Source: a virus
Direction: 5' to 3' (one strand)
DNA: 46,314 nucleotides
IMG/VR virus record: IMGVR_UViG_3300050122_000049
Coordinates: 1 to 46,314 of that record
This document shows positions 1-46,314 of the stretch, piece after piece. The number at the start of each line of letters is the position of its first letter. Within the stretch, counting starts at the first letter, position 1. Below the pieces are notes generated by a model. The model was given only the letters and a program-made list of their open reading frames with translations, had not been told where the DNA came from and did not search any database. Position numbers and translations under genes: made by a program.

Positions 1-21
1 CAGGATAAAGGATTCATCTGA
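1..21 (+). CDS. 3' end of an upstream gene (partial)
   Basis: Only the last six codons are in the window, reading QDKGFI then TGA. The TGA overlaps the ATG of the next gene (TGATG), as in the rest of this array. The same C-terminal peptide and the same TGATGGC junction recur at 6820-6844, which is the reason for calling these few codons a gene end. Function cannot be judged. Confidence 0.55.
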   Translation, partial: QDKGFI

Positions 22-266
22 TGGCACACGTTTACGAAGGACAACCGGATGGCCGGCAGGCCGACACGGCGATTGAAGTCAGCCGCTTTCGCCCGAAGTA
101 TCGAGCGTTGAGCAACGAAGAAAAGTCGCTGCACGACGCAATCAAGGACGAAGCCGCCGTGCTCGAAACCTTGTTCGCCAAGGTCAAGCCAGGTCGCTAC
201 AACTCGCTAGCAATCACGTCGCTCGAACAGTCAATTATGTGGATCGTCAAGGAATTGACGTCGTAA
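21..266 (+). CDS. Acb2/Tad1-like hairpin-domain protein (candidate anti-defence cyclic-nucleotide sponge)
   Basis: An 81-residue protein. Residues 24-80 follow the pattern I know from the Acb2/Tad1 helical-hairpin family of phages: YRALSxEEKxLHDxIK, then a second helix GRYNSLAxTxLEQSxMWxVKxLT. Members with known function bind cyclic oligonucleotides (Acb2, against CBASS) or Thoeris signals, acting as cytoplasmic sponges. The roughly 20-residue N-terminus before the hairpin is polar and variable, as in many family members. The gene starts at the ATG overlapping the previous stop. Family membership is recognised by eye from the hairpin pattern; ligand binding is inferred. Small early accessory neighbours fit a counter-defence role. 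Confidence 0.62.
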   Translation: MAHVYEGQPDGRQADTAIEVSRFRPKYRALSNEEKSLHDAIKDEAAVLETLFAKVKPGRYNSLAITSLEQSIMWIVKELTS

Positions 267-282
267 CCAAACGCGGCGCTTA

Positions 283-338
283 GAACTTAGCCGCTGAGTC
301 GGTGAAGCGTCGTCGCGTTTGAGTTGTACTATCCAAAT
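283..338 (+). repeat. 56-bp repeat, copy A
   Basis: Begins GAACTTAGCC and ends ACTATCCAAAT. It matches copy B (1114-1169) without gaps at 47 of 56 positions, and its two ends match inverted copy C (834-781). It lies 16 bp after the stop of the Acb2-like gene and runs into the leader of the HNH gene. It may be a phage promoter/operator or the end of a mobile cassette. No clear sigma70 boxes are visible. Confidence 0.7.
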
Positions 339-348
339 CGGACTTCCA

Positions 349-786
349 ATGATCAGACCGCAACGCATCGTTCACGATTCGAAACCCGGCGATTTACTCA
401 AACGCGCGACCGCGCCGACCGCGACAGCGCGAACCTCCGACCATGGAGATGCCGATTATTTGGCCCTTATCAGGCAAATGCCCTGCCTTTCCTGCGGCAT
501 GGAACTGTCTGAGGCCGCTCACCTACGTCTTTCAAGTGCAGCGTATGGCAAGGCGAGCGGCCTCGGGAAGAAGCCTCATGACAAGTGGGCGCTTTCATTA
601 TGCAGCCAATGCCATCGCCTGGCGAAAACAGCCCAACATAACCGCAACGAAGCCGAGTTTTGGGCAAGCCTGGGCATCAATCCCCTCAGTTGCGCCGTTG
701 AACTTTATGCGGCGCGCGGCGATCCGGTCTCGATGCGGATGATCGTCGTGCTGACGATTGCGACGCGTTGGAAACGGGATGGATAG
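349..786 (+). CDS. HNH/DUF968-like nuclease
   Basis: 145 residues from the ATG at 349; an upstream in-frame TTG at 319 lies inside repeat A and is less likely. A Cys pair CLSCG (46-49), H58 in EAAHLR, then KPHDKWALSLC, a second CxxCH (85-89) and a late H97 give the zinc-stabilised HNH layout of the phage family whose members carry 'AHLR...GxKPsDRWALPLC..CH' (DUF968/Ref-like). These are metal-dependent endonucleases or recombination-associated nucleases. The C-terminal EAEFWASLGI is also typical. The gene is bracketed by inverted copies of one repeat (283-338 and 834-781), and its TAG stop lies inside the right copy, so it may move as a cassette. Confidence 0.65.
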   Translation: MIRPQRIVHDSKPGDLLKRATAPTATARTSDHGDADYLALIRQMPCLSCGMELSEAAHLRLSSAAYGKASGLGKKPHDKWALSLCSQCHRLAKTAQHNRNEAEFWASLGINPLSCAVELYAARGDPVSMRMIVVLTIATRWKRDG

Positions 787-834
787 TACAACTTGAGCGT
801 GAGTGACTGAGTATCGGCGATAGAGGCTAAGTTC
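781..834 (-). repeat. Inverted copy C of the 56-bp repeat
   Basis: Read on the minus strand it begins GAACTTAGCC and ends AGTTGTACTATCC, as copy A does. The middle differs and is a few bases longer. Conserved ends with a variable centre suggest that the ends carry the function. It contains the HNH stop codon and leads into the next gene 27 bp later. Confidence 0.6.
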
Positions 835-861
835 GGAAGACAGCAAAAAGGAAACGACACG

Positions 862-1104
862 ATGAAAATGACGTTACAGAGCACGACCAAGATCGTCGAA
901 TTGAGATCACGCAGTGGTGGGGTGATGCAGGCCAGGATATGGGAGGGCACAACCGAGAATGGTGTGCCGGTCCACGCCTTCATCACACGGGTCGCGTGCC
1001 ACAAGGATGAGGATAACAGCGAGCTTGAGCGCGACCTTCGCGAGCACGTCGCGCCATCCGATAATATTGGCAAAGCCTATGATTTACGCTTCTTCATCGA
1101 CTAG
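862..1104 (+). CDS. Conserved small phage protein
   Basis: 80 residues starting MKMTLQSTTKIVEL. The pattern TTKIVEL...ARIWEGTTENGVPVHAFITRVA, then a charged stretch ELERDLREHVAPS, is one I have seen in many alphaproteobacterial phages; no function is known to me. The central part is predicted to be beta-rich and the C-terminus ends in a short hydrophobic strand. AAGGAAACGACACG before the ATG supplies a good ribosome site. It lies between repeat copies C and B. Confidence 0.7.
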   Translation: MKMTLQSTTKIVELRSRSGGVMQARIWEGTTENGVPVHAFITRVACHKDEDNSELERDLREHVAPSDNIGKAYDLRFFID

Positions 1105-1113
1105 CCGGAGGAC

Positions 1114-1169
1114 GAACTTAGCCGCTCAGTCAGTGCAGCGTCGTGTCGGTAAAGTTGAACTATCCAAAT
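1114..1169 (+). repeat. 56-bp repeat, copy B
   Basis: Direct copy of A (283-338), 84% identical by hand count and ungapped. It lies 9 bp after the stop of the 80-residue gene, just as A follows the Acb2-like gene. No open gene follows for about 150 bp. A and B share outer ends; the differences cluster at positions 32-39 of the element. Confidence 0.7.
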
Positions 1170-1224
1170 GAACGCATGTGGATTGTTTAGTTTGTGCGCA
1201 GGGAAAAACTGGAATCGACGTAAA

Positions 1225-1328
1225 ATGATGGATGTACTTTTGAACACGCGCCCGGAGCGCTGAACCGCTAGATGTCGGCTTACTACAACGAGATCGATCC
1301 CACGGGAGAGAAACGCCATGAGCACTAG
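1225..1328 (+). pseudogene. Gene-end and gene-start remnants (N-terminus of a phage methyltransferase-type ORF)
   Basis: Two tiny open frames fill the gap before 1318. At 1225-1263 is MMDVLLNTRPER, stop. At 1272-1328 is an 18-residue frame beginning MSAYYNEIDP and then TGEKRHEH, stop. The start 'YYNEIDP' is one I associate with the N-terminus of certain phage cytosine methyltransferases (YYNEIDPxAAxWLR...). Here it is cut off directly into the ribosome site of the next gene (GGGAGAGAAACGCCATG). I read this as the scar of a deletion between gene junctions. The methyltransferase link is from memory of short motifs and needs a search. Confidence 0.4.
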
Positions 1329-1632
1329 CACGCCAACACCTTGGAGAGTTTTCACGACAACGGATGGCCGCAAGCTGGTCGGGATCGGCGCCGATGACGG
1401 TCAGGGAATCCTCGATTGCGGTTTCGGCGTTTGGGCATGGAATGATGCTGAAGGCATCGCCAACGCAGATCTGGTCGTCAAGGCCGTGAATAATCACGAC
1501 GCGCTGGTCAGGTGTCTTGAAGGTATCCGCGACCAACGATGGAATGAAGACGCTGATTTGGATGACATCTGCAACACGGCTGAGCAAGCGCTACGCGCTC
1601 TTGTGGCAGGACCGAAGGCAGGAAAGCCATGA
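1318..1632 (+). CDS. Small phage protein with ANADLVVKAVNNHDAL motif
   Basis: 104 residues. The central EGIANADLVVKAVNNHDALVRCLEGI is a motif shared by many short early phage proteins of unknown role. The N-terminal half (PWRVFTTTDGRKLVGIGADDG) looks like small beta-strands. Strong Shine-Dalgarno GGGAGAG upstream of the ATG. It overlaps the next gene by four bases (ATGA). Confidence 0.7.
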   Translation: MSTSTPTPWRVFTTTDGRKLVGIGADDGQGILDCGFGVWAWNDAEGIANADLVVKAVNNHDALVRCLEGIRDQRWNEDADLDDICNTAEQALRALVAGPKAGKP

Positions 1633-2552
1633 CAGACCACGCAAGCGAGCGAGAGACGAACTTTAGGGAATGTGAATACCCGAACTGCACTTGCCCGCGC
1701 CACGGTCGTTGCATGGTCGCTAAGCTGGCAGACGAATATGAAGCCGGTCTCCGAAAAATGGAAGCGGCTGGATACGAGGAATTCGCGCAGACGATCATCA
1801 AACACAGAATGGTCATCGCCGCTCTCCGCGCACCCGCTCCAGTCGCAGTGAGGGGACGTGTAATGAACCAAAAACAATACCCCTCTGACGGCTACCCAGA
1901 GGATGATTCGGCCAACGCCGCCATCCCGCGTGAGCAGGATGCGAAGCCGGTCGCGTGGATGAACTCTGTTCATATCGAAGCCTATCAATCCGGCCAGAGG
2001 GGTGGCGTGGCGTGGACCTCCCCTATGGAGAGTGAATTTTATAATGTAGCGGTCTACGCCGCCCCGCCCTCGGATTCGCCGGGGAGCGCCCACCAACCTC
2101 AAGGCGGCGACGCGCGGGAGGACAAATTGCGATCGTTCTTATCGATCCTTGCAGCAGCCGGTGGCCAGACCAGCGGTAACGATGACAAGTGGAACTGGAT
2201 CAACTATTTCTGTGACGACGCCGAACCCTTGGACACGTTTAACCAAGCCAGCAAGCGCAAATTGACGCGCGTCACGCATGATTCAGATACGGACAATTCC
2301 GTCGTCTATCTAACCGATGCTGGCCGCGCATTTATCGCCACCCCACCCGCCCCGGTGCGGCCTCAAGGCGGCGACGCGCGGGAGCATGAAATCGTCGCCC
2401 TGCCGGAGAATTGGCCCTACGCGCGTAAAAAAGCATCTATTCAGGTCATCGTCGCAAGAGAGATGATGAAGGCCGGCGCCCCGCCCCCGGTGCGGGCCGC
2501 TGCCGAGCCGGGAGAGATGCCACTGCCCCACATACAGGAGAAACAAAAATGA
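1629..2552 (+). CDS. Composite early protein built of segments joined by repeated linkers
   Basis: 307 residues, not recognised as one family. It reads as at least three segments: an N-terminal 65 residues with a Cys/His cluster (CEYPNCTCPRHGRC) and a helix; a middle beginning MNQKQYPSDGYPEDD with 'KPVAWMNSV' (a phrase common in Ea22-like phage proteins); and a third around 'NWINYFCDDAEPLDTF...VVYLTDAGRAFI'. Segments end in proline-rich stretches followed by PQGGDARE, encoded by an identical 24-bp sequence at 2097-2120 and 2361-2384. This suggests fusion of formerly separate small genes through shared junctions. The C-terminus repeats the APPPVR theme. Internal ATG at 1863 could be a secondary start. 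Confidence 0.6.
   Translation: MTDHASERETNFRECEYPNCTCPRHGRCMVAKLADEYEAGLRKMEAAGYEEFAQTIIKHRMVIAALRAPAPVAVRGRVMNQKQYPSDGYPEDDSANAAIPREQDAKPVAWMNSVHIEAYQSGQRGGVAWTSPMESEFYNVAVYAAPPSDSPGSAHQPQGGDAREDKLRSFLSILAAAGGQTSGNDDKWNWINYFCDDAEPLDTFNQASKRKLTRVTHDSDTDNSVVYLTDAGRAFIATPPAPVRPQGGDAREHEIVALPENWPYARKKASIQVIVAREMMKAGAPPPVRAAAEPGEMPLPHIQEKQK
2097..2120 (+). repeat. 24-bp linker repeat, copy 1 (encodes PQGGDARE)
   Basis: Identical to 2361-2384, both in frame in the composite protein and both preceded by proline-rich codons. It resembles the linker sequences found at true gene junctions elsewhere in this array. Confidence 0.8.
2361..2384 (+). repeat. 24-bp linker repeat, copy 2 (encodes PQGGDARE)
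   Basis: Exact copy of 2097-2120 at a 264-bp offset, in the same reading frame. The following codons (EDK versus EHE) then diverge completely, so the repeat marks a segment boundary. Confidence 0.8.
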
Positions 2553-2761
2553 ATTTACCCGATATCGAAGTTGTCAGCGCTAAGGTTCACGAGTCTTGGA
2601 TGGATTCAAAACGCAAGGCTGGCGTGACTTCTCGCAAACTGGAAACCGGCGAAGAACTAATGGTGCCGTATGACGATCTTTCAGAGGAAGCTAAGGAATT
2701 GGATCGCGTAGCTGTCCGCACCATCTATTCCGCAATTTACTCGACGGTCATGGCGATATGA
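2549..2761 (+). CDS. RyR-domain protein
   Basis: 70 residues. VHESWMDSKRKAGVTSR, then GEELMVPYDDLSEEAKELDRVAVRTIYSAI, matches the ryanodine-receptor 'RyR' repeat pattern (aromatic W, 'VPYxxLxxExKExDR', closing helix). RyR domains in bacteria and phages are short stand-alone proteins of unclear role, sometimes linked to nucleotide-second-messenger or defence systems. ATGA overlap with the preceding gene and the following one. Domain call by motif; function unknown. Confidence 0.65.
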   Translation: MNLPDIEVVSAKVHESWMDSKRKAGVTSRKLETGEELMVPYDDLSEEAKELDRVAVRTIYSAIYSTVMAI

Positions 2762-3105
2762 GCGCACTTGACGACATCGCCAAAGAGCGCCAGCGCCAGA
2801 TCAGCAAAGAAGGCTGGACGTTGGCACACGATGACGAGCATGACCGGGGCGAACTCGCTGATGCTGCGGCTTGCTATGCTGCCACTACGCGCGCTTTTAA
2901 GGCCGAAGAGTTCGCGGGCGTCGGCTATAAGCCCTACACGTCCTATTCCGATCTGTGGCCGCAATCCTGGTCCGACCATTGGTTCAAGCCTAAGAAAAGT
3001 CGGCGCCGCAAACTCATTATTGCGGCCGCGCTGATCGTCGCTGAGATTGAGCGCCTTGATCGCGCCGCCCTCTCCCCGGCCAGCGCCAATGAGGGGGAGA
3101 CATGA
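2758..3105 (+). CDS. Conserved 'ERxRQ...EGW..EHDD' phage protein
   Basis: 115 residues. It begins with ERQRQISKEGWTLAHDDEHDRGELADAAACYA and later has DLWPQSWSDHWFKPKKSRRRKLIIAAALIVAEIERLDR, the two halves of a protein common in proteobacterial phages and prophages. The helical layout with acidic HDDxH and ExxRLDR motifs recalls all-alpha NTP pyrophosphohydrolases, but the metal-binding set is not proven here. The last residues (SPASANEGET) are not part of the family; they belong to a junction repeat shared with the next gene end. Confidence 0.65.
   Translation: MSALDDIAKERQRQISKEGWTLAHDDEHDRGELADAAACYAATTRAFKAEEFAGVGYKPYTSYSDLWPQSWSDHWFKPKKSRRRKLIIAAALIVAEIERLDRAALSPASANEGET
3067..3103 (+). 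repeat. Junction linker, class 2, copy 1
   Basis: CCAGCGCCAATGAGGGG followed by a purine-rich ribosome site and CATGAGCGA. It recurs at 3311-3349. It encodes the end of one gene (PASANEG) and the start signal of the next. Confidence 0.7.
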
Positions 3106-3344
3106 GCGAACCAAGAAAGAAATTTGTCGGACAGCCGAAGCCCGTCGCATTCAACGTCGATGACACCGCTGAGGTCTATCGGCTGCTGAGCGAGTGCTGG
3201 GGCTATCTCAGGATGTGCCACCACAAACACGGTACGGATTGGGAAGGTCGCCAGTTTGCTATGAATGCTCTTGAAGAATTGCAGAAGCGTGACTGGAAAC
3301 TTGTTCCATCCCCGCCCAGCGCCAATGAGGGGAGCGCAGCATGA
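3102..3344 (+). CDS. Hypothetical early protein
   Basis: 80 residues, starting MSEPRKKFVGQP. The central helix VYRLLSECWGYLRMCHHKH and NALEELQKRDWKLV suggest a small helical protein. No family recognised. Its C-terminus PSPPSANEGSAA comes from the junction repeat, and its start MSE is also shared with the next gene (CATGAGCGA). Confidence 0.6.
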   Translation: MSEPRKKFVGQPKPVAFNVDDTAEVYRLLSECWGYLRMCHHKHGTDWEGRQFAMNALEELQKRDWKLVPSPPSANEGSAA

Positions 3345-3349
3345 GCGAG
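3311..3349 (+). repeat. Junction linker, class 2, copy 2
   Basis: Shares CCCAGCGCCAATGAGGGG and the following CATGAGCGA with 3067-3110; the few bases between differ. Encodes PPSANEG at the end of the upstream gene. Confidence 0.7.
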
Positions 3350-3739
3350 AGGGAAGCCACGACGCTTTATCTTGAACGGTCGAAGGTCCGTGAAGTCCTG
3401 ATCGGTCAACCGGACGAAACTCTCCAAGTCACGGAATCGATCTTGTGCGAAATCGACGCGCTACCCGCCTTCACGGCGGCGGACATCGGCGGTCGTGCCA
3501 AAGGGGCCGTGAAGCTTGATCCGCTTCCTACAGATAAATATGTGGTTGACGATCCATGGTATCGACCTGCCCAAGGAACGCCAGACCCGGAAGTGGTCGC
3601 GGCAGTTCAAGAAGCCATCATGAAGCACCCTTTTTGGAAGCCTGGGCTCGGCTCGTCAGGCTTTGCGTTTGGTTTGGCCAATACCGCCATCGAGGCTTAC
3701 GTGTCGGCACTTTCGACCCCATCGACGGAGGGAAAGTAG
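3341..3739 (+). CDS. Hypothetical early protein
   Basis: 132 residues, overlapping the previous gene by ATGA. The N-terminal third is helical and acidic (REVLIGQPDETLQVTESILCEIDALP); the C-terminal part ends HPFWKPGLGSSGFAFGLANTAIEAYVSAL. No family recognised. The C-terminal STPSTEGK resembles the proline/serine-rich tails of its neighbours. Confidence 0.6.
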   Translation: MSEREATTLYLERSKVREVLIGQPDETLQVTESILCEIDALPAFTAADIGGRAKGAVKLDPLPTDKYVVDDPWYRPAQGTPDPEVVAAVQEAIMKHPFWKPGLGSSGFAFGLANTAIEAYVSALSTPSTEGK

Positions 3740-3742
3740 CAA

Positions 3743-4225
3743 ATGAAGGCTTGCAAAGATTGTCGATGGGCGCAGCGCAGATGGTTTGGTGCCTTAGAAT
3801 GCCACCATCCCGTTATAGGAAAACGAGAGGAAGATCGCGATCCCGTGACCGGAAAAGTTGAAAGTGCCGGCTACCGGTCGTGTTCCGTTAATCGAATGCA
3901 TAGCAATGACGATTGTGGTTACGAAGGTTGGCTCTGGGAATATAAGGGCGGTCTAAGCCTAATGCTTAGAGCCAGATTCCAAGCTTTGAAACATATTAGG
4001 TTTTGCTTTCCAGCCAAAGGCTGTCGAATTTGGCGCGTCTACAGCCTTTTAGGATTAAAAACGCGGGCTATTTTTTGCGAATGCGGCGTGGCCTTCGACG
4101 GAAGCCCCATCTTTTGCCGCGCCTGCGGGACGCTTTCATATACCGGCCGTTGCGATTGCACGCGAGCCGGCATCAGGACGCGCCCGGATGGCCCCTACAC
4201 ACACCCTCCGGCGGATCGAGAGTAA
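3743..4225 (+). CDS. Cysteine-rich (zinc-binding) early protein
   Basis: 160 residues. MKACKDCRW, then ECHHP, DPVTGK, CSVNR, DDCGYEGWLWE, is a pattern I have met in short phage proteins of about 65 residues. Here a second part follows with FCECGVAFDG, FCRACGT and RCDC, giving about 14 cysteines in all and suggesting two zinc-ribbon-like halves. The 'FYLRM/LMLRARFQALKH' stretch between them may be a fusion point. C-terminus HPPADRE is a junction repeat. Role unknown; nucleic acid binding is plausible. Confidence 0.6.
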   Translation: MKACKDCRWAQRRWFGALECHHPVIGKREEDRDPVTGKVESAGYRSCSVNRMHSNDDCGYEGWLWEYKGGLSLMLRARFQALKHIRFCFPAKGCRIWRVYSLLGLKTRAIFCECGVAFDGSPIFCRACGTLSYTGRCDCTRAGIRTRPDGPYTHPPADRE

Positions 4226-4230
4226 CCATG
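4201..4230 (+). repeat. Junction linker, class 1 (CACCCTCCGGCGGAT)
   Basis: Ends one gene (HPPADRE) and supplies the GAGAGTAACC ribosome site of the next. The form ACCCTCCGGCGGA recurs at 6311-6335, and related forms TCTCCGGCAGA occur at 4421, 5601 and 6131. Confidence 0.65.
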
Positions 4231-4452
4231 AAAATCATCATTGGCACTGACGATGATATCGAAGAATTGAAGGGCCGAATTGCTCGCGCAATATATGAAA
4301 CGTCGAACAAGTGGATTGCCGAAAACTTTCCGGAAGATCATCTATTTTGTGACTTCTCACAAGTGAACGAGCGTACTTGCAACCTTCACTTTGACTATGC
4401 CGAGGCGGTCATAGCCGCGCTGTCTCCGGCAGATCGAAAGGGCACACCATGA
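4228..4452 (+). CDS. Hypothetical early protein
   Basis: 74 residues from the ATG at 4228 (MKIIIGTDDDIEELKGRIARAIYE). Mixed alpha/beta and acidic; RTCNLHFDYAEAVIAAL at the C-terminal side looks like a strand and a helix. The tail LSPADRKGTP is the class-1 junction linker. A longer in-frame extension upstream overlaps the previous gene wholly and is unlikely. Confidence 0.6.
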   Translation: MKIIIGTDDDIEELKGRIARAIYETSNKWIAENFPEDHLFCDFSQVNERTCNLHFDYAEAVIAALSPADRKGTP

Positions 4453-4616
4453 AGGTGATGATCTCAAAGGATATGGCTGAGGAAGTCATAAAGGAGTTTG
4501 AGGCGGAAAATCCGGGAAAATCATTTTACGAAATGTCGTCGGCTGAATTTGTCGAACGGATGATGGAGAAGATCAAGATAACAGCCCTCCCTCTGGCAGA
4601 CCGGGGAACACCTTGA
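4449..4616 (+). CDS. Small hypothetical protein (56 aa)
   Basis: Starts MKVMISKDMAEEVIKEFEAENPGKSF and ends LPLADRGTP. Helical and acidic, no family recognised. Start overlaps the previous stop by ATGA; its own TGA at 4614-4616 lies between the TTG start of the methyltransferase (4613) and the ATG of the overlapping frame (4617). The C-terminal residues again come from a junction linker. Confidence 0.6.
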   Translation: MKVMISKDMAEEVIKEFEAENPGKSFYEMSSAEFVERMMEKIKITALPLADRGTP

Positions 4617-5380
4617 ATGTCCTCGACCTCTTCTCAGGAATTGGCGGCTTCAGCCTCGGGCTCGAAAGAGCCGGAATGCGAACCGTCGCGTTCTGCGAGA
4701 TCGATCCCTTCTGTCGAAAAATCCTCGCAAAGCATTGGCCAACCGTACCCTGTTACGAGGATGTTAGAACCATTACCGCAGAACGTCTCGCCGCAAATGC
4801 AGCAACAGGAGATGTTCAAATCGATGTCATCTGCGGAGGATTCCCATGCCAGGACATCACAAGGGTCGGCCCGAAAATCGGCATTCGTGGCACGCGAAGC
4901 GGCCTCTGGGTCGAATACGCACGAATTATTCGCGAGATACGACCTAGATTCGTCATCGTGGAAAACTCCACAGGGCTGCTTAATCGCGGAATGGGAGACG
5001 TTCTCGGAGACTTGGCCGAGTGCGGGTTCGATGCGGAATGGTCGGTGCTATCTGCATGCGCCTTGGGTGCCTCACATTCACGAGAGCGGCTGTTTCTTGT
5101 GGCATACCCCCACGAGCACCGACCGAAAACCCGCCGGTCAAAAGGAGATGGATATGATGTTGCGGCACATGGCCGGTACTTCAATCCCGAATACGTACAT
5201 TCGTCTGCGCTCGCAGTTAGCAGCGCGCACTGGAATACGCTTGCCGGCGAACCCACGCTGGATCGAGTGGCTGATGGGGTTCCCAATCGGGTGGACGCTC
5301 TTAGCTCCCTCGGCAATGCCGTCGTCCCACAAATCCCCGAAATCATCGGCCGGGCAATCATGAGGACAATCAATGAATAA
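4613..5380 (+). CDS. DNA (cytosine-5) methyltransferase
   Basis: 255 residues. Transfers a methyl group from S-adenosylmethionine to C5 of cytosine in a DNA target; in phages this usually shields phage DNA from restriction. Motif I DLFSGIGGFSLG (5-16), catalytic loop GGFPCQDI with Cys79, ENS (117-119) in place of the common ENV, RERLF (157-161), and a C-terminal RVADGVPNRV...LGNAVVPQIPEIIG block (218-245). The target-recognition segment (about 165-212) is short. The start is TTG at 4613, the only start close to motif I; a conventional residue count follows (MNVLDLFSG). No partner endonuclease is seen. Nearly the whole gene is overlapped by another open frame (4617-5363) with its own recognisable sequence. 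Confidence 0.9.
   Translation: MNVLDLFSGIGGFSLGLERAGMRTVAFCEIDPFCRKILAKHWPTVPCYEDVRTITAERLAANAATGDVQIDVICGGFPCQDITRVGPKIGIRGTRSGLWVEYARIIREIRPRFVIVENSTGLLNRGMGDVLGDLAECGFDAEWSVLSACALGASHSRERLFLVAYPHEHRPKTRRSKGDGYDVAAHGRYFNPEYVHSSALAVSSAHWNTLAGEPTLDRVADGVPNRVDALSSLGNAVVPQIPEIIGRAIMRTINE
4617..5363 (+). CDS. Overlapping +1-frame protein inside the methyltransferase gene
   Basis: 248 residues, ATG immediately after the TGA of the 56-aa gene. It lies in the +1 frame within the methyltransferase. From about residue 70 it carries patterns I know as separate phage protein sequences: SSAEDSHARTSQ, LFARYDLDSSSWKT, ETFSETWPSAGSMRNG, LWHTPTSTD, and NPRWIEWLMGFPIGWT followed by PSAMPSSHKSP. In many C5 methyltransferase loci this 'WLMGFPxGWT' text occurs beside the catalytic gene. 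So either a real dual-coding gene exists, or database entries of this kind are alternate-frame readings of conserved methyltransferase DNA. The first ~65 residues are Ser-rich and look like a passive shadow. No catalytic function is inferred. Confidence 0.5.
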   Translation: MSSTSSQELAASASGSKEPECEPSRSARSIPSVEKSSQSIGQPYPVTRMLEPLPQNVSPQMQQQEMFKSMSSAEDSHARTSQGSARKSAFVAREAASGSNTHELFARYDLDSSSWKTPQGCLIAEWETFSETWPSAGSMRNGRCYLHAPWVPHIHESGCFLWHTPTSTDRKPAGQKEMDMMLRHMAGTSIPNTYIRLRSQLAARTGIRLPANPRWIEWLMGFPIGWTLLAPSAMPSSHKSPKSSAGQS

Positions 5381-5585
5381 AGCAGCACAAATCGCGCGTG
5401 ATATTCGTTTGGGAGTTTTCCCGAATAAGTCGAAGGAAACCGAGACCGAGGAATATATATCGGCGCTTCGAACCCACGTTGCTGATGGAAATCAACTCTC
5501 GCACCAAAATGGACTCTTCCTTTTGGAAGAAGTTGAACGACTTCATGGCTTGGTCCCTATTTATTTGGGTGGGACGCGCACATGA
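5373..5585 (+). CDS. Hypothetical early protein
   Basis: 70 residues beginning MNKAAQIARDIRLGVFPN, overlapping the methyltransferase stop. The central SALRTHVADGNQLSHQNGLFLLEEVERLHGL resembles the 'HVADGNxLSHQxxxFLLxExxRL' helix pair of many rhizobial-phage small proteins. No function known. It ends at the vestigial frame 5582-5623. Confidence 0.6.
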   Translation: MNKAAQIARDIRLGVFPNKSKETETEEYISALRTHVADGNQLSHQNGLFLLEEVERLHGLVPIYLGGTRT

Positions 5586-5623
5586 CCCTATCAGCCCTCT
5601 CTCCGGCAGAGGACAAGCGATGA
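5582..5623 (+). pseudogene. Vestigial 13-codon frame made only of a start and a junction linker
   Basis: ATG ACC CTA and then SALSPAEDKR, TGA. Its start overlaps the previous gene's stop and its TGA overlaps the ATG of the next gene, so it sits exactly where a gene should, but the body is missing. From 5590 to 5616 it matches 6120-6146 with one mismatch. Best read as the scar left when a gene was lost between its start and its linker. Confidence 0.5.
5590..5616 (+). repeat. Junction linker, class 1, 27 bp
   Basis: One mismatch to 6120-6146. Contains CTCTCTCCGGCAGAGGAC, encoding LSPAED, with GAGGACAA acting as the ribosome site for the following ATG. Confidence 0.8.
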
Positions 5624-6150
5624 CGCTACGGTTTTCTCTCTCCGATGCCGAACGCGCCAGCGACGAATGGGGCTGCAACTGCGGTCCTAGCGCGCTCGCG
5701 GCCATTGCGGGTTTGACGCTCGATGAAGTACGCCAGCTGATGGGCGACTTCGAACGCAAGCGCTACACCAATCCAACGCTAATGCGGGAATGCCTTGAAC
5801 GTACCGGCATCAAATTTCGATGGAATGCGCCAGAACTGCCAGCCTTTGGACTATGCCGTGTTCAATGGGAAGGCCCATGGACAAAGCCGGGCGTTCCGAT
5901 GCGCGTCCGCTATCGCCATACGCACTGGATAGGTTTTCAAAACCGCCCCGATGGATCGACCTTTGGTAAGTCCGGAGTGTTTGACATCAACGCTATGAAT
6001 GCCGGCGGCTGGATCGCTTATTCGGATTGGGCCACGACGCTTGTCCCGTGGATTTTGAGAGAATGCGTGCCGAAGGCTGATGGCGGCTGGCATTTCACGC
6101 ACATGGTTCAAGTCGAGGCATCAGCACTCTCTCCGGCAGAGGACAAATGA
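5620..6150 (+). CDS. Papain/C39-like cysteine-peptidase-fold phage protein
   Basis: 176 residues. Starts MTLRFSLSDAERASDEWG, then CNCGPSALAAIAGLTLDEVR, the nucleophile-type motif 'NCGPxAL' of C39/papain-like proteins (Cys at residue 20 or 22 region). Later HTHWIGF supplies a candidate His and GVFDINAMNAGGW a candidate Asp/Asn. Highly conserved surroundings RVQWEGPWTKPGVPMRVRYRHTHW are familiar from phage proteins of unknown role. It may cleave a host or phage protein; activity is inferred. Its end ALSPAEDK is the class-1 linker. ATG at 5620 chosen because it follows the linker's GAGGACAAGCG. Confidence 0.6.
   Translation: MTLRFSLSDAERASDEWGCNCGPSALAAIAGLTLDEVRQLMGDFERKRYTNPTLMRECLERTGIKFRWNAPELPAFGLCRVQWEGPWTKPGVPMRVRYRHTHWIGFQNRPDGSTFGKSGVFDINAMNAGGWIAYSDWATTLVPWILRECVPKADGGWHFTHMVQVEASALSPAEDK
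6120..6146 (+). repeat. Junction linker, class 1, 27 bp (second copy)
   Basis: Matches 5590-5616 at 26 of 27 positions. It forms the last codons of the C39-like gene and the ribosome site of the next gene. Confidence 0.8.
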
Positions 6151-6338
6151 CCATGGCTGATTACGACAAGGCTATGATGCATGTCGAACTCGCGGCCTGG
6201 CGCACTGCCGCAGACCTCCGACGCGGAGGCGAGACCTGCATTGAGGATGCGCTCATCGCCTTTGCAGTGCATCTGACTAAATTAGCAAAAGAGGCGCGCA
6301 AGGCATCCCAACACCCTCCGGCGGACCGTAACCCATGA
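6147..6338 (+). CDS. Hypothetical helical early protein
   Basis: 63 residues, two possible ATGs (6147, 6153). ADYDKAMMHVELAAWRTAADLRRGGETCIEDALIAFAVHLTKLAKEARKA is almost entirely helical. No family recognised. It ends QHPPADRNP, the class-1 linker as also found at 4201. Confidence 0.6.
   Translation: MTMADYDKAMMHVELAAWRTAADLRRGGETCIEDALIAFAVHLTKLAKEARKASQHPPADRNP
6311..6335 (+). repeat. Junction linker, class 1 (ACCCTCCGGCGGACC form)
   Basis: Shares ACACCCTCCGGCGGA with 4201-4215. It closes the upstream frame as HPPADRNP and leads straight into ATGACG of the HTH gene. Confidence 0.65.
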
Positions 6339-6604
6339 CGCAGACGATCGATCAGCCACTCTATGATCTGTCTGGCGCCGCCATGAAGCTGGGAAACGTT
6401 AGCCGCTCGACGCTTTATCGGTTGATCGACCAAGGCAAACTCGTTCGCGTGAACATAGGCACCAAGGCCGTGATAACCGGCGAGTCCTTGGCCCGGTATG
6501 TTGAAGAACTAAAGGCGACCACTTCGGAAAATCTAGCCCATGACGCTACCCCTGATCCAGCGCTGGAACGGGAAAAAACGGCAAGACACAGCACGGGACA
6601 CTAA
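6335..6604 (+). CDS. Helix-turn-helix (excisionase/MerR-like) DNA-binding protein
   Basis: 89 residues. DLSGAAMKLGNVSRSTLYRLIDQGKLVRVNIGTKAVITGESLARYVEEL follows the HTH_17/excisionase-type winged helix: helix-turn-recognition helix (SRSTLYRLI), 'GKLVxVxIG' wing, and 'ITxESLxRYVxxL'. Such proteins act as excisionases or small regulators. The C-terminal tail (TPDPALEREKTARH) is charged. No integrase is nearby, so a regulator role is as likely. Confidence 0.75.
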   Translation: MTQTIDQPLYDLSGAAMKLGNVSRSTLYRLIDQGKLVRVNIGTKAVITGESLARYVEELKATTSENLAHDATPDPALEREKTARHSTGH

Positions 6605-6710
6605 ATTGAAAACTATTCAAGAAACACAAAGAGAAGCGGCCTTACTTGAAACAGGAAGATACAGCGTGACACAAGGCGCGGCGGAGGTGCTTGAATTCGA
6701 ACTCCATTGA
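6540..6710 (+). CDS. Possible small basic protein (56 aa)
   Basis: Frame MTLPLIQRWNGKKRQDTARDTK... ending AAEVLEFELH, overlapping the end of the HTH gene by 65 bp. 'Q(R)WNGKKRQDTARDTKLK' resembles the start of phage integrase-like or small basic proteins, but the frame is short. The 70 bases after it (6711-6780) are T-rich (GTTTTTGCGATTTTTGAG) and hold no gene; they may be a regulatory gap. Doubtful. Confidence 0.3.
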   Translation: MTLPLIQRWNGKKRQDTARDTKLKTIQETQREAALLETGRYSVTQGAAEVLEFELH

Positions 6711-6780
6711 AATCATTGGCGTTTTTGCGATTTTTGAGTTTTACCCGTGAGATTACCCCTGACCCCGAGCCAAGAAGCGC

Positions 6781-6840
6781 ATGGAAGATGAAATCAGCAA
6801 GGCCGTCGCCGATCTGGCGCAAGATAAGGGATTCATCTGA
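6781..6840 (+). pseudogene. C-terminal remnant of a lost gene (QDKGFI tail)
   Basis: Nineteen codons, MEDEISKAVADLAQDKGFI, preceded in frame by a stop at 6760. The tail and the following TGATGGC are the same as at the start of the window (1-25 versus 6820-6844, two mismatches), and the 18 bp at 6802-6819 recur exactly at 7076-7093. It appears to be the 3' end of a gene whose body was removed, kept because it carries the junction to the next gene. Confidence 0.45.
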
Positions 6841-7106
6841 TGGCGATAGATGAGGAATTATTGAAGCCGAGCCGCGAACATCTTGCGCATCTCAACGGTC
6901 TGATCGCCAAAGCTGAGCGCGAGATGGTGGAGGCTATTGAACGCTGGGGAAAGAACGACAAGGACTACGCACGGCACCGAACCCGAGAATATTACCAAGC
7001 AATTGAGCCGCTACGGCGTGAAAGCGATGCGGTCATGAAAGCGATCGCCGATTATTACAACCTTCAACCAATGCCGCCGTCGCCGATCTGGCGAGGCTTG
7101 AGGTGA
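6840..7106 (+). CDS. Hypothetical coiled-coil early protein
   Basis: 88 residues. REHLAHLNGLIAKAEREMVEAIERWGKNDKDYARHRTREYYQAIEPLRRESDAVMKAIADYYNL is two long amphipathic helices. No known family. Start ATG overlaps the upstream TGA as at position 21. The last codons overlap an 18-bp repeat of 6802-6819 in a different frame. Confidence 0.6.
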   Translation: MAIDEELLKPSREHLAHLNGLIAKAEREMVEAIERWGKNDKDYARHRTREYYQAIEPLRRESDAVMKAIADYYNLQPMPPSPIWRGLR

Positions 7107-7246
7107 CCGCCTTGTCGAGTATAGCCAAAGCGGCCGGAGACCTGCCCACGTATTACGCCGCCAACCGAGCTTGGCGTGAGCTATTCAAGGCCCGCGAGGG
7201 CCGAAGCGCGCGCGCTTCGGCCCTCTCGAATGGGGATCTAAAGTGA
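7103..7246 (+). CDS. Small hypothetical protein (47 aa, GTG start)
   Basis: GTG at 7103 overlaps the previous TGA. Sequence VTALSSIAKAAGDLPTYYAANRAWRELFKAREGRSARASA... ends NGDLK. No family recognised. The last third is encoded by a perfect 26-bp palindrome (7198-7223), so the end of the gene or its existence may be dictated by that structure. Next gene starts at an overlapping GTG (AGTGAGC). Confidence 0.45.
   Translation: MTALSSIAKAAGDLPTYYAANRAWRELFKAREGRSARASALSNGDLK
7198..7223 (+). repeat. Perfect 26-bp GC-rich palindrome
   Basis: GGGCCGAAGCGCG followed by its exact reverse complement, extended by partial pairing outside (CGAG ... CTCTCG). It would form a 13-bp cruciform or a very stable RNA hairpin. 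No U-run follows, so it is not a classical terminator. Confidence 0.85.
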
Positions 7247-7449
7247 GCAGAACAATTGAGCTCTGCCTAGATGGCGGTAAATGTCACATGATGACAGAGA
7301 ACCATCTCCCAGCTTGCAGAGGAAGCTGTTCTATCCAGCATTCCCTAAGCCACGGCGACGTTTGGAGAAATATAGTCCGCCTCGCCAATGAAGGATGGCA
7401 GCCGAGCATTAAGATCGTTGAGCGTGCCCGCGGATTCACTTGGCGATAA
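7243..7449 (+). CDS. Hypothetical early protein
   Basis: 68 residues from GTG at 7243. It contains CLDGGKCHMM and PACRGSCSIQHSLSHGDVW, four Cys and several His that could bind zinc, then EGWQPSIKIVERARGF. No family recognised. Ends where the next small frame's ATG begins (TAATG). Confidence 0.5.
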   Translation: MSRTIELCLDGGKCHMMTENHLPACRGSCSIQHSLSHGDVWRNIVRLANEGWQPSIKIVERARGFTWR

Positions 7450-7592
7450 TGCTCATCCACATACGTGACCGAGGAATGAGGATGGATCTTCATACGGCCT
7501 ATGCTTTGGCCAGCTTTATCGAATGGACGCACGCCAAGGACCGGGCCGAGAGCATCAAGAACTCGGGGCGTGACGGCCGAAATGGAATATGA
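7449..7592 (+). CDS. Small hypothetical protein (47 aa)
   Basis: MLIHIRDRGMRMDLHTAYALASFIEWTHAKDRAES..., with a better ribosome site (GAGGAATGAGG) before the internal ATG at 7482. Mostly helical. No family recognised; overlaps the next frame. Confidence 0.4.
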   Translation: MLIHIRDRGMRMDLHTAYALASFIEWTHAKDRAESIKNSGRDGRNGI

Positions 7593-7671
7593 TGAACTCG
7601 CGGCCACCTGCCTGGGCGACCTGATCTATACCGTCGCGACGACGGGCAAGTTTTCCTCTAAACGTTCCTGA
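7570..7671 (+). CDS. Small hypothetical protein, last gene of the + array
   Basis: 33 residues from GTG at 7570 (or 29 from ATG 7582): MEYDELAATCLGDLIYTVATTG..., ending FSSKRS. Acidic helix; no family recognised. A hairpin follows 15 bp after the stop. Confidence 0.4.
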   Translation: MTAEMEYDELAATCLGDLIYTVATTGKFSSKRS

Positions 7672-7686
7672 GCAGAGAGAGGTTTA

Positions 7687-7708
7687 CCCCGGCGGTGAGA
7701 CGCCGGGG
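7687..7708. terminator. Hairpin between convergent transcription units
   Basis: CCCCGGCG, six-base loop, CGCCGGGG. It lies between the end of the + array (7671) and the end of the - strand GH5 gene (7866). The 3' U-run is weak on both strands, so it may be a Rho-assisted or bidirectional stop. The remaining 158 bp to 7866 hold no gene that I can support. Confidence 0.55.
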
Positions 7709-7865
7709 CTTAGTGAAATCTTCAAATGACAGAGGCCACCATCTTTCAAGCACATATTGCAGGTTCCTGCAAGCGCCATGGTCAGACACTTCTAAGCGAC
7801 GACCTTTCTTTGCGCTTTTTGCAAAGAACCCATCCCCGCTCCTGGCCAATAAGCGCACGTTGATG

Positions 7866-10800
7866 CTACGCCGCCTTCTCCAACCCGACTGGATCGTTGT
7901 CGTTGGAGGATGGATCGATGTCGCGCTTGAGCAGGAAGTTGAGTTTGCTGAATCCGCTCGGGATCGTATAGGTGCAACTCGTCGCGCAGAAATTGAAGGT
8001 CGCACCCTCGCCGTTCTGATAGGCATAGTAAGACGGAAATAGCGGCTGCGGCAGCGAAGAGATATTCAACGCGCCCGTGGCGGGAACGTTCGCGCCATTG
8101 TTGTTCCAATTTCCGCCGTTGAGTCGAACGCCAAGATAGCTACCGGGAGCCCACGCAAAGCCCACCGTATCTCCCGCCGCAGGGGCGGTTGACGCAAAAG
8201 TCATAGTGGCGACTGTGCCTTGAACGGTGGATTGAATGCTTGCGAAATTGGACTGAACTGCGAATCCGGACAGGTACCAATAGCCCGGAGGGGTCAGGGG
8301 ATCGTTGAAGTTTCTTGCAAAAAGCAATGGCTGATTGCCTTGAGTAAATCCGCTGTCGTAATGAAGTTCGAAATAGAACGGACCTCCTCCGGACTTGCTC
8401 TTGGTGATACGAACCGTTTGAACGGCGCTCCCGGCGCCAGTGTGCAGGATGGTAAGATTGCCGTTTGACAGCGTGTAGATGCCCGATCCGATCGTAGTCG
8501 GGTCAATTGTCACGACGCTGTTGCAGATGATGTCCACGACGAAGGTGCCCGAAACGCCGTGCGAGTTCGTGACCTGAATTGAAATCGGATAGGTCGTCAG
8601 GTTCGCGAGCGTCCCGGCAAGAACAAGCTCGTTCGATCCGTTGATCGAAAATAGACTGCCGGGATTGGAAATCAGTGTGAACGTCGTCGTCCCGGACCCG
8701 TCGATGTTCGGCTCCTGCGCCGTCATCGGGCCAGTCAGCACCGTGCCTGACGATGTGGTGGCAGGAATCTGTCCGCCGTCCCATCCCGCCACCCAATTCA
8801 TGTTGATGCCGGTAGGTGCCGCAGCAAAGAATGAAGATAAGCCTGCACTGATCAATGCAGGCATATTCGGTTCGTCTGTAACCACGCCACCTGGGGGCGG
8901 AAACTGGAACGGAGGGGTGTTCACTTGACTAGGCAACGTGACATAGGGCGCTGTCGTCCATGCCGTCCAGCCAACCCAAACGTCGGGATTGGCGCTGATA
9001 TAACCTAACTGTGCTTCAGTTTCGGTAATCATTGAGGTTACGCCGGATATTCCGAACTCCCCGAGGAAAAGCTTCAACCCATTGGCCCGCGCGTACTCGG
9101 TCGCGTCGATCAAGGAAACAGCGCCAACGCCGGTCGCGGATGGATATGGGCTACTACCGCTGCCTCCAGCGTCGAGATAGCTGTGAACTTCATAAACTAT
9201 TTTATTGAGTGGATCGGTGAGGAGCGATCCAACGCTGTTGAGCGTGGTAGAAAACAGGCTTGCCTTTGAGTAGCTACCACCAACTTCGGCAAATATATAT
9301 CCAGTGAAAGACGTGTTAGTCCGGACGCTAGTGATTATCGCCTGAGTTGCCGTTGCCATCACGGACGCCGTGACGAAATTCGGCTCATTCATCACGTCAA
9401 GAATTATGTTCGGTGATAGAGGCGCGTATCGCGCCATCAATTTGGTTTCGAAGTCAGCAATAGCAGCGTTGCTATACCCCGCCGTTCCAACAAGAGCAGA
9501 AAATGTCCCCGTTGTCGCCCCGGACGACGGCGTCCCGTTTGGGACCGGGATCGTGAACGTCGTGCCGTTGATGATGGTGATGGCCCCGGCATAGGTCGGC
9601 GTCGGATTGGTGGTCGCCGTGGCGCCAAGTGTGAGCGTGGCCCCGGCATTGAGGATCGTGGTGTCGGCGACGGTGCAGGTCGCCGTGGTGCCGGTGACCG
9701 ACACCGAGGAAATATCAATCGTAACCAGCGTCCCGCCGTAATCGTGAACATCAAGAACGGCTACCATGCCGCTGTTGACGGCGTCATTGACGGCGCTATC
9801 GAGCGCATCAAGGCCCGACGCTCCACCGAACGAAAGAGTGTTGGAGAGCGCACCGAACAACCTTGGTTGAACTCGCTCACGCTTGAACGGAAGGCGCGCG
9901 ATGTTCATGCCACGATTATGATAGTACGCCATGTAAGAGTCATTGTAGACGCCAGCGAGAGGGGCGCCCTGACTGACCGGATAGATCGCTCCGGGATTGG
10001 TAGATTCCATTCCCGAGAGATTCGCTCCAGTCCATGGCGGCGGGATCGCGACACTGGGCGCTATGACTGCACCAGTCGTAATCTGAACTGCCGGAGGATT
10101 GATCCAACCGCCGTTGTTGGTCGCGGCTATATTGAGCAAGCCGGCTTCGGCAGGCGTATACGTGAAATAGCCAATGGCGTTATTTCCGGCAGGCAGCGTC
10201 ACGCTGGGCGGAGTGACGGTCCCTCCAGCGCTCGCTCCGTTGTCGGCTCTTGTCGCCCCTGGCGTGATCGTGACGCCGCCCGAAGGAATCGTCCCGTTGT
10301 AGCGAACGGCGAAATTATTGGTGACCTGGCTTCCGACCGTTCCGATATTGACGATCTGTAATTTGGGCGCGTCAGGATTGGCGGTCGTGGTGACGATGGT
10401 CGGAAGATCGACGCGATAGGCTAGCGGCTGCGGACCCGTGTAGCCGGAAAATTGCTCCAGCACCGTCATCAACGTTGATTGCAAACCCGCCGATGAGAAA
10501 TTAGCTACGCCCGGACTGGCTACGGATGACGGCCCCAGATAGAAAGCCATTCCCGGATTGAAGTTGGGACCAGCGCCCCATGCAAACACAGGGACCTGGT
10601 TCGATTGCGCCAGAGCGATCGTGTTGTATGCAGCCGTGTTCCACGCCGCGTAATTGTCATTGCCGCCGTTAGCTAGCTGATCATTGCTCCACCCGATTTC
10701 ACCGAGGATCGCATTGACGTTGTGCGACGCTTTCCACGGCAGGAAACCATTGAGCCGCGTTTCGCCAATCGTGGCACTCGTCGGTGTGCCGGGAGGCGCT

Positions 10801-12443
10801 GCGCCAGGCTTTGCGATTTCATTGGCCCACGAAAAAAATTGCCCGCTGGAATTGTTGTCGAGGTAGTTGTGATTGTCGAATACTAGATTGTTGGCGGGAT
10901 CGGTGAGCTGGTAAAGATTTGTGTTGTTGTAGGGCTGTCCTGTTCCCGACTCCCAATTCCAGCCGCCCGAATAGTTGACGCCATCGACGATGATGAGCGT
11001 GTTGTCGCCGTTGGCGCGGATGGCATTGATCGCGGCCTGGTAGGCGCCCATCAACTGGGTTGAATTGAAGCCATTGATCGGCTCGTTCATCAGGCCGTAG
11101 GCATAGACACCAGCATTGCCTTTGTAGCGCGCGGAAATCTGCTGCCAGAGATAGGCATAGGCGGAATTGGGAAGGCGCGTTGATCCAATTGTGGAAGTCT
11201 CTTGTCCTTGAAGAGAATTGCCGTAGGGCGCAACAGCGGGAGAGTTCGTGGGGGTCGAGTTTGCTGTGTATTGAAAGGTGGTCCCTGTAACGTTGGAGAT
11301 TGTCCAAGAACCGTTATAAGCGTCACCTGCATAGTTAGTGAGCGAGAGACCACTACCAACAACCGAGACGGTGATGCCGTTGATCAGCGCAGACGTTCCG
11401 GAATAGGTCGCAGTGACCAGCGAACCAACTGAAGTCAATGATGAGATCGAGAAACTTCCCGCCAGCCCAGGACCGCCGCCAAACGTGTGCAGGTCGATTA
11501 TGGCCTTGCTGCCAACCGACGCCATATTGGCTAGAACACCATCTAGCGCGGCAACGTAACTGCCGCCATTGATATATGTTCCGGTAGTATCAAGAGGCCC
11601 ATTGAGTGCATGCTGTATACCGACCGTACCGAACTGAGGATTATTCTGCGCCCAGCCGATTGGCAGGCGATTGATTTTCAGGTTTCGGTTGGCATAGTAG
11701 GTGATTTCCGGAAGGCCAACGACAAGAGGATACTGGCTTTCCATCCCCGAAAAATTGACGCCAACGAAGAACTGGCTCGGGGGCGGCGGCGTTGTATTGA
11801 TCGCAATCGCGATAGTGTTGCTTGCGGATGTCGCATCGCCACCCGAATCATAATAGACCGCGCCACCATGCCCGCTTTGTAGAACCTGAATGGAAGCGGT
11901 GCCAACCGTGTTGGTGGTCGGTGTAAAGACGGCAGTAAAATGCTCACTATCCTGCTGAAGCAGGTTCGATAACGCGCCGCCGGTTGAGATGTTGACAGCC
12001 GGGAGGTTAAAGCCAAGGACTGCGGTGTTCCATGTGAACTGGATAAGCGCGGTCTGTCCAGTCGTCAGGCTGTAGGAAGATGCTGCGATCAACGACGTAA
12101 GTGGCGGAGGTGGCGGAGGCGGGGGCGGAGGTGGAGGCGGCCCGCCAGCGTAATTGAGCGTGAACTGCTGGGTGACCAAAAACCCCGGCAGAGTGGCCAA
12201 AACCCCCGGCGCAGTCACCCTGATTCCAATCGAATAGGTTCCAATCGGGGTATTAACCGCCTCGACCAACTGGTTGCCGTTTTGAATCGCAAAATAGCCG
12301 TTGGGATTATTGGTCAGCGTGTAGCTGGCACCCGGAGGTGCCCCCGTAATGGATAAGGTCGCGACCAGATCGCCCACGGCTGCATGGGCGTAGCCTGAGA
12401 AGGCGACGGCGCAGAAGATCAGGAGAGCGCGAAGCAGCTTCAT
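7866..12443 (-). CDS. Secreted tandem-GH5 glycoside hydrolase / tail-associated depolymerase
   Basis: 1525 residues. Sec signal peptide (1-21, cut after YAHA), an Ig/cadherin-like segment, a 13-proline linker (102-114), a further beta domain, then two GH5 (cellulase-like) TIM barrels: about 226-665 with acid E454 (MNEP) and nucleophile E582 (GEIG), and about 804-1165 with E1020 (MNEP) and E1129 (GEFG). Both start 'GxNxSGMES'. In both, a beta-rich insert follows the DLH/DVHDYGG strand. A cadherin-like domain (about 1245-1306) and a SPRY/lectin-like C-terminus (about 1315-1485; DTVGFAWAPG) follow. Probably hydrolyses host exopolysaccharide or cellulose. Placement among tail genes suggests virion use; the signal peptide argues for export. 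Start chosen to give the signal peptide. Confidence 0.85.
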   Translation of the reverse strand: MKLLRALLIFCAVAFSGYAHAAVGDLVATLSITGAPPGASYTLTNNPNGYFAIQNGNQLVEAVNTPIGTYSIGIRVTAPGVLATLPGFLVTQQFTLNYAGGPPPPPPPPPPPPPLTSLIAASSYSLTTGQTALIQFTWNTAVLGFNLPAVNISTGGALSNLLQQDSEHFTAVFTPTTNTVGTASIQVLQSGHGGAVYYDSGGDATSASNTIAIAINTTPPPPSQFFVGVNFSGMESQYPLVVGLPEITYYANRNLKINRLPIGWAQNNPQFGTVGIQHALNGPLDTTGTYINGGSYVAALDGVLANMASVGSKAIIDLHTFGGGPGLAGSFSISSLTSVGSLVTATYSGTSALINGITVSVVGSGLSLTNYAGDAYNGSWTISNVTGTTFQYTANSTPTNSPAVAPYGNSLQGQETSTIGSTRLPNSAYAYLWQQISARYKGNAGVYAYGLMNEPINGFNSTQLMGAYQAAINAIRANGDNTLIIVDGVNYSGGWNWESGTGQPYNNTNLYQLTDPANNLVFDNHNYLDNNSSGQFFSWANEIAKPGAAPPGTPTSATIGETRLNGFLPWKASHNVNAILGEIGWSNDQLANGGNDNYAAWNTAAYNTIALAQSNQVPVFAWGAGPNFNPGMAFYLGPSSVASPGVANFSSAGLQSTLMTVLEQFSGYTGPQPLAYRVDLPTIVTTTANPDAPKLQIVNIGTVGSQVTNNFAVRYNGTIPSGGVTITPGATRADNGASAGGTVTPPSVTLPAGNNAIGYFTYTPAEAGLLNIAATNNGGWINPPAVQITTGAVIAPSVAIPPPWTGANLSGMESTNPGAIYPVSQGAPLAGVYNDSYMAYYHNRGMNIARLPFKRERVQPRLFGALSNTLSFGGASGLDALDSAVNDAVNSGMVAVLDVHDYGGTLVTIDISSVSVTGTTATCTVADTTILNAGATLTLGATATTNPTPTYAGAITIINGTTFTIPVPNGTPSSGATTGTFSALVGTAGYSNAAIADFETKLMARYAPLSPNIILDVMNEPNFVTASVMATATQAIITSVRTNTSFTGYIFAEVGGSYSKASLFSTTLNSVGSLLTDPLNKIVYEVHSYLDAGGSGSSPYPSATGVGAVSLIDATEYARANGLKLFLGEFGISGVTSMITETEAQLGYISANPDVWVGWTAWTTAPYVTLPSQVNTPPFQFPPPGGVVTDEPNMPALISAGLSSFFAAAPTGINMNWVAGWDGGQIPATTSSGTVLTGPMTAQEPNIDGSGTTTFTLISNPGSLFSINGSNELVLAGTLANLTTYPISIQVTNSHGVSGTFVVDIICNSVVTIDPTTIGSGIYTLSNGNLTILHTGAGSAVQTVRITKSKSGGGPFYFELHYDSGFTQGNQPLLFARNFNDPLTPPGYWYLSGFAVQSNFASIQSTVQGTVATMTFASTAPAAGDTVGFAWAPGSYLGVRLNGGNWNNNGANVPATGALNISSLPQPLFPSYYAYQNGEGATFNFCATSCTYTIPSGFSKLNFLLKRDIDPSSNDNDPVGLEKAA

Positions 12444-12503
12444 GCTATGATGTCACCGGTGGCCATTCAGTGTTCCATGGAAGCGGGTTAGCTGGAGCTT
12501 TTT
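12444..12503. promoter_or_regulatory. Divergent intergenic region
   Basis: Sixty bases separate the GH5 gene (-) from the acyltransferase (+). A GGAG ribosome site (12494-12497) serves the + gene. Promoters for both directions would have to lie here or inside the genes; no clear -35/-10 pair is visible. Confidence 0.35.
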
Positions 12504-13583
12504 ATGTTGATGCGGACCAGCAACGATATTGACGGCATTTTTTCAGGGCAGACGATCGAGGGCCGCTGGCTGGAAGTCAAAGGCCGATCATCAGGATTTG
12601 ATTATTTGCGGATCATACTGGCCTGTCTGATCGTCGGCTGGCATTCCTATCCCGTCGCTTATGGTCCAGAGGCGGCTCTGGACTTCTGGACGAGATGGCC
12701 CGGATTGTTTCTTCAACTCATACTGCCATGCTTCTTTGCGCTGAGTGGATTTCTGGTTTCCGCGAGCAAAACCCGCGTCACTCTCAGCGTTTTTTTATGG
12801 CTTCGGGTCATTCGTCTGTTCCCGGCACTCGCCGTTGAGATCATCTTGTCGGCGCTGATATTGGGCCCACTGCTGACCCAGCTGCCGCTGTCGACTTATT
12901 TCACGACGAGGAACTTTTACAGCTATTTCGGGAACATGGTTGGCTGGGTGCATTTTGTGTTGCCCGGCGTTTTCCTGGACAACCAGATACCCAATGTCGT
13001 GAACGCCTCTCTCTGGACGCTGCCCTTTGAACTCGAATGCTATGTCCTGATCTCGGTTCTGGTGGTACTCGGGATATTCACCGGCGCCGGCAAACGGATG
13101 TTGGCGTGTCTTGTCGTCGTCACGGCGATCGCGGCACTCATCAACATCGCCATGGGCGTGAATGCAGCCCCGATGGGCACCGTCAACGGGCGGCTGCTCG
13201 TTCTCAATTTCCTCGCCGGCGCGGTGCTCTATTCCTACCGAGCCCGTATTCCCTACCATCCCGGCATTGCCGTCTTTGCAGCCGTTGCCGGAATGGTGCT
13301 GATGCGGTTCGACTACCTCGTCTATTTATCGCCGATATTAACGGCCTACCTGACGGTTTATCTCGGCCTTTTGAATCCTGCCCGGACCATCGTTGTGAGC
13401 AGCGGCGACTATTCCTACGGAACCTATATCTATGCGTTTCCGATTCAGCAAACCATCGCGTCGCTGATGCACGGCAGGGCGACCTGGTTGTCGATCGTTT
13501 CGGCCTCGCTCCCCTTGACGATTGGCTTCTCCCTGATGTCCTGGCACTTCATCGAGAAACCGTTCCAGCGCTTTAAGAAGTGA
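12504..13583 (+). CDS. Membrane acyltransferase (acyltransferase-3/OafA-like)
   Basis: 359 residues with about ten membrane segments. Starts its domain with FDYLRIILACLIVGWHSYP, where the 'R...H' of the acyltransferase-3 family is seen (R in DYLR, H in WHS), then PCFFALSGFLVSAS, RVIRLFPAL and a closing SWHFIEKPFQRF. Such enzymes add acetyl or other acyl groups to O-antigen, exopolysaccharide or Nod-type glycans in the inner membrane. It is the only + gene in a 38-kb minus-strand block, with its own ribosome site, ending 2 bp before a convergent stop: a typical moron. Likely role: change the host surface to block superinfection or alter receptor; inferred. Confidence 0.85.
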   Translation: MLMRTSNDIDGIFSGQTIEGRWLEVKGRSSGFDYLRIILACLIVGWHSYPVAYGPEAALDFWTRWPGLFLQLILPCFFALSGFLVSASKTRVTLSVFLWLRVIRLFPALAVEIILSALILGPLLTQLPLSTYFTTRNFYSYFGNMVGWVHFVLPGVFLDNQIPNVVNASLWTLPFELECYVLISVLVVLGIFTGAGKRMLACLVVVTAIAALINIAMGVNAAPMGTVNGRLLVLNFLAGAVLYSYRARIPYHPGIAVFAAVAGMVLMRFDYLVYLSPILTAYLTVYLGLLNPARTIVVSSGDYSYGTYIYAFPIQQTIASLMHGRATWLSIVSASLPLTIGFSLMSWHFIEKPFQRFKK

Positions 13584-13585
13584 CT

Positions 13586-14503
13586 TCACGGAGTGCCCCA
13601 GTAAGTCTGCTGGTTGTTTTCTATCGAGGTTCGAGACCCGGAAGGTATTCCTCCGGCGAGATCATAGGATATGTACTCGCCGATTTCTCCGCTCCAGGAG
13701 GCATCACCATCCCCGTACCCGAGATAAAGATTTGCCGCCGTCAGCGTTTGAGCATTCGTGTTGGTTCCTGCCGTCGTTCGGTTGACCCAAAATGCGATAG
13801 CACCAGTTGATGAATTGTATTGAACTTCAACCACGGCTGCGACCGATGCCGTGAGGGGGTTTGATGTTAGTGAAGTGTCAATAGTGGCTGTCGCGGCCTT
13901 CAATAAGTGAAGAGTTTGCGGAGCGGTAGAGTCCACCCGCCACTCTAGTGCTGCGCTCACTGAGCCAGAAGCTATTCCCTGGGCCGCGGATGTCGCTGTG
14001 TTTAGCACCACGGCGTTCTGGTACAAGGTGTTGACCGGATTAGCGGTTATGGTCGTCGTCAGGTAAGTCGGAGTGGCCGAAACAAACAGCGGAGCTGGTT
14101 GTCCGTTAAGCGTTGTGACGGCTCCAGACTGATAAATGATCGGAGCCCCGGCCGCTGCACTGGTCGCATTGTCTCCAGCGCCACATTGATCATACCAAGT
14201 TGTGACCTTGCATGTCGTACCGCTGCAAAATGTCGAGAGCGCCGACGTGTTCAAAACGTTGGACGAAAAACCGATGTTTGAAGTCGTGCTGTCGCTGGAC
14301 CGCGTGACCTGCATCGCGTTGCCAGCATAAGAGGTCAGCAATTGGCGCGTGCTGTAACAGACTTTAACGCCAGTCGATATTCCATCGAGTGGGAGCGTAA
14401 CCGCGCTGATCCCCACCTGCTGAACCGACTGCCACCACGCCCATGCGCCGATCGAGGGAAAGCAAAGCGCAGCCGCAACGATGGAAGCAAAGAGCCGTTT
14501 CAC
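13586..14503 (-). CDS. Secreted arabinofuranosidase/ConA-lectin-like tail protein
   Basis: 305 residues from GTG at 14503, whose GTGA overlaps the preceding stop and gives a clean signal peptide (KRLFASIVAAALCFPSIGAWA). The sequence CYSTRQLLTSYAGNAMQVTRSSDSTTSNIGF, then VTTWYDQCGAGDNAT and LNGQPAPLF, is the hallmark of the arabinofuranosidase-B/LamG-type fold used in phage tail proteins. The second half (AIAFWVNRT...LYLGYGDGDASWSGEIGEYISYD) is the closing part of the same jelly roll. It probably binds or trims a host polysaccharide. Expressed with the next upstream fibre-like gene. Confidence 0.7.
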   Translation of the reverse strand: MKRLFASIVAAALCFPSIGAWAWWQSVQQVGISAVTLPLDGISTGVKVCYSTRQLLTSYAGNAMQVTRSSDSTTSNIGFSSNVLNTSALSTFCSGTTCKVTTWYDQCGAGDNATSAAAGAPIIYQSGAVTTLNGQPAPLFVSATPTYLTTTITANPVNTLYQNAVVLNTATSAAQGIASGSVSAALEWRVDSTAPQTLHLLKAATATIDTSLTSNPLTASVAAVVEVQYNSSTGAIAFWVNRTTAGTNTNAQTLTAANLYLGYGDGDASWSGEIGEYISYDLAGGIPSGSRTSIENNQQTYWGTP

Positions 14504-15135
14504 AGCGAATAGCCCCAAGCCTTGACAGATACGAGACCACCCGTTCCAGGGGCACCCGAGACGACGGCGATGCTGGTACTGACCGCACTTGCTGGAATGC
14601 AGGGGGAGAAGATTTGCTCATCGACTCCAAGTCCTGCCGTATTGGCCGGAACCCATAGAATAGAACTCATCGTTGCGGTGATAACTCCGGTCACGGTATC
14701 AGTGACATTGGTGTTGGCGGTGGCGTTGGCGCGGATCGAATAGCCACAAATGTAAGTAGTGTGGCCCGTAACATTCGTGAGTGTTGCCGTGGTCGCCGCC
14801 GTGGTGCCCGTAGCTGATGCCGTGATCGGAACAGCGCCGACCGGATACGGAAGCTGCCCGACCGTGCCAATGGTGTTGGTGCCTGTAGGCGTTGCCGCCG
14901 TATTCTGCACCGCGAACGTTCCGGCATTGGTGACCGCGCCGCCGCCCCCGCCCCCGCCAGAACCAGACGTGCAAAGATGTCCCGTTGAATCAATCGTTAG
15001 ATAGCCCGAGTTATTAGGATAACTTGCGGTCCCGCATCCTCCCGGCAAGAGGGTGGGAGAAGATTGCGCGTTCGCCTGATGCCACGATAGCGCAACCAAC
15101 AGCGCAAAGACCCACGTCGCAATAATTCTGCGCAT
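14500..15135 (-). CDS. Secreted fibre-like protein
   Basis: 211 residues from ATG at 15135 (MRRIIATWVFALLVALSWHQANA signal peptide); a longer in-frame start at 15234 would hide the signal. After cleavage: LPGGCGTASYPN, a Gly run (SGSGGGGGGGA), then Thr/Ala-rich beta sequence including 'TTYICGYSIRANATANTNVTDTVTGV', a pattern common in rhizobial-phage fibre or decoration proteins. Located between the lectin-like protein and the lysis block; GTGA overlap with the lectin gene indicates co-translation. Function as adhesin is inferred. Confidence 0.6.
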   Translation of the reverse strand: MRRIIATWVFALLVALSWHQANAQSSPTLLPGGCGTASYPNNSGYLTIDSTGHLCTSGSGGGGGGGAVTNAGTFAVQNTAATPTGTNTIGTVGQLPYPVGAVPITASATGTTAATTATLTNVTGHTTYICGYSIRANATANTNVTDTVTGVITATMSSILWVPANTAGLGVDEQIFSPCIPASAVSTSIAVVSGAPGTGGLVSVKAWGYSL

Positions 15136-15178
15136 ATCGGTTTTCTCCGGTGATTTTAAGAGAGGAAGATGGCGCGGT

Positions 15179-15577
15179 CTAGATACCGCTTCCCTGGACG
15201 AAGCAGAAGACATACCGCCCGTATGCGCCACCACCCAGGAACACGAGCGTATGCCCAGTTGGATTCGACCTGTCCCATTTCAGCTTTATGTCAGGAATCT
15301 CGATTTCCGTTCCGATGTCGATATGCGGTCGCCCGAGCGGTTTGTCGGGTCGGTCGTCAGTGATGGTCGCAAACGTCTTGCCATTGCGGACGTGAACTTC
15401 GTCGGCGTAGTATCCGTCAGCCTCACCGCAGCACGGTTCTTTCGGATGATCTGGCCGCATCAGCGACCGGAACCATTCCCTGATGACCGGGTCGGAATTC
15501 TCCCATTGGCCGAGATCGCGGGCATTTGCATTGCCGAGAAACGCCACCATGCCGAAGATGATCAGACTGATCTTCAT
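15179..15577 (-). CDS. Secreted hypothetical protein
   Basis: 132 residues from ATG at 15577 with a signal peptide (MKISLIIFGMVAFLGNANA). Mature part: WENSDPVIREWFRSLMRPDHPKEPCCGEADGYYADEV, then VRNGKTFATITDDRPD and a C-terminal VFLGGGAYGRYVFCFVQGSGI. 'PCCGEADGY' with the final Cys suggests disulfides. A pattern known to me from rhizobial genomes and phages, function unknown. Overlaps the neighbouring small secreted gene by four bases. Confidence 0.65.
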   Translation of the reverse strand: MKISLIIFGMVAFLGNANARDLGQWENSDPVIREWFRSLMRPDHPKEPCCGEADGYYADEVHVRNGKTFATITDDRPDKPLGRPHIDIGTEIEIPDIKLKWDRSNPTGHTLVFLGGGAYGRYVFCFVQGSGI

Positions 15578-15789
15578 GGCTTTTTCAAACACTGCCGCGC
15601 TCGTTCAATCCGCGCCTCGGACGCATGGGCATCAAGCGCCATCTGTTCAGCCGCTGCTTCCCCGAGTATCGCCACGGCTTCCCGCACCATGGCGCAAGTG
15701 ATCTTGCCGGGTTTTTGATGGCCGATCGGCTTGCCGTCGCCGGCGCTGGCCGAGACCGTGAGCGCGAGCAGGATGAAGGCTGTTTTCAT
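15574..15789 (-). CDS. Small secreted protein
   Basis: 71 residues: MKTAFILLALTVSASA signal peptide, then GDGKPIGHQKPGKITCAMVREAVAILGEAAAEQMALDAHASEARIERARQCL. Two cysteines flank a helical bundle, suggesting one disulfide in the periplasm. Translationally coupled to both neighbours (ATGA). No family recognised; Rz1-like or inhibitor-type roles are possible but unsupported. Confidence 0.6.
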   Translation of the reverse strand: MKTAFILLALTVSASAGDGKPIGHQKPGKITCAMVREAVAILGEAAAEQMALDAHASEARIERARQCLKKP

Positions 15790-16433
15790 CCCGGAACCCG
15801 ATAATCAAGCACCCGGAGCCGGTACGGGATCTCCTGCCAGCCCCGGTTCCCACCGGTGGCGTTCCAGGCCATCAACTGACCATTCACGACCCGTGACACG
15901 ATCGCGACGTGTCCCCCGCCCCGGCGTGAGGATACGATCACGGCGCCGGGTACAGGTCCGCCGGCCGACCTTCCCCAGTGCAGATAGGAAAGGGCCGCCG
16001 CAGATCCGGTGCCCCGGATGCCCCGTTCTGCCAACGCCGAGCCTACATTTAGGGCGCAGGCCAGTCTTCCTGCGATATAGCGAGCCGGCCGTCCGATGGC
16101 GGAATCGAACGACCCGTAGGATACCGTTTGCCGGGCCACGGTTGGCCGCGTAGCCGTCCAACTACGCGGCGCGAAGCCGCTACTGCGCGACGCGAAGCCG
16201 CTATGCGCAGCGCCGTGCGTAGCGCTGTGGCTTCTGCCGGTATATCTTGCGGGCTGCTGCTGGGACGCTCCGAACAGGCAAAACAGGTCGGCGCAGGCCG
16301 GTTGCGCAACGCGCTGATAGTGACGGTGATGATGGTGGTGATACGTATAATGCTGGTGATGCCGGTGCCGGGCTTCTGCCGGCGAAAGCAGGCATAGCGA
16401 TGCGCATACTGCCAAGAGCAGATATTTCAGCAT
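15786..16433 (-). CDS. Secreted CHAP/NlpC-like peptidase with His-rich N-terminus
   Basis: 215 residues. Signal peptide MLKYLLLAVCASLCLLSPAEA, then a His-rich tract (22-40, including HHHHH). C-terminal domain: LACALNVGSALAERGI gives a Cys nucleophile, GAVIVSSRRGGGHVAIVSRV a His, and AWNATGGN a polar third residue, as in TIGR02594-type/CHAP amidase-endopeptidases that cut peptidoglycan. The stretch coding HSGFASRSSGFAPRS lies in a palindromic repeat (16171-16223) that also occurs in an intergenic site at 39264-39314. AAGGAA precedes the ATG. Confidence 0.7.
   Translation of the reverse strand: MLKYLLLAVCASLCLLSPAEARHRHHQHYTYHHHHHRHYQRVAQPACADLFCLFGASQQQPARYTGRSHSATHGAAHSGFASRSSGFAPRSWTATRPTVARQTVSYGSFDSAIGRPARYIAGRLACALNVGSALAERGIRGTGSAAALSYLHWGRSAGGPVPGAVIVSSRRGGGHVAIVSRVVNGQLMAWNATGGNRGWQEIPYRLRVLDYRVPG
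16171..16223. repeat. Palindromic repeat (REP-like) inside a coding region
   Basis: CTACGCGGCGC at the left pairs with GCGCCGTGCGTAG at the right with two unpaired bases. The core 16182-16216 matches 39272-39306 at 34 of 35 positions and holds GCGACGCGAAGCCGC. It sits in frame in the CHAP-like gene. Confidence 0.75.
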
Positions 16434-16483
16434 GTCGATTTCCTTAAAATGGTGCCGGGCGGTACAGCGCCCGGTCTTTGTCG

Positions 16484-16804
16484 TCAGGCGGCCGGCGGGG
16501 GAATCGGAACGCCAGTTGCTGCGGTGAACGCGGTATGCATCGCCGTAGTCGCGTCAGTGATTTGCTGGGTCAGCGCGACAATCGCTGGATTCTGGTTGGA
16601 TTGAGCATTGATCTGCGCCACGAGCGCAGCGATGTCGGAAGTGCCTTCCTGTATAAACGCGGCAACAGACGTTTTCAGGTCATCGATGGCAGCCATGATA
16701 TTTTTCTCCATGAGGGCGAGCTGATTTTCGATAGCATCAAGGCGGCGCACGACCTCGGAAACCGCATCGATGTAAGGATGATGATGGATGTGCAGAGTCA
16801 CCAT
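16484..16804 (-). CDS. Hypothetical coiled-coil protein
   Basis: 106 residues. MVTLHIHHHPYIDAV, then SEVVRRLDAIENQLALMEKNIMAAIDDLKTSVAAFIQEGTSDIAALVAQINAQ is a long coiled coil, ending in a Thr/Ala tail with GVPIPPPA. No signal peptide or TM. This kind of protein appears near lysis genes in rhizobial phages; role unknown. Next upstream mini-gene ends six bases before its ATG. Confidence 0.6.
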   Translation of the reverse strand: MVTLHIHHHPYIDAVSEVVRRLDAIENQLALMEKNIMAAIDDLKTSVAAFIQEGTSDIAALVAQINAQSNQNPAIVALTQQITDATTAMHTAFTAATGVPIPPPAA

Positions 16805-16810
16805 ATTCAG

Positions 16811-16903
16811 TTATTTTCCGTAGATGGTTCCAAAGATGATGCATAATGCGACTACGACCAGTGTGCCGATGAGAATGACAACGCTCGCTTTGCGTTCATG
16901 CAT
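16811..16903 (-). CDS. Single-TM mini-protein (30 aa)
   Basis: MHERKASVVILIGTLVVVALCIIFGTIYGK: basic N-terminus and one membrane helix. AAGGA lies 8 bases before the ATG. Size and place next to lysis genes fit a small holin-associated or regulatory membrane peptide; no family recognised. Confidence 0.5.
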   Translation of the reverse strand: MHERKASVVILIGTLVVVALCIIFGTIYGK

Positions 16904-16943
16904 GTCAGCAATCCTTGCAGATGCTCTCTGGCGCGGGAGGATA

Positions 16944-16979
16944 AGGCCGCAGCGGATCGATCTGAGACTGATGCGGCCT
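16944..16979. repeat. Inverted repeat overlapping a stop codon
   Basis: AGGCCGCA and TGCGGCCT, 20 bases apart. The right arm overlaps the TAA of the 82-residue membrane gene, so the RNA hairpin would sit just after it and before the 30-aa gene. No U-run. Confidence 0.4.
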
Positions 16980-17226
16980 AACGCTGGTAGCCTGTGGGAA
17001 AGTAGAGCGGGCCACCCCCAATGCCCACGACTGAGAGAATCCATGCCACGATAGCGATGACGATCAGCAGGCCTACGAAGATCTGCCCCCATTTGTAAAC
17101 GTTGGCATCGATCGACCATCCAAGAAAGCTCGTGATCAGCCACACGATCGCATAGGCAACTATGCAAACGCCGGCGATATAGAGCAGCAGATATAGAAAA
17201 CTGAGTAGAACGCCGCCGAGTGCCAT
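16978..17226 (-). CDS. Two-TM membrane protein (holin candidate)
   Basis: 82 residues: MALGGVLLSFLYLLLYIAGVCIVAYAIVWLITSF, a short loop (SIDANVYKWG), then QIFVGLLIVIAIVAWILSVV and a short tail. Two strong membrane helices in 82 residues match class II holins, which open the inner membrane for endolysin. I do not recognise the exact family (similar sequences are annotated only as membrane proteins). AAGGAGAAATGCA before the ATG is a strong ribosome site. Confidence 0.6.
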   Translation of the reverse strand: MALGGVLLSFLYLLLYIAGVCIVAYAIVWLITSFLGWSIDANVYKWGQIFVGLLIVIAIVAWILSVVGIGGGPLYFPTGYQR

Positions 17227-17237
17227 TGCATTTCTCC

Positions 17238-17363
17238 TTAGATCATCGCCTCAAACCAAAGATAAAACAGGTACAGCGTGACGCTCAGATACCCGAGCCA
17301 GAAGCATGAGCATGTGATGTATTCGTTTGCTGTCGTCGGTCGGTCAATGCGCATTTCGCTCAT
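17238..17363 (-). CDS. Small membrane protein (41 aa)
   Basis: MSEMRIDRPTTANEYITCSCFWLGYLSVTLYLFYLWFEAMI: polar start and one C-terminal membrane helix. Its ATGA overlaps the stop of the 66-aa gene. No family recognised; may belong to the lysis block. Confidence 0.5.
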   Translation of the reverse strand: MSEMRIDRPTTANEYITCSCFWLGYLSVTLYLFYLWFEAMI

Positions 17364-17560
17364 CCTTTGATGTGCGGGAATGCAGGCTCGATCGATATCC
17401 AGTAGTATTGGCCGTCTACCCAATCGAGGCGGTCCTTGAGCAGATTGAAAATCGCGGTCTCGTCCTGCGACGGCGGCCCGTTTTCCTTGGTCAGAAAAAC
17501 CTGGACGATGCCATCGAGCCCGCGAACGCGGTCGCAGCGAAATTTCAGGAGGGGATGCAT
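17360..17560 (-). CDS. Hypothetical small protein
   Basis: 66 residues: MHPLLKFRCDRVRGLDGIVQVFLTKENGPPSQDETAIFNLLKDRLDWVDGQYYWISI... No signal or TM. Overlaps the small membrane gene by ATGA and follows the 202-aa coiled-coil gene by 2 bases, so it is probably co-translated. No family recognised. Confidence 0.5.
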   Translation of the reverse strand: MHPLLKFRCDRVRGLDGIVQVFLTKENGPPSQDETAIFNLLKDRLDWVDGQYYWISIEPAFPHIKG

Positions 17561-17562
17561 GG

Positions 17563-18171
17563 TCAGTGATGCGTAAATGTTATGATCAACGCAGCGACCG
17601 CAACTAACATAGAAATGATAAAAGAAGCTCCAACAGCCAACGCACCGATCGAACTGACGCCTGCGGTCTTGCCCCTGTTCTGTCCTTCTCCGGTATCAAA
17701 TCGCGTCTTCAAGTCAGCGATCTTGTCGTCAAGGTTCTTCTGGACTGACTGCAACAGCGATTCACCCTTGTTGATCAGAGTGGTGAAGTTGTTTTCCATC
17801 TTGTTGATGGCAATGCTGTTGCTTTCGTTGGTCGCTCCAGCCGCTTCCTTCTGTGCCTGCAACGCCGCCGCGATGGCGGTTTTGTCTGCAATGGAAAGCT
17901 GCTCGGTTCGCTTGTCCCGCTCCACGAACTGTTTCTCGACGCCATCAAACTTGACTTCAAACAGAGTGGTGATGTGAACGATCGCGGCATCTATCTGTTC
18001 TTGACGCCCATCGATATTATGCTGAATCGCCGCAATTGTTCTATCTTGAGCGCCCTGCTGACTTTCCAGCAGTTCTTTGAGATTATCGATTTCCCGACGA
18101 AGATTCTCAGTTGTAAGAATAGACGGGTCAGGATTGGGCTTGCCCCCATTTATCGACTCCTGCTCAGTCAT
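17563..18171 (-). CDS. Coiled-coil protein with C-terminal membrane anchor
   Basis: 202 residues. A polar start, then a long coiled coil (about 20-165) with EIDNLKELLESQQGAQDR, EKQFVERDKRTEQLSIADKTAIAAALQAQKEAA and MENNFTTLINKGESLLQSVQKNLDDKIADLKTR, then one membrane helix near residues 173-198. This shape is common in a family of phage/actinobacterial-type membrane proteins next to lysis genes. It could span or organise the envelope during lysis; function not known. Confidence 0.65.
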   Translation of the reverse strand: MTEQESINGGKPNPDPSILTTENLRREIDNLKELLESQQGAQDRTIAAIQHNIDGRQEQIDAAIVHITTLFEVKFDGVEKQFVERDKRTEQLSIADKTAIAAALQAQKEAAGATNESNSIAINKMENNFTTLINKGESLLQSVQKNLDDKIADLKTRFDTGEGQNRGKTAGVSSIGALAVGASFIISMLVAVAALIITFTHH

Positions 18172-18220
18172 TTTCCATTCTCATGACACGAGCCTCCTTA
18201 TCTACGGAATGACCAGCATG

Positions 18221-18643
18221 TTAGTGCCAGCCAGCCACAATCACGCCAGTCGAGGTTGTTCCAATCAGGACCGGAGTAGTGGTGGCCATCAGGGTTCGCA
18301 GATGCCCCGAGATCGGCCGGGATGCCATCGCAAACCGATGGGCTGCTGCCGGCGGCGTAATAACACCAACCACCGCAGTTAAAGCTGCAACAATCTGATT
18401 GAACAGCACCGATCCCACAGTGACCGCCGCTGCGTAACCTGGACCCGCAATTGACGCCGCCGCCGCCATAATGCTTTCGATAGTCGGAACGTATTTTCCC
18501 AAGTTTGCAACTGCTGACTGGATCGATCCAGCGACAGTCGCCCATTGGGTCTGGAAAGCGGAAATCTGGGCTGTCGTGCAGCCGGCCATAACGCCCGCAC
18601 CGATGAACGCGGTCGAAATCAAGAAAGAGCGACGGTTGATCAT
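18221..18643 (-). CDS. Tat-exported lipoprotein
   Basis: 140 residues. MINRRSFLISTAFIGAGVMAGC joins a twin-arginine motif (RRSFL, 4-8) to a lipobox (VMAGC, Cys22). The mature part has a helix (ISAFQTQWATVAGSIQSAVANLGKYVPTIESIM), an Ala/Gly hydrophobic middle (GPGYAAAVTVGSVLFNQIVAALTAVVGVI) and a beta tail. A lipoprotein exported folded by the host Tat system is unusual for a phage; it could be a lysis (Rz1-like), exclusion or surface protein. No family recognised. Confidence 0.65.
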   Translation of the reverse strand: MINRRSFLISTAFIGAGVMAGCTTAQISAFQTQWATVAGSIQSAVANLGKYVPTIESIMAAAASIAGPGYAAAVTVGSVLFNQIVAALTAVVGVITPPAAAHRFAMASRPISGHLRTLMATTTPVLIGTTSTGVIVAGWH

Positions 18644-18828
18644 GTGGAAGGTCCTTTCGGGGGTTGTGCAGCATTGAGATAAGCTGTGATGACCTTTTTC
18701 ATGTCCGCCATCAGGTCAGAATCGGAAATCACGCTGTTGTAGTTGATCCATCCGGTAGACATGGCAGCCAGATCGGAACGGATTTCCTTGAAGGCGGCTG
18801 CGAGGCCTGTTTGCGATAGTATGATCAT
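18640..18828 (-). CDS. Hypothetical small protein
   Basis: 62 residues: MIILSQTGLAAAFKEIRSDLAAMSTGWINYNSVISDSDLMADMKKVITAYLNAAQPPKG. Helical, ATGA-coupled on both sides to the lipoprotein and the 75-aa gene. No family recognised. Confidence 0.55.
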   Translation of the reverse strand: MIILSQTGLAAAFKEIRSDLAAMSTGWINYNSVISDSDLMADMKKVITAYLNAAQPPKGPST

Positions 18829-19052
18829 GTGCGTGCTCCGACAGATGAGGAATTTCCAAGACCGGGTGTTATTTCGACCATGAAGCTAGCGCCCTCATCA
18901 GCGTTCACAATAAAACGACAAGCACTTGGCAACTTTCGGTCAGTAGCATTGGCGCTGGTGATGCGGCCAAAACTCTGCTTTGGCCATTGCTCTTGAAGCC
19001 CCTGCACCAGCATTGTCTTCAGCGAGTCTGCATCTAGCGTTGGTTTATTCAT
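18825..19052 (-). CDS. Hypothetical small protein
   Basis: 75 residues: a helix (LDADSLKTMLVQGLQEQWPKQSFG) then beta strands RFIVNADEGASFMVEITPG. Coupled by overlaps to the papain-like gene upstream. No family recognised. Confidence 0.55.
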   Translation of the reverse strand: MNKPTLDADSLKTMLVQGLQEQWPKQSFGRITSANATDRKLPSACRFIVNADEGASFMVEITPGLGNSSSVGART

Positions 19053-19813
19053 GTGTGAACTCCGAATTTTGCAAGGAAGGATTCAAGCGCCGCCAGATCG
19101 AACTGCTGTGGCGAAAGATGCGTGGAGTTGTTCAGGAACTCCTGCGAGACGTGGCCTGCGCCCTCATCGAAATACGCATTATAGAACGGCTTTTTGACTC
19201 TCTGGGTCCGCGACCAGGTAATAACAACATCGTCACCGTCCGGCGTTTGGCCAACAAACGGGACGTAGTGCAAGCCCTGAAGCGGATCACCCGGAATGAA
19301 CGTCCAGGGTTGCCCAGCCGTGAACTGGTCCTGCGCGCTGCTCGGAACGTTGAAGCCCCATCCTGCCGCACCGAGTGTGTACGCTGCGAGCGGCAAGTCG
19401 TCCGCATTCACTGCGAGATAAGCCGCGATCTTGTGACGTTTTCCCGTCGAATCCCGGTAGCCGATCTTCTGGCGATACGCGGCAGCAGCCTGAACGTCAG
19501 TGCCTTGATCGGTGGCGGGATCGTTCGGGTTAAAGCCCGTGATAGCCGTGTATTCATCTTGTGCGTCGAGCTGTGTAAACCTCGGAACGGGATTCCCGGC
19601 CTGTGCGTTGAGCACGATGCTTTCATGCATACCACCGGCAATGACGCAATCGCCCCATTGATCGTTTCCGAGCATTCCGTAATTTTTGGAGGATGGCTGC
19701 ACGCCCCATCCCGTAGTCGGCAGGGACGGCAGCTTCGTGACATCGAAGACATCACGAAAATCGATCTTGATCGCGCCGGGACGCCGAGGAAGTTTTCCGA
19801 ATTTGTATTTCAT
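19049..19813 (-). CDS. Papain-like cysteine-peptidase-fold protein
   Basis: 254 residues. MLGNDQWGDCVIAGGMHESIVL contains the 'NDxxGDC' nucleophile motif of a C1/papain-like family found in bacteria and phages. GLHYVPFVG supplies the candidate His and VVITWSRTQRV a Trp-containing strand that normally carries Asn/Asp. No signal peptide; a start rich in Lys/Arg (KYKFGKLPRRPGAIKIDFRDVF). Substrate unknown. It sits in the lysis block, translationally coupled to the two-TM gene upstream. Confidence 0.65.
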   Translation of the reverse strand: MKYKFGKLPRRPGAIKIDFRDVFDVTKLPSLPTTGWGVQPSSKNYGMLGNDQWGDCVIAGGMHESIVLNAQAGNPVPRFTQLDAQDEYTAITGFNPNDPATDQGTDVQAAAAYRQKIGYRDSTGKRHKIAAYLAVNADDLPLAAYTLGAAGWGFNVPSSAQDQFTAGQPWTFIPGDPLQGLHYVPFVGQTPDGDDVVITWSRTQRVKKPFYNAYFDEGAGHVSQEFLNNSTHLSPQQFDLAALESFLAKFGVHT

Positions 19814-20163
19814 GATGCGGCCGATGCTGTAGCCGTCACGGCCGCCTTGGCCTCGGGAGTGGGTCCAATCTTCTGCTCGGCAGGATCGACAGCCAGCGTT
19901 GCTTGTGTCGCATTGGCATCCTCATTGACCAGGACCTTTTGAATTCCAGGCATCCTTGCCACTTGCTGCATCGTGGCACCTTGTCCCGTGGTAGCCATCA
20001 GGAACACGCCAGCGACACCCGATATCAGGGCACATGCGGACGCCGTGATACTTGCACCCAGAGTCCCAAACAAGACAGTAAGTTGGGCAGTTGCACCGCC
20101 GATAAAACTAGCTGCGCCAATGACGAAAGCCACCCACTGAGTCTCAGTAATGTTTTTGAGCAC
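19810..20163 (-). CDS. Two-TM membrane protein (holin-like)
   Basis: 117 residues. ITETQWVAFVIGAASFIGGATAQLTVLFG and ASITASACALISGVAGVFLMATTG give two hydrophobic helices, followed by a soluble tail (QQVARMPGIQKVLVNEDANATQATLAVDPAEQKIGPTPEA). I recall this arrangement from rhizobial phages, where it is often unnamed or called holin-like. Second holin candidate in the block, with the tail in the cytoplasm or periplasm. Confidence 0.6.
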   Translation of the reverse strand: MLKNITETQWVAFVIGAASFIGGATAQLTVLFGTLGASITASACALISGVAGVFLMATTGQGATMQQVARMPGIQKVLVNEDANATQATLAVDPAEQKIGPTPEAKAAVTATASAAS

Positions 20164-20181
20164 GTCAAATATTCCCTTCCC

Positions 20182-20382
20182 CTAGTGAAACTGCCAAACC
20201 ATAAAAACAATGCCAGCCACAACCATCATCGCTAGGGTGCAGCCAACACGCGTCCTATGTTTGTCACGCGCAAATTGCTCGATCTCGCATGGCGGCGTTC
20301 CGCCCTTCATCCACATGCATTGAGTTCTGTGGAATTCCTTGATCGGATTTCCGCAGTGCTCGCATTGTAATTGTTTCATCAC
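20182..20382 (-). CDS. Small zinc-ribbon plus membrane-anchor protein
   Basis: 66 residues. MMKQLQCEHCGNPIKEFHRTQCMWMKGGTPPCEI has CxxC and two more cysteines (zinc-ribbon-like), followed by a basic stretch and one membrane helix (CTLAMMVVAGIVFMVW). No family recognised. ATGA overlap with the YiiX-like gene. Confidence 0.5.
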   Translation of the reverse strand: MMKQLQCEHCGNPIKEFHRTQCMWMKGGTPPCEIEQFARDKHRTRVGCTLAMMVVAGIVFMVWQFH

Positions 20383-20909
20383 ATTGCAAATTCGAGAATG
20401 TTATCTGCAAGCATGAACCCGTTGATCATGAGCAGCACATCAGCCGGCGTTATTCGATTCTTCGCCACCACCAGCCCGTAAGGAAATAGGGCGCCCTGTT
20501 CCAGCGCAAACACGATCAGCTCGGAACAAAACCATTGCTTCGTGTCGCGCCAGTCTCGTTCCTTGCCGACGCTTTCATTGACAGCCTGATCATCGAAGAA
20601 AGACCACAATGCAGAATTGTCGAAAGGTTTTCCGATCTGCGATCGTGCGATTTTGATCACAGCGGCAGCTACTTCATCGGTACATTGCAGGCGTGCCACC
20701 TTTGGTACGGTCAAATACGGCCATGCCTGCATCGAACGCACCATCACCCCACCGAGGTCATGGATGGAATCGTCCTTGCCCGATACGCCAAGCAAACCTT
20801 CAGGTACGATCAGGTCCACATGGCTGAACGGAGAATGCGTAAGGCGTCGAATAACATCTGAAGAAAATGCCTTCGATGTCGAGAATTGAATTTTTATCTC
20901 AGCCATCAC
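20379..20909 (-). CDS. YiiX/YebB-like permuted papain-fold protein
   Basis: 176 residues. HSPFSHVDLIVPEG near the N-terminus gives the His and acidic position, GVMVRSMQAW and IGKPFDNSALWSFF follow, and WFCSELIVFALEQ carries the Cys nucleophile near the C-terminal third: the order His then Cys is that of circularly permuted NlpC/P60 (YiiX-type) proteins. Members bind or hydrolyse amide or lipid-linked groups; the substrate is unknown. Placed directly after the endolysin with a 4-base overlap, so co-expressed for lysis or entry. Confidence 0.7.
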   Translation of the reverse strand: MMAEIKIQFSTSKAFSSDVIRRLTHSPFSHVDLIVPEGLLGVSGKDDSIHDLGGVMVRSMQAWPYLTVPKVARLQCTDEVAAAVIKIARSQIGKPFDNSALWSFFDDQAVNESVGKERDWRDTKQWFCSELIVFALEQGALFPYGLVVAKNRITPADVLLMINGFMLADNILEFAM

Positions 20910-21580
20910 GCATCTTTAATGATCGACGCAGGCGGATGGTTGGTGAAATCGTCCAGCGCCGCATCGAGGCTATCGACAAACTTGATGCTAGGATCGATTT
21001 TCATCATCGCCAGCAGCATACCGGCACAGCCGGGCTGGCTATCGACGGTGTGAGCGCTGAACACGCCGTCGCTGATATACTTTCCGGAATGATATTGGTC
21101 TGTGTGAGCCCAGTTGTACGGTGACGGAATGCCGCGTTCGAAATATCCGATCCCGTTATATTGCTCCGTCGTTGCCAGAAACCCGCCAGCGGTCCAGTCC
21201 TTGTTGCCGGAAGCCATCGGTTTCAGGGCCGCGACGGCGCTATCTTCCCAGCTCTTGTACGGGCCTTCGCCACGCGGTTCGTGAACCGATTTACGGTTGA
21301 GCGGATCGCCCTGCGCGAGCTGGGTATTCCAGTCCTGCGAGGCTTCCCGCTCATGCACCACCGCAATGAAGAACCAGGGCACCCCGGTTTCTTTTTCGAC
21401 GGTCTGATATCTGGCCTTGGCATCGCACAGCTTCTTGGCCACGGCCGAGAAGTCCCAGGTCGGTTTGACGACCGCCCAGCGCTTGGCATTAGCGGCTTTG
21501 AGCGCGCCTATGTTGAGCGGAGCCAGAGCGGCATAGTGTTGATGACGCGTGGCATAGTGGAAGTGATGGCGTCTGGTCAT
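20906..21580 (-). CDS. Endolysin (peptidoglycan hydrolase)
   Basis: 224 residues. His-rich start RRHHFHYATRHQHY, then KKLCDAKARYQTVEKETGVPWFFIAVVHEREASQDWNTQLAQGDPLNRKSVHEPRGEGPY. 'VPWxxIAVxHxREAsxDWxTxLxxGDPL' is the catalytic region of a lysozyme-like family in rhizobial phages; E77 or E79 of VHERE is the candidate acid. It cuts the glycan strand of the cell wall to free progeny. No signal peptide or SAR helix, so a holin should be required. A two-base-scale overlap links it to the YiiX-like gene. Confidence 0.75.
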   Translation of the reverse strand: MTRRHHFHYATRHQHYAALAPLNIGALKAANAKRWAVVKPTWDFSAVAKKLCDAKARYQTVEKETGVPWFFIAVVHEREASQDWNTQLAQGDPLNRKSVHEPRGEGPYKSWEDSAVAALKPMASGNKDWTAGGFLATTEQYNGIGYFERGIPSPYNWAHTDQYHSGKYISDGVFSAHTVDSQPGCAGMLLAMMKIDPSIKFVDSLDAALDDFTNHPPASIIKDA

Positions 21581-21604
21581 GAATGGACTCTCCGGTGCAT
21601 GTGG

Positions 21605-21868
21605 CTACTTCAATCTTACGGCCACGTCCTGCACGGTTTTTTGGTGCGAAGTATCGAGCACCGCAGCCATGGATTTCTGCACCGCATCACAGCCTTCATA
21701 ACCAGATTGCCACGCACCCTTGTAACGATGAGATTGACAAATACTGTAGGCATTCTTGATCTCATCTTCCGTGGGAATTCCGGTCGTCGGTTGGACCGCT
21801 GGCGAGGTTGTCACTTGGGAGAATGCCGGAGTCGTCAGCAACACGAAACATAGAGCTAGTCTTTTCAT
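21605..21868 (-). CDS. Small secreted protein
   Basis: 87 residues with signal peptide MKRLALCFVLLTTPAFS. Mature part carries a Cys pair (SICQSHRYKGAWQSGYEGCDAVQKSMAAVL), likely one disulfide between helices. AGGAGAACTTC before the ATG is a strong ribosome site. No family recognised. Lies between the tailspike and the endolysin. Confidence 0.6.
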   Translation of the reverse strand: MKRLALCFVLLTTPAFSQVTTSPAVQPTTGIPTEDEIKNAYSICQSHRYKGAWQSGYEGCDAVQKSMAAVLDTSHQKTVQDVAVRLK

Positions 21869-21887
21869 GAAGTTCTCCTATTTCTGA

Positions 21888-24026
21888 TCAACATCCGTTC
21901 CCCCAGGTCGAAGATGGCGCTATGCCGCCGACATGCGGCGTGCCTGAAACGAAAATGTTATTTCCGCAAATGAAAGTAGCGCTTGCATTGGACACGGGGG
22001 TGTATGGCGCCGGAGCGTCAATGAAATTTCCAGATAGAAATGTGTCGATAGTATTAGATGAAACGCGAACCAACGTCGGATTGCCAATCCCGGCGTTCGA
22101 CTGAACTTGATTTTCAGTGATTGTTGTTCCCTGAACTGTGCAAACGGTAGCAGTTAAGTCTATAATCGCGTTGTTTGCTTCAAGGCTGGTAACTTGTTGT
22201 TCAAATACGTTGTGGGATATCCTTGGCGCAAAGGCGCAGGACAGAACCGCCCCACCGGCAGCCGATGAAATGTTGTTGTTTTCTATTATGAGGGTTCCAG
22301 CACCTATAATTTGTGATCCGCCAATACCGGCATTTGGACCAGTGATGATGTTGTTTTGGAAGCGCTGGCTATCGCCAGCATCGATAAGAAACGCACCTCC
22401 GTTGATAATGCCATTCTTGAAGGTGAAGTTGAAAGGAACGCCGTTCGGGTTTGCCAGTCCATTATTAAGTAAGATTGCATAATTGCTGGCATTGGTCGAA
22501 GCAGAATATACCTCAACTCTATCGAACACGACTTCGGCAATGTTCACCGTAGCTGATGCAGTCGCGTTAATATGAAATGCAGTACGCCCTGAAGTGTAGG
22601 GGTTTAGGAACGCCATATCGGTAAATGAATAGCCACGAGTTACCGTGCCCGCGGCCGGAAATATTTGGAAGGTATCGCTTGTTGCAGATGCTCCCGAGAG
22701 CAGCGTGAATCCTGAGGTGTACATCCCAGCACCGACGATATTGATCGGCGTGGTGCGAATGATGGTGGAACTTACTGCACAAAAGCTATTGGGCAGGTAG
22801 ATCGTCCCACCATAGGGAATATTACTTAGGGCAGTATTGATAGCGCTGATGTCGTCGGTAGTGCCATCGCATTTCGCGCCGTAGTCCGTGACGTATGGCC
22901 GCTCCGCATTTCGGGTTGCCTGAGTGCGCGATGTCCCGCCCGAGGCCGTATAAGTGACGCCGGTCGCTGAAACGTCCGAGATTTGCGAGAAAGGATTGAA
23001 ATCAACCGCTGTGGTGCCAACTGTCGTCGTCGTCGCGCCGAGTGTCCAGGCCGAGTTGTATTGCGTCGCTCCGTTGGTGACGAAAATATAGGAGCCATTC
23101 AACATGGTTGCAGAAGTGTCGAAAAACGTGACGCGAGTCAGTACCCATGCCGCCGATCCAGAGCCCGCGGTGGTGACGGAATAAATGCCGTTCTGGGCTG
23201 GTGCGGCTTGGTTATTGACGAGGACGATCGCATTCAGCGGTGCTACCGTAGCGTCGACCGTCAGCGTAGAATTCGAACCCGCCGTGAGTGTCGCGCCAGC
23301 GCCTAACGTTCCATTGGAATAAGTCGGCGTATTGGGCAGCACGGCGGCGGTCGCGAGGTAGGCAAAGGACGGCAGCGGCGTGATGCCCGTGGTGACCGCG
23401 GCGTCGACATAGGCTTTGTTCGCCGCATCGGTTGGATTAGTTGGCGTCGGCAATCCGGTGAGCAAAGTGACGCCAGTAACGTCTATCGCACTAGCGTTCT
23501 GCACCGCCATGGTGCCGAATGCAGATCCCCCGGACGCTCCGCTCCATACCTGATAATTGACGCCATCCGAGACTACCCAGATGCTTTGCGATGCGGCTAA
23601 TATAAAACTGGCCGCGCCGTTGATGGTCGAAGTCGTCGGCGTAAGGGTAACGGCCCCAGTCCCGGCATTGGTAAAATAAACGTTGAAGGTCGCAAATGAT
23701 CCCGTGGCCTGCGGCATCGAAATCGCCACGGGCAGCGAATTCGTAGTGCGGATCAGTTGCCCGTAATCGGACGCCTGTACCGCATAATTAGTGCCCTGCT
23801 GCAAATTGACGCCGGCATATTGCTGCCACGAATTGAGCATGTCGGTCACGCAGCCGCGGACAATCGCAGGCGTGATGAAGAACGACATCTGGTCGGGAAA
23901 GCAGACTCCGATCTCCGTTAGCAGAGTCGCCTTCGACTTCTGCGCTTGAGCGGGCGTCAGCAGGCAAAGGGCAATAAAAAAGCCGCCCAGAAGTCGGCTG
24001 AAATATCCTGGCTTCATTGGCTTCAT
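21888..24026 (-). CDS. Tailspike with pectate-lyase-like beta-helix and Sec signal
   Basis: 712 residues from ATG at 24026 (overlaps the upstream TGA; GCGAGG before it). N-terminus PGYFSRLLGGFFIALCLLTPAQA is a signal peptide. Then a beta module with NAGTGAVTLTP, the 'PxNPTDAANKAYVD' fibre phrase (about residue 195), a decorated middle, and from about residue 375 VTDYGAKCDGTTDDISAINTALS, the start of the pectate-lyase-3 right-handed beta-helix, with repeated NN/GN turns to the end. Such spikes bind and cleave surface polysaccharide. The signal peptide on a tailspike is odd. Active-site residues are not identifiable by eye. Confidence 0.8.
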   Translation of the reverse strand: MKPMKPGYFSRLLGGFFIALCLLTPAQAQKSKATLLTEIGVCFPDQMSFFITPAIVRGCVTDMLNSWQQYAGVNLQQGTNYAVQASDYGQLIRTTNSLPVAISMPQATGSFATFNVYFTNAGTGAVTLTPTTSTINGAASFILAASQSIWVVSDGVNYQVWSGASGGSAFGTMAVQNASAIDVTGVTLLTGLPTPTNPTDAANKAYVDAAVTTGITPLPSFAYLATAAVLPNTPTYSNGTLGAGATLTAGSNSTLTVDATVAPLNAIVLVNNQAAPAQNGIYSVTTAGSGSAAWVLTRVTFFDTSATMLNGSYIFVTNGATQYNSAWTLGATTTTVGTTAVDFNPFSQISDVSATGVTYTASGGTSRTQATRNAERPYVTDYGAKCDGTTDDISAINTALSNIPYGGTIYLPNSFCAVSSTIIRTTPINIVGAGMYTSGFTLLSGASATSDTFQIFPAAGTVTRGYSFTDMAFLNPYTSGRTAFHINATASATVNIAEVVFDRVEVYSASTNASNYAILLNNGLANPNGVPFNFTFKNGIINGGAFLIDAGDSQRFQNNIITGPNAGIGGSQIIGAGTLIIENNNISSAAGGAVLSCAFAPRISHNVFEQQVTSLEANNAIIDLTATVCTVQGTTITENQVQSNAGIGNPTLVRVSSNTIDTFLSGNFIDAPAPYTPVSNASATFICGNNIFVSGTPHVGGIAPSSTWGNGC

Positions 24027-25903
24027 CCTCGCCAACTTGCCGTTAAGAGCATTTGCGGCTGTGTGCCGAAGAATGTCTGGCCATCCCCTAGAGTACCAAG
24101 GGTCGCTTCAAGCGAAGTCACGACATTGATTCCGATCGTTGGGGGCGCAACATAATTGGCCGATGAATTCAGGAACAGTTCGAACAACGAGCTTGCGCCG
24201 CCAAAAACAAAGGTGTTTGAACTCTGAAGACCAGAGGCTGCCGTGGTCGAGTTCCAGCCGATTCCTGTGAAAATTCCCGCATTCAAGGTCGTCGAAATCG
24301 CGTTCACTACTGTCTGGCGTTGGGTAAAAGAAGTGGTCACCATCTCTTCCGGAAGGCCGGCGAAGACCGTCACGTTGTTGGCGATATTGCCGTTCGAGGG
24401 TCTGACGGTCGCCGAGGCATAGGTCCAGTTTGCCGTTGGATCACCAGCCTGCAAAATTATTTTCTGCCGATTATAAGCGTTCCACACCCCGAACTTTCGC
24501 GACTGTCCGTAGCTCCGATAGGCTGAAACCTGACCCGCCGTGGCATCGATCGAGAGCGAGCCGACATAGGTGCATTGATTGGCGGGGATCGTATAGGACG
24601 AAAGCCCGTTATATCCGATGATGGGTATCGCATTGACCCAGATGCCCTGCAGCCGAGTGAGCTGAGCGCTCCCTGCGCCAGTTCCCCTATTACCGGCTCC
24701 TGCGGTGGGACTTGTCCACGTCGGGCCTGTCACCAGCGTCGGAACGCCGTTATTGGAGAATACGCAGGAATCCTGGATCGCGGCAGATGCGCTTCCCGCG
24801 GTCGTCAGCGTCGCCGTCAATTCCGAGAATGTCACGCTCTTGAAGGTCGAACCGTTCCAGATCGGGATCGTGTTGCCGACGAACGGCGAATAATAGACCG
24901 TCGCCGTTCCGACCACGTCGCCGGTCTGCACCACATCACCGGTCGCCTGTCCCACGAGATTGAGATAACCTTGCGGCGGGGTCAGGCTTGCCGAACTGCC
25001 GCCGCCGCTCGAGGTCGAAGCAGCCGGATTAACCAGATGGAATTCGATATTGGTCGCGTCATAGGACACGATCGGCATGTTTGACGCATCGATTTCCGAG
25101 CCGGATAACGCTGCCGGTCCCGAGGCGGTATCGACCACGATGGCGATCGGCGCGCCGCCGGAAACCGAGATCGTGGCGGGCCCAGCATTGGAGGCGATTG
25201 CCCGAAACTGGATGCTGGCGCCGTCCTGCAGCGCAAACGACGTATCGGTGATGGTGATGGCGTTGCCGGTGCCCCCGGCGGTGCCCGCAAAATAGATGCC
25301 TTGTGGCGAGGTCGAGGCGGTGAGCTGCGAATAGACCGTGTTGCCGAGCGAATCCTGCACCACCATGAGGTAGATGCCGGCTCCATAAATGACCGCGCAG
25401 CCGTTCTGGTCGAGCGGAACCGGATTCTGGTTGAGTGTGACTTCGCCGGCGTCCTGCCATGTCTGCTTGAAAGTCTGGGTATTCGGGATGTAGAACCCGA
25501 CCGAGCCGCCGGCCAGCGACGAATTGATCGAAGTGCTTGAAACTGGTACCGAAAATCCGGTTCCGGTACCTCCGATATTGACCGCTGCCGCGCTCAGAAC
25601 ATCCCCGGTGACATATTGTATCCCCGGATTTAAGACGGTCACCGTCGTGACAATTCCGCCGGAAACGGTTATATTTGCGGTTGCGCCGCTGCCCGAACCC
25701 CCGGTGAGCGGGATGCCGCCGTAACTGCCGTTGGTATAGAGAGAACCGCCCGTGATGGTGCCGAGCACGCCGACCATGCCGTTGATGCCGGCCTGGGCCT
25801 GGAAACAAGTCTCGCCCGGCGGCAAAATCGTGGCTTGTGCGAAGACCTGCCCGCACGACAAGGCCAGCGCAAAGAGCGCCGCGAAGATGGATTTGAATTT
25901 CAT
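24023..25903 (-). CDS. Tail fibre/spike protein with Sec signal
   Basis: 626 residues. Signal MKFKSIFAALFALALSCGQVFA. Then ATILPPGETCFQAQAGINGMVGVLGTITGGSLYTNGSYGGIPLTGGSGSGATANITVSGGIVTTVTVLNPGIQY: the 'Gs/GGxGxgAtaxitVxgGxVtxVtvxnpGxgY' module of phage fibres. A second part has GTGNAITITDTSFALQDGASIQFRA, also fibre-like, and the C-terminal half is a beta-rich domain (VFAGLPEEMVTTSFTQRQTVVNAIS). Probably forms part of the adsorption apparatus with the downstream tailspike, to which it is coupled by ATGA. Confidence 0.75.
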   Translation of the reverse strand: MKFKSIFAALFALALSCGQVFAQATILPPGETCFQAQAGINGMVGVLGTITGGSLYTNGSYGGIPLTGGSGSGATANITVSGGIVTTVTVLNPGIQYVTGDVLSAAAVNIGGTGTGFSVPVSSTSINSSLAGGSVGFYIPNTQTFKQTWQDAGEVTLNQNPVPLDQNGCAVIYGAGIYLMVVQDSLGNTVYSQLTASTSPQGIYFAGTAGGTGNAITITDTSFALQDGASIQFRAIASNAGPATISVSGGAPIAIVVDTASGPAALSGSEIDASNMPIVSYDATNIEFHLVNPAASTSSGGGSSASLTPPQGYLNLVGQATGDVVQTGDVVGTATVYYSPFVGNTIPIWNGSTFKSVTFSELTATLTTAGSASAAIQDSCVFSNNGVPTLVTGPTWTSPTAGAGNRGTGAGSAQLTRLQGIWVNAIPIIGYNGLSSYTIPANQCTYVGSLSIDATAGQVSAYRSYGQSRKFGVWNAYNRQKIILQAGDPTANWTYASATVRPSNGNIANNVTVFAGLPEEMVTTSFTQRQTVVNAISTTLNAGIFTGIGWNSTTAASGLQSSNTFVFGGASSLFELFLNSSANYVAPPTIGINVVTSLEATLGTLGDGQTFFGTQPQMLLTASWRG

Positions 25904-25918
25904 GGAAGGATGTAGCCT

Positions 25919-26200
25919 TTGAATGCAGAAATCGAGGTTCTGCCGCGTATTCTGTTGGCTGTTTTTCTATTGAGTTGCTGGACCGGTGCGATGTGGCTGA
26001 TCTGTCACCGAACCACCTACCGCGATATCCCGAGCGGAATGCCTATTCTGCTGATGCCTTTTGCCTTGCTGATCAGAGGGCTGCATCGCCTATGGCGCAG
26101 CCAGCGCATTCGAGCTTTTCTTCGACTGCTGGATTCGCACGACAGTCGGATGCGAAAGAAGCGCGTTGATGGTTTCCTGCCGCGCCCGCCCGCTCGCTAA
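25919..26200 (+). CDS. Possible small membrane protein on the opposite strand (doubtful)
   Basis: 93 codons from TTG at 25919 with GAAGGA about 11 bases upstream. Contains two hydrophobic stretches (ILLAVFLLSCWTGAMWLI and GMPILLMPFALLI) and a basic tail. The first 170 bases lie in the otherwise empty gap 25904-26089, the rest overlaps the end of the gp16-like gene antisense. Could be chance in high-GC DNA. The gap itself may hold the promoter for the tail-fibre gene; none is obvious. Confidence 0.25.
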   Translation: MNAEIEVLPRILLAVFLLSCWTGAMWLICHRTTYRDIPSGMPILLMPFALLIRGLHRLWRSQRIRAFLRLLDSHDSRMRKKRVDGFLPRPPAR

Positions 26201-28348
26201 AGCGCTTTTCGCCATTTGCATATTGGTGGCGATATCGTGCATCTGGCCCAGCTTCTGCGCGCCCATGTGAACGCCCTTCGCCAAAATAGAGGCGGTAAGA
26301 CCAGCGCCGGGAAGTCCTGCGCTCTGCCCTAGAAGTTCTGCCGCCACAGGCGCTATATATTGCAGGGGATTGCCGCCCCCTACTTCTCTCACCTTAATTC
26401 GATCAGCCGCAGATTTAGTTTCGGCAGTCTTAGACCCGGAAACGATCGCGGCATTCGTATCGGCCTCGCGTTTTGCATCCTGCATCACGCGAACAAGACG
26501 GCTTGCTTCTTTATCCCCGAAAAGATGAGCAAGCTTTTCCTGGTTGTAAGGGATGGCTGTGATGTTCTGGCCAGCGAGAGCGCCATTCTTCACGCTGTTG
26601 ATCTTCTGATCGATATCAAGCCGCACTCCGAGCCGCTTGGCTACTACCTCTTCGGGCGTCGCGCCTTGCATCCACTGCTTCAGAAATTCCGGGCGATCTT
26701 CCAAACCATTGGCGCCGCCCCTGTTCTTTAGAACATCAAAGCCCTCGTTAAAGGCTTTGCCTACAGGATCTTCCAAATGGAAATTGAGTTGCCGAGTCAG
26801 ATTGTCCGCATTTTCTTTTCCGAACAGAGTTGCGAACTTTCCCTGATTTACATCCTTATTAAGCAAGGAGGCTGCTTTTGATGCTGGATCTCCAACCGTT
26901 TTCATCTGATGGTTCAGCGCCGCTCTCGCTCCTATTTTAACGGCGTCCTGCTCGGCCTTCGATGCGCCGTTGAACCATGACGCCAGTGCTTGAGGCGTAG
27001 ATTTTACGCCAGACGACCCCGCCTGATTTTGGAAAATATTCAATCCGCGATTATATGCATCCATCGCTTGCGATGGACCTGCCCATGCCTGACGCGCTGC
27101 CTTGTAATCGGGATTGATGTCATCGAGCTTTTGGAGAAAGGCAGATCGAACCTTATCAATTGCCCGACCCTGCTCCGAAAGACGACCGGTCATTGAGTCT
27201 TTCGACTCATCCACCATCGCATCAAGGCCTTTTTTCACGACATTCAATGTACGCATATTGGGGGTTTGACCTAATATCGGATCTCCCGCCTCATCAAACC
27301 CCTTGATTGCAAAATCGTTAGGATTAAACGGCTTATTTTCTGCGAGCGATTCCAAACGCTGAATGGATACGCCCTTAGCAATGCCGCTTTTCACGATCGG
27401 GTCATCGATGAATTGCTGAAGACGCTCATCCCATGCTACAGGATGCGATAGCGCTTTTTCATAAAGAGGTGCGGCCTCTTCAGACCTCCGCTTCATCGTA
27501 TCTTGTAAAACCGTATAGGGGTCAGTTGACGGACCCATTACCTTATCGAGAGCGGCATCGGTGCTTTTTGCGTGGTCTGCCACCGCTTGTGAAGCACGCT
27601 GCTTCAAACCGGCGACCATTTGGGTAATATCTGGCGTTGGCCCCATCGCCTCCGTATATGCCGTATTTGCAGCATCTAACCTTGAAGCGGCGCGGTCGCG
27701 AACACTGCTCGATATAAAATTCTGCACATCGGGCGTACCGCCTGCCATCAACCCTTGAGTCGTTAACCGCACCGGATCGGAAACGTCCGCCAGTGTCAGC
27801 CTAGGATTTGATTGCAATCGATTGACGGCCTCGGAAACGTTCTCCGGGCCTACGGCTTTGACCAAAGCGTTCGTCGCCCGCCTCGATGGTCCCAGCTTTT
27901 CGGCGACCGCACCAACAGCAGCCTTGGGAAATTCTTTGCCCGTGATCAAGCCCGCAATCCCAAAAGCATCGGGGATCAGGCTCTCACTGGTCGAAGGCGT
28001 CGGCGACGCAAGCACGTTGCCGGGGGCCGCTATCGTCTCTGCGAGAGCGTGAGGAATATTAGCTACATAATCTTTTGTGGCTTGCCACATCCCGCGACCT
28101 GGACCAGCAGGCGGCACTTGTGCCGGCGCCACGCCGCCCTGCGCCGCTAAATTTTCCAGCGCTTCATGATCCTGCCACGATGGCGCGGCTGGCGTCGCAG
28201 CGGCCGATCTGCCGGGCAATTCAAACCCGGCAGACTCGAATATCGACGGCGACGCTTTGACCGCGGTTGTTGCGACCGGTTTTACATCAGACGCTTTCGG
28301 CACCTCAAAGCCAGCCTTAGCGAAAATACTATCGCTATCGTCGGCCAT
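26090..28348 (-). CDS. Large internal/ejection protein (P22 gp16-like position)
   Basis: 752 residues. N-terminus holds two related peptides, SIFAKAGFEVP and SIFESAGFELP, then Pro/Ala-rich linker. The bulk is alpha-helical with Gln/Asp-rich segments (VAGLKQRASQAVADHAKSTDAALDKVMG; DAMVDESKDSMTGRLSEQGRAIDKVRSAFLQKLDD). Two similar LF-G-KE/DKEAxxL motifs (TLFGKENADNL and HLFGDKEASRL) mark an internal duplication. A hydrophobic stretch (APVAAELLGQSAGLPGAGLTASILA) near the C-terminus could enter the membrane. By order after gp20-like and SleB genes it corresponds to the P22 gp16 ejection protein, which is injected with DNA. Confidence 0.7.
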   Translation of the reverse strand: MADDSDSIFAKAGFEVPKASDVKPVATTAVKASPSIFESAGFELPGRSAAATPAAPSWQDHEALENLAAQGGVAPAQVPPAGPGRGMWQATKDYVANIPHALAETIAAPGNVLASPTPSTSESLIPDAFGIAGLITGKEFPKAAVGAVAEKLGPSRRATNALVKAVGPENVSEAVNRLQSNPRLTLADVSDPVRLTTQGLMAGGTPDVQNFISSSVRDRAASRLDAANTAYTEAMGPTPDITQMVAGLKQRASQAVADHAKSTDAALDKVMGPSTDPYTVLQDTMKRRSEEAAPLYEKALSHPVAWDERLQQFIDDPIVKSGIAKGVSIQRLESLAENKPFNPNDFAIKGFDEAGDPILGQTPNMRTLNVVKKGLDAMVDESKDSMTGRLSEQGRAIDKVRSAFLQKLDDINPDYKAARQAWAGPSQAMDAYNRGLNIFQNQAGSSGVKSTPQALASWFNGASKAEQDAVKIGARAALNHQMKTVGDPASKAASLLNKDVNQGKFATLFGKENADNLTRQLNFHLEDPVGKAFNEGFDVLKNRGGANGLEDRPEFLKQWMQGATPEEVVAKRLGVRLDIDQKINSVKNGALAGQNITAIPYNQEKLAHLFGDKEASRLVRVMQDAKREADTNAAIVSGSKTAETKSAADRIKVREVGGGNPLQYIAPVAAELLGQSAGLPGAGLTASILAKGVHMGAQKLGQMHDIATNMQMAKSALASGRARQETINALLSHPTVVRIQQSKKSSNALAAP

Positions 28349-28350
28349 TG

Positions 28351-28833
28351 TCAGTTGCTCTCGATCGCGCGGTTAATCGCGTCCAGCGGATCGACGCCGA
28401 CGCCCGCAACCGGACCCTGCGGCGCGTAGAACGTATGTCCGCCGATCTGGGCGACCGGCGCTTGCGCCCAATTCGGCAGCGATCCGCCGCGCCGCGCGCG
28501 CACGATCTGCGGATTGAGAAAATGGGTCGCACCGTTAGTCGGATCCGGGATATCGCCGTTCGTCACCATGTCGACAATATCCGAGGTTTCGCGATAGGCC
28601 GGACTCGACGGCTTGATCGCTGCCAATTCCTTTGCTCGCGTCGACCATGGCTCGAATTGGTGAGGCGCCAGCATCACGTCGGTCGGTGTCTTGCCATACG
28701 AGCCCGCCGCCGTCCTGTTAAGGATGACATGCGCGACCGCCGCCTGCCCCCGCGGGCCTTCCTGCGCCGCTTCGCCCAGGATGGTTCGCACCATCAGGTC
28801 TTTGTCCCTGGCCGAGAGATCATTTACCGGCAT
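28351..28833 (-). CDS. SleB/CwlJ-type cell wall hydrolase (virion-associated)
   Basis: 160 residues. DLMVRTILGEAAQEGPRGQAAVAHVILNR is the hallmark of the Hydrolase_2 (SleB/CwlJ) lytic transglycosylase family, E in LGEA being the candidate catalytic residue; QFEPWS, then DPTNGATHFLNP complete it. It cuts peptidoglycan. Positioned among ejection-protein genes, it most likely helps the genome cross the cell wall at entry rather than cause final lysis. Start overlaps the upstream gene by 14 bases; next gene follows 2 bases after. Confidence 0.85.
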   Translation of the reverse strand: MPVNDLSARDKDLMVRTILGEAAQEGPRGQAAVAHVILNRTAAGSYGKTPTDVMLAPHQFEPWSTRAKELAAIKPSSPAYRETSDIVDMVTNGDIPDPTNGATHFLNPQIVRARRGGSLPNWAQAPVAQIGGHTFYAPQGPVAGVGVDPLDAINRAIESN

Positions 28834-30016
28834 CGGTCGTTGTCTTCTCTGGTGCCTTCAGCGGTTTGACCCACTTATGTGAGAGCGCGTTCTTAAATTT
28901 GCCCTCGAATTCCTTCATGTCGCCGGGGTCCATTTGCGAGAGAAACTTCTGCTGGTTCTCACGGTTTAGGCGATTGAACTGGAACACCCGCGGGTCGATT
29001 TCCTGACCCATCCGTTCGGCGAACAGATCGTAATCTCCAGGCTTGGCACCATTGGCCCGCGCCGCCAGCCATGCCTTGCGGGTGGCGTCGATCGCGTCCT
29101 GGTTGCCGTGCAGCATGTCGATGACGCCTTCGCGTCCGAACTTCGACATCGATGTCGAAGGATTGGCGCCGACGACCGTATGCAGTCCGGCATCGGAGCC
29201 ATGAAAGAGTTGCGACTGATTGAGGCTGATCTGGTTGGCGATTTTGTCGAAGGACTCGCCGGCTTTCAGTTGCTCCGGAGTCATGGTGATGCCGAAACCA
29301 CCCAGCCGGCCCGAAAGCTGGTTGAGTTTCTTTTCGACCTCGAAGGTCGGTCCCCCGAGATTATCTAGAATCTTCGAATCCGCCTTTAGATTTTCGAGGT
29401 CCGCATGATATTGCGGCGACGTCGATGCGCTGGACTGCAGCTTTGCGGCGCGGCCCGCGGCAGACTCGGAAAGCCCAGCTTCGCCCGGCGCCAGCCCAGT
29501 TTCGAACCCGCCGCCGCGAATGGCAGTCGTGTGGCGGATAACGGTCGGCGCTCCGGACGCACTCGGGGGTCCGGTTTCTGGCGACACCATCGATTCAGGC
29601 GACGTTCCCATGGTCCGCAGCGTGGCGATCCCCTGCTTGATTCCTCTCGGCTCGCGCAGCGCGATATCGGCGACCGTATTGATTGTCGACGCCGGAATAT
29701 TCGGATGAATCGCCCGGATCGCGGCCTTCATGCGAAAGAAATCGTCGCGGGAGGCATTATCCGGCAACGTGCCGAGATGATGCGCCACGATTTGCGCGGC
29801 AGCTTCGTTTTGGCTGTTCTGCGAGGTGGTATTGGCGATATTCTGGCCTTGCAATGCCGCTTCCGGCTGTTGCGAAACGGCTGGAAACGTCGCATTGAAA
29901 AGCTTTTGCTGGTTGAGCGCACCCATCAATCCAACGACCTTTGCGGGATCGCTCGCCAGCGCATTGTTTTGCGTCGGCTGATAGGTCGGATAGGTTGGCG
30001 CAGCAATATCTGGCAT
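28820..30016 (-). CDS. Internal virion protein (P22 gp20-like position)
   Basis: 398 residues, helical, Gln/Ala-rich start (PTYPTYQPTQNNALASDPAKVVGLMGALNQQ), a helix-rich middle (ILDNLGGPTFEVEKKLNQLSGRLGGFGITMTPEQLKAGESFDKIANQISLNQ) and a C-terminus with DPRVFQFNRLNRENQQKFLSQMDPGDMKEFEGKF. The order relative to gp7-like and gp16-like genes points to an ejection protein. No direct sequence family recognised. Confidence 0.6.
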   Translation of the reverse strand: MPDIAAPTYPTYQPTQNNALASDPAKVVGLMGALNQQKLFNATFPAVSQQPEAALQGQNIANTTSQNSQNEAAAQIVAHHLGTLPDNASRDDFFRMKAAIRAIHPNIPASTINTVADIALREPRGIKQGIATLRTMGTSPESMVSPETGPPSASGAPTVIRHTTAIRGGGFETGLAPGEAGLSESAAGRAAKLQSSASTSPQYHADLENLKADSKILDNLGGPTFEVEKKLNQLSGRLGGFGITMTPEQLKAGESFDKIANQISLNQSQLFHGSDAGLHTVVGANPSTSMSKFGREGVIDMLHGNQDAIDATRKAWLAARANGAKPGDYDLFAERMGQEIDPRVFQFNRLNRENQQKFLSQMDPGDMKEFEGKFKNALSHKWVKPLKAPEKTTTDAGK

Positions 30017-30549
30017 CAGTGCACCATTCCAGAATAATTCGCGTGAAGCGCCTTGATATGCTCCATATGATCGTCACGCTTGCCGCCGGCATTGCCCGCA
30101 AAATGCCCCGCGACATCGCCCAGCGACGGATTGCCCTGCCCGTAGTGATCGAGCAGACCGTTTTCCGCCTGCACCGTCTGCGCCAGCATGGTCTGCATCC
30201 ATTTCCGCTGCTGCAACGGGTCAGACGGCACCTGGTCCAGTTGCTGCACGGCCTGTGGAGCGGTGAGCATCCGTTCCGAGACGAGCTTTGTCACACCGTC
30301 GATGATCTTGGATTTCAGATCGGAGCGGCCCGCGGCGGGATCCTTCAGCAGCATCGTCAACTCGCCCTTGATCGCATCGAAATGCCGCAGGGCGGCGACC
30401 GTCTGCTCGTGCGTCGGAGGCGGCGGCGGGGCTGCAGGAGGTGCGGCACCATTCGCCGGCGGACCGGATTGCTGCTGCAGCGCATTGCCTGGCGCGCCTT
30501 CCTGCGCAGCTGCGGGCGGCGGCATGCCGCTGTCGAGGGCGTTCGGCAT
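30016..30549 (-). CDS. Hypothetical virion-region protein with Pro/Ala-rich N-terminus
   Basis: 177 residues. Low-complexity start (PPPAAAQEGAPGNALQQQSGPPANGAAPPAAPPPPPT), then helices (TVAALRHFDAIKGELTMLLKDPAAGRSDLKSKIIDGVTKLVSERMLTAPQAVQQLDQ, LAQTVQAENGLLDHYGQGN). Single-base overlaps with both neighbours show tight coupling. Shared by many rhizobial prophages; role unknown, possibly chaperone or internal protein for ejection proteins. Confidence 0.6.
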   Translation of the reverse strand: MPNALDSGMPPPAAAQEGAPGNALQQQSGPPANGAAPPAAPPPPPTHEQTVAALRHFDAIKGELTMLLKDPAAGRSDLKSKIIDGVTKLVSERMLTAPQAVQQLDQVPSDPLQQRKWMQTMLAQTVQAENGLLDHYGQGNPSLGDVAGHFAGNAGGKRDDHMEHIKALHANYSGMVH

Positions 30550-31295
30550 CAGGTGAAGCCCATCGCCTTGCCATAGGCAGCAGACTGTGCATCCGACACT
30601 GAGGCCGCATTCATGTTGCCAATATTACCGATCGCGCTTGGCGTGTAGAGCCCGCCGCCAGCGCCGCCATTGCCGAACAACTGGCTATAGAGCAGCGCAT
30701 TCTGCGCCGAACCGCTCGCCCCCGTAACCCCGCCTGATAGCGCGCTGGCGCTGCCGAGCGTGCCGGATGCCAGTGCGTTTCCGGTATTGGTCAGCGTGCC
30801 GGCCATGGCGTTGCCGCTGCCGATCGCATCGCCCGCCAGCGCGCCGCCGGCACTGGCGCCCATCCCGGCATAGCCCTGCAGCGCGTTGACCGTATTGCCC
30901 CAGGTATTTTGCGCGAGCCCGTTATTGTACTGCGAGATCGCCGCCGCCAGCGGGCCTGCCGACGCGCCGCTCTTGGCTGACAAGGCATTGGTCGCAGCCA
31001 TCGTTCCGTATTGCGACGCGAACTGAAATCCCGGTGTCTGCGATAATAGCGCGTTCTGGTTTGATCCCGGCGTAATCAGGCCCTGCAAGGTCGGCAGGAC
31101 GCTTTGACCGGCTGTCGCATAGGGCTGCAACGCTCCTTGCGCGACGCCGAACATCTGCTTCTGCTGCGCCAGCGCCTGCTGCTGCAATGCCACCTGCTGC
31201 TGCGAAGCCGTTTTCGACGCATTGGCACCGATCAGCGCCGAGCCGACCGATCCCGCCGCCCCTATGCCTCCGGCGATCAGCGCGGTGAACGGCAT
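30549..31295 (-). CDS. P22 gp7-like DNA-transfer/ejection protein
   Basis: 248 residues. GGIGAAGSVGSALIGANASKTASQQQVALQQQALAQQKQMFGVAQGALQPYATAGQSVLPTLQGLI is the typical start of phage 'DNA transfer protein' (gp7-like): Gly-rich hydrophobic segment, Gln-rich helix, then 'LQPYxxAGQxALP'. The rest is Ala/Gly-rich and repetitive. Injected with DNA, probably forms the periplasmic channel with the two other ejection proteins. Confidence 0.75.
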   Translation of the reverse strand: MPFTALIAGGIGAAGSVGSALIGANASKTASQQQVALQQQALAQQKQMFGVAQGALQPYATAGQSVLPTLQGLITPGSNQNALLSQTPGFQFASQYGTMAATNALSAKSGASAGPLAAAISQYNNGLAQNTWGNTVNALQGYAGMGASAGGALAGDAIGSGNAMAGTLTNTGNALASGTLGSASALSGGVTGASGSAQNALLYSQLFGNGGAGGGLYTPSAIGNIGNMNAASVSDAQSAAYGKAMGFT

Positions 31296-32068
31296 TGGAT
31301 CACCCTATAGTTGTCGTTCTCGATCATCAGCAGCGCCGATCCGATGTCGATCAAAAGCGGCGAGCGCGATACCATTGCAATCGTTCCGTAGCCGGCAAAT
31401 CGGGCCCATCGATTATAGAGCACGACCGCTTTTTCCGGCTGGCCGCCGTAGATCATTTCGGCACAGGCCCCGACATAGCGGTCATGACATTCCTCGTCGG
31501 GATGGTTGTCGTGCAGCGCCTTGTGGCGGGCGAATTCTTCGTCGAGATGGGTATGAAACGCGCGACCGCTCGCGATCAGGCACGACGCATTCCTGACCCA
31601 GTCTTCGTATTTCAGCGACCAGTATGACATGTCCGCCGGCGGCTCCGTCGGCCAAGCATTCTTGCGCGTGAATTCCAGCGTAGCTCCCACCATCCGACAG
31701 AATGTTGCTGCGGCCTTGTTGAAGGAAGGCACGCGGGTCTGCAAAATCATGCAATCGGTATGCGTGAACATCCAGCGATAGGCCTCGCGTGAGGCGCGGA
31801 TGGCGTGGCTGCCTCTATGATTTTCTAGAAACGAGGTATGGACATCATAGATTCCGCCGGAGGGTTCGTTATTTCCCACCTTCGGCTGCACGAAGATAAT
31901 GCCGCCGCCTTCCGCCATCAGCAGCACGTTGAGCGGATTCGAGACGAACTCCGTGACATCCATGTCGCCTGCCGCGATGCCAGGCAATTTGATGGACTCG
32001 AATACCGAAGAATCGTTCAGTATTGGGTTGATCTCGGATGCATCGAAGGAGCGGCGGATCAGCATCAT
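31277..32068 (-). CDS. GNAT-like P22 gp14-type head-completion protein
   Basis: 263 residues from ATG at 32068 (ATGA with the gp10-like stop; longer start 32152 rejected). Begins MMLIRRSFDASEINPILND, then EFVSNPLNVLLMAEGGGIIFVQPK, YDVHTSFLENHRGSHAIRASREAYRWMFTHTDCMILQTRVPSFNKAAATFCRMVGATLEFT: a GNAT-fold layout (strand, 'RG..A' loop, helix, 'N.AA..F...G'). P22 gp14 family proteins share this fold. Position after gp10 and before gp7 matches P22. Whether it acylates anything is unknown; the P22 counterpart is a virion assembly factor. Confidence 0.6.
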   Translation of the reverse strand: MMLIRRSFDASEINPILNDSSVFESIKLPGIAAGDMDVTEFVSNPLNVLLMAEGGGIIFVQPKVGNNEPSGGIYDVHTSFLENHRGSHAIRASREAYRWMFTHTDCMILQTRVPSFNKAAATFCRMVGATLEFTRKNAWPTEPPADMSYWSLKYEDWVRNASCLIASGRAFHTHLDEEFARHKALHDNHPDEECHDRYVGACAEMIYGGQPEKAVVLYNRWARFAGYGTIAMVSRSPLLIDIGSALLMIENDNYRVIQCRSPR

Positions 32069-33660
32069 GCCCCGTGCACGATCGGCGTATCGAGGAACGC
32101 CTGGTTGAGACCCGTCGTCATGCCTGCAACCCACGATAATTCGAAGACCCAATCACGTCCTTGGCCCAAGCCCCGCCAGCGCAGCATCGATCGATAATGC
32201 CCGGCGCTCGCCAGTTCCTTGAATCGATAATTACCGAAGGTCTCGCCGCCATTCTTGGATACGCGGAGTGCGATCTGAGGCGGACCCATTTTGACCTGCG
32301 GACCCCAAGAAAGATTACGACCTATTCCAGTTTCCTGTCCCGGCGTGACGGTCCATCCAGGAGCCGGCGTTAAAACGATAGGTGGCAGTGCCGTTCCGAA
32401 CCCCGAACTCCATGGCGACGATATCTGCGGCAGCTCGGACGAACCCGGCAATATGCCAGTCGCCATGTCCGCCGTGAAGCACGGCACCGTGATTTGATGC
32501 ATCTCGTTGACGACATGCGGGAACGAGCGGATGCAGGAAATCGGCTGGCCGTTGTCGAACATGTAATTCGGATCGAGCGCGTAGATCTGCCCCGTTGCCC
32601 AATCCATTCCCACGTTGGTATCATAGGCAAAGGCATGGAACGCTACGCGCTCGCGATTGAGCTTGCCGTTCTGGTCGGTATAGGCGCGCTCATGCCACTG
32701 GCCGGTCGCGCGATCATAACCCCATGATTTATTGGCGCTTGGAAAATGAATCACCACGAAACTGTGGCCGCCCTGCTGGTAGGTGTAGCAGATTGCATCC
32801 GACCGCGTCGGATAGGTCAGCCATTCGTCTTCCAGCGCGTAGGTCGAGATGCGCTTGGCACCATAGCCCTCGATCATGATCATGATCGCGCGCCCGTCCT
32901 TGTTCTGATCCAACCAACCTGCGTTTACGTCCTGTGTCCAAACTGAGAAGGGCGCAATAGTGCCATGGGGCACGATCTGGCCGAATACTTCCTCAAGCGG
33001 AAAAATCGGATCGCCGGCGTTGAACCACGGTTCAGCGGTCATGGTGCCAACTGGCCATAGCGTGCGCTGGCAAGCGATGATGGCCTGGATTGGATCGCCG
33101 AACGTTCCTTTCGAGGCTTGGTCGAGCGCATTGAAAGCGACTTGTTCGGAAAGCGAGCAGTAGAAATTATTGGTGCCTATTTCATTGAAGAAGAAGAACG
33201 TGTCGAAGAAAGTTACCCGCGTCGATCCTGAAAACAATCCCGTAGTATCGACGATCTGCGTCATCTGGCGCGACGTCATGTTGATCTGGTAGCCGAGCGG
33301 CGAATTGTCGACGAGGACAATCTCGTTGCCGTTCGACTGGCCATTGTCGTCCATCGATACCGGCGTGAACTGGTTCTGGATCACGCCGATCTGGTTGAAA
33401 TTCCAGTTCTTGTCGATGTAGTAGACGTTCGGCCCTGCCACGCCATAGAGGTCGCCGTTGGATACCCGGAAAACACCGCGGCCCCGTCCCGGCACTGGGG
33501 GCGCCCCGAGCGGCCTGTTGCCCGGCCGGACGTAGTGAGTGAACGGCGATTCCGGATCGGATTCTTCCGGGTTGTTTTCGCAATAGGTATTGACCGAGCG
33601 CTGCGCGTTGGCGATCAGCGAGCGGTTCTGGTAGGCACCGGAATTGAGCGGAATCTTCAC
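32065..33660 (-). CDS. P22 gp10-like packaged-DNA stabilisation / tail hub protein
   Basis: 531 residues. Begins IPLNSGAYQNRSLIANAQRSVNTYCENNPE, the 'sGxYxxxSxxxNaQrxvNlYxE' start of the gp10 family, followed by repeated beta blades: SNGDLYGVAGPNVYYID, VDNSPLGYQIN, FDTFFFFNEIGTNNFYCS, QGGHSFVVIHFPSANKSWGYDRATGQWHER, GQIYALDPNYMFDNGQPI, consistent with a beta-propeller. It closes the portal after packaging and carries the tail. ATGA-type overlaps with both neighbours. Confidence 0.8.
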   Translation of the reverse strand: MKIPLNSGAYQNRSLIANAQRSVNTYCENNPEESDPESPFTHYVRPGNRPLGAPPVPGRGRGVFRVSNGDLYGVAGPNVYYIDKNWNFNQIGVIQNQFTPVSMDDNGQSNGNEIVLVDNSPLGYQINMTSRQMTQIVDTTGLFSGSTRVTFFDTFFFFNEIGTNNFYCSLSEQVAFNALDQASKGTFGDPIQAIIACQRTLWPVGTMTAEPWFNAGDPIFPLEEVFGQIVPHGTIAPFSVWTQDVNAGWLDQNKDGRAIMIMIEGYGAKRISTYALEDEWLTYPTRSDAICYTYQQGGHSFVVIHFPSANKSWGYDRATGQWHERAYTDQNGKLNRERVAFHAFAYDTNVGMDWATGQIYALDPNYMFDNGQPISCIRSFPHVVNEMHQITVPCFTADMATGILPGSSELPQISSPWSSGFGTALPPIVLTPAPGWTVTPGQETGIGRNLSWGPQVKMGPPQIALRVSKNGGETFGNYRFKELASAGHYRSMLRWRGLGQGRDWVFELSWVAGMTTGLNQAFLDTPIVHGA

Positions 33661-34115
33661 GTTTTGATTTCGGTCGCGGTGGTGAAGTAGAACGTCGTCT
33701 TGGCATTGAACGGAACTGAAAACGCATCGTTCTCATTCAATCGGTTGATGGTGCCCCCGGGCGGCGGATAGACCAGAAGCGCCTGCGCTGGATCGTCATT
33801 GAAGACGAGTTGGATCTGTCCTGGTTGCAAAGCGGAAAGCAACGCTCCGCTGCCCGCAGGAACATGATCGAATTCATTCCAGTCCGCATTGAGCTGCAGC
33901 GCAGTCGCCTGGTTATTCCCCGTCGCGGAGAGACTTTTATCGACGACACCTGCGGCCAACGAGGACGTCGCATGGTTGAGCAGATTGAGCAGGAATTGGT
34001 AGCCCGTATCACTGAGGGCATAGTCGACGCCAGAATTCTTCGGATCCGGCGGATTGACGAACGGGACCTGCGGCGGTGGCAGGTTGCGGCCGGAGACATT
34101 GACGACCGATCCCAT
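33657..34115 (-). CDS. Hypothetical virion-region beta protein
   Basis: 152 residues. NLPPPQVPFVNPPDPKNSGVDYALSDTGYQFLLNLLNHATSS, then QATALQLNADWNEFDHVPAGSGALLSALQPGQIQLVFNDDPAQALLVYPPPGGTINRLNENDAFSVPFNAKTTFYF. The second half is a beta module with 'N-D/A-G..L.VYPP.G..IN' that recurs in 34512-34976 and in the tailspike N-terminus. No function known; possible tail or head decoration part. Confidence 0.6.
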   Translation of the reverse strand: MGSVVNVSGRNLPPPQVPFVNPPDPKNSGVDYALSDTGYQFLLNLLNHATSSLAAGVVDKSLSATGNNQATALQLNADWNEFDHVPAGSGALLSALQPGQIQLVFNDDPAQALLVYPPPGGTINRLNENDAFSVPFNAKTTFYFTTATEIKT

Positions 34116-34312
34116 CAGACGGAATCCCTTTCCCAGACCAGCGACAGATTCCGCTTCGAGGCTTCCGCCAACGCTTCAAGCGCGGTGGCATGTTCGTTGC
34201 GCGGCGCATTTTCCGGTCGCGACTTCAGCGACGTATAGAACTTGCCGTCGACCTTCCAGCCGTAGATCGCCTTCCGCACCTTTCTCAAATGCGAATTAGC
34301 GTTGATCGACAT
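34115..34312 (-). CDS. Hypothetical small protein
   Basis: 65 residues: VRKAIYGWKVDGKFYTSLKSRPENAPRNEHATALEALAEASKRNLSLVWERDSV. Basic, strand-helix layout. One-base overlap with 33657 gene and 17-bp overlap with the next. No family recognised. Confidence 0.5.
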   Translation of the reverse strand: MSINANSHLRKVRKAIYGWKVDGKFYTSLKSRPENAPRNEHATALEALAEASKRNLSLVWERDSV

Positions 34313-34508
34313 GGCTCAACAGGCCTTTCGGCAATGGCGGTATCCACAGCACGCTCGCCAGACGCCGCGAGCGCTTGACGGCGGCGACCGCTTCGTCCGC
34401 GCTGTCGTAAGCGACGGCAGGGCGCACCGGCGCATCCGGCGGATAGCGGCTGATCAGGAAACCGCGGCGCGGATCATGCCAGCCATAGAAATGATGTTCT
34501 GTCCGCAA
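34296..34508 (-). CDS. Hypothetical small protein
   Basis: 70 residues: FYGWHDPRRGFLISRYPPDAPVRPAVAYDSADEAVAAVKRSRRLASVLWIPPLPKG. Resembles its neighbour in layout (a 'YGW' strand, then 'A.EA..A' helix) and may be a paralogue. No known family. Confidence 0.5.
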   Translation of the reverse strand: MRTEHHFYGWHDPRRGFLISRYPPDAPVRPAVAYDSADEAVAAVKRSRRLASVLWIPPLPKGLLSHVDQR

Positions 34509-34511
34509 GGG

Positions 34512-34976
34512 CTACTTCGACGCCCAGACGCCGGCCTTGGCACAGGAAAAATATTGCAGGACGTGCGTGGCGATTCCGCTGGTAAGCGACGTGCCGTTAT
34601 TGATGGTGTCCTGTGCCGCGGTCACCGGGTTGTTCGCAACGGCGGGATAGACCGTCAGCGTCTGCGCACCGTTGTTATAAAGACTGAGTTCCGTGCCTGG
34701 CAAACAAGGAGGAAGATTGACCCCGGTGCTCGAGGCGACCGTATCGGCTTCGATCAGCGCAATGCCGCTCGGCAATTGCGTTGCGGTCGCCTGTGTCGTG
34801 CCGGCAGCGGTAATACCCGACTGATAGCTGTTGTTTTGACCCCCGGCGAGGCCGAGCAGCCATACACCGTCCGGCACTGCGTAACCATTGACGGGCGGGT
34901 TTCCTACCGCGAATGCCGCGCCCACGGCTGCGACGATCATCGCGCCGGCCAACATATTGAGGATGGTCTTGAACAT
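34512..34976 (-). CDS. Secreted beta protein in the head/tail gene block
   Basis: 154 residues with signal peptide MFKTILNMLAGAMIVAAVGAAFA. Mature part: NGYAVPDGVWLLGLAGGQNNSYQSGITAAGTTQATATQLPSGIALIEADTVASSTGVNLPPCLPGTELSLYNNGAQTLTVYP and a Cys near the end (FSCAKAGVW). The beta module is related to that of 33657-34115 (QATALQL... NDDPAQALLVYPP). A Sec-exported protein amid head-completion genes is unexpected. Function unknown. Confidence 0.6.
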   Translation of the reverse strand: MFKTILNMLAGAMIVAAVGAAFAVGNPPVNGYAVPDGVWLLGLAGGQNNSYQSGITAAGTTQATATQLPSGIALIEADTVASSTGVNLPPCLPGTELSLYNNGAQTLTVYPAVANNPVTAAQDTINNGTSLTSGIATHVLQYFSCAKAGVWASK

Positions 34977-34996
34977 ATCGGTTCTCCGCGGGAGGG

Positions 34997-35221
34997 TCAG
35001 GGGATTTCGATGAACTCGGGCTCATAACCAAACTTGCGGTAAATCACTTCGGCCATTTCGCGCGTGGCACCAATCGTCGCGCTAAGCATGATGATCGCTC
35101 CATCAGGATTTACTTTTCCGTTACGTATCGGAACCTTGATCTTCTTTGGGCGCTTATCCGGCGGTCCCTGAATAGGGATCAAAATGCCGCGGTCCGATTT
35201 GACGTAATCGAGCGTCGTCAT
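34997..35221 (-). CDS. Hypothetical small protein
   Basis: 74 residues: LDYVKSDRGILIPIQGPPDKRPKKIKVPIRNGKVNPDGAIIMLSATIGATREMAEVIYRKFGYEPEFIEIP. Basic middle, one helix. Overlaps the gp4-like gene by ATGA. No family recognised. Confidence 0.55.
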   Translation of the reverse strand: MTTLDYVKSDRGILIPIQGPPDKRPKKIKVPIRNGKVNPDGAIIMLSATIGATREMAEVIYRKFGYEPEFIEIP

Positions 35222-35997
35222 GGCGTATCGCTGCGATAGTTGTATGACGACCCGCTATTGCGGATCAGTTCGCGCGGATAGCGCAGCGTCGGAATCTGCG
35301 CGTTGGCTTTGCGGATGATGTTCTTGCCCTGCGCGGCGAGGATGTTCAAATCCGGATCGCGCTGCATCTGGAATGCGACGCGAAACCGGCGCGCGAGGCA
35401 CCATTTCAGCGCGGCGCCGTATTCCGGCGGAAAGGCTACAGTCTCCTGCAATGCGGGGAAGCGCTGCAGCGTCTGCTTGCAGAGAATATGAAGCTCATAG
35501 ATGCCGGCCTGCGGCACCGGCCATGGCCTCAACTTCCCGATCGGCCAGCCCGGATCGTAGAATACCGCGGACGAAAACGTGCCCAGCGTCTTCAGGCGAA
35601 TCGCTGCATAGTCCTCATGCGCGTCGATGACTTCCAGCGGCCAATCGAATGGCTGTGTTCCGGCATTCGGCGCCGGGGAGCCATTGTTGACGACCTGGCG
35701 TAGAAACGCGAATTCCAGACGATCGGGCCGCGGATTGATATCGTAGTTCTGGCCCGCGCCGACCGTGTAGCTTTGCGCTCCGGTCGACGTAAACCCGTAA
35801 TCCACCAGCTGATAGACCATATAGCGCTCATGCTGCCATTGCGCGATCAGGTCGTTGGCGATGTTGAGCGAGAGGTTGATGACCGGCTGCTCGATACTCT
35901 CGTCGATCCCGACGATGCCACCGATCATCAAGGCTTCCGCCAGCAGCGCCGAGACAACATACGGCGCCGGCAGCTGCTGAGCGGGAGCGTTGGGCAT
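35218..35997 (-). CDS. P22 gp4-like head-tail adaptor protein
   Basis: 259 residues. VVSALLAEALMIGGIVGIDESIEQPVINLSLNIANDLIAQWQHERYMVYQL is the helical start typical of gp4-like 'tail accessory factor' proteins ('LNdMLaxW...r'). The middle is beta (SYTVGAGQNYDINPRPDRLEFAF, PLEVIDAHEDYAAI), then the conserved helix FPPEYGAALKWCLARRFRVAFQM. It binds the portal ring and starts tail assembly. Order between coat and gp10-like genes matches P22. Confidence 0.75.
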   Translation of the reverse strand: MPNAPAQQLPAPYVVSALLAEALMIGGIVGIDESIEQPVINLSLNIANDLIAQWQHERYMVYQLVDYGFTSTGAQSYTVGAGQNYDINPRPDRLEFAFLRQVVNNGSPAPNAGTQPFDWPLEVIDAHEDYAAIRLKTLGTFSSAVFYDPGWPIGKLRPWPVPQAGIYELHILCKQTLQRFPALQETVAFPPEYGAALKWCLARRFRVAFQMQRDPDLNILAAQGKNIIRKANAQIPTLRYPRELIRNSGSSYNYRSDTP

Positions 35998-36651
35998 TTA
36001 CAGGCCGAGTTCTTTCTTGATGCGGTCGTTACTCCAGCGCTTGTCGACCTTGACGTTGTTGGTCTCGGCCAATTCGATCAGGGCGTCACGTTCGATGTCT
36101 TTGAAAGCCGAAAAAACTTCCTCTGGGGATCCTACTTCGTCCAACGCAACTATCGCAGCGGCCTTCTGTGCCGGTGTCGGGTTGTTCTGCGGAAACGAAG
36201 CCATAACTGCCGCGACTATAGCGGCAATCGTGGCAGGATCGACAGCGCCCGAGCCCTGCTGTTTGGAGGCCATCGTTCGAGCAATGACCTCGCCGAGAAC
36301 CTGCGTTTCGGTTTTCACCGGCAGCGACTTGCCGGTCATGTCGATGCGCGGCTTGTTCGGCGTCGGCGACCATTCGGGGCCCAGCGCCAGCACTTCTTCC
36401 TTGCTGTTGACGATCTTTGGCTCAAGGGTCTTGTGATAGACCCAGGCCGGGAACGCCTGATAGCGGTGGGCACGGAAGTATTGACCGTAATGTTTGTGCT
36501 TCTTGAAGGCCGCATAATCGTTGATGCGCGGCGGATCGATATCGGGCTGCCACTCATCATCGGCATAATTAGGCGTAGTCGCCCAGTCACCAGGCGACCA
36601 CTTGTCGACGTGAATCCCCTCGGTCAGGGCTTCGTTGAGTTCTTCAGACAT
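35998..36651 (-). CDS. Hypothetical virion-region protein
   Basis: 217 residues. An aromatic, charged N-terminal half (DKWSPGDWATTPNYADDEWQPD, HYGQYFRAHRYQAFPAWVYHKT), an Ala-rich segment (DPATIAAIVAAVMASFP) and a C-terminal helix set ERDALIELAETNNVKVDKRWSNDRIKKELGL resembling a Rho-N/HeH-type small nucleic-acid-binding end. No known role; between coat and gp4-like genes. Confidence 0.6.
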   Translation of the reverse strand: MSEELNEALTEGIHVDKWSPGDWATTPNYADDEWQPDIDPPRINDYAAFKKHKHYGQYFRAHRYQAFPAWVYHKTLEPKIVNSKEEVLALGPEWSPTPNKPRIDMTGKSLPVKTETQVLGEVIARTMASKQQGSGAVDPATIAAIVAAVMASFPQNNPTPAQKAAAIVALDEVGSPEEVFSAFKDIERDALIELAETNNVKVDKRWSNDRIKKELGL

Positions 36652-36669
36652 TTGTTTTCCTCCAGAAAA

Positions 36670-37677
36670 TTATTTCGGGGTGATCGTCGATCCAAGCGTC
36701 GAGGTGCCTTGACCCTGGTTGCCGACAGACTTGTCCGGATGCACATCGACCGGGCCTTGCCTGGTGGTCCAGTCTTCCGGGCCGATTTTTGCATCCGCTT
36801 CTTGAGCGGCGACGGGATGCTCAACCGACGCCTGATACTTGGTGGCCGCCTGAACCTCGAACATCTCCGACCGATGCGGTTCAGTACCGGATGTCTTCCC
36901 GGACTTTACCGCATCGAGGGATTTACGCTCGTCCTCAAGCTCTTTTTCCCGCTGCTTGATTTTCGCCTCGCGGCGCTCGACGACGATTTCCGCGATGCGC
37001 TTGTCGCTGGTTTCGCGATGCTTCGCTTGGAGTTCTTCATGGTAAGCGCTCTCTGCTTCCCATCGCTCGGACGCAGAAACGCTATCGGCCGCCTTGGTGT
37101 CCGCGTGCTCGCCCATCGCCCGCTTTTCTTCGGCCTCGTCATGAACCAGGACCATGAGCGCACCGTCATGACGCCGCACATGATGGGTGAAACCTGGAAC
37201 GCCGACGACGGCACCTCTCGGAACGGTCAAATTGTCACCGTCCTTTTTCAGTTCGGATTTGCCGGGATTTTTCTCGGCCGAGCTACGCTGCTCGATGTCT
37301 TTTTCGGTTTCCCAATCGCCGGTTTCACGAACCTCACCGAGATTCCGGTTGATGCTGACATGCGATTCATCATGCGGCACAATCCATTTGGGATATTCCG
37401 CGCCAACGTCCGGATGAGCAGCGAAGGGCTGCTGCTCAATGCCGATCAGATGGCCGGTTGAGCCGTCTTTCAACAGCCCATCATGGGCCCCGGGCGGGTT
37501 TTTAACGCCCTCGATGATTTCCTTGTTGTAATCGGAAACCACGTCGGGATGTACGAACCCGGTTGGATTCAAGTCCGGCCGCCGCGCCCCGCCCGGCGTT
37601 CGGCCATCGGGCTTTACCAACGGAGGCGGCGGTGCGGTCGGCGTTTCGATATCGGTTTCCGGAAAATTGGTGGTCAT
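36670..37677 (-). CDS. Hypothetical virion-region protein, highly charged
   Basis: 335 residues. Proline-rich start, middle with GDNLTVPRGAVVGVPGFTHHVRRHDGALMVLVHDEAEE, then a long charged helix/coiled coil (YHEELQAKHRETSDKRIAEIVVERREAKIKQREKELEDERKSL). Directly downstream of the coat gene (38 bp). Could be a head-associated or decoration protein; no family recognised. Confidence 0.6.
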   Translation of the reverse strand: MTTNFPETDIETPTAPPPPLVKPDGRTPGGARRPDLNPTGFVHPDVVSDYNKEIIEGVKNPPGAHDGLLKDGSTGHLIGIEQQPFAAHPDVGAEYPKWIVPHDESHVSINRNLGEVRETGDWETEKDIEQRSSAEKNPGKSELKKDGDNLTVPRGAVVGVPGFTHHVRRHDGALMVLVHDEAEEKRAMGEHADTKAADSVSASERWEAESAYHEELQAKHRETSDKRIAEIVVERREAKIKQREKELEDERKSLDAVKSGKTSGTEPHRSEMFEVQAATKYQASVEHPVAAQEADAKIGPEDWTTRQGPVDVHPDKSVGNQGQGTSTLGSTITPK

Positions 37678-37715
37678 TTGGTGTTCTCCTTAAGCTAGAT
37701 GACGTTTGAAGGACC

Positions 37716-38975
37716 CTACAAGCTGTCCAGCGTGGCGACGGCCCATTCGCCTCTTGGCCAAAAATACCCGAAAAGTACGTCGACACGGTCGACGGCCTGG
37801 TCGGTCCCCGACTCATAGACCACCAACGACCGCAGCGAACATCGATCGAACTCATGGCGTGCCGCTTCGACCACGCCCCTGCCATTGGAGGGCATCCACA
37901 ACGGGGCAATCACCAGCGACACCGCCTCGCGCTGGAACGCGATCGATTGCCGATAGGTCACGCTGGCATTGGCGAATGGTGTGATAACCGCGTTATTCGC
38001 AGGCGATGCCGTCACCGTCATGTAGGCCTGCGCGGTATAGGGCAGTCCCGCGTAGGGAACGCTGGATGCCGGCGGAATCAGCGCCGGATAGATCGGGATC
38101 GAGGTCGCCCCGCTAAGCACGTTCGCCGTGACGGTGAACTGGCGTGCGAGACCGGTTGACGCAAACGTGGTGCGGTTGACGGCGAGAACGCCGGCCACGG
38201 TGATGATGTCACCCTGGTTCAGCGTGCCAGACAACGCCGAGGTCGTGATCGCGGTGCCGGTCTGGTTGGCGCCGCTGACGGTCGCGGTGGTAGCCGATCC
38301 CGTCGTATGCTTGATCACCGTCTGGTCCCGGAACATGTCGAAACCGAGCGCGTTTTTCATCGTTCCGGTCATGTACTGGCTGGAAATGCGCGTTGCCGGG
38401 TTGAACTGCCCAGCGAGTGAAGACACCAACTTGGCATCGGTATGCGGATCATTGGCGAGCTTGCGCGCATCCATCGTTCCGAGATCGGGCGCCGAGTTGT
38501 CGTCGAGCAGCGCACCGGCATTCAGAACCGGGGCCTGGTTGATGGCGAGGATGTTGTTGTTGGCATCGACATTGGCGGTCGCGTTGCAGATGGCACCCTG
38601 AGATGAGAACATCAGGGTCTGGGCGACGTTGCCGGCGAGCTTGTTCATGCGCGGCATGATGAAGCGTTCGCTGTAGTCCTCGATCGAAAGCGTGCGCTCA
38701 GCCGTGGTAAAGGCAATGTCGATGTGGCGCTGGGTTGCGACTGTCAGCACCACCTGTTGCTCGATGGTATCCTGCAGCGACAATGCCGGGCCGTCGCTCG
38801 GCGCATAGTCGTTCGGAATACGAACGCGCAGCTGGGCGCCAATCTTGGCGCCTTCCTGGCCGAAGCGGTCATCGTAATCGCGATTGACCGACATCATGAA
38901 CATGTTGGAGTTGAGAAAAAGCGGGACGGAATACCGAGTGATCATGCTCGGCGTAAGCAGGTTATTGCCGGCCAT
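37716..38975 (-). CDS. Major capsid (coat) protein, P22 gp5-like
   Basis: 419 residues. Forms the icosahedral shell. HK97-fold markers of P22-type coats: N-terminal SMITRYSVPLFLNSNMFMMSVNRDYDDRFGQ, AQLRVRIPNDYAPSDG, helix MPRMNKLAGNVAQTLMFSS, and a C-terminal core (QREAVSLVIAPL, SLRSLVVYESGTDQAVDRVDVLFGYFWPRGEWAV). A beta-rich insert at about 226-340 (VSGANQTGTAIT...GDIITVAGVLAVN...) corresponds to the insertion (I) domain of P22 coat. Upstream lies a 350-bp gap with hairpins, probably a regulatory region. Next gene follows after 38 bp. Confidence 0.9.
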   Translation of the reverse strand: MAGNNLLTPSMITRYSVPLFLNSNMFMMSVNRDYDDRFGQEGAKIGAQLRVRIPNDYAPSDGPALSLQDTIEQQVVLTVATQRHIDIAFTTAERTLSIEDYSERFIMPRMNKLAGNVAQTLMFSSQGAICNATANVDANNNILAINQAPVLNAGALLDDNSAPDLGTMDARKLANDPHTDAKLVSSLAGQFNPATRISSQYMTGTMKNALGFDMFRDQTVIKHTTGSATTATVSGANQTGTAITTSALSGTLNQGDIITVAGVLAVNRTTFASTGLARQFTVTANVLSGATSIPIYPALIPPASSVPYAGLPYTAQAYMTVTASPANNAVITPFANASVTYRQSIAFQREAVSLVIAPLWMPSNGRGVVEAARHEFDRCSLRSLVVYESGTDQAVDRVDVLFGYFWPRGEWAVATLDSL

Positions 38976-39327
38976 CGGGTTGGCTCCAAAGATTAGGCGG
39001 CGCCACCTCTAAGGGCGCACGGATGAAGGGGGATGCGACACGAACGGTCGCGGTGTCTCTCGCAAGCCCGATTGCGAGAAAAACGGAAGTGGCGGGACGG
39101 AAAACCCGGTTCTCGATATCCGGTTCGGATCGGTGATCATCGTAGCGGCGCGCAGTCACCGCATTATCAGACCTGCGAAGCTCGCAATAACGCTTGCGAG
39201 AAAGAGCGGGTTTCTTGAACCTTGCACCGCGTCGCTGTAGTCGCGGAATTTACCAGCGCGTGCCTCCGTTGACTGCGCGACGCGAAGCCGCTTTGCGCAG
39301 CGCCGTCGACGGAGTTTATAGACTTTT
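38976..39327. promoter_or_regulatory. Leader region of the coat gene with twin hairpins
   Basis: No supported gene in 350 bp. Contains two stem-loops with the same arm sequence, CTCGCAA...TTGCGAG, at 39058-39079 (8-bp arms, six-base loop) and 39181-39200, and the palindromic repeat at 39264-39314. On the minus strand these precede the coat gene, so they could control its high expression or process its mRNA. A promoter is expected here but not identifiable. Confidence 0.5.
39264..39314. repeat. Palindromic repeat (REP-like), intergenic copy
   Basis: Outer arms CTCCGTTGAC and GTCGACGGAG pair at 9 of 10 positions, enclosing a core (39272-39306) that matches 16182-16216 at 34 of 35 positions. 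It lies 14 bp after the stop of the 74-aa gene on the minus strand, where its RNA hairpin could stop or attenuate transcription. Confidence 0.75.
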
Positions 39328-39552
39328 CTAGAGTTGCTTCTTGATCGCGATCTCAACGCAGCGCATATGGCGGCCGAACGAATCCGGCATGATCGCCCAT
39401 GTGACCTCGTAACCCTCGATGCGCGCCTTCGACATTATGACGCAAATTTGGTCGAGCAGCGGACCTATCTCGGCACGTAATTCAGCGGCGATCACTGCAT
39501 CGGTACGGATCGGCTGGACGTTTCCAGTGTCGTCATCGACGGCTTTCAGCAT
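39328..39552 (-). CDS. Hypothetical small protein
   Basis: 74 residues: AVDDDTGNVQPIRTDAVIAAELRAEIGPLLDQICVIMSKARIEGYEVTWAIMPDSFGRHMRCVEIAIKKQL. Helix then strands ('GYEVTWAI...RCVEIAIKK'). No known family. Directly follows the scaffold gene. Confidence 0.6.
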   Translation of the reverse strand: MLKAVDDDTGNVQPIRTDAVIAAELRAEIGPLLDQICVIMSKARIEGYEVTWAIMPDSFGRHMRCVEIAIKKQL

Positions 39553-40425
39553 TTATCCGGTCCGTTTCATATACTTCGATTTGTACCAGGCCTCCCATGC
39601 CTTATCGTCCATTTTCGCATCACCGTCCGGCGTGGTCGGATCGACCTCCGGTGCGGAAGCGAGCGGCGCAAGGCGAGGCGCGGGCGCGGGTGCTTTGCTG
39701 ATCGCAGCAGGCTTCGGCGCTTCAGGTTTGATTTCGGTCTTTGGCGCATCGGCCATTCGGGTCAGCTCCGCAATGCGGCGGCGGGAATCCATACCGACCA
39801 GGGATGCCGCCTTTTCAGGATCCTTGGCGAGCTTGTCGACGAGAATATGAGCGCCGGCCTTGTCGACCGCGAGCAGATCGGCCACGAAATCGTCGTTGGT
39901 GGTGGCGCCGACCGCGGCGAGAATGTCGAGCGACTGCGCAAAGTCGGGAAATGCCGACATGCCGGCATTGCGCACGCCGACGGTATCTTCGACGAAGCGA
40001 TCGTGCGCCGCCTGCGCCTTGACGGCGGCCTGGAATTCGGTTGGTACGGGCGCGGCGGGAGCGGCTGGTTTAGGTGCCGCTGCTGGGACCGCCGGATCCG
40101 CCTGCATGCGCTCGATGATGGCCTGCAGATCGGCGGCCTTCTGTTCGGCGGCCTCGCGGGCGGCGCGCTCCTGGCGTTTTTCCTCGCGCACTTCCCCGAC
40201 AACCTTCTGAAAGGTTTTCATCGGCATCATGAGTGGGGCGGGTGCGGACGGCGCTGGATCGGCAACAGCGGCGGGATCGGCCGCCGGGTCCGCGACAGGA
40301 TCGACAACGGGATCGGCTGCGACAGGATCGGCGGCGAGAACCGGATCGATGGGGTCGATGATGGCTGCGGGTTCATCCGGCGCTCGAAGCGCAGACGACA
40401 AATACAAATGGCGAAGGATATCCAT
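39553..40425 (-). CDS. Scaffolding protein (P22 gp8-like position)
   Basis: 290 residues. Acidic Asp/Pro/Ala repeats at the N-terminus (VADPAADPAAVADP), then KTFQKVVGEVREEKRQERAAREAAEQKAADLQAIIERM coiled coil, a helical middle and a C-terminal basic end (EAWYKSKYMKRTG), which in P22 scaffolds binds coat protein. Position between portal and coat supports the call. It guides procapsid assembly and leaves before maturation. Confidence 0.7.
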   Translation of the reverse strand: MDILRHLYLSSALRAPDEPAAIIDPIDPVLAADPVAADPVVDPVADPAADPAAVADPAPSAPAPLMMPMKTFQKVVGEVREEKRQERAAREAAEQKAADLQAIIERMQADPAVPAAAPKPAAPAAPVPTEFQAAVKAQAAHDRFVEDTVGVRNAGMSAFPDFAQSLDILAAVGATTNDDFVADLLAVDKAGAHILVDKLAKDPEKAASLVGMDSRRRIAELTRMADAPKTEIKPEAPKPAAISKAPAPAPRLAPLASAPEVDPTTPDGDAKMDDKAWEAWYKSKYMKRTG

Positions 40426-40433
40426 GGACGACC

Positions 40434-40925
40434 TCAGTGTCTGGTTGCGGTTGTGCTCAAAAGCTTCTGGACCAGCGACGGCTCGGCATGATTGCCGTAG
40501 GTGGTCGCGATCTCTTTGACCTCGAAGGCGTCGCCGGCGAATTGCTGGCTGTCCTTGTTCAATTGAACCGGCGTGTGTTGCGAATTGATGCCGATGATTT
40601 GCTGGACGCAGAGCGCCTTATGGATGCGCTCCTTATCGGTTTCACGGACATCTGCCCGCGCCAGCAGACCCGCGAGTTCGCACCGGACATCCTCGGCAAA
40701 ATTCTGGTAATGCGACTCGACGTAGCATGCTTGCGGATCTGCGCCGCAGCGGAAACCGATCTCGGACCAGAACGCGCGGAATTTCTCCGACCGACCAGCA
40801 TCGCCCAACAGCCCCTTGCGGCATTGCTCGAAGAAGGCGCCAGCCATCTCCTTGCATTCATGATCAAAGAACTTGATCAGCTTGCGGACTTCAGAGTTGG
40901 TCAGGCGTTCGCCGTCGACGATCAT
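40434..40925 (-). CDS. Hypothetical protein between portal and scaffold
   Basis: 163 residues from ATG at 40925 (overlaps the previous TGA); the longer upstream extension would cover the DUF2158 gene. Helical: VRKLIKFFDHECKEMAGAFFEQCRKGLLGD, EKFRAFWSEIGFRCGADPQACYVESHYQNFAEDVRCELAGLLARADVRETDKERIHKALCVQQ. Several Cys. No known family; similar small proteins flank portals in rhizobial prophages. Confidence 0.55.
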   Translation of the reverse strand: MIVDGERLTNSEVRKLIKFFDHECKEMAGAFFEQCRKGLLGDAGRSEKFRAFWSEIGFRCGADPQACYVESHYQNFAEDVRCELAGLLARADVRETDKERIHKALCVQQIIGINSQHTPVQLNKDSQQFAGDAFEVKEIATTYGNHAEPSLVQKLLSTTATRH

Positions 40926-41185
40926 GCTAACCAGTCTCCCAACACTGCCGTTTGTCGGGACCTCTCTATCGGAGCAATGCGGCTTCCGGGAAATGTCAAT
41001 TCCGTATAATGAAAGGCATCTCTGCGAATTTCTCCGACTTCCGTAAACCAAACGGTCTCGATGATTCCATCTCCCGAGCCGCTGATTGCCGTGATCGTCA
41101 TTGTCGGGCCACCACTGTTCAAGCGCGCCGGCCGGCCCTTTCCAATCGCACTTTTGATCTCGTCGAATCTGGGATCTGGGCTCAT
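40922..41185 (-). CDS. DUF2158/YodC-like small protein
   Basis: 87 residues. GKGRPARLNSGGPTMTITAISGSGDGIIETVWFTEVGEIRRDAFHYTELTF matches the YodC/DUF2158 pattern 'Gd.VrLkSGGPxMTV....G.V.c.WF....... F....L', a small SH3-like beta barrel of unknown role. N-terminal 20 residues are extra. ATGA overlaps on both sides. Confidence 0.65.
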   Translation of the reverse strand: MSPDPRFDEIKSAIGKGRPARLNSGGPTMTITAISGSGDGIIETVWFTEVGEIRRDAFHYTELTFPGSRIAPIERSRQTAVLGDWLA

Positions 41186-43353
41186 TGCACGCTCTCATCC
41201 TGCGAAATATCCGCAGCGTTCGCCTGCTCGATCACATTGAAAATGTGCTGATTGGCCTGCGTACGCACTTCATGCTCGGCGCGCTGCTGGCTCAGCACAT
41301 GTTCGACCGCGGCTTCGATGATCACCTTCATGCGACCCGTTTCGGCATCGAATGACTTGACGTCGTTGCGCTCGTCGCGACCGCGGACCTTCAGCTTTTC
41401 CTCGGCCAGCTTCATCATCAGTTCCGAATTCAGCTGCTGGCCTTCGACGATCTGCTGCTGAAGCGCCGCCAGGTTCGGATCTTGCCCGTCATCAAACAGC
41501 CATGGGCTGGTGTGCTTAATCCATTTCTGGACCCGTTCGGCCATCTCCTGGGCGCCGGCGAAGTCGCCGTTCTTGAGCGCCAGATCGCCCATGATCGCGG
41601 TCAGTTCCTTATTCTGGGCGATGATCTGCGTCATCGCGTCCCACGCCTGCTGGCGTTGGGTCGCGTAGTTCGGGCCGGGATCGGAGAGCACTTCGTATTC
41701 GCCTACGAGCGGGTTGAAGATGATCTCTTCGGCGGTATCTTCTTCCTTCTTGATGCGCTGGAAGGCTTCCTTGGCATCTGGATCGATGGTGATGATTTTC
41801 TTCGAAAGGTCTTCGCCCTCGACGTGCAGGATGCGCTTGGTGTCATAGAGCTTGGGATAGATTCCGATCAGTTGCTTGGCGAGATACCGGTACATGTCGT
41901 ACTGGTGCTCGGTGAAATGATAGGTCGCGATGTTGCCGGTGCGCTGGCGGGCGTTGATGGTCTTGTCCGATTCCACCCCACGCGGATTCTCCTGCCCTTG
42001 GCTGGCCTGCCACTGGCCCGTGACCATCATGGCCCAGCGCTCGGCGTCCTGCATGCCCTGCATGAAGACGGGCGCGATCTGGGGTGGTTCTACGCGGGTC
42101 GGTGCCGTGACCGGCCGGCCCTCTTCGCCTTCCTCCTGGGCCCAATCTTCGAACGCCAGATAGGCATAATCCTCGACGTTGGCGTTCGCCCATTCCTTCT
42201 CGTTGGTCTCGAAAGCGCGCAACGGACCGACCCATGGCGTCTTGGTCTGCAGCGCACCGAACTGCGCCGAGCCGGAGGCGTTGTAGTTGAGCAATTGCTG
42301 CGGCGACAGCTGGGCGCGCGTATGGCCCTTGCAGTCCATCTGGCCGTTGATGACGGTTTTCAGCCCATAGCAGGGAACGATCGGGATATACTCGCCGATC
42401 CAGCGCGTTTCCGGCTTGTCGCCACGCTTCAGGATGCAATCGCCGCCGATCAGATACCAGTTGACGCTTTGGGTGATGACGTCGCGGTATTTGCCCTCGA
42501 TCTCGCCGCTGTCGATCTTATCGATCGTCATGTCGACGAGTTCTGTGCCCGAATCGGCCTCCATCTCCGAGCGATGGCCGCGAAACTCGCTACCGTCCGG
42601 CATTTTGAACCAAATCAGTTCGTCGTTCTTGTCCTCGCGCTCGTAATACATCGCCACCAGCACATGCTTATCACCAAGCCAGAGCGCATCCATGCCGAGC
42701 GTCGAGGTGCCGATCTTATTCCTATATTTGCGATGCTCGCGGTTGAAACGGTCGCGCGCCATCTTGTCGAAAACGAAGCCGAATTGCGCATCACTTGGAT
42801 CCCCATCCATGAAGACCTCGGGATCGAGGTATACGGTGCGGGGGTCTTTTGCGCCTTTGATATAGACGTCCTGATCGAACGACTTGTCATTTACGAAAGC
42901 TGTTTCCAGAATCAGGTAGCCGAAACCTCCATCGACCTGATTGGTGATCGCGTTTCGGTAACAGACCGTCGCAGTCGAAATATATTCGGTGCGCTCGACC
43001 AGCATTTGCATGCCTTCGGCCGCATCCGCTGTTGCCTTGCCGCCGGTCGCCCGAACTCGCGGCGACGCCTTGTTCATCATCGATTCGTTGATGACCAGGC
43101 GATTGTGCGGCTCGATAATATTGATGGTCAGGCACGGTTTGCGCTTGTTGGTGCGGTCTGCGAAGATCTTGTCGTCCCAGCCATATTGATTGCGGTCGTC
43201 CTGGTAGGCGCATTTGGTGTCTTCGAGACTATATCCATACGCTTTGTCGTAAAACTCCTTGCAGCGCAGGAAGCGTTGCCGGGCGCGGTGAACGATCCGC
43301 GCATCGCCGGTCAGTGTCGGATCGTCATCGCCGCCATCGGCCGGATAGGCCAT
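41182..43353 (-). CDS. Portal protein, P22 gp1-like
   Basis: 723 residues. Forms the dodecameric DNA channel at one vertex. Recognisable parts: N-terminal RARQRFLRCKEFYDKAYGYSLEDTKCAYQDDRNQYGWDD, LTINIIEPHNRLVINE, VYLDPEVFMDGDPSDAQFGFVFDKMARDRF, EYIPIVPCYG (equivalent to the 'HIPIVPVFG' of P22), VSxARQRTG-type ESDKTINARQRTGNIATYHF, and YEVLSDPGPNYATQRQQAWDAM. C-terminal coiled coil (LQQQIVEGQQLNSELMMKLAEEKLKVRGRD) may form the portal barrel. Start overlaps the terminase stop at one base. Confidence 0.9.
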   Translation of the reverse strand: MAYPADGGDDDPTLTGDARIVHRARQRFLRCKEFYDKAYGYSLEDTKCAYQDDRNQYGWDDKIFADRTNKRKPCLTINIIEPHNRLVINESMMNKASPRVRATGGKATADAAEGMQMLVERTEYISTATVCYRNAITNQVDGGFGYLILETAFVNDKSFDQDVYIKGAKDPRTVYLDPEVFMDGDPSDAQFGFVFDKMARDRFNREHRKYRNKIGTSTLGMDALWLGDKHVLVAMYYEREDKNDELIWFKMPDGSEFRGHRSEMEADSGTELVDMTIDKIDSGEIEGKYRDVITQSVNWYLIGGDCILKRGDKPETRWIGEYIPIVPCYGLKTVINGQMDCKGHTRAQLSPQQLLNYNASGSAQFGALQTKTPWVGPLRAFETNEKEWANANVEDYAYLAFEDWAQEEGEEGRPVTAPTRVEPPQIAPVFMQGMQDAERWAMMVTGQWQASQGQENPRGVESDKTINARQRTGNIATYHFTEHQYDMYRYLAKQLIGIYPKLYDTKRILHVEGEDLSKKIITIDPDAKEAFQRIKKEEDTAEEIIFNPLVGEYEVLSDPGPNYATQRQQAWDAMTQIIAQNKELTAIMGDLALKNGDFAGAQEMAERVQKWIKHTSPWLFDDGQDPNLAALQQQIVEGQQLNSELMMKLAEEKLKVRGRDERNDVKSFDAETGRMKVIIEAAVEHVLSQQRAEHEVRTQANQHIFNVIEQANAADISQDESVQ

Positions 43354-44732
43354 TAGCTCGCCATCCAGCCGTGGCCGTTGCGATCATCCAGCGTCGGCAG
43401 TTGCGTGCGCGGCAGCGGCTTCTTTTCCACGATTTTCTTTGTAATCATCGGAAATAGTTCCGTCAGAGCCCAAACCAGCGCATCGACGCGATCCGGCGAC
43501 ATTTCCCCGACCATGCCGTTGGGGCCGAAATTGACCATCTCGTCCTCCAGCGCGGCAAAGGTTCCGACGTGACTGATGCGACCCTGCGTATAGAGCGCTG
43601 CGATCGGTTCGGCCCGGGTCCATTTTCCTTTGGATGCGTGAACCTCCTTGAATGGAACGGTCGGTCGCACCGCCCGCACCGTGGCCGCGACCATATCACC
43701 GCCATTGTTAACTTCGCCGACGATGCAATTGCCGTCGTAACGATCGAAACAGGCCACCGCCATACGAGCCCAGCCATTGGGGCTTTCCCGACAGGTTGCA
43801 TCATCAAGGATGTAGCCGCGGTTATCCTCGCCAACGCCTGCCACGATGATGCCTGTCGCCGCGCCGTCTTCCGGCATGTCGTTCTTTTTGGCCGCCGGAT
43901 CGATCGCAACCACTACGCGCTTCATGATCGGAAGAGGTTTCGGATGTTTGTGACGATCGCGATCTAGATCCGCCCGTGTCCAGAGCGCATCCGGCACATC
44001 GTCGAGGATTTCGGCGGATAGCTCCTGACGGCCGAGCCTTGTTCCTGCATATTTATCAGTGATCGATTTGATGAACGACGCCGCGAGATTGGCTTCGTTG
44101 TCCGTTGTGACACCGCGCGAAACCAGCGTGGTCGACGCCGCCAGTATCTCCTTCAGGATTGGGATCGGCCGCGGCGTGGTGGTGACGATCTGCCGCGGAT
44201 GCTGTCCCAGGCGAAGGCCGAACTGCAACTGGTCCCATGTCTCGCGAGCATACCTGAATTTCGCTAATTCATCACACCAGGCTGCATCGAACTGCGGCCC
44301 GCGTAGCTGATCCGGTTCTGTCGCATTGTAGCCGGTGGCGATGGCTCCGGTATGAAACTCAATCCGGATCGGCTTCTTGGTGATCCTGGGCTTCTGATGC
44401 GGCGGAAAGACCGAGAGCAAACCACTCTGGCCGAACACCATAACCTCTTCCAGATCCTTTTGTGTCTCGGCAATCAGCGCAATACGTGTCGCGCGTTTCG
44501 CCGTGACTTCAGCCCGTACCCACTCCGCTCCGCATCGGGTCTTGCCGAAACCACGTCCCGCCAATACCAGCCAGGTCAGCCAATCGCCTTCGGGTGGCAA
44601 CTGGTTCGGGCGAGCCCATGCGCGCCAGTTCCAATCGAGACCTTTCAGGTCTTCCGCCAGAATCTCATCAAGTTCTTTGCGCGCATGCTGTCCCAGCGAG
44701 GCGATGAAGGCTTCCACCTCGCCGAGATTCAT
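43353..44732 (-). CDS. terL: Terminase large subunit
   Basis: 459 residues from ATG at 44732, just after the upstream TGA; a longer frame to 44879 overlaps the previous gene. Motor that packages DNA into the procapsid and cuts it. Walker A GRGFGKT (59-65), Walker B FDAAWCDE (148-155), coupling TTTPRP (184-189), and an RNase H-like nuclease with D278 (AIDPA), E340 (GEVNNGGD) and D417 (SPDRVDALV). Family Terminase_6-like. No small terminase partner is seen next to it, which is unlike P22 and suggests an unusual or distant small subunit. Confidence 0.92.
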   Translation of the reverse strand: MNLGEVEAFIASLGQHARKELDEILAEDLKGLDWNWRAWARPNQLPPEGDWLTWLVLAGRGFGKTRCGAEWVRAEVTAKRATRIALIAETQKDLEEVMVFGQSGLLSVFPPHQKPRITKKPIRIEFHTGAIATGYNATEPDQLRGPQFDAAWCDELAKFRYARETWDQLQFGLRLGQHPRQIVTTTPRPIPILKEILAASTTLVSRGVTTDNEANLAASFIKSITDKYAGTRLGRQELSAEILDDVPDALWTRADLDRDRHKHPKPLPIMKRVVVAIDPAAKKNDMPEDGAATGIIVAGVGEDNRGYILDDATCRESPNGWARMAVACFDRYDGNCIVGEVNNGGDMVAATVRAVRPTVPFKEVHASKGKWTRAEPIAALYTQGRISHVGTFAALEDEMVNFGPNGMVGEMSPDRVDALVWALTELFPMITKKIVEKKPLPRTQLPTLDDRNGHGWMAS

Positions 44733-44733
44733 A

Positions 44734-45408
44734 TCAGAGCACGCGATACCACACTTTACTGGCTGTGGTGTAGAGCCAGCAATTCGATGACAGTGTGACA
44801 GTGCTCGCCGTACCCGCCGCAGTCGCAACAGGTAGCGAGGTGACCGCAGTGCCGACGATGGTCTGCCCGGTGGTTCCAACCACGATCGAAGTTGTGGTCA
44901 GGACGCCAGTTCCCGCATCGGTCAGACAGAACTTCTGATTCTGCATCGGATTTGGCGGCAACGTGAGGCTGGAATAGGTTGCCGTGCCAGCACCAGCATA
45001 GATAAAGTTGGAGATACCATCAGCAACCACAACCGCAGCAGTCGTGCCCGTGGTGGTGGCAACGGTCGTTCCGCCGTAGCCCGTCCCAAGTAAGGTAGAG
45101 GGAAGAGTAACCGTCTGCGGATTGACGCCGCTGCCCGGCACCGTATCCATCGGGATCAGTTCGTTGCCGGTCAGCGTTGGAGGGCCGGCCGGAACGGTCT
45201 GGGCGCAAACCCCACTGGCACCGGTGCCCTGACCCTGGCCGGTGGCGCCGCCAAGCGGCGTGCCTGCACCGGTGACCGTCGATGCGCAGAACGATGCACC
45301 ACCGACGATCGGGTAGGTCGAATAATTGCCGGCGCCGTATGCGATCGCCGAACTTACCAAAAGAGCAGCCAAGGCTACGGCTGCGCGAGTGCGCGTCAAC
45401 ATGTTCAA
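44734..45408 (-). CDS. Secreted beta protein upstream of terminase
   Basis: 224 residues. Signal MNMLTRTRAAVALAALLVSSAIAYG, then GNYSTYPIVGGASFCASTVTGAGTPLGG, a Gly/Gln-rich patch and CAQTVPAGPPTLTGNELIPMDT, a pattern I have seen in rhizobial prophages, then Thr/Val-rich beta sequence ending LYTTASKVWYRVL. Stop lies one base before terL's ATG. A Sec-exported protein in the place of a small terminase is unexpected. Role unknown. Confidence 0.6.
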   Translation of the reverse strand: MNMLTRTRAAVALAALLVSSAIAYGAGNYSTYPIVGGASFCASTVTGAGTPLGGATGQGQGTGASGVCAQTVPAGPPTLTGNELIPMDTVPGSGVNPQTVTLPSTLLGTGYGGTTVATTTGTTAAVVVADGISNFIYAGAGTATYSSLTLPPNPMQNQKFCLTDAGTGVLTTTSIVVGTTGQTIVGTAVTSLPVATAAGTASTVTLSSNCWLYTTASKVWYRVL

Positions 45409-45411
45409 TGC

Positions 45412-45623
45412 TCCTGTTGATTGCCGGGTGCCGGCGTCTTTGCCATCAGTTCCGGGATGGGCAGCCGGTCGTTAAAAGGATTGGGACCAGCGCTTTTCAG
45501 CGCCTCTTGAGGCCTGACCTCTAGGATCGATCCGTGATCTACCTCGGTTGTCCCATGGTCGGTTTAAGGAGCTTCATGCTTTCGCATATCTCCCGGAACT
45601 TTCACCGACTCGACCGACCTCCG
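45412..45623. other. Gap without a clear gene
   Basis: About 210 bp. The minus strand is open for about 53 codons before a TGA at 45413-45415 (ending PAPGNQQEH), but no ATG/GTG/TTG lies near its beginning; an internal ATG would give MAKTPAPGNQQEH only. GGAGCATTGAAC serves as ribosome site for 44734-45408. Could hold a promoter. Confidence 0.35.
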
Positions 45624-46187
45624 TTATTCGTTCGAAACCTGCCCGATCGACGCATTAAGGTCATCGGCTTCCGCCTGAATCGCACTGGCGACCGTGACCG
45701 CACGCGCCGCGGCGCCGTCGAGATTATCGAGGGAGGCACCGACCTGTGCTTTCGCGGCATCGAGCTTTGATTTGGCCGCTGCAATCCGCGTCTTGAAGTC
45801 GGCACCGAGCGCGCTGGCACCGGTGATGGTTTTCTTGATCGGATAGGCGGCGGGGGCTGCTTTCGCTATCGGCGCAGGCGCGATTTGGTTCTGAGGCAGA
45901 ACGGTCGTCAGTGAGCCGGCGGCGCTTTGCTGTCCGCCTCCGAAATTAGCGTCCGCTGCCGCCCCGTCAGCCATTGCAGATGGTTCCTCGATGACTTCGA
46001 ATTGCGCGATGCGCTTCATACCGCCGGCGCCGACGACATGGCGATAGGGGCCGACCAGGCCTTCCATCACCTCGCCGACCTTGCGTTCCTGGTGCTGGAA
46101 GAACGTGTCCTCGGTAATGCGAAATTTCATGATGGATTCCGCAAGGTCCTGCGCATAGAGACTGAAGCGGAGCGGATCGAATTTCAC
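45624..46187 (-). CDS. Hypothetical protein upstream of the terminase region
   Basis: 187 residues from GTG at 46187 overlapping the previous TGA (GTGTGA); ATG at 46130 is an alternative. Contains KFRITEDTFFQHQERKVGEVMEGLVGPYRHVVGAGGMKRIAQFEVIEE, an Ala/Pro-rich linker and a C-terminal helix (ADFKTRIAAAKSKLDAAKAQVGASLDNLDGAAARAVTVASAIQAEADDLNASI). No family recognised. Confidence 0.55.
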   Translation of the reverse strand: MKFDPLRFSLYAQDLAESIMKFRITEDTFFQHQERKVGEVMEGLVGPYRHVVGAGGMKRIAQFEVIEEPSAMADGAAADANFGGGQQSAAGSLTTVLPQNQIAPAPIAKAAPAAYPIKKTITGASALGADFKTRIAAAKSKLDAAKAQVGASLDNLDGAAARAVTVASAIQAEADDLNASIGQVSNE

Positions 46188-46314
46188 ACCAGCGTTACGT
46201 GGCCGCCCAGCGATGATTTAGCCGCTAACATGTCCGCGTAGTCGCCGCGCAAGGTCATGAACTCGCTTTCGAGAATACCTTCGCCGTTCGCCATCCGTCG
46301 CAGCGTATATTTGA
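46184..46314 (-). CDS. 3' end of a gene running off the window (partial)
   Basis: 42 residues in frame to the window edge, ending LRRMANGEGILESEFMTLRGDYADMLAAKSSLGGHVTLV. Overlaps the following GTG start. No family recognisable from this part. Confidence 0.5.
   Translation of the reverse strand, partial: KYTLRRMANGEGILESEFMTLRGDYADMLAAKSSLGGHVTLV

Follow-up and report, generated by a model that had tools for sequence, protein, structure and literature searches.

In the window (the whole stretch of 46,314 nucleotides analysed here, IMG/VR virus record IMGVR_UViG_3300050122_000049), a phage C5 methyltransferase is very probably encoded as two polypeptides, the gene for the small subunit (beta) being nested in the gene for the large subunit (alpha) and read one base on (+1), with beta completing alpha. 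At the level of sequence, the alignments described below demonstrate a division of the methyltransferase motifs between the two frames. Selection on both frames of a long same-strand overlap is hard to prove in phages, and is approached here with 130 genes, a negative control and a mirror test. The overlap would unite two halves of one enzyme, and would explain the conserved 'alternate-frame text' that is met in databases.

Alpha (positions 4613-5380, plus strand, as for all features given here) starts with TTG and comprises 255 aa with motifs I-VIII and X. It matches the PHROGs family phrog_363 (E 1.3e-76) and the Pfam DNA_methylase family (PF00145, E 5.8e-43), the latter over profile positions 1-168 of 324 only. 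Both hallmarks of the PF00145 C5 methyltransferases, motif I and the catalytic PCQ, are present in frame 0, where we take DLFSGIGG (4625-4648) to be motif I, PCQ (4844-4852) to be motif IV, ENS (4961-4969, ENV in M.HhaI) to be motif VI, RERLF (5081-5095) to be motif VIII and LGNAVVPQ (5309-5332) to be motif X; IV, VI and VIII are placed by alignment with M.HhaI, and in motif X N235 is kept in 129 and P239 in 127 of 130 related genes. A preliminary description of this DNA held that the methyltransferase has all its motifs, which does not stand: the full C5 set including motif IX is not found in one chain of the window gene, and motif IX sits in the +1 frame, with motif X in frame 0.

The same description correctly placed the longest +1 open reading frame (ORF), as given in the ORF list, at 4617-5363 (248 codons from an ATG), one base on from alpha; the two stretches of conserved text that it quoted are indeed in the +1 product, and the DNA that reads RVADGVPNRV..LGNAVVPQ in frame 0 reads WLMGFPIGWT..PSAMPSSHKSP in +1. 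The +1 product matches phrog_1008 (E 9e-22, best over +1 residues 60-177), a family labelled DNA methyltransferase. Searches with it give no Pfam model better than E 6.4 (a cytochrome b561 match dismissed as noise) and no NCBIfam model at E 1. The probable coding part, beta, spans 4797-5363, as delimited by the scarcity of stops at alpha residues 61-229, by the in-frame ATGs at its 5' end and by the phrog_1008 match. It includes an N-terminal conserved stretch, FARYDLDSSSWKTPQ..FSETWPSAGSMRNG (4929-5042), which is recognized from alignments and from frozen alpha third bases and shares its DNA with alpha up to just 5' of motif VIII; a variable region (5100-5249), opening with a 'PTP-like' module (WHTPTSTD..), which is the probable target-recognition region, in line with the tally of PTP repeats given below; and NPRWIEWLMGFPIGWT (5250-5297), predicted to be motif IX from hhalign and HMMER alignments and third-base constraint.

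In the window gene taken singly, synonymous-codon shuffling gives a +1 opening of at least 248 codons in 0.5% of 20,000 shuffles (median 113, P = 0.005), which is suggestive and no more, while the +2 frame is ordinary (P = 0.80). The comparison was therefore extended to a core set of 130 distinct, divergent phage C5-methyltransferase genes of 37-69% GC, obtained from 145 genes (133 unique, less three short ones) with the window gene replacing that of locus L017. The null model consists of shuffles of synonymous codons that preserve each protein and its codon usage. Over residues 75-227 (21,734 codons in the 130 genes) the +1 frame contains 8 stops against 416 expected, and the +2 frame 983 against 982; the +1 core is open in 123 of the 130 genes, where 7.5 would be expected. 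Depletion is also evident in the 20 genes below 50% GC (4 stops, 109 expected) and in 74 genes selected by the methyltransferase protein query only (2 stops, 238 expected), the latter being what remains, duplicates removed, of the best 80 of at least 599 IMG/VR loci, which are near relatives and not a census.

Mapped along the 130 genes, +1 stops are frequent at both ends of the methyltransferase (residues 1-60 and 230-255) and very rare at about 61-229, while +2 stops occur along the whole length. An overlap running almost end to end had been proposed; both frames are open over that length in the window, but conserved +1 coding is confined to about residues 61-229, and dual coding from end to end does not hold, because +1 stops are common on either side. 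In relatives, coding is not conserved for those codons of the longest +1 ORF that lie 5' of about 4797 or 3' of about 5300, and that ORF, as first drawn, is too long at its 5' end, the predicted start being an internal one at ATG 4797, 4812 or 4824. Seven genes have stops in the +1 core. Five of them (L026, L056, L060, L064 and L077) have theirs at residue 82 or 91, which might be 5' of the true beta start; the stop at residue 162 in L115 and the two stops near motif IX in L061 would each remove motif IX.

As a control, C5-methyltransferase loci were taken from 14 of the host genomes, 30 being drawn from 37 places found and 28 of these scored (one short and one duplicate locus left out). Ordinary C5 methyltransferases without a match to the +1 family (n = 16) have 189 +1 stops against 170 expected, and beta-type loci with such a match (n = 12) have 3 against 40, under a division by +1 profile match that is partly circular, although the two groups are also split by the alpha profile (E at most 9e-55 against at least 1e-38). 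The +1 effect is specific to the family of the window gene and does not extend to C5 methyltransferases at large, and the shuffles and the control together rule out GC content or codon usage as the cause of the open frame.

The +1 gene recurs in many other phages and is unannotated in most of the records checked. A tblastn search with the +1 product matched 57 phage records, and in each of the 16 loci fetched from these, alpha lies in frame 0 and the +1 frame, one base on, sits on a METHYLTRANSFERASE; among the 16 are some with a GC content of 42-45%, which come from Vibrio, Porphyromonas and Bacteroides phages. Overlap with a methyltransferase in the same phase is likewise found in 48 of 48 IMG/VR loci retrieved with the +1 protein and in 23 of 23 loci from bacterial genomes. 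As for the question, raised earlier, whether the +1 family occurs without a methyltransferase, no such case is seen (87 of 87 loci overlap), yet its C-terminal text also forms the in-frame C-terminus of single-chain methyltransferases, and constant overlap is for this reason what would be expected of a subunit.

The best conserved +1 text, LNPxWVEWLMGFPxGWT, provides the link to these single-chain enzymes. Searched against the Protein Data Bank at E 10, the +1 family profile has a sole and weak match (E 0.68), in which this part aligns with LEPDEVEMLLGFPKNHT of 4onq, presumably a DRM-type methyltransferase of which the matched stretch is motif IX. In a locus from Nocardioides (L166), one chain of 505 aa contains motifs I-VIII, PTP repeats, QLSPRFVEFLMGLPAGW and then LKALGNGVVPQ, all in the same frame. 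Alignment of the +1 motif with the single-chain motif by hhalign gives a probability of 97.1 (E 6.7e-11, 19 columns), and NPRWIEWLMGFPIGWT of the +1 product aligns with single-chain relatives in which motif X comes next in one frame. The single-chain profile also aligns collinearly with residues 269-307 of M.HhaI (RKLHPRECARVMGYPDSY..GNSVV, which are motifs IX and X), at 2.8 bits, not significant alone but standing in order with a strong N-terminal match of the same profile. Pfam DNA_methylase extends to motifs IX-X in one of three single-chain proteins scanned, reaching profile position 312 in L170 and ending near 161-163 in L175 and L166. The AlphaFold model of another single-chain enzyme (L179) is mostly confident at residues 1-160 and 301-390, disordered between; over its full length it matches M.HhaI (Z 24.1, rmsd 3.1, 245 residues aligned).

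These alignments demonstrate that the predicted C-terminus of beta is homologous to the motif IX region of the single-chain relatives, and by them NPRWIEWLMGFPIGWT in the +1 frame is identified as motif IX; it follows that alpha, with motif X and no recognizable IX, would be without motif IX of its own. RVADGVPNRV, which lies 5' of motif X in frame 0, could be a degenerate motif IX, and is more variable than what these bases encode in +1. For beta alone, AlphaFold yields a poor model (pLDDT 64), and a Foldseek search with it gives no fold match at E 0.001, so that this model is uninformative. Some relatives have QLTLF close to the N-terminus of the +1 product. A sliding-clamp motif, which it resembles, was considered and set aside, as QLTLF follows from the codons of IDIICGG in alpha and is absent in the window.

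It is unlikely that the +1 product, though real, acts independently of the methyltransferase, for example as an inhibitor, a nuclease or an anti-restriction protein. The lack of a Pfam or NCBIfam match for it would suit such a role, as would the scarcity of stops in the +1 N-terminal half even where motif IX is in frame 0 (see below), but the product holds the motif IX that is missing from alpha and is never found apart from alpha in the 87 loci. Furthermore, PHROG_1008 matches not only the window +1 product and three betas of the staggered layout described next but also the C-terminal half of two single-chain enzymes, which ties the +1 product to the methyltransferase.

Three layouts are distinguished. 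Of 85 distinct loci classed by motif patterns, 22 were placed under 'other', several of which look single-chain-like by eye. The second collection of methyltransferase loci consisted of the best 80 (79 distinct) of 457, near relatives and not a census. In the nested layout, to which the window and its relatives belong, +1 holds motif IX and frame 0 holds motif X. In the staggered layout (L168, L172, L173, L174 and L176), alpha stops soon after motif VIII, and the +1 ORF, which overlaps alpha by 236 nt in L168, comprises the recognition region and motifs IX and X. In the single-chain layout, IX and X are in frame 0; this layout accounts for 58 of the 85 loci, which were gathered mainly by a single-chain query and do not form a census. 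One single-chain query retrieved its own gene only. Among the staggered loci, those of JetBlade, Neeharika16, Abidatro and GordTnk2 carry annotations for two methylase genes side by side. Every separate reading of beta that was seen is in the +1 phase.

Depletion of +1 stops extends beyond the nested loci. The 58 single-chain loci, too, have few +1 stops as far as the end of motif VIII (20 against 87 expected), and their +1 frame still reads, for example, EYSETWPKTGYMSDGRAYELP, from which the N-terminal half of beta seems to act beyond motif IX. The 22 'other' loci have 9 +1 stops against 31, and the five staggered loci show a weak depletion in the stretch up to motif VIII (5 against 9.8).

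In the scheme that we infer, which covers translation from an internal start, complex formation, activity, a target sequence and an anti-restriction role, one message would yield both alpha, from frame 0, and beta, from an internal ATG near 4797-4824 in +1. Alpha would supply AdoMet binding, the catalytic motifs I-VIII and motif X, and beta (about 180-190 aa), which begins with a conserved part, would add the variable region for target recognition and the segment with motif IX that is missing from alpha. The two would assemble into one enzyme on an M.HhaI-like plan, with beta giving most of the DNA-recognition domain in trans. Orphan phage methyltransferases usually serve to shield phage DNA from host restriction, and methylation of phage DNA by the assembled enzyme would most likely have this role.

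The three ATGs named above are candidate starts of beta in the window; the strength of Shine-Dalgarno pairing before +1 ATGs across the whole family is not above the shuffle level (-2.74 against -2.93 kcal/mol). In the window, a Shine-Dalgarno-like AGGAG (4807-4811) may serve the ATG at 4824, from which it is separated by a long spacing of 12 nt. A plain start is found in L136 (GGAGG, six bases, ATG, just 5' of the conserved +1 N-terminus), and in L132 and L138 AAGGA is nearby and a +1 stop lies immediately 5' of the ATG. A +1 ATG at residues 56-73 is present in 86 of the 130 genes against 64 expected, a moderate enrichment, and absent in 44.

The lack of a uniform Shine-Dalgarno signal would fit ribosomal frameshifting from alpha into one chain in place of internal initiation, as would the five staggered loci, where alpha ends just past motif VIII, the +1 ORF carries the recognition region and motifs IX and X, and a single shift would complete the enzyme. 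This route is nevertheless very unlikely for the nested genes, in which the +1 frame is open for about 80-100 codons 5' of motif VIII, needless for a shift at VIII, and two shifts would be required because frame 0 is resumed for motif X; the starts seen in L136, L132 and L138 also argue against it. Internal initiation of a separate beta is therefore preferred.

Synonymous sites in alpha give a view of the overlap apart from stops. Measured against the gene's own usage, constraint on four-fold third bases is 0.15 bits outside the core (53 columns) and 0.66 bits in the core (82 columns; p = 7e-9 for core against outside), is low at residues 173-212 (0.37 bits, 6 columns), and reaches 1.49 bits at residues 213-229 (12 columns). 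Individual codons are nearly frozen, including GTG at Val116 (78 of 80, 21 expected), GGG at Gly138 (124 of 127), GGT at Gly217 (47 of 50, 8 expected), GCT at Ala220 (81 of 83, 17 expected) and GGG at Gly222 (127 of 128, 30 expected). In the mirror test, four-fold sites of the +1 frame are scored, which reveals where frame 0 matters: frame-0 constraint is 1.10 bits at residues 1-58, 0.8-0.9 bits at 81-172, 0.14 bits at 173-212 (9 columns), 0.42 bits at 213-229 (8 columns) and 1.19 bits at 230-255. Taken together, the two tests assign residues 1-60 to frame 0 alone, 75-172 to both frames, the stretch to 229 mainly to +1, and motif X to frame 0 alone; the zone coding in both frames spans motifs IV-VIII, and +1 dominates the WLMGFP stretch. 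Since constraint is low in both frames at 173-212, +1 coding there rests more on the absence of stops and on the modules described below.

These results demonstrate that selection acts on both frames, and, judged by such patterns, the two genes do overlap, the +1 frame being a true gene. Of the two outcomes envisaged in the preliminary description, true dual coding of a companion protein is the one supported, by stop depletion and by the strong excess constraint at methyltransferase synonymous sites where +1 codes, and a database-wide artefact of alternate-frame readings is rejected. Scoring with protein profiles, in which real genes exceed shuffled ones in +1 (174 against 78 bits) and also in +2 (130 against 71 bits), was discarded as proof, since constraint at the DNA level is visible whichever frame is read. 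That the +1 text passively shadows a conserved methyltransferase where genomes are rich in GC, and was gathered as if it were a family, is scarcely credible: such shadowing exists, as the 78-bit average of codon-shuffled genes makes +1 similarity alone weak evidence, and each of the 87 +1 loci checked at the outset shares its DNA with a methyltransferase, but +1 stops are depleted under shuffles that preserve protein and codon usage, also below 50% GC, alpha third bases are frozen only in the part that codes in +1, ordinary C5 methyltransferases lack the effect, and single-chain enzymes have the motif in frame.

The region between motifs VIII and IX contains repeats beginning (L/W)xPTPxAxD, modules that change frame. 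The count of 'PTP' over the 130 nested genes is 1 in frame 0, 166 in +1 (spread over 106 genes) and 1 in +2; for 53 of the 58 single-chain loci the counts are 81 in frame 0, 109 in +1 and 4 in +2. The +1 frame of 16 loci contains the module PTPRATDGTKGGPNQRGSSGDLMLPSAV / PTPRATDGTKGGP or a close variant; 3 loci have it in frame 0 (L166, L169, which is the L166 gene again, and L215) and none in +2. Among the 16, L171 and L194 at least seem to come from a single phage that was sampled twice. Unless both frames are translated, there is no easy account of one protein unit placed in two frames. The PTP modules presumably recognise DNA targets, as their position between VIII and IX suggests. Multispecific C5 methyltransferases of Bacillus phages (Trautner 1996) reportedly carry target-recognition modules of about 40 aa in the methyltransferase frame; serial short modules between VIII and IX are common to both groups, while those of the window family are mainly in +1.

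A broader reading, which we offer tentatively and consider possible but somewhat short of probable, is that a widespread class of phage DNA methyltransferases is dual-coded as a rule, with catalysis in one frame and target recognition in +1, short recognition modules and motifs IX and X having been moved between frames in the course of evolution, and beta being a specificity subunit. If true, the overlap would be a way to hold catalytic and recognition parts together under recombination, and the N-terminal half of beta would be kept in +1 even with motif IX back in frame 0. The nested, staggered and single-chain forms provide a natural set for studying how a protein becomes split across frames.

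The small gene of M.EcoHK31I (Lee, Kam and Shaw 1995) reportedly lies inside the large one in a different frame, and the predicted small-subunit gene of the window is likewise nested in the other frame. Two-polypeptide C5 methyltransferases are already known, and PMC3404938 describes M.EcoHK31I (YGGCCR) as having motifs I-VIII and X on the large polypeptide and motif IX only on the small one, with a predicted target-recognition domain in the large subunit, and M.AquI as having motifs I-VIII on one polypeptide and IX-X on the other. On that description, the window resembles M.EcoHK31I in that alpha has I-VIII and X and motif IX is on a separate putative small polypeptide, and appears to differ in that the PTP modules are in +1 and frame 0 is little constrained there, though over few columns, with constraint low in +1 as well. 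Compared on the same basis with M.AquI, the staggered loci show the same split, with I-VIII on alpha and IX-X on beta, whereas the window has a nested beta and keeps motif X in frame 0; the +1 ORFs of the staggered loci, too, extend back inside alpha.

In open literature, covered as titles and abstracts, no account of such an overlap in phage methyltransferases was found, and the nearest is that of the ShiLan domain (PMC11855218). There, a mobile element inserted in the methylase of an actinophage conceals an HNH endonuclease in another frame (PMC11855218). The likeness, on that description, lies in an alternate-frame gene within a phage methylase gene, and the difference in that the +1 gene of the window covers the conserved catalytic core and would belong to the enzyme. 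A hidden endonuclease of this type was rejected for the window, where the gene aligns with relatives that have no inserted block and the Pfam scan gives no HNH match.

The split bears on how these loci are annotated. PHROG_1008, labelled DNA methyltransferase, would really be the second subunit; its label names the enzyme and not a subunit, and the PHROGs output is silent on its out-of-frame position inside PHROG_363-type genes. Of the 16 phage loci fetched, 12 carry an annotation for the alpha frame alone and 4 for the +1 frame alone (L005, L010, L011 and L013, in which the methyltransferase frame is unannotated), so that one gene is absent from each record, and a recoded construct with the annotated gene alone could yield an inactive enzyme. 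Among E. coli genomes, 4 of 5,426 have a gene like that of Salmonella phage S9-5, and three plasmid records have a weak +1 match.

In 58 homologous loci of actinophage type (drawn from L166-L255), which encode motifs IX and X of the methyltransferase in frame 0, the +1 frame upstream of the end of motif VIII contains 20 stops, compared with 87 expected. The N-terminal half of β, the +1 product that carries motif IX in nested loci, seems to be retained in these single-chain loci. The segment separating motif VIII from motif IX holds PTP repeat modules, each ∼30-45 amino acids long, that recur as near-identical copies in different phages (e.g. loci L193, L166, L191 and L225, among others). Their reading frame with respect to the methyltransferase also takes two forms, and the two observations together suggest cassette-like shuffling.

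In the homologous loci AlpineSix (L016) and L023, the methyltransferase match changes frame at about residues 126-130, and no +1 match is present before residue 130; an indel therefore seems to have affected the α and +1 genes jointly. A similar joint frame switch is present in L167. Stops within the +1 core of L115 (at residue 162) and of L061 would truncate β ahead of motif IX, and represent either true loss or sequence error. In four loci (L005, L010, L011 and L013), the +1 frame is the annotated CDS and the overlapping methyltransferase frame is without annotation; in L013 the +1 frame is itself labelled a DNA-cytosine methyltransferase.

The window virus is a tailed phage, perhaps temperate: it encodes a major head protein (37716-38975, minus strand) and a head closure protein (32065-33660, minus strand), and has an excisionase and regulator-like match (6335-6604; phrog_66, 2.8e-6). 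A 1,525-amino-acid ORF with a proline run (7866-12443, minus strand), for which no PHROG match was found at E 0.001, adjoins an O-acetyltransferase-like gene (phrog_3333; 12504-13583, plus strand). The IMG/VR contig L017 is 99.975% identical to window positions 3881-7860 across 3,980 bases, and thus a second viral contig carries the locus.
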